DNA from: Microcoleus sp. GA_180221_E-2-1-MAG-45_12
GTDB taxonomy: Bacteria; Cyanobacteriota; Cyanobacteriia; Cyanobacteriales; JAAUUE01
Assembly: GCA_020692245.1 (NCBI GenBank)
Contig: JAIMKT010000026.1
Span: forward strand, 1,473-47,700
Direction: 5' to 3'
DNA length: 46,228 bases
A program made the translations under genes and the position numbers. A model generated the notes under the pieces. That model was not told the origin of the DNA, made no database searches, and saw only the letters and a program-made list of their open reading frames with translations. Below are positions 1-46,228 of the stretch, piece by piece. How positions within the stretch are numbered: position 1 is the stretch's first letter; every line of letters begins with the position of its first letter.

Positions 1-1
1 A

Positions 2-355
2 ACCCAAGATGGTTATCTATTGCTAGGAGATATTTTTAACCTCAACTTCAATGCCGACCTCGTGGTACTCAGTGCCTGTGAAACCGGAGACGGGGCAGTA
101 GTCCAAGGAGAAGGATTAATTGGCTTAACTAGGGGCTTGATGTATGCTGGCACATCGAGGGTTGTGACTAGCCTGTGGTCAGTAAAAGATAAGGAAACAG
201 CGATTTTGATGGGGAAATTCTACGAAAAAATGCTGCAACAAAATCTCCCCCCCGGAGAAGCCCTGAGAGCCGCCCAAATAGAGATGTTTCGGACTCCGGG
301 TCAGTGGGCACCATACTACTGGGCAGCGTTTACTCTCCAAGGAGAATGGCGGTAG
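2..355 (+). CDS. CHAT-domain (caspase-like) protein, C-terminal fragment
   Basis: Only the C-terminal 117 residues are in the window; the reading frame is open to the left edge, so the gene begins upstream. The piece carries the second half of a CHAT peptidase domain: a hydrophobic strand ending in VVLSACETG, whose Cys is the nucleophile position of the family, followed by GEGLIGLTRGLMYAG and SLWSVKD, both typical of CHAT proteins. The catalytic His half would lie outside the window. In cyanobacteria such domains usually end long TPR-repeat proteins (HetF-like or TPR-CHAT), so upstream TPRs are likely but unseen. It converges on the methyltransferase gene with a gap of 20 bases. Family assignment is firm; substrate and pathway are unknown. 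Confidence 0.85.
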   Translation, partial: TQDGYLLLGDIFNLNFNADLVVLSACETGDGAVVQGEGLIGLTRGLMYAGTSRVVTSLWSVKDKETAILMGKFYEKMLQQNLPPGEALRAAQIEMFRTPGQWAPYYWAAFTLQGEWR

Positions 356-375
356 TCAAAACTTGAGGATGATCA

Positions 376-2199
376 CTATAGCTGCCAAAGATTCATATTT
401 TTAATTGCTTCGATCGTTTTAGCAGTATCGCCTTTGAGATTGAGGGGTAAATAATAGTTGATTTGGGAGAGGAGCTTTCCCCATTGTTGGAGGTTGAGAT
501 TACTAAGAAAACTCACGGCTGGTTCCTCATCTTCGGCTAATTCTGCCTCCATTAATAAATCCATAAATATCCCAGAAACAAATAAACTTGCATCTTCGGC
601 ATCGATGTTTTGAGATTCTATAAAGATGGCAATCTTTCCTTTTTGGGGATGGGCAAGAATACTAGATATTGCTGCCGATAATTCCTTTTGTAAATCAGTT
701 TCTGGTTGCTGCCAATCGGGACAAAGGAGAATATTAATCTCTCTAAATTCGTAGGGTAGTTCTGGGTGAGCGACTGATTTAGGATTGTTAATGAACCGGA
801 CTCCGGTATAGTCAATTTTTTCGAGGGCAAACTGGAGATTTCTCGATCGCTCAAAATCATGCACTGCCGCCCGACAACCTTCCCAGTGACCATAATCATC
901 TATCTGCACCAAGCCATTGGGAACCACAGCATCGTAGAGATTATTAAAAATATCCATGGTTGATTCGTACCAATCCCCATCGGCATGGAGGAGGGCAATT
1001 TCCCCAATTTGCGATCGATAAACCGGGAGCGTATCAGCAAACAACCCCGGCACAATTTCTACAATATCCTCCACTCCTAACTGCTGGGTAATTTTCCCAA
1101 TATTTTCCGCCACTGGAGCGCTGAGAGTTCCCACCCCAAAACCTGTATCATTGGCAGCTACTCCCTCGTGGCGATCGATCTCCGTGGGTTCGGGCATTCC
1201 GGCAAAGGTATCAAAGGCAAATAACTTCCGGGGTCTTTGGGTATAGCGTTGAATCACCGCCGCCATCATTGCCGAGGCTCCCCCCTTAAAGGCTCCACAT
1301 TCCACAAAATTTCCCGGTAAATCCCCTAAACAAATCTGCTTAGTTGCCGTGTAGAGAGAATACAACCGCATTTCACTCAAGAGGGTAAAGGGTCGGACTT
1401 GGCTCACGAGTTCCTTAAACTCCTCCAGATCGAAATTCCCTAACCCACTGACATCGTAGTGTTGCAAATGGACAGGAAGTTGCCAATTAACCGCAGGGTC
1501 TGGCTGATGGGTTACAGGTTGGACATTGCCCCGCCAAGCGACTCCCATAATCTGCATGGTTTGATAGACCATAGTTTGCCAACCTTGGGATTTGAGATAA
1601 TCTAAACCTTGGGCAACGGCGGGGGCAGCGAGGTCGTGGAAAAGGATCATGGCATCAGGGGCAGCAAACTGGGCGCAGGCGATCGCATCTTCGAGGGGAC
1701 CTGGTACTTCATGGTTGCCATCAATAAAAATCAGAGACCATTGCTTTTGCTGGGTTTCGACCAAATCTACTACGGCGGCAGGGCTGTAACCGGGGATTAA
1801 ATTTACTCGATCGATCACTCCCGCCATGGTTAGGGAACTGGTGACACTATTGAGGAAATCTTCTCGACCCAACATCGGATCAACCACATCTAACTCTACC
1901 CCCGCCAGAGCAAGGTGACAGGCAGACCATCCTAACCAGCAGCCAATTTCTAGGGCAGGTTGCCCGGCAAATTTCAGGGCATTGTTGTAGAGAATATGCG
2001 CCTCATCCCGGCTCAGGAAACCCACATAGGGCTGTCGTCCATCTACATACCAATTGTGGGGAATCTCTCGGCGCAGATATTGCCAAGGTTGAGTACTAGG
2101 ATCGCCTATAATCATACTGGGGAAGCAGCGATCGGGCCTAATCACCTGAAAGCCGGGGGAAACATAATCTCCCTTGGGAATTGCGGTATCTGCAAACAT
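376..2199 (-). CDS. Two-domain SAM methyltransferase (class I plus TylF/MycF-type)
   Basis: A 607-residue protein. Residues about 68-225 form a class I SAM methyltransferase-like domain (ALEIGCWLGWSACHLA as motif I, then LIFIDGNHE). Residues about 265-475 form a second one of the macrocin O-methyltransferase (TylF/MycF) type: NFVECGAFKGGASAMMAAV, FDTFAGMPEP, LLHADGDWYESTMD and VQIDDYGHWEGC, the last two holding the acidic metal/substrate residues of that family. Residues about 485-607 begin INILLCPDWQQPE and resemble the tails seen on cyanobacterial glycosyltransferase and methyltransferase proteins. The ATG at 2199 is supported by an AAGGAGG ribosome site just upstream. The substrate is unknown; sugar or glycan O-methylation is an inference from the TylF similarity. 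Confidence 0.82.
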   Translation of the reverse strand: MFADTAIPKGDYVSPGFQVIRPDRCFPSMIIGDPSTQPWQYLRREIPHNWYVDGRQPYVGFLSRDEAHILYNNALKFAGQPALEIGCWLGWSACHLALAGVELDVVDPMLGREDFLNSVTSSLTMAGVIDRVNLIPGYSPAAVVDLVETQQKQWSLIFIDGNHEVPGPLEDAIACAQFAAPDAMILFHDLAAPAVAQGLDYLKSQGWQTMVYQTMQIMGVAWRGNVQPVTHQPDPAVNWQLPVHLQHYDVSGLGNFDLEEFKELVSQVRPFTLLSEMRLYSLYTATKQICLGDLPGNFVECGAFKGGASAMMAAVIQRYTQRPRKLFAFDTFAGMPEPTEIDRHEGVAANDTGFGVGTLSAPVAENIGKITQQLGVEDIVEIVPGLFADTLPVYRSQIGEIALLHADGDWYESTMDIFNNLYDAVVPNGLVQIDDYGHWEGCRAAVHDFERSRNLQFALEKIDYTGVRFINNPKSVAHPELPYEFREINILLCPDWQQPETDLQKELSAAISSILAHPQKGKIAIFIESQNIDAEDASLFVSGIFMDLLMEAELAEDEEPAVSFLSNLNLQQWGKLLSQINYYLPLNLKGDTAKTIEAIKNMNLWQL

Positions 2200-2355
2200 G
2201 GCTGCCTCCTTAGTTGAATCGGAAGATTATAGAAGTCTTCTTAAAATAGTCTTACTTAACCATCATAAAATCATTTCTGCCCCAAGTTAACATCTAAATC
2301 AAGGCAGAAAGAATTGGCTTCTATGCTCAGGGATTAGTTGCCGAATCTAAGGAGT

Positions 2356-3849
2356 TTATTTAGTCGGGATAAATTTGGGAGAGACGGTTTCAACGGTTTC
2401 AACAATTTCGGTAGTGTTTGGGCTAACTGCTACAGAAGTTACTGGTTCAAGAGTCACTTCTAGGGGAGTTTCTGGGGGTAAACCGAGGAGATCGTAGTAA
2501 ATTCTGATGTATTCCTTGGCAGATTTGTCCCAGCTAAAATCCTGAGCCATGCCTCGTTTTTGCAGCTCTGTCCATTGGGGTTTGAACCGGAAGGCTTCGT
2601 TAGCTCTAACCATGGAAGTAAATAGGTCTAGGGGTTCGTAGCGATCGAAACAGTAGCCAGTTCCCTGTTCATTAATGGGGTCATGGTGGGAAACCGTGTC
2701 GACTAAACCTCCGGTGCGGCGGACGATCGGCACACACCCGTAATGGAGCGCCAGCATTTGGCTAATGCCGCAGGGTTCAAAGCGAGAAGGCATCAGGAAA
2801 GCATCACAACCTGCATATACCCGCCGAGATAGGGCATCGTTGTAAAGAAGTTGAGCAGTCATCCGTCCGGGATAACGGGAAGCAAGCTGCCACATTTGGG
2901 TTTCGTAGTAGCGATCGCCAGTCCCCAGTAAAATAAATTGGCTATCGGTATACGCCATGAATCGATCGAGGACTTGCAGTAATAAATCTATGCCCTTCTG
3001 CTCCACTAGCCGAGTTACCATCCCCACCAAAAAGGCTTGGCTATTTACTTCCAAACCTACCTCTTCTTGGAGGGCAATTTTATTGGGGCGACGTTGCTCA
3101 ATGGTCTCGGTGCTAAAGGTTTGGGGAATATATTTATCGATGGCGGGATTATAGCTATCCACATCAATGCCATTCACAATTCCGGTAGTTTTACCACTAA
3201 TGAAGGAGAGTAAGCCCTCTAGGGTTTCCCCATATTCTGGGGTTTTGATCTGGTTAGCGTAGGTAGGAGAAACGGTGGTGACTCGATCGGCAAACTGTAC
3301 TGCTGCTGCCATTGTGTTATGTCCCTGCATATACCACGGACACCAAGTCATTTTTTCTAGTTTCCAACTCCACGGGCCTTGGTAAGCCAGATTATGGATG
3401 GTAAATACGGTGGAAATATCTGGAGATTGGTGCATCCACACGGGAATCATACCTGTATGCCAATCATGACAATGGATAATCTGAGGTTTCCAATAATTCC
3501 AGCTAAATTCGGCGGCGGCGTTGGCAAAGAAAGTAAAGCGCCAATCTTCAGTTTCGCCCCCGTACACCTGTCGTCCAGCAAAGGAGGGATGCTCCATCAA
3601 ATAGAGGGGGACATCGGTTCCCGGCAGCACAGTTTCATAGACATTAAAACCTTGAAACATTGCGCCCCCAGACCAGACAGGCTTGGCAGGAATGGTCATT
3701 TTATCGGGTAAGAAACCATAGTAGGGTAGGAAGATTCGCACATCATGCCCCATTTTCCGCAGCACCTTGGGCAGGGAACCCACCACATCTGCCATTCCCC
3801 CCACTTTTGCGATCGGCGCCGCCTCAGCAGCCACAAATAAAATTTTCAT
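2356..3849 (-). CDS. glgA: Glycogen synthase, ADP-glucose type (GT5)
   Basis: Transfers glucose from ADP-glucose to the non-reducing end of alpha-1,4-glucan during glycogen synthesis in the cytosol. The 497-residue product begins [20 protein letters not shown], with the KxGG nucleotide-sugar site at residues 15-18. The C-terminal GT-B half has [17 protein letters not shown] and [10 protein letters not shown], the conserved E-x7-E retaining region. About 30 C-terminal residues rich in Val, Thr and Pro extend beyond the usual end. The gene lies 14 bases downstream of the S1C-like gene on the same strand, so the two may be co-transcribed. Cyanobacteria often have two glgA copies; which isoform this is cannot be told here. 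Confidence 0.95.
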
Positions 3850-3863
3850 ATTGATTCTAAAAG

Positions 3864-4727
3864 TTATTTCTCTTCATCTTCAGCATCTTCATCTTCAGCA
3901 TCTTCGTCTTCTTCATCGTCCTCGTCTTCCTCATAGTCATCATCACCCTCTTCCTCGTCAATATATTCCCCTAGGGTTTCTTCAAAGCGTTCGAGGAAAT
4001 CATCCAAAACTTCAGCAGCGATCGCATAATCTAGTTTTTGAGGCTCTTCTAAACCCCAAGTATTGACACCGATAACTTCCCCAGATAGGTTGATCAAAGG
4101 GCCCCCAGTATTTCCAGCATTGATGGTAGCGTCGGTGTGAATGGTCATCACTTCGCCCCCTTCAATTTCCTCTTCTCCAGAAATGGCTGTAATTAATCCT
4201 TCTGTAATGGCTCCTTGAATTTCCCCCAGGGGATTACCGATCGCCAACACGGCATCACCTACTTCCACATCAAAGGACAAACTCAGAGCCGGATATTCTT
4301 GGGGAACTTCTGACTCCTCTCCAGTATGGGGATCAAGGATATATTCAGTGGTCAGCAACACTACCAAATCTTCCTCATCATTGCCGGTAAATACGATCTC
4401 TGCCAAGCGCAATTGCTGGTCTGGAGTTGCCAATATTACCCATTCCCGTTCCTCTTCTACATAAAAAGAATCTACCTCTACATTCTCCAAATCCTCGACT
4501 AGGTGATAGTTAGTGATCACTAGATCGGTGTCCAAGAAAAACCCGCTCCCACTAGAGACAATTTCTTCGGTCTCCCAGTCGATCGCATAGACAGAAACCA
4601 CCGAAGCCAGAACTTGAGCAATCATGCTCCCCAATTCCCCAGAGGCTTCTTTAATTTGGGCTAACTGTTGACTACGGGTGATGTGATCTTGCTGTACTTG
4701 TTGATATAGCTGAGGAATATTTTTCAT
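3864..4727 (-). CDS. Trypsin-like (S1C/HtrA-type) protein with Thr at the nucleophile position
   Basis: A 287-residue protein with the fold signatures of an HtrA protease domain but no PDZ domain and no evident signal peptide, so probably cytosolic. The candidate His is H75 (ITNYHLVED) and the candidate Asp is D120 (DEEDLVVLL). The oxyanion motif reads [11 protein letters not shown] where the family has GNSGGPL, so Thr207 (codon at 4107-4109, ACT) replaces the catalytic Ser. The last 30 residues are almost entirely Asp and Glu, encoded by a TCTTC/ATC-rich stretch. It sits just upstream of glgA on the same strand. It may be a pseudoprotease, perhaps a binding or chaperone-like protein, or a weak Thr-dependent enzyme; the sequence cannot decide. 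Confidence 0.8.
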
Positions 4728-4987
4728 GCTCGTTATGGGGAAGGGTGATCAGTTGGCAGAGGTGATTAAATTAAGACCGGGAGATTTTCGGGAACTATCG
4801 AGAATTATTGAGAACTACATGAAAGAAGCACGCAGGCAAACAGCACTAATAGATTGTTGTTAAATTAATGATCAAATTGATAATCACATTAATAATCAAG
4901 TGCTAGGTTAACAGCTATTTGTCACTAGTTAGCAAATTTATTTTTCCTAGTTCCCAAAGAATCTGAAAAAGAAGTTTTGAGGAAAAT
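4728..4987. other. Intergenic, hemC to S1C gene
   Basis: An AT-rich gap of 260 bases that should hold the promoter of the S1C-like/glgA pair. Around 4865-4905 there are overlapping AATGATCAA / TTGATAATCA / TTAATAATCA repeats that could form alternative stems or protein sites. I see no open reading frame or tRNA. Confidence 0.4.
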
Positions 4988-5956
4988 CTAAGGGCGTTGA
5001 ATCTCGGCGAAAATTTCTGCCAAAATCTTGGTGGCACCCTTGGCTCTCAGGTCATTAGCTAATAGAGTTCCCACTTGCTCTGCCTCTGTGGCGGCTCCGG
5101 TGACAGTCCCTTGGACTATTTGCTGTCCGTCAATACTGGCAACAATCCCCGTTAAGGTGAGACGATCGTCCACAATTTCGGTATTCACCCCAATGGGAAC
5201 TTGGCAACCTCCTTCTAAATCTCGGAGAAAGGCGCGCTCGGCATAACATCTCTGGGCTGTGGGTAGGTGTTCCAAGGCTTTGAGGAGATCGAGAACTTCC
5301 TGATCATCCGATCGACATTCAATCCCCAAGGCTCCCTGTCCTACCGCATGGAGGGAAATTTCTGGAGGAATAATCTGATGAATGCGGGCTGCCATATCGA
5401 GGCGTTGTAAACCTGCTGCCGCAAGGATCAAAGCGTCATACTCCCCTTCATCGAGCTTGGCAAGGCGGGTATTGAGGTTCCCCCGCACATCCTTAAAGGC
5501 AAGGTGGGGATAGTGATGGCGGAGTTGAGCGAGGCGACGCAGGGAAGAAGTACCAATGACGGCTCCGGCGGGGAGGGTTTCCAGTTGTTTATCTTGGTGC
5601 TTGGCATGGACAACGAGGGCATCGGCAGGGTTTTCCCGTTCGGTGACGACTCCTAAAACCAGTCCTTCAGGGAGATTAGTTGGTAAATCCTTCAGGGAAT
5701 GGACGGCTAGATCAATTCCTTGGTTGAGCATTCCCGTTTCTAGTTCCTTGGTAAATAGCCCCTTATCACCAATTTTTGACAGGGCGACATCAAGGATTTT
5801 GTCTCCTTGGGTACTCATGGTTTCGACTTCAAAGGTTCGATCGGGAAAATGTTTTTGGAGTTGTTCTTGCACCCAATAGGTCTGCACTAAGGCTAAGGCA
5901 CTTTTCCGTGACCCAATCCGAATTGTCCGGGGGGGGCTACTTACTGCTAAAGACAT
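4988..5956 (-). CDS. hemC: Porphobilinogen deaminase (hydroxymethylbilane synthase)
   Basis: Joins four porphobilinogens into hydroxymethylbilane, the third step from glutamate-derived ALA toward heme, chlorophyll and phycobilins. The 322-residue product has [14 protein letters not shown] near the N-terminus, HSLKDLPT with the catalytic Asp90, [12 protein letters not shown] at about 135-146, and EGGCQVPIG, where Cys251 holds the dipyrromethane cofactor. The ATG at 5956 gives a short leader before the conserved core, as usual. It stands alone on the minus strand; chlH, a later enzyme of the chlorophyll branch, is elsewhere in the window on the other strand. Confidence 0.96.
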
Positions 5957-5987
5957 AATAGAAATAATTTAATTAGTAATTTAATTC

Positions 5988-6300
5988 TTGACACTCCCAC
6001 GTCTAAAGAGCGTGGGATTCTTTAAGAGTCCAGAATCTGATTTTTCAGCCACTGTACCTTAAGGGCGTAGTCAATGCGCCCCTACCCATTCACGCTCACT
6101 GGCTTTCACCATGAGGCTTATGGCTACCTTTTTTTTATTTTGAGCTTTCGTTCGCACTTTTCAACACTAGCCAGTTCGGTACACTCGATATCCTGTCTCT
6201 GCTTGCCTGTTCCTTAGTCTTTCCCAGCATGGCTGGTAGTTTCTTTCTGGCGGGAGTTTCACCGACCTAGGATATTTCAACGTGCAGTTGATACGCCTAC
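5988..6300 (-). mobile_element. Remnant with IS200/IS605-like terminal hairpin and structured RNA-like sequence
   Basis: Read on the minus strand, this stretch ends in a 7-bp hairpin (TCCCACG at 5995-6001 with CGTGGGA at 6011-6017) followed by GTGTCAA, the layout seen at right ends of cyanobacterial IS605/TnpB elements. Upstream on that strand are further stems: GGGCG/CGCCC near 6064-6083, CCAGC-CAT-GCTGG near 6224-6236, and a long-range ATATCCT/AGGATAT pair around 6185-6275. Stretches such as GTGAAACTCC and GTGCGAACGAAAGC recall group II intron RNA. No transposase or reverse transcriptase frame remains. A degraded omegaRNA end, a group II intron fragment, or both are possible; the class is uncertain. 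Confidence 0.4.
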
Positions 6301-6494
6301 TTGATTCAGCACAATATAAAACTTTCTTAACTTAGATTACCCTAGGCAGTACTATTTTTCCTATCTTTTACGCCGATTTACACTGATTTACTTGGAACCC
6401 CCCCCGCATTGAAATATGGAGAAATTAGTTAAGGTGTTGCAGAAGATACAGTGAAATTTGTCAGCTTTGCCCACAATACAGAGTAATTTCTTTA

Positions 6495-6688
6495 GAGGAT
6501 GCCTGAGAAGTCTATATTTGCTTGACATTAGCGACTAAAGTCGCAACTACGAAAATAAATCCCCCTGTCTTAGGTTAAGCAAGCCCTGAATTTTTGTTTA
6601 ATCTGTCTTGAATTTATGCTAGAAGAGTATTTTTTTGTAGTAACGACTTTAGTCGCTTTTAGTCACTAGAAACTTTTCAGACATCCTC
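6495..6688. mobile_element. 194-bp MITE with inverted repeats and TTA target duplication
   Basis: The ends are GAGGATGCCTGAGAAGT (6495-6511) and ACTTTTCAGACATCCTC (6672-6688), inverted copies matching at 15 of 17 positions. TTA flanks both sides (6492-6494 and 6689-6691), consistent with a 3-bp target duplication. Inside, AGCGACTAAAGTCGCAACTAC (about 6530-6550) and its inverted partner near 6634-6656 form a second repeat pair. There is no coding capacity, so it would need a transposase in trans. The TNA-type duplication fits some IS5-family subgroups; that assignment is inference. Confidence 0.65.
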
Positions 6689-6788
6689 TTAGTGGGATTA
6701 TCAAGTATGAATATTGGTGTGAATAGCCTTTAACTAAGCACCAATAGACATTGCAGGGCATGACTGGGTATTAAATAAGCATTATTGT

Positions 6789-8348
6789 GTGTCTGAGCTA
6801 AAATCTGTTTCTACGGCTGTTTCTCTAGATTCTCTCCGACTGCTGTTTGATTTGCAACAAGGCAACGCCATTGCCCAAAGTTTGAGTGGCTGCCTAGAGC
6901 CGGGAGCGATCGCCCAACGGGTGACAGATGGCTTGGTAGAAAAATTTGGTTGTGCCTTTGCGAGGCTGTGGCTGGTGGAGCCGAACCGGACGGAGTTGAG
7001 ATTGGTAGCTTCTTCGGGCATGTATACCCGCTTGGATGGGGACTTTGCGAGGGTAAAAATGGGAGCCTTCAAAGTAGGAAAAATTGCCCAGCACTGTATT
7101 CCCTTTTTGAGCAACAATCTGGCAGCAGAAACATGGGTGAAGGATCGGCAGTGGGCGATCGACCATCAGATTTTAGGTTTTGCAGGTTATCCTCTTACAA
7201 CTCAAGGTAATGTGGTAGGAGTTTTAGCAGTTTTCAGTCAACAGGCTTTGGGGTCTGAGTTTTTAGAAGTATTGCAGGGATTGTGTGCCACAGTGACGAT
7301 CGTGCTGGAGAAGGCTCTGAGTTTTCAACAGGAAAAGCAGGCTTGGTTAGTCAATCATGTCCCCTTGCAAGCCCCTCTATCGGAGCAGATGGGACGCATT
7401 TTAAGTAATACTCGCCTAACTTTAATTGGCACGGAAACACCCCTCACGACTTCCCTCAACTGTCTATTCCTGAAGACGGCAGAAATTCTCCAGAGGTTTG
7501 CTTGTATCTATTGTCGCCTTGTCTACACCCCAGAGCAAATTAGTTTAGAAGCTATGATTTCGATCAAATCAGCAAAATCAGAAAAAGTTATCGAGTCGGC
7601 CCTTGGGGAATTGTTTTTTGGGGTTACTTGTTTGGGAGGCTCCTTAGAAATTACTCCCGGACTTGAGCAACAGGTGCGCCAAGTTTTTTTACAGATTCCC
7701 AATTTACCGGGTCTTGTTACTCCCCGGAAACGACAAGAATCAACAGAGCTGTCAACACTACCAAAATTATCAGAACGATCACAATCAACAACCTCCTCAG
7801 ATTTATCTACTAATCCTTCTAACTCTCCTCCAGAACTAAGATTGCGGATTAAATGTACTTCCCCAGTTTTACAAATGGCTTTTACTCACATGGCTTACTT
7901 GGCGGGGTTAACTGTAGAATTTAGTACGGACTCGATCGCCCCTCTCCTCACCGATGACTTAACACAGCAACTCAACCCCAAAATCCCCATTCTCTGGATA
8001 GTTAGCCCAAATCAAACAACTACCCCGGCTCAAATTTACCAAGCCCAGTTAGATTTGCAGACAACTCCAGAACAGTTACGGGCGGCAGTGGCAAAGGTGG
8101 AGCGGGGGGAAACTTGGAGAGACATCCCAATTACACCACCAACAATGGTAATTTCGGAACGAGAACGGGAAATTATGACTCTACTAGCTTCAGGGTTGCG
8201 CGATCGAGATATTGCCCAACAACTTTTTATTAGTGAAAGCACGGTCAAATTCCATCTCAACAATGTGCAAACCAAACTCACAGCCAAAACTCGCTATCAA
8301 GCCCTCCATCAAGCCACAATCCAAGGTTTGTTGGGCAAAGTATCCTGA
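6789..8348 (+). CDS. GAF-domain LuxR-type transcription regulator
   Basis: A 519-residue protein with a GAF sensor domain at about residues 24-173 (FGCAFARLWLVEP, GFAGYPLTTQGNVVGVLAVF) and a C-terminal LuxR-type helix-turn-helix at about 453-515 (ISEREREIMTLLASGLRDR, then IAQQLFISESTVKFHLNNVQ). A Ser/Thr-rich linker at about 315-345 separates the middle region from the C-terminal part. It lacks a receiver domain, so it should respond to a bound small molecule or chromophore rather than to a phosphoryl group. The start is a GTG; no clear ribosome site precedes it. The ligand and targets are unknown. It is monocistronic and convergent with the ppx gene. Confidence 0.85.
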   Translation: MSELKSVSTAVSLDSLRLLFDLQQGNAIAQSLSGCLEPGAIAQRVTDGLVEKFGCAFARLWLVEPNRTELRLVASSGMYTRLDGDFARVKMGAFKVGKIAQHCIPFLSNNLAAETWVKDRQWAIDHQILGFAGYPLTTQGNVVGVLAVFSQQALGSEFLEVLQGLCATVTIVLEKALSFQQEKQAWLVNHVPLQAPLSEQMGRILSNTRLTLIGTETPLTTSLNCLFLKTAEILQRFACIYCRLVYTPEQISLEAMISIKSAKSEKVIESALGELFFGVTCLGGSLEITPGLEQQVRQVFLQIPNLPGLVTPRKRQESTELSTLPKLSERSQSTTSSDLSTNPSNSPPELRLRIKCTSPVLQMAFTHMAYLAGLTVEFSTDSIAPLLTDDLTQQLNPKIPILWIVSPNQTTTPAQIYQAQLDLQTTPEQLRAAVAKVERGETWRDIPITPPTMVISEREREIMTLLASGLRDRDIAQQLFISESTVKFHLNNVQTKLTAKTRYQALHQATIQGLLGKVS

Positions 8349-8419
8349 AATTTACTGGGAAATATGTTGAGTACTTTCTAAGAGTGCTTATTGGCAAAAC
8401 ATTTTTTTAATTAATCTCC

Positions 8420-10063
8420 TTAGGGAGTTAGTTTGGCGATGACTTGGATATTAAATTCCTGCTGAAAAACCTCCTTCTTTTGATCCAAGCTCCAAAGCTC
8501 CAAGGCACAGTTATCCTTGCTGTGGGCTGGGGTTAATTCGAGGATTAATTCTGCTGAGGTGGGAAAGTAGCATTTAATAGCTTTGATGGCTCCAATCTGA
8601 CGACGATCGAGGGCGACGGCAACCCGGAGGATCGCACTCATCTGGGAAACCAAAATACGCTGGTCTTTAGTTAAGAGATTTTGATAGCCCTCATGTTTTT
8701 TCTTGGGGGGAGCCTTGCGGTGGTAGCGGGCAATGTTGGCAATAATTTCAATTTCGGTTTCGGTAAATCCTAAAAGTTCCGCATGGCGAATCATGTAGTA
8801 GGAATGCTTGTGGTGGGAAGAATGGCTGATAAAAACGCCACAGTTGTGGAGGAGAGCCGCTGCCCAGAGGAGTTCTCGATCGTTCCCCGTGGCTTGATGG
8901 AGGCGTCCTTGGGTTTGATCAAATATACTCAGGGCAAAACTGGCGGTGCGATCAGCGTAGGGCATATCTAGCTGATACTTTTGGGCAATATCGAGAACAC
9001 TGCGTTGCCGGACAGAATCTTGGTACTTGAGACGGTCTTCAATCAAACCGTGAGCCAGCATCCAGTCGACGATAATCCCTTCCCGCAAAGCCCGTTCCCC
9101 AATCACCAAGGAGTCTAAATCCAACATCATCATCACTGTATGGATAATCATCGTCCCCGCCAGAATAATCTCTGCCCGTTGGGTCGAGAGTCCGGGAATT
9201 TCACAGCGTTGTTGATAGTTAAGAGTCCGGAACCGTTGCAAAAGATCAGTAACATCATTGCGAGTTAATTGATAACCTGTCAGGGGTGAGGGAACAACGC
9301 CGAGTTTTTCTCTGGCATGGATATTGGCGAGGGTTTCGATCGTCCCTGAAGTCCCCAACAATTGCACCATTTCCCCTTTTTTCAAGAACGCCTTCAGTTC
9401 ATCTATGGGGCGCTCCAGCATTCCCTGAATATAGGCATGGAGGTATTGATATTCTTGATCGCTAATGGGATCCGTGGTGACGTATTCCGCCGACAGTCGC
9501 ACTGCTCCCACTTTGGTACTACTCAAAAATCGGGGTTCGTGGCTATCCCCAAGGATCAACTCGGTGGAACCGCCGCCGATGTCAATAATAATATGGGGAC
9601 GGTTGTTCAACTCCATCCCCGATAAGACCCCTAGATAGATGCGCCGGGCTTCTTCCTGTCCAGAGATCAGATCGACACTTAGATTTAGTTCCTGTTGGAT
9701 CTGTTGAATAAAAGCCCGACCATTACTGGCTTCTCGGACGGCAGAAGTTGCCACGGCAATAATGTGATCAGCATTGTAACTAGCTGCTAGTTGTTGACAA
9801 CGGCTCAGGGAAGCCAGCGCCCGCTCCATTAGTTCTGGTTTGAGGTTTCCAGTCTGAAAACATCGATCGCCCAACCGAACAGTATCTCGTTCTCTAGCAA
9901 TAATCGTAAAGGTGGGTAGCTGGGGCTGGACTCGGACAATGACCATGTGGATCGAGTTGGTACCAATATCAATGGCAGCCAAAATTCGATCGGAGTCCTG
10001 AGAACTAATCACATCTCCCCGGAGATTTCCACTCTTAATACTGACCATCGCCCTTGTATCCAT
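8420..10063 (-). CDS. ppx: Exopolyphosphatase / pppGpp phosphohydrolase (Ppx/GppA)
   Basis: Hydrolyses polyphosphate from its ends, or pppGpp to ppGpp; the two activities cannot be separated by sequence here. The 547-residue protein has the ASKHA-fold motifs AAIDIGTNSIHMVIVR near residue 28 and IIDIGGGSTELILG near 150, then a C-terminal HD-like helical domain (LLHNCGVFISHSSHHKHSYY). About 25 residues precede the conserved core, so a start at an internal codon such as the ATG for MVSIKSG is possible. It follows tpiA on the same strand after 90 bases and may share its transcript. Confidence 0.92.
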   Translation of the reverse strand: MDTRAMVSIKSGNLRGDVISSQDSDRILAAIDIGTNSIHMVIVRVQPQLPTFTIIARERDTVRLGDRCFQTGNLKPELMERALASLSRCQQLAASYNADHIIAVATSAVREASNGRAFIQQIQQELNLSVDLISGQEEARRIYLGVLSGMELNNRPHIIIDIGGGSTELILGDSHEPRFLSSTKVGAVRLSAEYVTTDPISDQEYQYLHAYIQGMLERPIDELKAFLKKGEMVQLLGTSGTIETLANIHAREKLGVVPSPLTGYQLTRNDVTDLLQRFRTLNYQQRCEIPGLSTQRAEIILAGTMIIHTVMMMLDLDSLVIGERALREGIIVDWMLAHGLIEDRLKYQDSVRQRSVLDIAQKYQLDMPYADRTASFALSIFDQTQGRLHQATGNDRELLWAAALLHNCGVFISHSSHHKHSYYMIRHAELLGFTETEIEIIANIARYHRKAPPKKKHEGYQNLLTKDQRILVSQMSAILRVAVALDRRQIGAIKAIKCYFPTSAELILELTPAHSKDNCALELWSLDQKKEVFQQEFNIQVIAKLTP

Positions 10064-10153
10064 CGCTTGATTACCTCAAATATTTACATCAATACAATTA
10101 TCAAATCTGGATCAAATTTGGATCGGGGAAAGTATCGAGAGTTGGAGAACTAC

Positions 10154-10879
10154 CTAGAAATAATTAACGATTCTGGCAAAATCTTGGGGAACTAGGCTCG
10201 CTCCACCGACCAAAACCCCATCAATTTCTGGTTGCGCCATGATCTCGTCAATCAAATTTGGCTTCACAGAACCACCATACTGAATCGGCACATCGGGGTT
10301 ACTGAGTTGCGATCGAATCACCCCAATCACTCGGTTTGCTTCTTTGACTTCACAGGTATCTCCGGTGCCGATCGCCCAAATAGGTTCGTAGGCAATCACC
10401 AACTGCGCTAGATCCACCCCCGGCAATCCTTTTTCTAATTGACTAATAATAATCTTTTCGGTTTCCCCACTATCTCTTTGGGCTTTAGTTTCGCCTACAC
10501 AGAGAATTGGTTTCAAGCCTGCTTTTTGGGCGGCAATCAAGCGTTTATTCACCGTCTCGTCAGTTTCCCCGAAGTATTGACGGCGCTCACTATGCCCCAC
10601 TACTACGTAACGCACCCCAATTTCGGTCAGCATCCCCGGAGCAATTTCTCCTGTAAAAGCGCCCTCTTCTTCCCAGTGGACATTTTGCGCTCCGAGGCGA
10701 ATCCGTGACCCGTGGAGACTCTTAGAAATTACCCACAGAGAAGTGGCAGGAATACACAAGACAATTTCCCGTCCTTCGGGGGTGTGTTCAAGATGTTGCA
10801 GAAATTCTTGGAGAAACTCCGAGGCATCCCGCACCGTTTTATACATTTTCCAATTGCCAGCAATAATAATTTGACGCAC
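10154..10879 (-). CDS. tpiA: Triosephosphate isomerase
   Basis: Interconverts dihydroxyacetone phosphate and glyceraldehyde 3-phosphate in glycolysis and the Calvin cycle. The 241-residue product shows all catalytic residues: Lys11 in AGNWKMYK, His96 in [11 protein letters not shown] and Glu165 in [11 protein letters not shown], plus the phosphate-binding YGGSVKP and GVLVGGASL. The start is GTG at 10879, which puts the first beta strand directly at the N-terminus as in other family members. It is likely the first gene of a tpiA-ppx unit. Confidence 0.97.
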
Positions 10880-11244
10880 AGTTAATTTAGTAGTTGGTTG
10901 TTAATATTTGAGGTTAATTTGCGGTTGATATGAAATTGATCTGGTTGATTTTGGCTCGATCGCTACCCATTTTTCTGATTTAGCTTTTATCTAGTTATTT
11001 CTTAAATCCATAAATAAAACTATGAAGCCATTGTCTATTTTCTTACGTTTTGCGCTCATTGTCTCCCAGAACTTAACCAAGAGTAGCAATCTTTAGAAAT
11101 TGAGAGGTTTTGAAGCAGATACAGGACTTTTCTAGTTTGTGGATAGCAGGCAACTCTAGTTTGCAGATGGCAGGCAAGGGGCTTAAGCCCCTCGTTATAT
11201 AGGATTGATGGGGTTTATAGACAGCAAATAAATCTGAGACACAG
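10880..11244. other. Intergenic, ATP-grasp gene to tpiA
   Basis: A non-coding gap of 365 bases. It should contain the tpiA promoter near its right... that is, the side next to 10879, and a repeat cluster at 11131-11192 that is listed separately. I see no open frame or RNA gene in the rest. Confidence 0.4.
11131..11192. repeat. Two 23-bp tandem copies followed by a 16-bp perfect palindrome
   Basis: Copies at 11131-11153 and 11155-11177 (TCTAGTTTG, then GATrGCAGGCAA) differ at three positions and repeat with a 24-bp period. The second copy runs into the perfect palindrome AGGGGCTTAAGCCCCT at 11177-11192. The palindrome lies just downstream of the 3' end of the minus-strand ATP-grasp gene, or rather between it and tpiA, and could act as a transcript end; this is a guess. 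Confidence 0.6.
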
Positions 11245-12855
11245 CTAAGAAAACCTTAAAGGCTGCGGGATCAAAGAGGTAGCATTTTCCCCAGAACTAG
11301 TTTCCCGATCGAGGACATTAATAACTTCATCGTAAATTTCTTGGGCGTGGTGGGGAGAATCACCAATACTGGTTAAGCCCAATTTCCCAAACTCTGATAA
11401 ACAACCCATGAGATGAAATACTGTCCCCGTTTCTGTGCTGGTATCAAAGTGGAGACGATGGTGGGCAATGATATCTATCAGATCGTTGGGCAACATGCCT
11501 CGATATTGGGGTTTTTGTAAATTATCAGAGGCGACATAATATTTGGGGCGACCCTGTTGACTATAGAAAAGCCCTGTAGCCCTATCGTAACGACCGTTGG
11601 TTAAAAACTTTAAGGTCATGAAAGGATGGGTGGTACCGCCTTTGCGGAGGTTAATTTCGATCGCTTGGATATCCCAGACTCGATCGCCATTTTTCTCAAT
11701 CTGCTGCACCACAAAATCAACCCCAAAACGTTCTAAGGCTCCCTTGGCTGCTAATGCTTCACCAACTTGCCGCCCCATTTCCTGCAAGGCGAGACGATAG
11801 GCTGCTTGGGCAGGAAAATTGCATCCTAAATAAATTTGTCCCCCGGCTCCCCCCAAGATTTGATCATGGGTAGAGAGAATTTCTACTTGACCATCGGGCA
11901 TGATTAGCCCTTGCACACTGGGTGACTGCTTATGTTCGCCCTCAATAAAGGCTTCCACAATGGCTCCCAATTCAGGAATCCGACTAGCATAGTTAGCCCA
12001 GGTTTCACTAGGAGCTTCAAACTTGAGAAATTGGAAGCGATCGAGAATTATGGCGGCTCGGTTTTCATGGGTCATCTTTCCCGGTGCTGCCTCTGGAATC
12101 ACCCTGAGATCCAGCAGGGCATTACCTTCCCCTGAAAATCCTTCGTTGAGCTTAACCACAATTCGCTCCAAGGTTGGTTGACGTTCCCACAAAGAAGCTG
12201 CGGCTCCGGCGAGGTCTTCAACCTTTAGACATAAATCACTGCCATCGGGATGATCAATTCCCGCTTCCGCAAAGATTTCCCGGCTTCCACTCTTCGTTCC
12301 CCAGTAAAGCAATTCTGGATCCACAGCGAGGAGAGGTACGTTTAGTTTTACGGAAAGTTCTCGTTCTCGGACAGTCGAGTTGAAACAGATCATAAAAGTA
12401 TGATCCGGGCGCAGGACTTTTTTGATTCTAGCCATTAACCGGGGACGGTCTAAAATTTTTTGAGTTAGGGATTGGTGGGGGGAAGAATCATAGGTCGACA
12501 GGAGTTGGAGGCGATCGCGGGCATGGGAGAACGGAATTCCCGGCAACAATTGTAAATAGTAATCAATAATCAGGGGATGGAGGGGCTGCGAAGTTAGATA
12601 TATAACCCTAGTCCGGGGATTGCGGAGACGGATTAGTGAAAATAAGAGCCGCTCTTCGTAATGATGCCCCCCGGCAATTTTCAGCAATTCTCGCTGGTCT
12701 AAACTAACAGAAGGAATGACTAGAATATCGTAATCATCCCCATCAAATAAATCTACGGATTTCCAGCGATCGCGCAACTGGTTCTGGAGTTGTTTAAACT
12801 GCTTTATTTTTGCTGTATCGGCAAAATCGGTCAAATCTGTTGTTGAAGCTTGCAT
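11245..12855 (-). CDS. PGM1-type ATP-grasp ligase (carboxylate-amine/peptide ligase family)
   Basis: A 536-residue protein related to the ATP-grasp family typified by the pheganomycin peptide ligase PGM1. An N-terminal region (residues about 40-190, with YDILVIPSVSLDQREL and LIRLRNPRTRVIYLTSQ) precedes an ATP-grasp core: RIVVKLNEGFSGEGNALLDL with the ATP-binding Lys and Gly-rich loop, HDQILGGAGGQIYLGC, and a Mg-binding stretch IQAIEINLRKGGTTHPFMTL with Glu and Asn. Family members join a carboxylate to an amine through an acyl phosphate. It is monocistronic here, with no adjacent peptide-precursor or biosynthetic genes, so the substrate cannot be inferred. Confidence 0.75.
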   Translation of the reverse strand: MQASTTDLTDFADTAKIKQFKQLQNQLRDRWKSVDLFDGDDYDILVIPSVSLDQRELLKIAGGHHYEERLLFSLIRLRNPRTRVIYLTSQPLHPLIIDYYLQLLPGIPFSHARDRLQLLSTYDSSPHQSLTQKILDRPRLMARIKKVLRPDHTFMICFNSTVRERELSVKLNVPLLAVDPELLYWGTKSGSREIFAEAGIDHPDGSDLCLKVEDLAGAAASLWERQPTLERIVVKLNEGFSGEGNALLDLRVIPEAAPGKMTHENRAAIILDRFQFLKFEAPSETWANYASRIPELGAIVEAFIEGEHKQSPSVQGLIMPDGQVEILSTHDQILGGAGGQIYLGCNFPAQAAYRLALQEMGRQVGEALAAKGALERFGVDFVVQQIEKNGDRVWDIQAIEINLRKGGTTHPFMTLKFLTNGRYDRATGLFYSQQGRPKYYVASDNLQKPQYRGMLPNDLIDIIAHHRLHFDTSTETGTVFHLMGCLSEFGKLGLTSIGDSPHHAQEIYDEVINVLDRETSSGENATSLIPQPLRFS

Positions 12856-13022
12856 AACCCCCCTTTCCTGTTGGCACCGGATAAATCTCTATTGTGCTGT
12901 AATTTTATCCCCAAACTAGGCTAAGGATAAATCATAAACTTCGTCAAGATTAGGGCGGGATGCTTGAGACCCATTGGTTAACCCAACAGACCTCCAGCCA
13001 TGTTCAGGCAAGCTGACGATTC

Positions 13023-13874
13023 TCAACGCAGAAGAGACGCAATCCGGCGACGGTATTCTGCGGTACTGAGACCATCTCCAATATTGGCATCTTGGGGGTC
13101 GATGGAATTTTCTAGAGACTGGATGCGATCGCCCACAGCCGGATGAGAACTCAAGAAAGTCGGCGGCGAGTTGGCAGACAGGAGCTTCGTCATAAAAGCA
13201 GGCATGGCGGAGGGAGCATAACCCGCCCGGATGAGATTTTCTAGCCCCAGTCGATCGGATTGAAATTCTGCCTCTCGACTGTTGGGTAAATTCAGCGCTA
13301 GTTCAATCCCCAAACCCACTAGGGTACTCTGGTCTAGTCCCGCAGCAGAGGCTAAACCCCTCGTGATTGCTGTTTGTCTTAATCTCTCAATCACATGACG
13401 AGCGGCAATATGACCGATTTCATGGGCCACCACACTGGCAAGTTGAGCCTCATTATCCGCCGCCGCAATTAATCCGGCATTGATATAGACAAATCCCCCC
13501 ATGGTGGCAAAAGCATTCACTTGTCGATCGGCCACAACTTGGAAAGTGTAGGGAATATTTGGGCGATCGCTAGTAGCAGCAAGGCGTTGACCAATATCAT
13601 TTAGGTAGTTATTAATGGCTGCGTCTCGAAGAATAGCAACTTGAGTTCCGGTAATTTGTTGATTAATATCTCGCCCGATCGATATCTCCTGATCATCAGA
13701 AATATTTGATAGTTGAATAATTTGAATACCTTGAAATAATAAATCGAAAATTGAAAAGGCAGTGGTTTTCTGTTGTACCCCGACCCAAAGAGCCAAGGCA
13801 ACCAAAATTGACAAGCCAGAATAACCTAATTTTCGCCATCCTTGCTGCCCTCTCCAGAATAACTTTCGTCCCAT
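13023..13874 (-). CDS. M48-family zinc metalloprotease, membrane-anchored or exported
   Basis: A 283-residue peptidase of the M48 family (BepA/Oma1/HtpX relatives). The zinc motif HEIGH is at residues 151-155 in SVVAHEIGHIAARH, and the third ligand is expected in NSREAEFQSDRLG. A hydrophobic segment at about residues 18-34 after a basic start is a signal peptide or anchor, placing the domain in the periplasm or thylakoid lumen. The protein ends soon after the catalytic domain, with no TPR tail as in BepA. The likely role is quality control of envelope proteins, by analogy only. Confidence 0.88.
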   Translation of the reverse strand: MGRKLFWRGQQGWRKLGYSGLSILVALALWVGVQQKTTAFSIFDLLFQGIQIIQLSNISDDQEISIGRDINQQITGTQVAILRDAAINNYLNDIGQRLAATSDRPNIPYTFQVVADRQVNAFATMGGFVYINAGLIAAADNEAQLASVVAHEIGHIAARHVIERLRQTAITRGLASAAGLDQSTLVGLGIELALNLPNSREAEFQSDRLGLENLIRAGYAPSAMPAFMTKLLSANSPPTFLSSHPAVGDRIQSLENSIDPQDANIGDGLSTAEYRRRIASLLR

Positions 13875-14001
13875 AAGTTATGATCCTCCTGTTGGTTTTT
13901 AATTGGTCCAAATTTTTATAGCCTTGATAATATGCCCTCTAAGCTCAAAGTCTAAAACATTAAACTCATGTAGGTATTTTCAAGTAGTATTTAAGTTGCA
14001 T

Positions 14002-15819
14002 CTAAGCAATATTAACCAAAGTTTTGGAGCTAGTTTGATTAATAGTTGGACTAGTAGTTTGACTAATAGGAATCTCTACCATAAATTTAGTTCCTTCTCC
14101 GGGGACAGAATCACACCAAATTTTGCCCAGATGCTTTTCCGTAACAATCTGGTAGCTGAGAGAAAGCCCCAAGCCTGTACCTTTTCCTAGGGGTTTAGTT
14201 GTAAAGAAAGGATCAAAAAGAGACGATCGTATTGATTCTGGGATCCCTGGGCCATTATCTGCAATGACAATTTGTACCTGATTCTCTGGCATCACTTGAG
14301 TCGAAATGCAAATTGTGCCGGGTTGTTTTTCTGTTCCCGGCTGTCGTTTAGATTCATCGATCGCATCAAGCGCATTCACCAATAAATTCATAAACACCTG
14401 ATTGATTTGTCCGGGATAACACTCCACCAACGGCAGTTGATCATAGTTTTTCACTACTTTAATTGCCGAAGTTTCGGTTTTTGCCTTGAGACGGTGTTGT
14501 AAAATCAGCAGGGTATTATCAAGCCCTTCATGGAGATCAACTGCTTTGGATGCAGACTCATCAAGGCGGGAAAAATTACGGAGAGACAGAACGATCTGGC
14601 GAATGCGATCGGTGCCGACTCGCATGGATTGCAATAACTTCGCTAAATCTTGCTCCAGAAAATCAAGTTCCACCTCTTCTAGAGTTTCTTGGAGGGTCTG
14701 GGGCGGCTGGGGATAATGAGCTTGGTAAGCATGAATTATTTTGAGGAGGTCTTGGGTATAGCTATCAACGTGGGTAATATTGCCATGAATAAAATTAACT
14801 GGGTTATTAATTTCGTGGGCAACTCCAGCAACTAGTTGTCCGAGGCTAGACATTTTTTCTGCTTGCACCAAATGTAACTGGGTTTTCTTTAGTTCCTCTG
14901 TATAGGTATTTACCCACTCTAGTAATTGATTCATCGCCTTTGCCAGCGTGCCAACTTCATCTTCAGTGACCACCGGAACCCGTAAATTTGTATCGCCATC
15001 ACGGGTGACTTGTTGAGCAACTTTGGCTAAAGACTCTAGAGGACGAGCGATCGCCTGACTTGTAAAAATCGCCAGTAAAATAGCCGCAATCACTGAAGCA
15101 ATCAGACTACCCAAAATAATCTGCATTCGTAAAACTTCTACTCTTTGAAGTTCTCTATTAGCAAGGATAATATCCTGATCTACAGCAACGTTAACACTAT
15201 TAATGCGATCGGCAAATTGAATTAGTTGGCTAAAACTCTTCCCATTTACCAAAGCCAAAATCCGTTGATTAATTAGGGTAGGATTGTTTTGATTTTGGCG
15301 TGACTGACTTTCTTGAGCAAGAGCTTCAAACTCCTGAGAAAAGGCAGCTAGAATTTCTTTGCATTCTTGCAACTGGGGATTAAAGTTGATGACATTCCCG
15401 TTTTTTGCTGTTTCGAGTTCGGTAACTAATTGCTCCAAAAAATTAATCCGAGTCCGAATCGTGTCACCTGCTTGTTGAAATGCTACTGCATCTTGAACAA
15501 AAGGGGTTAGTTCCTTAGCCGGGCGATTTTGTAAGATTGTTACTTGCAGGTTATTAAGTAGTTTTTGCTCTTGATAGGTAGTAGTTAGAGTTTGGGTGGC
15601 GATGTTTTGATAGTGATTACCAATTATTAATCCAGCCAAGGCTCCTACCACAGGAATAGTAACTGCAAAAGTGTAACCCAAGGCAATCTTAGTTCTCATA
15701 ATTACAGACCCGGCTTCTTTAGTTTTTGGAGATAAAAGTTTTGATGAATTTGCTAAGTTTTGATTTGCAGAGTCTGGGTCTTGAGATTGATTAGAATCAT
15801 CCAAAGAGGCAGGAGGCAT
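14002..15819 (-). CDS. Membrane sensor histidine kinase (HAMP, HisKA, HATPase)
   Basis: A 605-residue sensor kinase. Two membrane segments at about residues 46-68 and 232-254 flank a helical periplasmic region, then a HAMP domain at about 252-310 ([18 protein letters not shown]). The phosphoacceptor is His335 in [18 protein letters not shown]. The ATPase domain shows [14 protein letters not shown] (N box), [13 protein letters not shown] (G1) and [20 protein letters not shown] (F/G2). The long helical loop has no recognised ligand-binding fold. No response regulator is adjacent, so the partner is unknown. The gene stands alone between the M48 protease and tRNA-Ser. Confidence 0.9.
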
Positions 15820-15948
15820 GGCATTATTAGAGCAAGTCTTTCAAATTGTGAGAATTCCCTCTATCATTAGAGTTCCCATTTTAGACAACAAATGAACTAC
15901 CCCGCCACAGGTAGGCAGAAATTTATCGGCAATAAGATTATTAAAGTA

Positions 15949-16035
15949 CGGAGAGGGTGGGATTTGAACCCACGGTAACATCACTGCTACACTCGATTTC
16001 AAGTCGAGCGCATTCGACCACTCTGCCACCTCTCC
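15949..16035 (-). tRNA. trnS-UGA: tRNA-Ser (UGA anticodon)
   Basis: An 87-nt serine tRNA with a long variable arm. The acceptor stem pairs GGAGAGG (16035 side) with CCTCTCC, discriminator G. The anticodon arm is TCGACT-TGA-AATCGA, giving anticodon UGA, which reads UCN codons. The variable arm follows as GTGTAGCAGTGATGTTACC, and the T arm carries GGTTCAAAT. No CCA is encoded. The overlapping frame reading MGEVAEWSNALDLKSS is the familiar false translation of tRNA-Ser. Confidence 0.97.
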
Positions 16036-16165
16036 CAATCAACTTTTCGTCAGAATTAGCCAGAACTAAAAAGCTAAAAGCTAGTGAAAATTCTTCAAAA
16101 CCTATTTTAACCTATAGCGATCGAAAATAGTTTCTCAGCTCAATCAGGATTGCTATATGGAGTCA

Positions 16166-17185
16166 CTAACGCATATTTGCCTTTTTCTCTGCCTTGGCAT
16201 CACGACTGGTTGCCGCCGCAATCTCTGCATCCATCAGGGTTCGACCCGTAGCCGCTAAGTAAACATCATCCAGACTGGGGCGGGCTTGGGCAATGCCAAA
16301 GGTGGGTAAACCAGCCGATTGGAGAGATTGCTGGACTTGCATCAGAGCATCGCTTTGGGAACTAACTACTAGATTTAGGGAATTACCTTGGGCTGTGTTG
16401 ATGATAATTTCTTGGACGCAGGGCAGCGATCGCAACAATTCTGCTGCTTGATTGGCTTCCTCCGGTGGTGAAAATTCTCGAATCCTCAAGGTAATGCGAT
16501 CGCCCCCCAGACTATCTTTGAGTTGGGAAGGTGTCCCTTCGGCAATTACTAAACCCCGGTCAATAATCGCTACTCGATCGGCGAGGGCATCGACTTCTTC
16601 GAGATAATGGCTGGTTAACAATACCGTGGTTCCCGCTTGACGGAGTTGGCGCAGAAACCCCCAAATGATCGATCGACTCTCAATATCCAGCCCCACCGTT
16701 GGCTCATCTAAAACTAACACATCCGGTTGGTGGAGCAGCCCCGCCGCTAAATCCAGACGCTTTTTAATCCCCCCAGAATAGGTTCCTGCCTTTTTGTCTG
16801 CATATTCTTCCAAACCCAGCAAAGCCAACGCCAAATTAATCCGGTCTTTGATTAATTTTCTGGGCAGATGATAGAGAGCTGCTTGGAGTTCTAACAATTC
16901 TCGACCCGTGAGAACTTTATCGATGGCAACTTCTTGAGCCACGTAGCCTAATTTCTGCCTAGCATGGCGGGGATTGTCGATCGCCGAAACCCCAGAGATT
17001 TCTACTCGACCGCCATCAGGATAAGCAAGGGTGCAAATAATTTTCAGAGTTGTGGTTTTGCCTGCGCCGTTGGGCCCCAATAAACCAAAAATTTCTCCTG
17101 CTGCCACCTGAAAAGAAATATTTTTTACAGCAGTCACACTACCATAACTTTTCTGGAGATTCTCGACAAAAATCGCACTAGTCAT
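16166..17185 (-). CDS. ABC transporter ATP-binding protein (DrrA-type)
   Basis: A 339-residue ABC ATPase that would power an export or drug-resistance-type transporter at a membrane. Walker A is GPNGAGKT (residues 37-44), the signature is YSGGIKKRLDLAAGLL, Walker B is VLVLDEPTVGLD and the switch His is in LTSHYLEEVDALADR. A C-terminal extension of about 100 residues matches the tail common to daunorubicin-resistance-type (DrrA) ATPases. The expected permease gene is not adjacent: a tRNA lies downstream and rpmF upstream. The permease partner must be elsewhere. Confidence 0.9.
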   Translation of the reverse strand: MTSAIFVENLQKSYGSVTAVKNISFQVAAGEIFGLLGPNGAGKTTTLKIICTLAYPDGGRVEISGVSAIDNPRHARQKLGYVAQEVAIDKVLTGRELLELQAALYHLPRKLIKDRINLALALLGLEEYADKKAGTYSGGIKKRLDLAAGLLHQPDVLVLDEPTVGLDIESRSIIWGFLRQLRQAGTTVLLTSHYLEEVDALADRVAIIDRGLVIAEGTPSQLKDSLGGDRITLRIREFSPPEEANQAAELLRSLPCVQEIIINTAQGNSLNLVVSSQSDALMQVQQSLQSAGLPTFGIAQARPSLDDVYLAATGRTLMDAEIAAATSRDAKAEKKANMR

Positions 17186-17302
17186 AGGTTTTAGGTAAGC
17201 TTTAAATAAATTTTAGATATTGAGGATTTAACTATATGTGTACTATTTTAACCTACAAAAATCCCCCAGACATGGCTAGGGGAATAGAACTGAGTTGAGA
17301 AT

Positions 17303-17479
17303 TTATTCTTCTTCCTCGGCATCATCTTCTGCGGTTGGATAAATAAAGCTAGTCCGCTCAGAGAGAATTGCTTTGCCTAGGCTGAGAGCTTTCTGAGCTT
17401 GGATTGCTGCCTTATGCCGCCAAGTGGCTCTGCGTTTGTCTCTTTTGGAGTTAGATGTCTTTTTCTTAGGAACTGCCAT
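17303..17479 (-). CDS. rpmF: 50S ribosomal protein L32
   Basis: A 58-residue protein of the large ribosomal subunit. It begins MAVPKKKTSNSKRDKRRATW, the hallmark basic N-terminus of L32, continues RHKAAIQAQKALSLGKAI, and ends in an acidic EDDAEEEE tail usual in cyanobacterial L32. The zinc-binding Cys residues of some L32 forms are absent (C-minus type). The ATG at 17479 matches the conserved start exactly. It lies between a small membrane ORF and the ABC ATPase gene, all on the minus strand. Confidence 0.95.
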   Translation of the reverse strand: MAVPKKKTSNSKRDKRRATWRHKAAIQAQKALSLGKAILSERTSFIYPTAEDDAEEEE

Positions 17480-17560
17480 AGTTTTAAATATGTAAATTTT
17501 GTCTGACTGTCTAGTTTAGCAGTTTTTTAGAAGAATACAGCCTCTTTTCAGGTAATTCTC

Positions 17561-17734
17561 TTAGGAAATTTTAAACCTTCTCTGGCGATAGTCGGTAATA
17601 AAGTAGCTAATTGTAATTAGGAAGGAAATCCCAAAGGATATGTAGGCACTAACATTGCCGAATACTTTTTGGCAGAAGGCAGAAACTATCCAGCCACTTC
17701 CGTAGCCAAAGATAATTATCGATAAAAGCAGCAC
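17561..17734 (-). CDS. Small two-helix membrane protein, unrecognised
   Basis: A 57-residue frame (GTG start at 17734) downstream of the SulP gene. It has two hydrophobic spans, about residues 2-20 (LLLSIIIFGYGSGWIVSAF) and 29-48, and a basic tail, DYRQRRFKIS. The frame is the same as SulP and is open back to the SulP stop codon; the codons before GTG encode NKRIKLWK, a positive-inside run that would suit a start further upstream at a rare codon. I do not recognise a family. It could be a real accessory subunit of the transporter or a chance frame. Confidence 0.45.
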   Translation of the reverse strand: MLLLSIIIFGYGSGWIVSAFCQKVFGNVSAYISFGISFLITISYFITDYRQRRFKIS

Positions 17735-17776
17735 TTTCCAGAGTTTAATTCTTTTATTTGTGGCTGTGATTAATGA

Positions 17777-19459
17777 TTAAATATTTTTGGGTAATACCAG
17801 TTCAGGTTTAGATTTTTGGCTATTAGGAATCAGAGCTTTGATCGCCATTTCCGTAGTGAGATAACAGTTTTCTCTACCAATTTTATCTAGTAAACCTGTC
17901 CTTTCTAGTAATTCTTCTACCTCTGGCTGCAATCCTGTCAGTAACAAATTACAACTATGTCGTTTCAAGTCTTGGTAAATATCCTCTAGAGCAACCAAAC
18001 CAGTAGTATCCATATTAGGGACAAAACGCATCCGTAAAATTAAATGCTTCACTTCTGGCTCATCTCTTAAAAACGTGGCAAACTTTTCTGCTGCTCCGAA
18101 AAATAAAGGACCATCAATCCGATAAACAGCTATTTCCTTGCCCAATTCTAAAGTTATACCCGGAGGAAAAACTTCTGTATCTGGAATGCGGACTAGATTG
18201 AGTTCACTCATTCGTTTGATGAATAATGCTCCGGCGGCAATCAACCCTACTTCTACGGCTAGTACCAAGTCAAAGCAAATCGTCACGCCCCAAGTCAGCA
18301 TCATCACCCCCAGATCGGCATAGGTAGAGCGCATTAAGAGTCCGATCGCCTCCCACTCAATCATGCGTAAGCTAACTACCATAAGAATTCCTGCCAAGGC
18401 AGCGAGGGGAATTTTGGCAGCAAGGGGAGCCAAGCTCAATATAATCACTGCGAGAGCTATCCCATGGATGATCCCAGATAATCTCGTTTTTCCTCCTGAT
18501 CGCACATTAACCGCAGTTCTAGCGATCGCTCCTGTAGCGGGAATCCCTCCAAAAAACGGCGCAACTAAATTTCCAATTCCCTGACCAATCAACTCCCGGT
18601 TACTGTCATGCTTTTCACTTACCGTCATCCCATCTGCCACCACCGCCGAGAGAAGAGATTCAATACTACCTAGAGCAGCTAAGGCTAGAGCCGGATTGAT
18701 TAACTCCCGCAACAGTCGGGGATCATTCCAATGAGGAATACCGTGGGGAGTAGGTAAGGCTTGGGGAATTGTACCAATAGTAGGTAAATCTAGGTGCAGA
18801 AAAGTAGCGATCGCTGTGGCTAAGATCAACCCCACCAAGGATCCCGGCACTACTGTTGTAAGTTTCGGCAAGAAAATTTTAGTAGCTATCACTACGGAAG
18901 CAATCGCCACTGCCGCCCAATTAACTCCTCCTATATGATTTAAGGTATCCCACAGTCCGGGTAGAAAATGCTCACTCCGTTCTAGGTGCAATCCCAGAAA
19001 GTTATTGAGTTGACCACAAAAAATAATTACGGCAATCCCGTTAGTAAAACCCGCTGTCACTGGATAGGGAATAAATTTAACTAGCTGCCCCATTTTGGCA
19101 ACTCCCAAGGCAATCTGGATAATCCCTGCCATTACCCCAGCAATCCAAACTTTCTCAATACCATACTTAGCAACAATTCCTACCAAGACTACTGCCATGG
19201 CTCCCGTTGGTCCGGTGATTTGGACTGAAGATCCACCAAATATTGAAGCCAAAATCCCCGCCACGATCGCCGTATATAATCCCGCTTTGGGTTCCACCCC
19301 ACTAGCTACAGCAAAAGCCAAGGCTAGGGGCAATGCGACTACTGCTGCCGTCAAGCCCCCAGTTAAATCACCCTTAAAATGCTTAAAGGGTTGCCAATTC
19401 CAACCGCCGAAGAGTCCTGTTTTTGCAATGGCTCCAACTTTATCTAACAATATAGCCAT
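17777..19459 (-). CDS. SulP-family anion transporter with STAS domain
   Basis: A 560-residue inner-membrane anion transporter (SLC26/SulP), carrying sulfate or bicarbonate, probably with Na+ or H+. The N-terminal signature is GDLTGGLTAAVVALPLALAF, followed by about a dozen membrane spans including QITGPTGAMAVVLVG and GGIPATGAIARTAVNVRSGG. The C-terminal STAS domain starts near residue 440 (IAVYRIDGPLFFGAAEKF, RFVPNMDTTGLVALEDI). Cyanobacterial BicA is in this family, but I see nothing that proves bicarbonate as the substrate. It follows arsR by 48 bases and is very likely co-transcribed with it. Confidence 0.9.
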   Translation of the reverse strand: MAILLDKVGAIAKTGLFGGWNWQPFKHFKGDLTGGLTAAVVALPLALAFAVASGVEPKAGLYTAIVAGILASIFGGSSVQITGPTGAMAVVLVGIVAKYGIEKVWIAGVMAGIIQIALGVAKMGQLVKFIPYPVTAGFTNGIAVIIFCGQLNNFLGLHLERSEHFLPGLWDTLNHIGGVNWAAVAIASVVIATKIFLPKLTTVVPGSLVGLILATAIATFLHLDLPTIGTIPQALPTPHGIPHWNDPRLLRELINPALALAALGSIESLLSAVVADGMTVSEKHDSNRELIGQGIGNLVAPFFGGIPATGAIARTAVNVRSGGKTRLSGIIHGIALAVIILSLAPLAAKIPLAALAGILMVVSLRMIEWEAIGLLMRSTYADLGVMMLTWGVTICFDLVLAVEVGLIAAGALFIKRMSELNLVRIPDTEVFPPGITLELGKEIAVYRIDGPLFFGAAEKFATFLRDEPEVKHLILRMRFVPNMDTTGLVALEDIYQDLKRHSCNLLLTGLQPEVEELLERTGLLDKIGRENCYLTTEMAIKALIPNSQKSKPELVLPKNI

Positions 19460-19507
19460 AGATTTTCTCTCTAAGTTTCTTTCGAGTTTTGCCTAATATC
19501 TCCAACC

Positions 19508-19828
19508 CTACTCCATCTGCTCCAAGGTATCCCGTAATTGCACTAAATGATTGTTGAATACCACCAAGGCTGCCTCTAGAACCAGACAAATAGCTGGGTC
19601 ACGCAGACGATAAAACACCTGATTACCTCGTTTGCGGGTAGTAACAAAATTGTGATTACGCAGAATTGCTAACTGTTGCGACACTGATGAGGAAGGAATT
19701 TCCAGCCAACCTGCAATGTCGTTAACACACATTTCCCCATCTCTTAGAGAATCTAAAATTTGAATCCGGGTGGGGTTAGCTAATACCTTAAAAAAATCAG
19801 CTTTGAAGTAGCTGGACTGGAAGGGCAT
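19508..19828 (-). CDS. ArsR/SmtB-type winged-helix repressor
   Basis: A 106-residue winged-helix regulator. It shows FFKVLANPTRIQILDSLRDG (helices 1-2), an HTH around VNDIAGWLEIPSSSVSQQLA, and the beta wing VTTRKRGNQVFYRLRD. Of the usual ELCVCD metal motif only one Cys remains (EMCVND), so it may not sense metals. It is the first gene of an arsR-sulP unit, and such pairs recur in bacteria, so the transporter is the likely target. Candidate operator repeats lie directly upstream. Confidence 0.9.
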   Translation of the reverse strand: MPFQSSYFKADFFKVLANPTRIQILDSLRDGEMCVNDIAGWLEIPSSSVSQQLAILRNHNFVTTRKRGNQVFYRLRDPAICLVLEAALVVFNNHLVQLRDTLEQME

Positions 19829-19872
19829 GAGGGCATTTCCTCTTAGTTTTAGATTTACTTTTTGATGTTTGA

Positions 19873-19898
19873 ATATTTGTATCTATTGATATTTGCAT
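19873..19898 (-). promoter_or_regulatory. Candidate ArsR operator upstream of arsR-sulP
   Basis: Two copies of ATATTTGyAT (19873-19882 and 19889-19898) repeat with a 16-bp period, and the same region is imperfectly palindromic (TATC/GATA). The place, about 45-70 bases upstream of the arsR start, suits self-repression. Spotted by eye; no footprint or conservation was tested. Confidence 0.35.
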
Positions 19899-19935
19899 AT
19901 AGCTTAACATAAAATTTTATGATTATCTGAAGAAA

Positions 19936-19956
19936 TTGACACTACCACGGCTAAAG
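19936..19956 (-). repeat. Degenerate copy of the IS605-like terminal hairpin
   Basis: The 21 bases here match those at 5988-6008 at 19 positions (TTGACACT, then CCACG and CTAAAG), but the second arm of the hairpin is lost. It is probably the scar of an excised or decayed element between uvrA and arsR. Confidence 0.45.
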
Positions 19957-20026
19957 CAGATGAGTTTTACGGCGATTTCTCTAATTGTTGATTTGATTTT
20001 TTCTCAAAAAGATTGTAGGGCATATT

Positions 20027-22912
20027 TTAGATAGAGAGACAATGTTTGAGGTATTGACCAGTGTACGATCGACTATTTCTTGCGACTTCTTCTGGTGTAC
20101 CTTGGGCAATAATTTGTCCGCCCCGGTTGCCGCCTTCGGGCCCCAGATCGATCACCCAATCACTACAGCGAATCACATCTAGGTTATGTTCAATCACAAT
20201 CATCGAGTTGCCCTTATCCACCAATCTTTGCAACACATTTAATAACTGATGCACATCGTAGAAAGATAAGCCCGTAGTTGGTTCATCGATGAGATACAAA
20301 GTTTTTCCTGTGGCTCGGCGGGAGAGTTCGGTGGCTAATTTTACCCGTTGGGCTTCTCCTCCCGAAAGAGTCGGGGCAGTTTGTCCTAGTTGCAGATAGC
20401 CTAAACCAACATCTACAAGGGTTTGCAGTTTCAAGGCTGCCTTGGGAATGTTGCGAAAGAAATCGGCGGCTTCTTCAGCGGTCATACTCAACACCTCGGC
20501 GATCGACTTCCCCTTATACTTCACCTGCAAAGTTTCCCGGTTATACCTTGCCCCCTTGCACACTTCACACTGGACGTAGACATTAGGCAGGAAATTCATC
20601 TCAATCACATTCACGCCCTGTCCACTGCACGCCTCACAGCGCCCGCCCTTGACATTAAAGGAAAACTGCCCCGGCTTATAGCCCCTTGCCTTCGCTTCTA
20701 CAGTTTCCGAAAACACATCCCGGATCGCATCAAAAACCCCCGTGTAGGTAGCAGGATTCGATCGAGGAGTGCGCCCAATGGGAGATTGATCAATAACAAT
20801 TACCTTATCTAGACTCTGTAAACCCTTCACCGCTCCTAAGTCCTTGGGAAATGGCACGGTTTTGGTAAAGTGATGCTGGAGAGCTGGATAGAGGAGTTCG
20901 TTAATTAGGGTCGATTTTCCAGAACCGGAAACCCCGGTAATACATACTAGTTTCCCCAAAGGTAGTTCCACACTCAGATCCCGGAGATTGTTACGCTGAC
21001 AGTTGAGGAGGTGAATAGCTTTACCATTGCCTTCTCGTCGATCGCTAGGGGTGGCAATGGATCGCCGCCCGGAAAGGTACGCCCCCGTGAGAGAATCTTC
21101 TGCTGCTAAGATATCCTCAATCCCGCCCTGAGCCACGATCGAACCCCCGTGAATCCCTGCCCCAATGCCAATATCCACCACATAATCCGCCGCCCGGATG
21201 GTTTCCTCGTCGTGTTCTACCACAATCAAGGTATTACCCAAATCCCTAAGTTTTGTGAGGGTTTGCAGGAGCTTGCTATTATCCCGTTGGTGTAAGCCAA
21301 TACTAGGTTCATCAAGGACGTAGAGGACTCCCGTTAAGCCAGAACCAATTTGGGTCGCTAACCGAATTCGTTGGGCTTCTCCGCCAGAAAGGGTCATAGT
21401 AGCTCGATCGAGGGTGAGATAATCTAATCCCACATCTAGGAGGAATTGTAATCTGGCTTTGATTTCCTTGAGGACTAAATGCCCGATCTGGGCTTGGCGA
21501 TCGCTCAATTTTAGATGGTTAGTGCGATCGAGAGCCTCGCTAATAGAAGCACCAGTTAAATCTGTAATTCGGGACTGTCCCAAACGCACTGCCAAGGCTT
21601 CTGGTTTTAAGCGCTGCCCATGACAAACTTCACAGGGCTGATCGACGAGATACTGTTCTAACTTTTGTTTCTGGAGTTCTGTCCCACTGTCGTACTGCCC
21701 TTGGAGCATAGCAAGCACCCCCTTGTAGGTACGCAATTGTACCCCCGCACTACCCCGATAGCGAGAATCTAATTCTACGGGAATTTTTTCTGGGGAACCG
21801 TAGAGAATAATCTGCTGTTGCTCTGGGGTTAATTTTTGCCAAGGTTGTTGAATTTCAAATTCGTAGACCTGAGAGAGGCTGTAGAGCAGGGAGAGGTAAT
21901 AAGAACTATCCTTATCCGACCAGGGGGCGATCGCACTGTAGGTAGGTTGAGAAGGATCAGGAATCACCAATTCTGGGGAAAAAGTCCGCAAGCTCCCCAA
22001 ACCATGACAATTGGGACAGGCTCCGTAGGGGGAATTAAAGGAAAATAACCGGGGGGAAAGTTCATCCATCACCGCCCCGTGTTCATGGCAGGCAAATTTC
22101 TCGGAAAATACCAACTCCTTCGGCAGTTCCTCCTCTTCCTCATACCCAGACTCCCTACCTTCTCCTACCTCCTCTACCTTCTTTACCTCCTTCTCCCCCA
22201 CCACACTAATCACCGCAATCCCTTCACTCCTCTTCAAGCAGGTATTCAGAGAATCGACTAACCGGGCTTGGAGGTCTGGCTTTTTGACTAGGCGATCGAT
22301 CACCACTTCGATATTATGGGCGTGGTTTTTGGCAAGTTCAATATTGTCATCTAAGTTCCGCACCTCTCCATTGATCCGCACCCGGACAAAGCCCTCGGCA
22401 GCAAGGCTAGAAAGTAGTTTTTGGTGCGTGCCTTTTTTGCCTCGAATCACGGGAGCGAGGACTTGAAACTTCGTGCCATCGGGCAGAGCCATGATCTGGT
22501 CACACATTTCATCAATAGTCTGGGGGGCAATGTTGCGATCGCAGATGGGACAATGGGGCGTGCCTGCTCTGCCAAAAAGTAAACGCAGATAATCATAAAT
22601 TTCCGTCACTGTGCCGACGGTCGATCGAGGATTGTGGGAAGTAGATTTTTGGTCAATGGAAATAGCGGGGCTGAGTCCCTCGATCGCATCCACATCGGGT
22701 TTATCCAACTGCCCCAAAAACTGCCGAGCATAGGCACTGAGAGATTCTACATACCGCCGTTGTCCCTCAGCAAAGATAGTATCAAAAGCCAAGGAAGATT
22801 TTCCTGATCCCGAAACCCCGGTAAAGACAATCAATCGATCGCGGGGCAACTCTAGATCAATATTTTTCAGATTATGTTGCCGAGCGCCACGAATAATAAT
22901 AGTGTCTTTCAT
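20027..22912 (-). CDS. uvrA: Excinuclease ABC subunit A
   Basis: The damage-recognition ATPase of nucleotide excision repair; it loads UvrB at lesions. The 961-residue product begins [20 protein letters not shown] and has Walker A motifs [14 protein letters not shown] (near 32) and [15 protein letters not shown], two ABC signatures ([17 protein letters not shown] and [16 protein letters not shown]), and zinc-binding CxxC pairs ([20 protein letters not shown]). Residues about 237-266 are an unusual low-complexity stretch ([20 protein letters not shown]) encoded by a pyrimidine-rich repeat. It is monocistronic or the distal gene after Uma2, 27 bases upstream. Confidence 0.97.
22122..22201. repeat. 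Pyrimidine-rich repeat inside uvrA
   Basis: On the plus strand this is a run of CTCCTCTACCTTC-type units. TACCTTCTTTACCTCC (22175-22190) and TACCTCCTCTACCT (22166-22179) recur exactly at 23756-23771 and 23775-23788. On the coding strand it yields the Glu/Lys/Gly-rich insertion near residues 237-266 of UvrA without breaking the frame. Confidence 0.6.
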
Positions 22913-22939
22913 AAAATCAGGGGTATTAATAACTTTTCT

Positions 22940-23671
22940 CTAACTAAATTCTTCTGGGTCTAACCCCAATTCTCGTAACTTTTGGGCAAGGCGATCGGCT
23001 CGTTGTTTTTCCATATCAGCCCGTTGCCTTTCTTGATTCGTCAAACTAGCTAGTTCCTCTGGAGTAGGGAGACGATTACCTTCCTCGTCATACCAGTAGA
23101 GCCAGTTCCTGACTCGATCGTCATAAATATCCCTTTCCATCCCTAAACCTAAGTCAATCTCCGGCATCCACACTCGATCTCCCGGCAGGAGTTGATATTC
23201 TCCATTAACTAGGCGATAGATTTCTAAGATTTGATGCCCCCGCCGGGCTTTGGGTTTAATCAGGAAAACGGCATAGTACAACACTCCCATCTGGGCGTAG
23301 ATATCTCGTTTCTGTTCGTATTCACCGCCGTAGGTTTTCGAGACAGTTTCGATCGCTAGTATCGGCACAACATAATCTTCTTCCCAGAGGACATAACTTA
23401 ATCTACCAATATCATCACCACCCTTGAATCTCTCCACTCCCAAACTCAAAAAAGCATCGGGAGCCACCGCAGGTTTGTTTGGATCGTAGTAAATTCCTAT
23501 ATCTACACCAAAGAACCAATCAGTGCGCCCTTGCCAAGCAAAAGAGAGGATTGATCGAAGTAAGTTGGGAATTAAGTTCTGAAATTCATTATCCACAGGT
23601 TTTCCATCGGAGTAGGGCAGTTCTTCTGCCGTAGGCAGATAAGTGGTAGTGGCATCATAACGAGTAATCAT
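22940..23671 (-). CDS. Uma2-family (DUF820) PD-(D/E)XK-type protein
   Basis: A 243-residue member of the Uma2 family, very numerous in cyanobacteria and built on a restriction-endonuclease-like fold. The candidate active-site pieces are APDAFLSLG (Asp), [12 protein letters not shown] (Glu) and [19 protein letters not shown] (Lys-containing helix). The C-terminal 40 residues form a charged helix ([20 protein letters not shown]) ending LGLDPEEF, a common tail in this family. The function is unknown; a mobile-DNA-linked nuclease role is only inferred. It lies 27 bases upstream of uvrA. Confidence 0.88.
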
Positions 23672-23734
23672 AGTTATACCTAACGAGAATCTAAATTAAT
23701 AACCATCAACAAATCAAAACTCCAAAACAACTCC

Positions 23735-23797
23735 TCTACTTCTTTCTCCTCCCCTTACCTTCTTTACCTCCCTGTACCTCCTCTACCTCCTCCCTAC
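23735..23797. repeat. Intergenic pyrimidine-rich repeat
   Basis: A run of CTACCTCC/TTCTTTACCTCC units between the YajQ and Uma2 genes, reaching the last codons of yajQ. It shares a 16-base and a 14-base exact match with the stretch inside uvrA at 22122-22201, in the same orientation. Confidence 0.6.
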
Positions 23798-24285
23798 CGA
23801 TAATTAGTAAACTGCAAAGCCACAGGCAAATCTTCCTGCTTTAATCTCTGGATCACTGTCTGCAACTCATCCTTATCCTTGGCAGAAACTCGCACCGTAT
23901 CCCCTTGGATGGAGGCTTGGATTTTCTTAAATTCATCTCGAATTAACTTACTAATCTGTTTGGCAATTTCTTGGCTAATGCCCTTGACTAGCTTCACTTC
24001 CTGCCGGACTCGATTGCCCCCTGCCGCCTCGATTTTGCCGTAGTCAAAGATTTTGAGAGATAGACTCCTTTTCGCTGCCTTGGTTTGCATAATCATGTGG
24101 ACAGCATCTAGGGTCATTTCACTGTCGGAGTTGATAGTGATCACCTCTTCCCCCAGTTCCAAGGTGGTTTTGGTGTCCTTGAGGTCGTAGCGGGATTGAA
24201 TTTCTCGATTAGTCTGGTCGATCGTATTTACCAATTCTTGGCGATCGAATTCACTCACAATATCAAAAGAATAGGTAGCTGCCAT
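23794..24285 (-). CDS. yajQ: YajQ-family nucleotide-binding protein
   Basis: A 163-residue protein of the YajQ/UPF0234 family, two ferredoxin-like folds; some members bind cyclic di-GMP or nucleic acids. It begins with the family signature [20 protein letters not shown] and contains [33 protein letters not shown] and the C-terminal [19 protein letters not shown]. The length is normal. Its last codons overlap the end of a pyrimidine-rich repeat. The function in cyanobacteria is not established. Confidence 0.95.
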
Positions 24286-24448
24286 AATGAATTAATTTAA
24301 TTTTTTAGCTTGGTTTTAGCTGAGATTTTTAATTTACTTTATTTAGTTTACTTGCTTAATTTTCAACTCACCGGATCTCTCATTTTAGCTCCTAAGCGGG
24401 AAGCCCCCCACTCTATTTGCTTAGGATGAGTGTCGGGATGAGAGCGAG

Positions 24449-24595
24449 TCAATCGATAGAATTCAATACCCCGGAGATGGACAACTTTCTAATTAACTCT
24501 CGAAGTAATTCACTCTGCTGTCTTTTCTTGATTTTACAATAGTCTTTCAAGTGCTGTAACTCTTCATCCGTAAGCCGAAAATTAACTTGATTCAT
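24449..24595 (-). CDS. Small ribbon-helix-helix DNA-binding protein divergent from tnpB
   Basis: A 48-residue protein. The beta strand QVNFRLTDEEL is followed by helices LQHLKDYCKIKKRQQSELL and RELIRKL, the layout of MetJ/Arc/CopG-type ribbon-helix-helix proteins that bind DNA as dimers. The ATG is at 24595, 35 bases from the tnpB ATG on the other strand, so both promoters lie in the same short gap. The likely role is to repress the shared promoter region or to help at the element's end; this is inference from position. Similar small genes accompany other cyanobacterial tnpB units as far as I know. Confidence 0.65.
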   Translation of the reverse strand: MNQVNFRLTDEELQHLKDYCKIKKRQQSELLRELIRKLSISGVLNSID

Positions 24596-24618
24596 AAATA
24601 TCGTGTATAGTTGTGCGC

Positions 24619-24624
24619 TATAAT
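24619..24624 (+). promoter_or_regulatory. -10 box of tnpB, near-leaderless
   Basis: A perfect TATAAT ends 6 bases before the ATG at 24631, so transcription from it would start at about the initiation codon. No convincing -35 hexamer is seen at 16-18 bases upstream. Confidence 0.4.
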
Positions 24625-24630
24625 TATCCC

Positions 24631-25851
24631 ATGCTCACAGCCTACAAGTACAAATTACGTCCCAATGAATCTCAAGCCCATCAAATTGATGAGTGGCTTA
24701 ATTTGTTGCGGATGCAATACAACTACAGGCTAGGTCAACGTTTTGACTGGTACGAATCTACTAGATGCCCTATCAACTCGTGTTCTCTTGTTTCTTGCAG
24801 CATTGCTGAGGTAGTGGAACAACCGGATTACTATTGGCAAAAAAGAGACTTACTCAACACCAAGAAACTATTTCCTGAGTATGGAGAGATTCACTCTCAG
24901 GTATTGCAAGATTGTGTGGCTAGAGTTAAGAAATCTTTTGACCGCTATCTCACCAAGAACAAATCTGGTAAGCGTTCGGGTAAGCCTAGATTTAAGGGGC
25001 GGGGCAGATACCACAGTTTTACCTATCCCCAAATAAAACAGGATTGCATTGAAAATAATCGGATTGCTTTACCCAAAATTGGCAAGGTAAAAATTATTCT
25101 CCATCGTCCCATTCCAGATGGGTTTAAGATCAAAACTGCTCAGGTGGTTAGGAATGCTGACGGATATCATGCAATCCTTACTCTGCAAGACGATTCAGTG
25201 CCAGCCATTAGCCCTGATGTTAATCTTGATAACTCTGTGGGGATTGACATGGGACTCAAGGATTTCTTAATTACCAGCGATGGTGATACTGTCCCCATTC
25301 CCCAATTTGCGAGGAAATCAGAGAAACGGAAAAAGCTACTGAATAAATCAGTCTCTCGGAAAAAGAAAGGCTCTAATCGTAGGCGTAAAACAGTTAAGAA
25401 ACTTTCTAAACATCACCAAAAAATAGCTAGACAACGAAAAGATTTTCATTACAAAACCTCTCAGAAATTACTAGATAAGTATGATGTGGTTGGCTTTGAG
25501 GATTTGAATATCAAGGGTTTAGCTAAAACTAGAATGAGCAAGTCTATCCTAGATGCTGGATGGGGTGAATTTCTGTCTATTCTCCAAACCAAAGCTGCAA
25601 ATGCTGGGTTGATGGCAATAGCGGTAAATCCAAAAGGCACTACTCAGAATTGTTCTAATTGCGGTACTCACGTCCCTAAAACCATTGCTGACAGATGGCA
25701 TAGTTGTCCTTCCTGTGGATTGGAACTAGACAGAGATGTGAATGCAGCAATTAATATCAAGAATATCGCTGTGGGACGCACAGTGGTTAAAGCTCAGGAT
25801 ACACCCTATGCAATAGCAGGGTTCACTGAGAAGCCCGCACTGTATGCCTAG
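24631..25851 (+). CDS. tnpB: TnpB RNA-guided nuclease (IS200/IS605 group)
   Basis: A 406-residue TnpB, the ancestor-type relative of Cas12: a RuvC nuclease guided by an omegaRNA made from the element's 3' end. The catalytic set is complete: Asp206 in VGIDMGLKDF, Glu290 in VGFEDLNIKGLAK and Asp369 in ELDRDVNAAINI. The zinc finger is CSNCG (341-344) with CPSCG (359-362). The N-terminal MLTAYKYKLRPNESQ is the standard start, so I prefer ATG 24631 over a GTG at 24613. No frameshift or stop interrupts it, so the nuclease may be active. Confidence 0.93.
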   Translation: MLTAYKYKLRPNESQAHQIDEWLNLLRMQYNYRLGQRFDWYESTRCPINSCSLVSCSIAEVVEQPDYYWQKRDLLNTKKLFPEYGEIHSQVLQDCVARVKKSFDRYLTKNKSGKRSGKPRFKGRGRYHSFTYPQIKQDCIENNRIALPKIGKVKIILHRPIPDGFKIKTAQVVRNADGYHAILTLQDDSVPAISPDVNLDNSVGIDMGLKDFLITSDGDTVPIPQFARKSEKRKKLLNKSVSRKKKGSNRRRKTVKKLSKHHQKIARQRKDFHYKTSQKLLDKYDVVGFEDLNIKGLAKTRMSKSILDAGWGEFLSILQTKAANAGLMAIAVNPKGTTQNCSNCGTHVPKTIADRWHSCPSCGLELDRDVNAAINIKNIAVGRTVVKAQDTPYAIAGFTEKPALYA

Positions 25852-25882
25852 AACCCTTTGGGAAGCAAGCTACAGTGTCGGG
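25834..25882 (+). ncRNA. 3'-terminal hairpin of a candidate omegaRNA
   Basis: CCCGCACTGTA (25834-25844) pairs with TACAGTGTCGGG (25871-25882), an 11-bp stem with one bulged base, spanning the tnpB stop codon. A small CCC-TTT-GGG hairpin sits in the loop. In TnpB systems the omegaRNA overlaps the end of the gene and its guide is copied from flanking DNA, here beginning around 25885. The exact 5' end of the RNA is not visible. Confidence 0.5.
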
Positions 25883-25902
25883 AGTCGTCACTGCATTTTT
25901 TC

Positions 25903-25939
25903 GGATATTTTGCACTCTGAGTCATCGCTCAGGATATCC
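25903..25939. repeat. Inverted repeat downstream of tnpB
   Basis: GGATAT (25903-25908) with ATATCC (25934-25939) encloses CTGAG-TCATCG-CTCAG (25917-25932). It may be part of the element's right end or a transcript terminator. Confidence 0.35.
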
Positions 25940-26095
25940 TTACCCTCTACTTAAATAGAACTTACCTTCTCTTTTCGGTTTCTCAAATTCCGGCAAATTG
26001 CCACAAAGAATACTAGACAAATCTCCTAGATAGACTAAATATCTTATAGTAAGCACAAGTAATCATGAGTAATTAGAGTTTTGGGAGAGGTAAGT

Positions 26096-27163
26096 ATGCT
26101 CGATCGCCTGTTTAGCGTTTTATTAATTGGCTTAACTAGTCTGCTTGGTCTGCTGGGGAGCTTTTGGGGCTTCACTCCTCCTGCTCAAGCTGCTGGATGT
26201 ACCCTCACGGCGATCGTCTGGGAAGGTTATACCGATGCTTCCTTTGCAGATAAATTCACTGAAGCCACGGGCTGCACCATCAAAGCTACCTACGCAGGTT
26301 CTAGTGATGAAATGTTTGCCAAATTTAGAACTGGGGGCGGCAGAAACTACGATCTGATCTCGGCTTCTGGGGATATTACCGAACGTCTTTACAAGGCTGG
26401 CTTAGTCTTGCCCCTTGATTCTAGTAAGTTGACAAACTACGATACGGTGTTTCCCTCTTTCCAGAATGGGAAATGGAATAGTTTTGATGGCAAACCCTAC
26501 GGAGCTACCTTTGCTTGGGGGCCGAATGTTCTGCTCTACAACACCAAGGAAGTTAAACCTAGTCCCAAGGATTGGAATATTTTATTTAACCCCAAATATG
26601 CCGGAAAAATCACCCTGCCGGATAACCCAATTACGATCGCCGATGTGGCTCTTTGGCTTGGTTTCTCGGATCCCTACGATCTCAGTGAGGAGCAACTGCA
26701 ACAGGTAAAAACTAAACTCCTGCAACTCCGTCCCCAAGTCCGTAAATTTTGGACAACGGGGGGTGAATTGGCAAATCTGTTCCAATCTGGAGAGGTGGTT
26801 TTAGCCCATGCCTGGCCCCTTACCTATACCCAACTCAAGGAAGCCGGATTCCCCATCGCTTCAGCAATCCCCAAGGGCAAACTCACGGGATGGACAGATT
26901 CGTGGATGATTTCTAAAAATTCTGCCAATATTGACGCTGCCTACAAATGGATTGACTTTATCTTGAGTGGTGAAGGGCAGAAAGGGGTGATGGATGTCAC
27001 GGGTTACTCTGGGGCGACCACCTTGGGAGTGGAGGCGATCGGGGCAGCGAAAGCCAAGGAATTATTCATGGATGACCTCTCCCTCCACCAAGAAATTAAT
27101 ATGTGGCAGAGTGTGAAAAACTACGATCAATGGGTGGAAGTTTGGAATGAAATTCGCAGCTAA
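26096..27163 (+). CDS. Spermidine/putrescine-type ABC substrate-binding protein (PotD-like)
   Basis: A 355-residue periplasmic binding protein. A signal peptide (hydrophobic core LFSVLLIGLTSLLGLLG, cleavage after PPAQA) is followed by TAIVWEGYTDASFADKF and ATYAGSSDEMFAKFRTGGG, typical of the polyamine-binding PotD cluster, and by GWTDSWMIS and a final MWQSVKNYDQWVEVWNEI. I chose ATG 26096 because it gives a proper signal peptide and is preceded by GGGAGAGG; the frame opens at TTG 26081. No permease or ATPase gene is adjacent, so it must work with a transporter encoded elsewhere. The ligand is uncertain. Confidence 0.85.
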   Translation: MLDRLFSVLLIGLTSLLGLLGSFWGFTPPAQAAGCTLTAIVWEGYTDASFADKFTEATGCTIKATYAGSSDEMFAKFRTGGGRNYDLISASGDITERLYKAGLVLPLDSSKLTNYDTVFPSFQNGKWNSFDGKPYGATFAWGPNVLLYNTKEVKPSPKDWNILFNPKYAGKITLPDNPITIADVALWLGFSDPYDLSEEQLQQVKTKLLQLRPQVRKFWTTGGELANLFQSGEVVLAHAWPLTYTQLKEAGFPIASAIPKGKLTGWTDSWMISKNSANIDAAYKWIDFILSGEGQKGVMDVTGYSGATTLGVEAIGAAKAKELFMDDLSLHQEINMWQSVKNYDQWVEVWNEIRS

Positions 27164-27190
27164 GAGGATATCTACGACCTTCTTAAAAAC

Positions 27191-27232
27191 CAGGGTAGTC
27201 TCATAAGATAAATTAAAGCTGCCCTGCTTTTT
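27191..27232 (+). terminator. Terminator after the PotD-like gene
   Basis: CAGGGTAG (27191-27198) pairs with CTGCCCTG (27219-27226), with one G-U pair, and is followed by CTTTTTG. It lies 28 bases after the stop, in the gap before the convergent dnaB gene. Confidence 0.6.
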
Positions 27233-27252
27233 GATAATCACTTAAATCATTG

Positions 27253-28575
27253 CTAGGGATTGGCGATATTTCGGAAACGAGTAAATTGTGGATCAAATAA
27301 TAACTTAACGATCCCTGTGGGGCCATTGCGATGCTTGGTAATAATAATTTCCGCAATACCTCGATCGGGCGTATCTGGATTATAGTATTCATCCCGATAT
27401 AACATAATCACTACATCAGCGTCCTGCTCAATGCTTCCACTCTCGCGTAAGTCAGACATCATGGGGCGTTTGTTTGTCCTTGCTTCCACACTCCGACTCA
27501 ACTGGGAGAGGGCAATCACTGGTACATTTAACTCCCGTGCCAACCCCTTCAAACTCCGGGTAATCTTGGAGATTTCTTGCACCCGGTTATCACTACCGTT
27601 ACCTTCCATTAATTGCAGATAATCAATCATGATCAAACCTAATCTGCCCCCATTTTCTGCTTGGAGACGACGGGTTTGCGATCGCATTTGCATCACATTC
27701 ATACTCGCTGTATCGTCAATAAAAATTGGCACTCCCGATAGAACTCCGAGGGCATTATTCAAAGTCTCCCATTGATTTTGGGCAATTCTCCCCGCCCGGA
27801 GGTAATTACTTTCAATGCCCGCCTCACTGGCTAACATTCTCTGCACTAGCTGTTCCCTAGACATTTCTAAGCTAAACACCGCCACCGGCAGTTCGTACTG
27901 TCCAGCAATGCTCCGAGCAATGGAAATCGCCAAGGCAGTTTTCCCCATGGATGGTCTGGCGGCGACTACGATAAAGTCCGATCGCTGAAACCCGCTAGTC
28001 ATGGCATCGAGATCATAAAACCCGGAAAGCAACCCCGGTAAAGCCTGTCCCCCGTGGCGAGTCTCTATTTCTTGGAAAGTTTGCTCTAGGGTGCGAGAAA
28101 TGGAAATTAAACCATCTTGGGGACGGTCTTGAGTTAAACCAAAGATTTTCTGCTCTGATTGGTCAAAGATAGTTTCTAATTCAACGGCATTTTCGTAACC
28201 TAATTGAACAATTTCATTCCCAGCTTTAATTAATTGTCGCCGTAGATGTTTATCAATTACTAAGTTGGCATAGCGATCGATATTCACAGCACTAACAGTG
28301 CGATCGACTAACTGAGCTAACTTACTTTGTCCGCCAATTTTATCGAGGATTTCATGATCATAAAGCCAACTCGTGACACTCATTAAATCCGTCGGTTTTC
28401 CCTGTCGATGCAAGGTTAAAGCCGCTTTATAAATATCTCGGTGAGCAGGAATATACAGAGCTTCAGGAAGTAGTAAATCTGCCACCCGCCCGATCGCTTC
28501 TGGGTCTAATAAAATCCCCCCTAAAATACTTTCTTCGGCTTCAATATTTTGGGGAGGTAAATTATTAACGCTCAT
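27253..28575 (-). CDS. dnaB: Replicative DNA helicase
   Basis: The hexameric helicase that unwinds DNA at the replication fork. The 440-residue product starts LPPQNIEAEESILGGILLDP and has Walker A ARPSMGKTALAIS (Lys212), Walker B LIMIDYLQLM and the DnaB motif HRNGPTGIVKLLFDP near the end. Many cyanobacterial dnaB genes are interrupted by an intein; here the sequence is uninterrupted. It follows rplI on the same strand after 156 bases, the rplI-dnaB order conserved in many bacteria. Confidence 0.97.
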   Translation of the reverse strand: MSVNNLPPQNIEAEESILGGILLDPEAIGRVADLLLPEALYIPAHRDIYKAALTLHRQGKPTDLMSVTSWLYDHEILDKIGGQSKLAQLVDRTVSAVNIDRYANLVIDKHLRRQLIKAGNEIVQLGYENAVELETIFDQSEQKIFGLTQDRPQDGLISISRTLEQTFQEIETRHGGQALPGLLSGFYDLDAMTSGFQRSDFIVVAARPSMGKTALAISIARSIAGQYELPVAVFSLEMSREQLVQRMLASEAGIESNYLRAGRIAQNQWETLNNALGVLSGVPIFIDDTASMNVMQMRSQTRRLQAENGGRLGLIMIDYLQLMEGNGSDNRVQEISKITRSLKGLARELNVPVIALSQLSRSVEARTNKRPMMSDLRESGSIEQDADVVIMLYRDEYYNPDTPDRGIAEIIITKHRNGPTGIVKLLFDPQFTRFRNIANP

Positions 28576-28664
28576 AGGTTTAGTTTAATCACTACTATTG
28601 TCACCACAGTTTTCCGTAAATAGATTCACCAATAGATTAAGTTTTCTATTCATCTAAAAATTAA

Positions 28665-28683
28665 GACACGGTTTGCCCGTGCC
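28665..28683. repeat. Small hairpin repeat between rplI and dnaB
   Basis: CACGG (28667-28671) and CCGTG (28677-28681) form a short stem in a GACACGGTTTGCCCGTGCC context that resembles dispersed cyanobacterial intergenic repeats. It could weaken readthrough from rplI into dnaB. Confidence 0.35.
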
Positions 28684-28731
28684 TCTACGATCGCATCTTC
28701 AGCTAAACTTCCTAATCTTGGAATCTTAAAA

Positions 28732-29187
28732 TTAGGCTGCAACTACTACATTCACCGTAGCTGTAACATCTGGGTGGAGTTTGATTTCCACGGCATAAGT
28801 ACCGAGTTTGTTGATATCAGGAATTTCCACATCCCGGCGATCGACATCTAACCCGGTGACATTCTTGATCAGCGTAACTAGTTCAGGCGCAGTAACGGTT
28901 CCAAAGATAGACTCGTTTTCCCCAACTTGCTTGGTAATGGTAAAGTTGGCAACTTTTTCGAGGGCAACTTTTTGTGTTTCAGCAACTTTTTTCAATTCTA
29001 ATAAGCGCTGTCTTTCTTTTTCTTTGCGAACTTCAGCTTGGCGGAGGAGTCCGGGGGTGCTACGCACGGCAATATTTTTGGGGACTAGATAATTCCGGGC
29101 ATAACCGGGAGCCACTTCCACGACATCGCCTAGTTTGCCGAGTTTAGGGACATCTTGATTAAGAATTAATTGGATACTTTTAGCCAT
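28732..29187 (-). CDS. rplI: 50S ribosomal protein L9
   Basis: A 151-residue large-subunit protein. The N-terminal domain carries [20 protein letters not shown] and [17 protein letters not shown], the L9 signature. A long connecting helix ([18 protein letters not shown]) leads to the C-terminal RNA-binding domain ([14 protein letters not shown]). Length is normal. It is the first gene before dnaB. Confidence 0.97.
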
Positions 29188-29481
29188 AATTTTAGTTAAT
29201 TTTCATAATTAGTCGCGACTCTCCAGTATACGACCGATGGGGGGCGATCGCAAGGATTGGGATTAACAACAATTCCAAATAAGTGTCTAAATAAGGGGGG
29301 TCAAGCCCTAATTCTCTTTTTTAGAGGTAAAGTTTCCCAAGGTCAACTATTGATCTTTCCAAAAACTACTGTAGAAACTAAAATCTACAAAATACGCTCT
29401 AAGTCTGAAGGCGATCGAGAAAAATCATTAAACTATCAATTGCACCCTAATAACCAAATAATATTAAACGTCAGCAAATCT

Positions 29482-30594
29482 GTGAATAAATTTACTTTAA
29501 GTTTCTTTAGTAGCTTACTACTCCTCGGTTTTAGCCTTCCGGGGCTTGCCCAACTCCAGCCTCCTTTGATTCTTAGTCAAAGACCATCGCCCAGATCACC
29601 TCAAAATAATCAACTCAATGAACTCCTGCGCCAAGGCAGAGAATTTGTGAATGCGGGAGATTATGCCCGAGCGATCGCTACCTACAGCCAAGCCTCAGCT
29701 CTAGATGCTCAAAACCCCAGAATTTTCTCTGGATTGGGCTACCTCTACGCCCAACAAAGTAACTTTCCCGAAGCTGCTAGAGCCTACCAACAAGCCGTTG
29801 CCCTCGATCCCACCAATGGGGAATTTTTCTACGCTTTGGGTTTTAGTCTTGCCAATAGCGGCGATAATCAGGGCGCAATTAATGCCTACAACCAATCCAT
29901 CCAGATTAACCAGAGTCACCTCAATAGCTATCTAGGTTTAGGAGTAGTACTGCTCCGGCTGGGTGATTACGATGGAGCCATGGAAGCCTACAAAATGGTG
30001 CTTAGTCTCGACCCCAATAATCGGGATGCCCCCAAACTAGTCGGTTCTGCCCTCCTCCGCCAAGGACGCGCCCAAGAAGCCCTGCCGATTCTTCAGCAAG
30101 CAGCCAGCCTTGCCCCCAATAATAGTGACCTCCAAGTTAATCTTGGTGCAGCCCTATTGGCAACCGGGAACTATGATCAGGGTTTAACAACTCTAGAAAG
30201 AGCTATCCGTCTTGACCCCAGAAATGCTGGAGTCCAACTCCAAGTAGCGAGAATTTGGCAGGAACAGGGGGATATAGCTCGATCGCTCCAGGCTTACGAA
30301 GGAGTGGCTAATGTCCAACCCAACTCGGTGGATGCTCAACGGGGCATTGGGGATGTTTCCCTGATGAGTCAAGATTATTTTCAAGCCATTGTCGCCTATC
30401 GACGCTGGACAGAGCTAGCTCCCCAAGAAGGTGTGGCTCACTACAATCTCGCCTTGGCACTCCGGGGCAGGGGCAGGAACCAAGAGGCGATCGCTGCGGC
30501 TGAAACTGCCCTAAATATTTTCCAACAACGCCGCCAGACTGCCGAGATCGAAAAAGCCCAGACCCTGATTCAGGAAATCAAAGATAAAAATTAG
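29482..30594 (+). CDS. Exported TPR-repeat protein
   Basis: With the GTG at 29482 the product has 370 residues: a signal peptide (KFTLSFFSSLLLLGFSLPGLAQ) and then at least eight TPR units, for example ARAIATYSQASALDAQNPR and EAARAYQQAVALDPTNGEFF, running to the end. The frame is open back to 29257 but that part has no domain features, so the later start is preferred. TPRs mediate protein contacts in the periplasm. The partner is unknown. Its stop codon overlaps that of the convergent yjbQ gene (30591-30594). Confidence 0.8.
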   Translation: MNKFTLSFFSSLLLLGFSLPGLAQLQPPLILSQRPSPRSPQNNQLNELLRQGREFVNAGDYARAIATYSQASALDAQNPRIFSGLGYLYAQQSNFPEAARAYQQAVALDPTNGEFFYALGFSLANSGDNQGAINAYNQSIQINQSHLNSYLGLGVVLLRLGDYDGAMEAYKMVLSLDPNNRDAPKLVGSALLRQGRAQEALPILQQAASLAPNNSDLQVNLGAALLATGNYDQGLTTLERAIRLDPRNAGVQLQVARIWQEQGDIARSLQAYEGVANVQPNSVDAQRGIGDVSLMSQDYFQAIVAYRRWTELAPQEGVAHYNLALALRGRGRNQEAIAAAETALNIFQQRRQTAEIEKAQTLIQEIKDKN

Positions 30595-31013
30595 GATTCC
30601 CCGTAGATATGGATAACTAGTTCTCGATCGTGGCGATGCGATCGATGCTCCCAGAGATAAATCCCCTGCCAAGTTCCCAACACTAATCTACCTTGGTTAA
30701 TCGGAATCTGTTCTGAAGTGTGGGTCAGGACGGTGCGGATATGGGCGGGCATGTCATCCTTGCCTTCCGCACTGTGAATATAACTCTTCCCATCCTCTGG
30801 CACCAGATTCCTAAAGAAATTAGCTAAATCATCCAGCACATCAGGATCGGCATTTTCTTGAATAATTAAACTTGCCGAAGTATGGCGTAAAAAAAGATGA
30901 CAAATACCCAGCCGCACCCCCGAATCTGCTACTGCCTCCTGCACCTTGTGGGTAATTCGGGTAAAGCCCTTGGCTGTAGTCGTGATTTTTAATAGCTTTT
31001 GATAATGACTCAT
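30591..31013 (-). CDS. YjbQ-family protein (UPF0047)
   Basis: A 140-residue YjbQ-family protein; members have weak thiamine phosphate synthase activity in vitro, with the physiological role unclear. Signature parts are ICHLFLRHTSASLIIQENAD, SYIHSAEGKDDMPAHIRTVL and GTWQGIYLWEHR, with conserved His residues that may bind metal. The length is normal. It is convergent with the TPR gene, the two stop codons overlapping. Confidence 0.93.
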   Translation of the reverse strand: MSHYQKLLKITTTAKGFTRITHKVQEAVADSGVRLGICHLFLRHTSASLIIQENADPDVLDDLANFFRNLVPEDGKSYIHSAEGKDDMPAHIRTVLTHTSEQIPINQGRLVLGTWQGIYLWEHRSHRHDRELVIHIYGES

Positions 31014-31341
31014 GATTCTATTTACCTTTAGTAATCAGGTTTTTGCAATGGTTTGATAGTAATGATTTTTATTAAGTTAAATTAAGATAATTATGAGTAT
31101 TTACTCAGGATATGGTTAAGTAATGTAACGAGATTTTGGCAAAAATTTATCAAATTGTGTCAGAATTTGGTCTAAATCGCTTAGAGATTGTTATTCTCTG
31201 TTACAACCTATTATGTATTGGTCAGCAGCAAGTTTTCTCATCCCCTATCTTCAAACCGCCGGGATGGCGCAACTATAGCTGAATCAATGACTCAGGACTA
31301 ACTATCCTGTTAGATGAATACACCAAGGAGCAGTTACTTTT
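31014..31341. other. Divergent promoter region, yjbQ / chlH
   Basis: A non-coding gap of 328 bases between divergent genes, so it must contain the promoters of both. AAGGAG at 31325-31330 is a ribosome site for chlH. The long chlH leader has a weak stem (AGGA/TCCT near 31291-31305) but no riboswitch that I recognise. Confidence 0.45.
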
Positions 31342-34300
31342 ATGTTCACCAACGTCAAGCCCACCATTCGCCACATTAGCCCCAGTAATCTAAATGGTCG
31401 TCACTTGCTGAAGGTGGTCTATGTCGTCTTGGAAAGCCAATACCAGAGCGCTATCTCTGGGGCTGTGCAGTCGATTAATGCCACCCATCCCAGTTTGGCG
31501 ATCGAGGTCAGCGGCTATCTGATCGAAGAACTCCGCAGCCCAGAAAACTATGAAGCCTTCAAGTTAGATGTGGGTAATGCCAATATTTTTATCGCCTCCT
31601 TGATTTTTATTGAAGACCTAGCCGAAAAAGTTGTCGCCGCCGTGGAACCCGTGCGAGATAACTTGGACGTAGCGGTGGTATTCCCCTCCATGCCGGAAGT
31701 AATGCGCCTCAACAAAATGGGAACCTTCAGCATGGCGCAGTTGGGACAGAGCAAGAGTGCGATCGCCCAGTTCATGAAAAAACGCAAGGAAAAATCCGGG
31801 GCTTCTTTCCAAGACGGGATGCTCAAGCTCCTGCAAACCCTGCCCAAGGTACTGAAATATCTGCCTATGGATAAGGCTCAAGATGCCCGGAACTTCATGC
31901 TCAGTTTCCAATACTGGTTGGGTGGCTCCTCAGATAATTTAGAAAATTTCTTCCTGATGCTGGCGGATAAGTACGTCTTCAAAGGTGACAAAACTATGAG
32001 TTTTCAGGAGCCTGTCACCTACCCCGATATGGGTATCTGGCATCCCATGGCAACCCAGATGTTTGAGGATGTGAAGGAATATCTCAACTGGTACAACTCC
32101 CGGAAGGATATTTCTGCTGATCTCAAGGATCCTCTGGCTCCCACGGTCGGGCTAGTCCTGCAAAGAACCCACCTTGTCACCGGAGATGATGCCCATTATG
32201 TGGCGATGGTGCAGGAATTTGAGGCAATGGGCGCAAGGGTTGTTCCTGTATTTGCCGGAGGGTTAGATTTTTCCAAACCTGTGGATGCCTATTTCTATGA
32301 CCCAATTACTAAAAATTCTTCTGTAGATACGGTGGTTTCCCTGACTGGTTTTGCCCTCGTTGGTGGCCCCGCTCGGCAGGATCATCCCAAGGCGATCGAA
32401 TCCCTAAAACGTCTCAACCGTCCCTACATGGTGGCATTACCTCTGGTATTTCAAACTACCGAAGAATGGGAAGATAGCGATCTCGGTCTACACCCGATCC
32501 AAGTCGCTCTGCAAATTGCGATTCCTGAACTCGATGGAGCGATCGAACCCATTATTCTTTCTGGTCGAGATGGAGCCACAGGCAAGGCGATCGCCCTCCA
32601 AGACCGTATCGAAGCCGTAGCCAAACGAGCCTTAAAATGGTCAAACCTGCGCCGCAAACCCAAGTTAGATAAGAAAGTTGCCATCACAGTTTTTAGTTTC
32701 CCCCCCGATAAGGGCAATGTAGGAACTGCTGCCTATCTAGATGTGTTTGGTTCCATCTACAAAGTCATGGAAGCCCTGAAAAATAATGGCTATGACTTAC
32801 CAGAACTGCCAGAATCTCCAGAAGCTCTGATGCAGGAAGTGATCCACGATGTCCAAGCCCAGTATGCCAGCCCAGAATTGAACATCGCCTACCGCATGTC
32901 GGTGCCAGAGTACGAAAAACTTACTCCTTATTCCGTCCGCTTGGAAGAAAACTGGGGCGCACCTCCGGGCAACTTAAATAGTGATGGTCAGAACCTGTTA
33001 ATTTTTGGCAAGCATTTTGGGAATCTGTTTATCGGTGTCCAGCCCACCTTTGGTTATGAAGGCGACCCCATGCGCTTGCTCTTCTCTCGATCGGCTAGTC
33101 CCCACCACGGTTTTGCTGCCTACTATACCTACCTCGAAAGAATCTGGGGTGCAGATGCGGTGTTGCATTTCGGCACTCACGGCTCCTTAGAATTTATGCC
33201 CGGTAAGCAGATCGGCATGTCTGGAGATTGCTACCCCGATAACTTGATCGGCAATATTCCCAACCTCTATTACTATGCTGCCAACAATCCCAGCGAAGCC
33301 ACGATCGCCAAGCGCCGCAGTTATGCCGAAACCATTTCCTACCTAACTCCTCCCGCCGAAAATGCCGGACTCTACAAGGGTTTACAGGAATTAAGCGAAT
33401 TGATTGCTTCCTACCAAACTCTGAAGGATACGGGACGGGGCGTGTCGATCGTCAACACGATCATGGATAAAGCCCGGATGGTCAACCTTGATAAGGATGT
33501 GGAACTGCCGGAAGCTGATGCGAAGGATTTAGATAGTGAAGCACGGGATACGGTAGTGGGTTCCGTCTATCGCCGCTTGATGGAAATTGAATCTCGCCTG
33601 CTGCCCTGCGGACTGCATGTGATTGGCAAACCTCCTAGTGCGGAAGAAGCGATCGCCACCTTGGTGAATATTGCGAGCCTCGATCGTCAAGAAGAGGGAC
33701 TTCTGGGATTACCGGGGATCATTGCCACTAGTGTCGGGCGGGATATCATGGATCTCTACCGGAGTAGCGATCGAGGGATTCTCGAAGACGTACAACTCTT
33801 GCAGGATATTACCCTTGCCACCCGTGCGGCTGTTAGTGCCTTGGTCAAAGAACAAACCGATGCTGATGGGCGAGTTTCCCTCGTTTCCAAGCTCAATTTC
33901 TTCAACATGGGCAAAAAGGAACCCTGGATCGAAGCTCTCCACCAAGCGGGTTATCCCAAAGTTGATCCCGAACCCATCAAGCCCTTGTTTGAGTATCTAG
34001 AATTTTGCCTCAAGCAGGTGTGCGCTGATAACGAGTTGGGAGCTTTACTTAAAGCATTGGAAGGAGAATACGTCCTCCCTGGCCCCGGCGGTGATCCCAT
34101 TCGTAACCCTGATGTTTTACCTACAGGCAAAAATATCCACGCCCTCGATCCCCAATCGATTCCCACGGCTGCCGCAGTCCAGAGTGCCAAATTATTGGTC
34201 GATCGCCTAATTGAAAAACAAGTAGAAGATAATAACGGGGCTTACCCAGAGACGATCGCCTGTGTGCTTTGGGGGACGGACAACATTAAAACCTACGGCG

Positions 34301-35313
34301 AATCCCTTGCCCAGATCATGTGGATGATTGGGGTGAAGCCAGTGCCGGATGCCTTGGGACGGGTGAATAAGCTGGAACTCTTGAGCCTAGAAGAGTTGGG
34401 TAGACCCCGCATTGATGTGGTGATTAACTGCTCTGGCGTATTCCGGGATTTGTTTATTAACCAAATGAATCTTTTGGATAAAGCCGTGAAAATGGCTGCG
34501 GAAGCCGATGAGCCTCTGGAAATGAACTTTGTTAGGAAGCACGCCCTAGCTCAAGCTGAGGAATTAGGCGTAACTCTCCGGCAAGCTGCTACACGGGTAT
34601 TCTCCAATGCTTCCGGCTCCTACTCTTCCAACGTCAATCTGGCTGTGGAAAATAGCACATGGGAAAACGAATCGGAATTGCAGGATATGTACCTCGCCCG
34701 CAAGTCCTTTGCCTTCAGTGCAGACGACCCCGGCACCATGGGACAATCTCGGCAGATTTTTGAATCGGCTCTCAAAACTGCGGATGTCACTTTCCAGAAC
34801 CTTGACTCTTCGGAAATCTCCCTTACGGATGTCTCCCACTACTTCGATTCTGACCCCACAAAGCTGATCTCCAAGCTCCGGGCTGATGGCAAAACTCCCA
34901 CAGCGTTGATTGCTGACACCACCACTGCTAATGCCCAAGTCCGCACTCTCTCAGAAACCGTCCGCCTTGATGCCAGAACAAAACTCCTCAATCCAAAATG
35001 GTATGAGGGAATGCTCTCCCACGGCTATGAGGGAGTCCGGGAACTCTCGAAGCGCTTGGTAAATACGATGGGCTGGAGTGCTACGGCTGGGGCGGTAGAT
35101 AACTGGGTCTACGAAGATACCAATGCTACTTTCATTGAAGATGAAGCTATGCAGCAACGGTTGATGAATCTCAATCCCCATTCCTTCCGGAAAATGGTCG
35201 GCACACTTTTAGAAGTAAATGGTCGGGGCTACTGGGAAACCAGTGAGAGCAATCTCGATCGCCTCCGTCAACTCTACCAAGAAGTGGAAGACCGCATTGA
35301 AGGTGTGGAATAA
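31342..35313 (+). CDS. chlH: Magnesium chelatase subunit H
   Basis: The porphyrin-binding subunit that, with ChlI and ChlD, inserts Mg2+ into protoporphyrin IX at the branch point to chlorophyll. The 1323-residue product has the family's usual length (about 1330). Recognisable stretches include [20 protein letters not shown] near residue 115, [20 protein letters not shown], the CobN/ChlH-type core motif, and [20 protein letters not shown] near the C-terminus. ATG 31342 follows AAGGAG by 11 bases. It is monocistronic; hemC, an earlier step of the pathway, is elsewhere in the window. Confidence 0.98.
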
Positions 35314-35333
35314 CAACTTTAGTGGCAGTAAAT

Positions 35334-35535
35334 CAGCAATTCCCAATTATGGCAAAACTGCTCGATCGATAAAATCTAGAAGCCCTATTCTATCGTTCAG
35401 TAATTTGGACAAAAAAGCCTATTTGCTGCCATTTTTTAGCCCATATTTTTAGTTCATAGGTTCTAAAATGGGAATTGCTGACTGTTCGCTGATAACTATT
35501 CACTGACAACTGTTCACTGATAACTGATAACTGCT
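35334..35535. repeat. 13-bp inverted repeat and TGATAACTG-type direct repeats after chlH
   Basis: TCAGCAATTCCCA (35333-35345) and TGGGAATTGCTGA (35469-35481) are perfect inverted copies about 123 bases apart. Outside the right arm come several units of the form CTGATAACT / CACTGACAACTG up to about 35535. Repeats of this type are common in cyanobacterial intergenic DNA. No coding frame lies between them. Confidence 0.55.
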
Positions 35536-35584
35536 AAGATCAGTAAGCTCAATATAGAAGAATTAAAGTAAAATTACCAAAATT

Positions 35585-35881
35585 ATGCCAGTTACACTTG
35601 AATGTCAAAAGCGCCCAGAAGGCAGCAAACCCAAAGCCCTCCGTCGTCAAGGTTTAGTCCCCGCTGTTCTCTATGGTCACAAAGGTACCGAGTCGATCGA
35701 GCTAACCCTCCCCGCCAAGACTGCCGAAACTCTCCTCAAACAAGTTAATGTCAGCAAAACTGTTATTGATGTTAGTATTCCAGACCTAGCTTGGGAAGGC
35801 AAAGCTTTATTGCAAGAAGTCCAATCTCATCCTTGGCGCAATTATTTATATCATTTGAGTTTCTTTGCTGTAAATAAATAA
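35585..35881 (+). CDS. rplY: 50S ribosomal protein L25, short form
   Basis: A 98-residue 5S-rRNA-binding protein of the large subunit. It begins VTLECQKRPEGSKPKALRRQ and continues GLVPAVLYGHKGTESIEL, the L25 signature, ending after the first domain; the C-terminal CTC extension found in many bacteria is absent, as in E. coli. It is monocistronic and ends at a bidirectional hairpin. Confidence 0.93.
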   Translation: MPVTLECQKRPEGSKPKALRRQGLVPAVLYGHKGTESIELTLPAKTAETLLKQVNVSKTVIDVSIPDLAWEGKALLQEVQSHPWRNYLYHLSFFAVNK

Positions 35882-35900
35882 TTACAATCAAAACAAAAAA

Positions 35901-35946
35901 AGCTGAGATGGGGTTAGCAAAGTTTGCAAAGTACCCGGTCTCAGCT
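35901..35946 (-). terminator. Terminator for the beta-helix gene (also usable by rplY)
   Basis: AGCTGAGA (35901-35908) pairs with TCTCAGCT (35939-35946). On the minus strand the stem is followed by a T-rich run (TTTTTTTGTTTTG), a good intrinsic terminator for the gene at 35979-39521; on the plus strand the trailing sequence is only weakly T-rich. Confidence 0.65.
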
Positions 35947-35978
35947 ATTTATTTGGGGGTTATTAGAGACGAAATAAC

Positions 35979-38900
35979 CTAGAGAGAGAACGTCACTGAT
36001 TCTCCGTTGGGGTTGACTACTCGGATTGTCGTCGCTGCCACGGGAGCCGTTGCTCGGATTTGCTTGGCATTATCAACCCAAACTCTGGTTGCTGGAACCC
36101 CATCGAAAAATACCTTAATTTGACTATTGGTAGTTTCCGCAGTTCCTGCCACTGTTGGCTCAATACCTTCACGGTTCGATCGACGAATGCCGAGCCACTT
36201 AAATTTGACTTGGAAGGGCTGGGTTGTCCAAGGAGCATAGTTAAAATAGCCCCAGTAAGGATTATTAAGTCCGCTTCTTTGAGTCAAAACTTCGGGATTG
36301 TAATCTTCCTGCCAAGCTACATTAGCCGAGCTGCCTTGACGAGACAAGCTAAAAGTAAAGATTTTGTTGACGACATTATTTGTGCTGAGGCGGGAGCTAC
36401 CAATGCTTTCCCAAGCACCGCCGTTCCAAAATCCTAGCCTTTTTTGGGGAGGAGTTCCTACAGGAGTATCGTAGGCAGCGATCGTGCCATCAAAACCTCC
36501 GGCAGAAATTTTACCCCGGCTAGTCCCTCGGTTAATATCTACTTCCGTGTCAATGGCGATATCCGGCGGCAGATTAGAGATTTCGGAAGCACCTTGATTG
36601 AGATAAAAACCAAAACTGTTAAACATAGCATTTTGGCTTGCTGTCCCCTTAATCAACATGGCTCCCCCCGTTTCTTCTACGGTGACTCCCGGAGTTTGGG
36701 AACTGAAATCTGCAATCCAGCCCGGACGCTGCCCATCCCCAAAGGTGTCGTACAACAGAAACACATTATTGGGGTTGCTTTGAGCGCCAAAAACAGGATT
36801 ACCATAGCCCATCGAGATCGTAGCTGTACCTTGGGCAGGAATATTGGGAACCCGCAGCCAAATCCGGGTGACAGCAGTATTGATCCCCGACTGAATCCAG
36901 TAAGGAATATTTGTGCCATTGACCGTAAATCGCATATCCCTGCCATCGGTTTGCATCTTCCCTTCAGCAATCAGAGCTTGGGTGTTGATTCTGATTAATA
37001 CCTGATAATCATTCAAATCTTGACTACCAGAATTGCTCACCAAAATGTTTCTAGTGTAGGGGTTGGCTGCTCCCTGCTGGAAACCGTCACCAAGAATCCG
37101 AATTGTCTTTCCAGCCTCGATCGGGGTCGGCGTAACTCTAGTAATTCTCAAAGAGCCTTCGATCGGGGTAGGTGATGGACTAGGTGATGGACTAGGTGAT
37201 GGACTTGGACTAGGAGACGGAAAAATCGGCGGAGAGCCGCCCGGAGTCGCTGCGATCCAGTTCCCGTCATTGCCTACCCGTACTTCCAACTGACTCAACT
37301 GGGCTGGAGATAAGGGAGTCGCCAGATTAACTATACCCGTTGCTATGGTTTGAGGGTTTTGGGGATTCGATTGGTTCACAAAATTGGTGACAACACTACT
37401 GCCACCGACTCGGACTTGGAAATCGGCAGGAACCTTGCGACCCGGAGGAAGATTACTCAAACTACAGCCCAGGGTTGTACCGCTTTGATTGCAACTAGTT
37501 TGAACTTGCTTTAGGTCTGTCGATCGAGCCGTAGCTCCGGCAACAAAAGGGGGAACCCCAAATTCCTTCGCCCCGATATCTGGAGCCGAACCAGAAAAAC
37601 CATTGGTAAAGGGCGATAAAACTAGACCAGTATTGATCAAGGGTGAACCAGCAACAGGAATGTATTGGTTATCTAAGCCCGGATTTGGCTCCCCAAAGAA
37701 ATTATTGGTATAAATCACATTCCCGGCACTAGGAGGGATATTCGGCGGTTGGGTTTGCTTGCGGACTAGGTTATTGCGAAACTCCAAGCCTGTGAGAAAT
37801 CCATCCCGAATTAGATAACCCAACTCATCAGTAGTATTGTTAAAAACCTTGAGATTGAGGCTAGTTTTACCCGGATTGTACCGTTGGGTATCAGGACTGT
37901 TGGGATTGTAGGAAGCCAGCATGATCCCCGGAGCTGTGAGGTTCCAAGTAATATTGTGGTGGATATTGAACCCTGTGACATTATCATCGGCATAGATGCC
38001 GTGGGCACCGTACTGTTGATCAGGATTCTTGAGTTCTCCGTAGGCATCATGGACAAAGTTGTAGGCAATTTGCGCTCCGTCCCCCTCTTGGCTCCAGCCA
38101 TAGATTGTGCCTAGGTCAGTAATCCGCCGATGGGATTGGGAAATATCGTTGTAGAGAACATCTACGCCTTTTTCCATCTGCACCCAGTAGCGCCCAGCAT
38201 TGACCATAGTATTGCGCTGAATTTTTGAGCCGGGAGCCGATCCCATGATGCCGACTCCAACCCCTACATAGCCCACATTCTGGATGATATTGTTTTCAAT
38301 TAAATGATTGCTGCCACTGAGTTGAATCATGGCGGCGGGAGCGTGAGCAAGGTAGGAATTAAGGATTTTGTTGTTGCTACCTTTGATTGGGATCGCTACA
38401 GTGCCTCCAGTATAGAAATAGGCGGGGGCTTCTTGGAAGTGGTGGGGATAGCGCCAATCTACTTGGTCGATCGTGGTGTTGTTGGTGCTTTCAAATTTCA
38501 CCGTGGCTCCAAACATGGCGAGGTTTTCAATGCGGATGCCCGATCGAGACCAGAGATCAAAGGCATAGTTTCTGCGCTTCACTTGGACTTTAGGTGCGCT
38601 TGCCCCACGGGGATCAATTCCAGCCGGAGGCATGATTGTTAAAGTAAATTGGGTACTACTAGAATCATTTTGGGGTGGATCAATAAACCATTCCCCCGGA
38701 GCATCAAGGAGTTCTTTTTTGCCCCATAAATAAAAATAATTATTTGCCTTGGGTGAAAGCATTCCCGGATTGTCACCACCACTGAGGATCACGTCAGTGC
38801 CATTGCGAGTTCCCCCAGAACCGGGATCAGAGTTACAAGTAAAATTAACTGTACTGCCAGCTTTATTATTGACATCGCAGGTTCCTGCCATAATTCGGTA

Positions 38901-39521
38901 GCCGACGATATAAGAAATTTTGCCGCCACTAAAATTGGTTAACTGGCTCAGGGCAGGGGTGCTGTAGCTGGCATTGTGTCCACCACCTGTGGCCGCCGTG
39001 GCTCTGGCATTGTCTTCCCGGATAGCTACGGAGTCGGTGAGTTCGGTTACATAGTCGATGTTGGCGAGGTTTGGCCATCTTGCCTCTGGGAGCATTTGCT
39101 TACCCCAGAACACTTGATTATTTCCTAAAAATTCTCCTTGTCTCCGGTTCATACTCCAGTTGATGGTGGTGCTGTAGGTACCATTGGGGCCAGCTTGCCA
39201 TGCATTGGGAGCGATTTCATCCACTCCAGAAATGATCGTATCGGCTCCAGAACCTCGAAAGGTGACATTATCCCGACGGGCGATCACGGTTTCTCGATAT
39301 ACGCCGGGAGCGATCGCACAGGTACTCCCACTGGGAGCTGTTTCTGCACATTTCTGGACGGTCTTCCAAGGGGAATTACTAGTTCCGGCATTGCTATCAT
39401 TACCAGTAGCAGCGTCAACGTAGTAGGTTGTTGCAGTTTGTCCCCACACTTTGGGTATATTGACAAACATCAAAAAAGCGATCAGGGCGATCGCTAAGTA
39501 GCGTTTCCAACGGCGCTGCAT
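35979..39521 (-). CDS. Secreted beta-helix protein with DUF2341-type block inside a TIG-like domain
   Basis: An 1180-residue exported protein. A signal peptide (YLAIALIAFLMFVNIPKVWG) is followed by a DUF1565-like start (TYYVDAATGNDSNAGTS) and a right-handed parallel beta-helix to about residue 655, with repeated Asn-rich turns such as NNKILNSYLAHAP and NHLIENNIIQNVGYVG. A Pro-Ser linker (768-786, from a 12-bp tandem repeat) leads to the half TIG sequence ITRVTPTPIEAGKTIRILGD (793-812). A DUF2341-type block (about 819-1132; MRFTVNGTNIPYWIQSG) follows, and the second TIG half (IKVFFDGVPATRVWV and VVNPNGESVTF) closes the protein. A surface polysaccharide-binding or -degrading role is inferred. 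Confidence 0.82.
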   Translation of the reverse strand: MQRRWKRYLAIALIAFLMFVNIPKVWGQTATTYYVDAATGNDSNAGTSNSPWKTVQKCAETAPSGSTCAIAPGVYRETVIARRDNVTFRGSGADTIISGVDEIAPNAWQAGPNGTYSTTINWSMNRRQGEFLGNNQVFWGKQMLPEARWPNLANIDYVTELTDSVAIREDNARATAATGGGHNASYSTPALSQLTNFSGGKISYIVGYRIMAGTCDVNNKAGSTVNFTCNSDPGSGGTRNGTDVILSGGDNPGMLSPKANNYFYLWGKKELLDAPGEWFIDPPQNDSSSTQFTLTIMPPAGIDPRGASAPKVQVKRRNYAFDLWSRSGIRIENLAMFGATVKFESTNNTTIDQVDWRYPHHFQEAPAYFYTGGTVAIPIKGSNNKILNSYLAHAPAAMIQLSGSNHLIENNIIQNVGYVGVGVGIMGSAPGSKIQRNTMVNAGRYWVQMEKGVDVLYNDISQSHRRITDLGTIYGWSQEGDGAQIAYNFVHDAYGELKNPDQQYGAHGIYADDNVTGFNIHHNITWNLTAPGIMLASYNPNSPDTQRYNPGKTSLNLKVFNNTTDELGYLIRDGFLTGLEFRNNLVRKQTQPPNIPPSAGNVIYTNNFFGEPNPGLDNQYIPVAGSPLINTGLVLSPFTNGFSGSAPDIGAKEFGVPPFVAGATARSTDLKQVQTSCNQSGTTLGCSLSNLPPGRKVPADFQVRVGGSSVVTNFVNQSNPQNPQTIATGIVNLATPLSPAQLSQLEVRVGNDGNWIAATPGGSPPIFPSPSPSPSPSPSPSPSPTPIEGSLRITRVTPTPIEAGKTIRILGDGFQQGAANPYTRNILVSNSGSQDLNDYQVLIRINTQALIAEGKMQTDGRDMRFTVNGTNIPYWIQSGINTAVTRIWLRVPNIPAQGTATISMGYGNPVFGAQSNPNNVFLLYDTFGDGQRPGWIADFSSQTPGVTVEETGGAMLIKGTASQNAMFNSFGFYLNQGASEISNLPPDIAIDTEVDINRGTSRGKISAGGFDGTIAAYDTPVGTPPQKRLGFWNGGAWESIGSSRLSTNNVVNKIFTFSLSRQGSSANVAWQEDYNPEVLTQRSGLNNPYWGYFNYAPWTTQPFQVKFKWLGIRRSNREGIEPTVAGTAETTNSQIKVFFDGVPATRVWVDNAKQIRATAPVAATTIRVVNPNGESVTFSL

Positions 39522-40086
39522 AAAAAACCTCTCGATGTATAAGTTTCAACCAGCAATTGACAAATATGGTGGTGTAGTAATTTCTGAATGAATCTTCGGC
39601 CGAGATACCAAACAAGGGATGACTGATCTACTTTCCTCGCTGCCATTGAGAATTATTGCCTAGGATTACTCCTCCAACTCTTTTCTAGGATTGTTTCTCA
39701 GGAATATTCTCAAAATTGTCAAGAGGTATTTGTAAATCTTGTGTAATGCTAATGTAAATTTTTTGTGAATCCATCAGTAATATTGCCGACCTGCAAAAAT
39801 AAGCTAGGGATTAATTTGTAGTTTTACTAGTGAAATTACTGAGTTAACCAAACTAAGTTATAGAGTAGCAAAAAAGTAACAAAATATAAATAAATACTTA
39901 CTTAAGGTAGAGATGTCTTGACTTTTATTACAGCAGCACAGGAAACTAACTGCCACAGAAAATCTCAACATAGGGGCAGATTTAGGGATCAAACTGGATG
40001 AAATTAGTCACAGATAGACTCTAGGAGCTAAAAAAAATCGAGTCTTTCAGGCTATTTAAAGGGATATTTAGGGGATATTTTTGGAA
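39522..40086. other. Intergenic, LCP gene to beta-helix gene
   Basis: A non-coding gap of 565 bases, AT-rich, that should hold the promoter of the beta-helix gene at its left side. TGTAAATCTTGTG (39731-39743) and TGTAAATTTTTTGTG (39753-39767) are loosely related direct repeats. I see no frame, tRNA or mobile-element end. Confidence 0.4.
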
Positions 40087-41606
40087 CTATGGGGATGTTT
40101 TGAGGGGAGTTTCTGGCTGTCTTTCTAACCAATCAAGACCCAAACGAATGGTAAAGTCGGAATCCATATCTCCAGTGGAAGAAGCTTCGATCGCCCCCAA
40201 GCCCCAAGATTGCTGTAGCTTAGTTGCAGTTTGTAAATCTCCCTTTTGAGCAATGATTTGGGTTTGGGGCAGCTCTTCTGTCCAGTTATTGATGATATAG
40301 GCGTTGTTAAAACCTGTAGTTGCTAAATAGTCAGCAAATTCTTCGGCGGCTCTGGGGCGACCAGTGGCATTTTGGATGGCAATCCGCAGGGTCTGGGGAC
40401 GTTGGGTTGTGTTTAAGTCGTAGGGATTATTAGTCGTGTTGCTAGGAGGAGTGAGTTGGAAGTACTGCTCCATGATTCGATCGCGCGCTGGCAAATCAAG
40501 TAACCAGTAGCTGGCTTGGAACTCTTGGGGTTGACTAAAACGCCCCGGCAGCAGTACCATTCGCAGGGTTTCTGGCTGGACATCAAGCATAAAACTCCCC
40601 AGTGCCATAATCTCCTCTAGGCTGAGGTTCGTATCTATATACTGCTGCATTACTCCCAAAATTTGAGGCAGACGAGGCAATACTGAAGGGTTGAGCAATC
40701 TTTGGCGGATAGCTTTGAGGAGAGTTTGCTGCCTCTGGACTCGACCTATATCCCCATTACCATCACTCCGAAATCTGGCAAAATGTTCTACCTGCGCCCC
40801 GTTCAAGGTCTGCCAGCCCGGCTTGATATCAATAAATAAGTTTTGGGTCACATCTTGGTATTGCATGGCGTAGGGAACATAGATTTCAACTCCCCCCAAC
40901 AGGTCTACTAGTTCCCGGACAGCATTATTAGTCACCCGGACGTAGCGATCGACCGCCACATTATTAAGCGTCCCACTCACAACTCTTGCCGTTAGGGCTG
41001 CCCCCCTTCTACGTTTGCCTCATTAATTTTGCTGACCCCGGCTCCCGGAATTTCTACCTGCGTATCCCTCGGAATTGATAGCACATTAGCTGTCTTTGTC
41101 TGGGGATCAAGACCAACGAGGAGCATAGTATCTGTTCGTCCCGCAAAAATCTCTGGTGAATTGGCTGGAGCATTGGGCATCCAATCTACTCCCATCAACA
41201 AAATATTGACGGGTCTGGCTAGACTGTAGCGAAATCCTTGCCGCCAGAGTTCTTCCTTGAGATTGTCAGGAGATTCTGACTTAATTAAAGGACTGATAGG
41301 AGTCAACAGGGCTACAGTAGCTCCGAGAGCCGCAGAAATTGTTGCTGTTGCCAAAAACGCTCCGCCCCAAAAAATCCATTTCATTACTTGCCGACTCCGG
41401 GAAGGAGCCTGAGAAACTTTGCGGCTAGATTGGCTAGATTTACCAGAAGTGTTGGTTCCTCTAGGGGGATCAAAGTCTGGGGAATGACCGTTGGCTTGAC
41501 TTTCTGGCTCTAATCGGGAATCTGGACTAGAACTATCAACGGAATTAGGGGACAGACCATCGGGGGACTGCCTTGGAAAATGTTCAACGATTTTTTTCAC
41601 CCTCAC
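40087..41606 (-). pseudogene. LytR-CpsA-Psr (LCP) protein, interrupted by one-base shift
   Basis: LCP proteins attach glycopolymers to the cell wall from undecaprenyl carriers. The gene is read in two frames: 41606-40992 gives a Ser/Pro-rich cytosolic start, a membrane segment (about residues 75-102) and the first LCP half (NILLMGVDWMP, GRTDTMLLVGLDP, NVLSIPRDTQVEIPG); 40980-40087 gives the second half (VDRYVRVTNNAVRELVDLLG, HFARFRSDGNGDIGRVQRQQ) and a C-terminal LytR_C domain (TLRIAIQNATGRPRAAEEFA). A G6 run (C6 at 41001-41006) is where the frames separate; seven G's would give EGGAALTARVVSG and a 506-residue protein. Sequencing error, recent mutation, phase variation or -1 slippage are all possible. 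Confidence 0.85.
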
Positions 41607-41694
41607 CTCAACGAAGTAACTCCTATAAATCGGATTATAACCTTAGAAACTGCTTACCTAGGACTCTGATTTCCGGGGATTTTTAATTTGGTTA

Positions 41695-41716
41695 TTTTTA
41701 AGTAATTTTTAAGTAA
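41695..41716 (+). repeat. Perfect 11-bp tandem repeat upstream of the DUF2605 gene
   Basis: TTTTTAAGTAA occurs twice head to tail (41695-41705 and 41706-41716), with a one-turn period, in the divergent gap between the LCP and DUF2605 genes. The spacing suits a dimeric activator, and the TTAAG core is loosely Pho-box-like. Confidence 0.45.
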
Positions 41717-41784
41717 ACTAAGCTAATGTTAAATTATATTAAAACCATTAAGATAAAGATCAAATAATAACCTGTAATAAAATC

Positions 41785-42147
41785 ATGAACCCTTTTCAGC
41801 CATCCCAGCCTTCGGAGCAGGATTTACTCAAAGCCTTACTACCTCCCTTGTTAGAAGATTTTCAATATTGGTTTACTCGATCGCTCAAATTATTGGAAAA
41901 TGAGAATCTAACTTTTTTGAGTGCTGCCCAGCAAGCAGATCTCCTAAATCGGGTCAAGTTTGCTCATCAAGAGGTGATCACAGCCCAGATGATGTTTACT
42001 GCCACCAATGGGGAAGTCGGGGTAGCCACATCTACTCTAATTCCTTGGCATCGTCTGTTGGGGGAATGTTGGCAGATTTCTCAGAAATGGCGGCAAGTCC
42101 AGTCGATCGTGCCTGAGAGTCAACCCTATCGCCAAAGAAATTGTTAA
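41785..42147 (+). CDS. DUF2605 family protein
   Basis: A 120-residue soluble, mostly helical protein of a family known only from cyanobacteria, of unknown function. Typical parts are LLKALLPPLLEDFQYWFTRS and QADLLNRVKFAHQEVITAQM, then LIPWHRLLGECWQISQKW. No catalytic motif is visible. It precedes the DUF2973 gene on the same strand, the usual neighbour of this family, but a 288-base gap with its own promoter-like signals separates them. Confidence 0.82.
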   Translation: MNPFQPSQPSEQDLLKALLPPLLEDFQYWFTRSLKLLENENLTFLSAAQQADLLNRVKFAHQEVITAQMMFTATNGEVGVATSTLIPWHRLLGECWQISQKWRQVQSIVPESQPYRQRNC

Positions 42148-42343
42148 CTGAAATTGTTCACTAGAGGTAGCCGTGGCGCAAATACTGCTCCAAATACTAT
42201 TTCTAAATGCTATGTACTGTTAAGCAAGCTCAAGCTAGGTAAACTCAATTAAATTCTGGGGAAGCGATCGCACTGTTATGACTGACCCCAACAACTAGCC
42301 TTAGTCCTTTTACATTCCAGTATTTTTAATATTGTCAAGTTTC

Positions 42344-42373
42344 CTTAAACTCATATTAAACTTCCGTTAAATT
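42344..42373 (+). promoter_or_regulatory. Pho-box-like repeat array upstream of the DUF2973 gene
   Basis: CTTAAACT-CAT-ATTAAACT-TCC-GTTAAATT: three 8-bp units with 3-bp spacers, exactly 11-bp period, as in the cyanobacterial SphR/PhoB box (consensus near YTTAACCW). A weaker fourth unit, ATTACACC, continues the phase at 42377-42384. TATAAC at 42399-42404 could be the -10 box, with the array in the -35 position. Phosphate control is therefore a candidate; AT-rich chance similarity cannot be excluded. Confidence 0.45.
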
Positions 42374-42435
42374 TTTATTACACCCCTCAAAATTCCCCTA
42401 TAACCATAAAATCAACTGCCCCGGAGGAACCCCCT

Positions 42436-42750
42436 ATGCTGCACCTAATCTATCTCGTAGTCTTTACAATCTTGGCTCTCCTTGCCATCAGCAATCTCCT
42501 CCGGAGCCTTGTCACCCTTAGTGTCGACTCTCACCGCCAGCCATCCGCCTCCAATAATTATCCCTACCCCCCAAATTCCTTCCGGGCAAACCAAAGCCCC
42601 CATCCAGAACTCCTCGACACCTACGGCAACCCCATTAACGAACCCCTGCTGGTGATGCGCTCCCTGAGCGTGGAAGATGCCCGACAACAACTAGATGATC
42701 TTTATCATAAATCCCCCAGTAATAGCTCTGATACTTCGGAAGAAATCTAG
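42436..42750 (+). CDS. DUF2973 family membrane-anchored protein
   Basis: A 104-residue protein of a cyanobacteria-restricted family of unknown function. One N-terminal membrane helix (LIYLVVFTILALLAISNLL) is followed by a Pro/Asn-rich spacer and the conserved tail HPELLDTYGNPINEPLLVMR with SVEDARQQLDDLYHKS. GGAGG lies 9 bases before the ATG. The gene has its own promoter-like region with the Pho-box-like array, downstream of DUF2605. Confidence 0.85.
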   Translation: MLHLIYLVVFTILALLAISNLLRSLVTLSVDSHRQPSASNNYPYPPNSFRANQSPHPELLDTYGNPINEPLLVMRSLSVEDARQQLDDLYHKSPSNSSDTSEEI

Positions 42751-42922
42751 TAGATGAGTTAGAGATGGACTAGATGAAGATTAGATTCGGATTAGTAATC
42801 TAAATTCGTTAGATGAATTTGTCTAAAATCCTGAAGGCTTTTGGCTAGCGATTATGTCCAAACTGCCGTAAGTCCTGATAGAGTAGATGGAGTGAAGAAA
42901 TAATGGTTTTTACCCGCAGCCT

Positions 42923-43246
42923 ATGAGTACTCTTGTGAAAGTCGTTCAGCCTACGGGCATTCTAGACGGAACCAAGGCTGGTCAGTTTCGCCAAGAAATT
43001 AGTCAGCTAGTAGAAGATAAAGCCGAAGTCGTACTAATCGATTTCAGAGATGTCACATTTATGGATAGTTCCGGTTTGGGAGCCTTAGTGTTGGCACTAA
43101 AGACAGTGCGAGCCTCTGGGGGTAAGATGTTTATCTGTTCTGTGAATGAGCAAATTAGAATGTTATTCGAGTTGACAAGCATGGATCGGGTGTTTCAAAT
43201 CTTTGCCAGTCGGGATGAATTTGATGCTCATTTGGCTTCTTTGTAG
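42923..43246 (+). CDS. STAS-domain anti-sigma factor antagonist
   Basis: A 107-residue single-domain STAS protein of the SpoIIAA/RsbV type, which in partner-switching systems binds a kinase/anti-sigma factor when unphosphorylated. The phosphorylation site is expected in FMDSSGLGALV (Ser49/Ser50). The N-terminal VVQPTGILDGTKAGQFRQ and C-terminal MDRVFQIFASRDEFDAHL are typical. No RsbW-type kinase or PP2C phosphatase is adjacent, so its partners are elsewhere. An intrinsic terminator follows. Confidence 0.92.
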   Translation: MSTLVKVVQPTGILDGTKAGQFRQEISQLVEDKAEVVLIDFRDVTFMDSSGLGALVLALKTVRASGGKMFICSVNEQIRMLFELTSMDRVFQIFASRDEFDAHLASL

Positions 43247-43300
43247 AAATGCCATCAAAAATATCATCCTTCACCATTTTTTAGATTTAGCGAAGGGAGA

Positions 43301-43330
43301 GTGGACAGGAATTATCCACCCCCCTTTTTT
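43301..43330 (+). terminator. Intrinsic terminator after the STAS gene
   Basis: GTGGA (43301-43305) pairs with TCCAC (43315-43319), followed by CCCCC and a T6 run continuing TATTTTT. It separates the STAS gene from the convergent acnB. Confidence 0.65.
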
Positions 43331-43347
43331 ATTTTTACTTACTATTC

Positions 43348-45954
43348 TTACTTGCTAGAAGTAGCGAGGGTTTTGAACTCCTCAATACTGGGTTCGTCGC
43401 CCTTGGCAATTACCCGTCCTTCATCTTCAAAGCCATCAATCTCATTAAAATTGAGATAACGATAGAGTTCCGCAGCGAGGGGATTAATTTTATCTTGGAC
43501 TACTTTTAGGTATTCCTCACGGGTCGGCATTTTTCCCAACAAGGCACAGACGGCAGCAAGTTCGGCAGAACCGAGATAAACTTGAGCACCTTTGCCCATA
43601 CGGTTGTTGAAATTGCGAGTAGAGGTAGAAAACACTGTGGTATTATCTTCAACCCGGGCTTGATTTCCCATACACAGAGAACATCCCGGCATTTCTAGCC
43701 GAGCGCCTGTCTTTTCAAAAATTTCGTAATACCCTTCAGCTTTCAGCATCGACTCATCCATGCGGGTAGGGGGAGCGACCCAGAGCCGAGCTTTGGCGAC
43801 TCCTTCCCCTTCGATCACCTTTGCTGCTGCCCGGTAGTGACCAATATTTGTCATGCAGGAGCCGATAAAGACTTCATGGATGCGATCGCCGACACATTCA
43901 GAAAGGGTTTTGATATTGTCAGGATCGTTGGGAGCCGCCACTAAGGGTTCGGTGATCTCATTGAGGTCAATTTCAATAATCTCGGCATACTCCGCATCAG
44001 CATCAGCTTCCATCAACACAGGGTTGGCAAGCCATTCCTCCATTTTGACAATTCGTCTAGTCATGGTGCGGGCATCGGTGTAACCACGGGCGATCATGTT
44101 TTTCATTAGGGAGATATTCGATCGCAAATACTCCGCCACAGTTTCGGGGCTAAGTTTGATGGTGCAACCAGAACAGGATCTTTCTGCCGTCGCATCAGTA
44201 AGTTCAAAGGCTTGCTCTAATTTCAGGTCGGGCAGTCCTTCGATTTCCATGATCTTCCCAGAGAAGATATTTTTCTTATTTTGCTTCTCAATGGTTAATA
44301 AGCCCTTTTGGATTGCTACGTAGGGAATGGCGTTCACAACATCCCGGAGGGTAATCCCCGGTTGCATTTCTCCCTTAAACCGAACTAGGATCGATTCTGG
44401 CATATCCAAGGGCATTACCCCCAATGCTGCCGCAAAGGCTACCAGACCAGAACCCGCCGGGAAGGAAATCCCCAGAGGGAACCGGGTGTGGGAATCCCCG
44501 CCAGTCCCCACGGTATCGGGTAGCAACATTCGGTTTAGCCAAGAATGGATAATCCCATCCGCCGGACGCAACGCTACGCCCCCACGGGTAGCAAAGAAAT
44601 CTGGTAAATCCTTGTGAGTTTGGATATCGGTAGGTTTGGGGTAGGCAGCAGTGTGGCAGAAACTTTGCATGACTAGATCCGCAGAGAAGCCCAGACAGGC
44701 TAGTTCCTTCAGCTCATCACGGGTCATGGGGCCAGTGGTATCTTGGGAACCCACGGTAGTCATGATGGGTTCGCAGGAAGTACCGGGACGGACACCGGGT
44801 AATCCACAGGCTTTGCCGACCATTTTCTGGGCGAGGGTGTAGCCTTTGCCAGTATCTACAGGTAACGTTGGCCTAGTAAACAAAGTGCTAGGAGATAAAC
44901 CCAAGGCTTGACGAGTTTTATCTGTGAGGCTCCGCCCGATTAAGAGGGGAATTCTGCCTCCAGCCCGGACTTCATCAAGAATCGTATCGGGTTTCAAGGT
45001 GAAGGTGGAAAGCACAGCGCCGCTTTCATTGGTAATCTCGCCCTTGTAGGGATGGATCGTAATTACCATACCAGTTTCTAGCCCGGTGACATCACACTCG
45101 ATCGGCAAGGCTCCCGAATCTTCGGCGGTGTTGAAAAAGATGGGGGCGATCGCACTACCGAGAATATAGCCGCCCGATCGCTTATTAGGTACGTAGGGAA
45201 TATCGTTACCAATGTGCCACAGGACAGAGTTAATGGCAGATTTCCGAGAGGAACCAGTTCCCACCACATCCCCCACATAGGCTACGGGATGCCCTTTTTG
45301 CTTCAGTTCAGCAATAGTCTGGATACTGCCGGGTTGCTTGCTCTCCAGCATTACGAGGGCATGGAGGGGAATATCGGGGCGGGTGGTGGCGTGGGGTGCG
45401 GGGGAAAGGTCATCGGTGTTGGTTTCGCCGGGAACCTTAAATACAGTGACGGTAATGGCTTCCGGTAGTTTGGGGCGACTAACGAACCATTCAGCATTTG
45501 CCCAAGAATCCACCACCTGTTTGGCATAGGGGTTCTTTTCGGAGAGGGTCAAAATATCATGGAAGGCATCAAATACTAACATGGTCTTGCTCAGGGCAGC
45601 GGCTGCGGTAGAGGCGATGGCTGGATCCCGGACTTGCAAGAGGCTAATTAAAGATTGGACATTATACCCGCCCAGCATGGTTCCCAAAAGATGTACAGCA
45701 GATTCAGCAGTAATCAACGGGCAGTTAGTTTCTCCTTTGGCAACGGCAGTAAGAAATCCGGCTTTCACGTAGGCTGCCTGATCCACTCCGGGGGGAACTC
45801 GATCGCGTAACATCTCAATTAAAGTTTCGGCTTCAGCAGCGGGCGGATTTTTGAGGAGTTCGCACAGCTCGGCTACCTGCTCTGCATTCAAAGGAAGGGG
45901 AGGAATCCCCAAGGCTGCCCGTTCTTGGACATGGTGGCGATAGGTTTCTAGCAT
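43348..45954 (-). CDS. acnB: Aconitate hydratase B
   Basis: Converts citrate to isocitrate with a [4Fe-4S] cluster; in cyanobacteria this feeds 2-oxoglutarate for nitrogen assimilation. The 868-residue form begins [20 protein letters not shown], the standard AcnB start with the HEAT-like domain first. Cluster residues lie in [14 protein letters not shown] and [17 protein letters not shown]; swivel-domain sequence [18 protein letters not shown] is near residue 230. The frame is open to an ATG at 46038, which has AAGGAG 12 bases upstream and would add 28 residues; I prefer 45954 from family length, but it lacks a clear ribosome site. Confidence 0.96.
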
Positions 45955-46115
45955 AATTATTTGGTTTTTCTTCTTCTCAAGATCAGGATGATTACAAACT
46001 ACCTGAATTATCTGATCTTTATTACTCTTTACCACCATTTTGAGCGATCGCTCCTTGACTTTGCCGAAACGGGCTGAGGATTAGCGATCGAATCATTACC
46101 GGAATTATTTGCTCT

Positions 46116-46228
46116 CTAGGGCAATTGGTTAGTCTGGGCGATCGTCACTTCTACTTCTTCCACAGCTAAATCTACAATTTGGGCAATCTCTACCGCACTC
46201 ACTCCACGAGCAGCCAAGCGCTGGATTA
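46116..46228 (-). CDS. C-terminal end of a protein cut by the window edge
   Basis: A frame open to the right edge and ending at TAG (46116-46118). The visible 36 residues, IQRLAARGVSAVEIAQIVDL then AVEEVEVTIAQTNQLP, resemble the tails of cyanobacterial Rpn/PD-(D/E)XK transposase-like nucleases, where a VSxEEIAxxxxLSxEEV pattern is common. Too little is present for a firm call. Confidence 0.4.
   Translation of the reverse strand, partial: IQRLAARGVSAVEIAQIVDLAVEEVEVTIAQTNQLP

Follow-up and report, generated by a model that had tools for sequence, protein, structure and literature searches.

A tandem TTAA array upstream of a DUF2973 gene is a candidate SphR-type site found in one cyanobacterial genus

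A candidate SphR site

The window analysed here, 46,228 nucleotides of contig JAIMKT010000026.1 from Microcoleus sp. GA_180221_E-2-1-MAG-45_12, contains a tandem array of TTAA-centred octamers upstream of a gene encoding a DUF2973 protein. The reading we prefer, at a probability of about 45%, is that SphR, the PhoB-type regulator of the phosphate-starvation response, binds this array, and that only this genus gained or retained the site. The three TTAA boxes, direct repeats spaced one to each 11-bp turn, would be occupied by at least two SphR molecules. RNA polymerase would thereby be recruited to a promoter whose -10 element is fair and whose -35 element is poor, such that low phosphate would raise DUF2973 transcription. 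From this arrangement we infer the identity of the bound factor as SphR, the activation of transcription and the role of phosphate as the signal. With less than even confidence, we further suggest that the genus has wired a near-universal, uncharacterised small membrane protein into its phosphate-starvation response by means of a newly evolved candidate SphR site of three boxes, whose score against the Pho matrix exceeds that of the genome's own pstS site.

The array is a candidate new SphR-type site. It does not show what DUF2973 does and, since it was found in one genus only, it tells little about the function of this widespread protein. If the SphR reading is true, low phosphate is one condition in which to seek a DUF2973 phenotype, and the array would hint at a route by which Pho sites may evolve in genomes with many short, AT-rich tandem repeats. 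If it is false, the array is ordinary promoter DNA.

The DUF2973 gene and its surroundings

The DUF2973 gene (42436-42750, + strand; PF11189, E 2.8e-26) encodes a protein of 104 amino acids with a hydrophobic N-terminus and a tail, HPELLD...EPLLVMRS, that is conserved in an alignment of 13 proteins. DUF2973 was found in 58 of 60 relatives and, across a sample of the class, in 191 of 194 genomes. None of the papers in the collection that we searched names DUF2973, DUF2605 or PF11189. The conserved 5' neighbour is a DUF2605 gene (41785-42147, + strand; PF10792), which precedes DUF2973 in the same orientation at 64 of 74 loci, the 74 including two genomes twice. On the 3' side lie a STAS (anti-sigma antagonist) gene and then a convergent acnB.

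Several other features of this region were observed. A short leader frame (ATG..TGA, encoding MVFTRSL) at 42903-42926 ends in a stop codon that overlaps the STAS start codon, so translational coupling is possible. Upstream of the DUF2605 gene, at 41694-41716, is a perfect 11-base tandem repeat, ATTTTTAAGTA, of two units. A LytR-CpsA-Psr gene (40087-41606, - strand) is broken into two frames near 40980-40992 by a frameshift, either in the genome or in the assembly. An Rfam search of 39500-46228 at E values up to 1 returned one match, gut-2 (41278-41310), which at E 0.15 is sub-threshold and lies a kilobase away from the array.

Architecture of the array and promoter

Direct reading of the sequence gives the array at 42344-42384 (+ strand) as CTTAAACT-cat-ATTAAACT-tcc-GTTAAATT-ttt-ATTACACC. 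The sequence-only reading had described three clear and one weaker TTAA-centred octamers with exact 3-base spacers, and sequence, coordinates and spacing are all confirmed. Compared with the consensus YTTAAYYW, as given in an excerpt of PMC13226834, box 1 (42344-42351) matches at seven of eight positions, boxes 2 (42355-42362) and 3 (42366-42373) at six each, and the weak box 4 (42377-42384), which scores 0.15 bits against the Pho matrix described below, at four. Position 6 is A, not the consensus Y, in every box. The stretch directly 5' of the array (42318-42343) includes a degenerate in-phase unit, TGTCAAGT, at 42333-42340, with a matrix score of -4.8 bits.

The probable -10 element is TATAAC at 42399-42404, with TAAAAT at 42407-42412 as an alternative read from the sequence, and a GGAGG ribosome site lies between TATAAC and the DUF2973 ATG at 42436. 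A generic sigma-70 scan reported no promoter at the TATAAC region. The array had been placed in the -35 position of the TATAAC promoter. This holds for weak box 4, the only box to overlap that position (which reads TATTAC) and one that ends 14 bases from TATAAC, but not for boxes 1-3, which stop 25 bases short of it.

Similarity to published Pho boxes

A Pho matrix was built from 27 published cyanobacterial Pho arrays, taken from Table 1 of PMC1906773. Against it the array reaches 21.5 bits on the + strand and no more than 12.2 bits on the - strand, and therefore points at DUF2973. With an intergenic background the score is 19.6 bits, which equals the sixth best among the 27 training arrays, a level typical of published sites, and is the top period-11 match in the 841 kb scanned on both strands. 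That sample, about a fifth of the genome, was picked by hand and takes in contigs with known TTAA triples (C63, C95 and C113), so it is slightly enriched for them.

Excerpts of the literature describe Pho sites as two to four motifs with spacers of typically 3 nt, overlapping the -35 element or sitting further upstream (PMC13226834), and report for Synechocystis that PhoB bound less well or not at all once any one of three TTAA repeats had been altered (PMC11126600). The array holds all three TTAA repeats of the kind tested in the latter excerpt, and has the TTAA core in each of them. It likewise has the at least two to three tandem octamers with 3-base linkers that a Pho box requires.

Phosphate regulator genes and the pstS promoter

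Contig C89 of the same genome (locus L148) encodes, in a row, a PhoB-type regulator, a PhoR/PnpS-like kinase and PhoU. The regulator is the genome's best match to the PhoB model, at 235.9 against an NCBIfam cut-off of 296.2, and the kinase is also below the cut-offs of its models, while PhoU exceeds its own. This row points to the presence of SphS-SphR in the genome, albeit with sub-equivalog scores for regulator and kinase.

The genome's own pstS was identified by TIGR00975 (383 bits). Its promoter carries TTTAGGGG-ttt-GTTAAACT-tct-CTTTACTT, a 30-base match beginning at -87, the last two boxes of which (GTTAAACT-tct-CTTTACTT) are kept at the same place in the congener described below. The DUF2973 array outscores this pstS site (19.6 vs 12.2 bits); the pstS sites of both congeners barely exceed 12 bits. 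As a positive control, the same scan found arrays of at least 12 bits at 12 of 33 pstS-like genes (30 loci out of 48 listed rows, and three from the genome itself), in 9 of 11 genomes. At pstS the array lies 8 bases from the -10 element, and at DUF2973 the distance is 25 (boxes 1-3) or 14 (weak box 4). Among 11 of the relatives' pst arrays that reach 12 bits, three lack any TAN3T within 45 bases, and the nearest one in the remaining arrays is 5-30 bases away. Because the distance varies so widely, it is no strong objection.

Another array resembling a Pho box, CTTACCCT-cta-CTTAAATA-gaa-CTTACCTT, stands at 25939-25968 of the window (17.4 bits), 127 bases before a gene for a periplasmic solute-binding protein (YdcS/PotD-like) that has weak matches to 2-aminoethylphosphonate binders, all sub-cut-off. 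This stretch did not align with the congener, the alignment skipping it. Elsewhere in the data, at locus L073, translations indicate an ArsR-like regulator, a phosphate-binding protein, a GAPDH-like gene and then an apparent transporter, a cluster that we take to be reminiscent of those for arsenate resistance.

Conservation within the genus

The sole congener found (G001) was compared through a contig judged to be that of Coleofasciculaceae cyanobacterium SM2_1_6 (JAAUUE010000005.1). Its array scores 16.5 bits. Boxes 1-3 are identical at 23 of 24 positions, box 1 at seven of eight and boxes 2 and 3 throughout; the weak box 4 reads ATTCCACT. Spacers 1, 2 and 3 are identical at 1/3, 3/3 and 3/3 positions, the stretch directly 5' of the array at 23 of 26, and TATAAC at all six. 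Upstream of 42318 the intergenic DNA is identical at 90 of 170 positions, with 99 bases inserted. Boxes kept amid diverged upstream DNA are the pattern that would be expected of a working site, as judged from this alignment. The neighbouring promoters are as conserved, at 78 of 81 bases before the DUF2605 gene (41704-41784, which takes in most of the repeat ATTTTTAAGTA) and 68 of 70 before the STAS gene (within 42853-42926), so two genomes cannot tell a site from ordinary promoter constraint.

Of ten TTAA-triple arrays in the genome, two match an orthologous array in the congener: that of DUF2973 and one between CoA-ligase-like and pyruvate formate-lyase-like genes. A third conserved array precedes purC. 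These counts are lower bounds, since the congener's genome is 87% complete and 15 of its 22 triple sites were compared as loci. The array between the CoA-ligase-like and pyruvate formate-lyase-like genes is a long TTAA repeat of 11-bp period (L059; seven units in the congener, L242-L246), and one of the two genomes has a complete 11-base unit more there than the other. Upstream of purC (SAICAR synthetase; L099, 1500-1518) are the consensus-perfect Pho boxes CTTAACCT-ctt-CTTAACCT, and the corresponding position in the congener (L239) reads CTTAACCT-ctt-CTTAATCT.

DUF2973 upstream regions beyond the genus

From the 191 DUF2973 genomes, those with loci and a further 60 chosen by hand for spread were scored, giving 148 upstream regions. 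Excluded were L033 and L054 (same genomes as L041 and L028), L039 (same contig as L038) and six of 22 new loci in which no start codon was found (L255, L256, L261, L262, L265 and L266). Two doubtful rows were kept, L327 (whose printed frame is not DUF2973) and L331; the starts of L302, L314 and L328 are set one or two codons late, and some species are perhaps present twice because the genomes came from both named and unnamed collections.

Three TTAA at period 11 occur in the two congeners only, and in none of the 146 regions from outside the genus. One outside region (L291) scores 16.5 bits, equal to the congener, against a median of 0.3 for the 148. Alignment of these regions, the check proposed with the sequence-only reading, thus finds the period kept in one congener and absent from the 146 others; conservation upstream of orthologues in relatives, which would support a Pho box, extends to that congener only. 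Control from the DUF2605 gene at the level of an operon is likewise rejected, none of 64 DUF2605 upstream regions reaching 12 bits (the best of the 64 scored 11.9).

The wider claim that DUF2973 as such belongs to the phosphate response therefore fails outside the genus, and family-wide Pho control is rejected on the 0 of 146. With DUF2973 near-universal in cyanobacteria, a family-wide phosphate role is unsupported: there is no three-TTAA array in the regions scored beyond the genus and no strong array before the 64 DUF2605 genes, so nothing suggests that the whole family is a Pho target. The narrower claim, that the array itself is a Pho box, has on its side the box sequences, their direction and spacing, the regulator-kinase-PhoU row, the genome's own pstS and the congener.

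Alternative explanations

The chief alternative is that the array is AT-rich promoter-proximal DNA whose 11-bp phasing stems from an old tandem duplication or from helical phasing (like that of UP elements or curvature), with no dedicated regulator. We consider this a substantial possibility, clearly short of even odds. Intergenic TTAA and AATT pairs at spacings of 10-14 bases are both frequent (24-34 and 37-57 per spacing), and period-11 AATT triples (7) are as common as TTAA triples (5). The genome has 11 places with TTAA-N7-TTAA-N7-TTAA; counted with at most one mismatch, such triples number 89 per strand against 260 for the reversed AATT control, and the exact triples of the congener are likewise fewer than their control (22 vs 50). 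Nor is the two-box motif enriched genome-wide over its reversed control (19 vs 29 in the genome, 22 vs 31 in the congener). At 15 other periods the same 841 kb gave 13 equally good matches (between 0 and 4 at each period, with one place scoring at two of them), so the array is not exceptional at genome scale. Under an order-4 Markov model of intergenic DNA, a score this high arises in 1 of 20,000 simulated 300-base upstream regions. The array is thus unusual for one promoter, but not for a genome. Both congeners have many 11-bp TTAA arrays, several of those in G001 being exact tandem repeats, and the single-unit difference and the equal conservation of adjoining promoters noted above also suit this explanation. 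What it does not account for so readily is that the TTAA flanks fit the Pho matrix in one direction, that the spacers vary from unit to unit, that Tandem Repeats Finder (score 30) does not list the array, and that boxes 1-3 are kept where the upstream half of the region has diverged.

It is unlikely, in our estimate, that the array instead serves a different response regulator of the OmpR/PhoB type whose sites share the 8+3 architecture. The genome encodes about ten full-length OmpR-type regulators (PhoB model), and the conserved TTAA arrays before purC and the pyruvate formate-lyase-like gene have no obvious tie to phosphate. Opposed to this are the box NTTAAACT, common to the DUF2973 array and the genome's own pstS promoter, and the poor fit to the HLR1 motif of RpaB, which needs four mismatches at best within 42148-42435 and is rejected. 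For NtcA (GTAN8TAC), one palindromic site with one mismatch lies at 42239-42252, not within the array. Besides the DUF2973 array and the pstS promoter, a narrow pattern, TTAAACTNNNNTTWAMYT, matched only one further place per congener, and these two places are not orthologous; the pattern is given little weight because it was designed after both promoters had been seen.

Comparison with known regulatory elements

The HLR1 element of RpaB resembles the array in consisting of tandem octamers recognised by an OmpR-type regulator. Its consensus in an excerpt of PMC11633204, KTTACAWW-NN-KTTACAWW, has a 2-base gap, a period of 10 and a TTACA core, unlike the array. The closer counterpart of our candidate SphR site is the cyanobacterial Pho box, the SphR/PhoB site of the sphX, pstS and phoA promoters in Synechocystis PCC 6803. 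The array differs from it in having A for Y at position 6 of each box and A or G at the start of boxes 2 and 3, in preceding a gene that is no known phosphate gene, and in having been seen in one genus only. It shares with the Pho box the TTAA-core octamers, the 3-base linkers and the arrangement of three in tandem oriented toward the gene, and it closely resembles the MIT9312 pstS site, TTTAAAGAgaaCTTAAACTtccCTTAAATT (PMC1906773).
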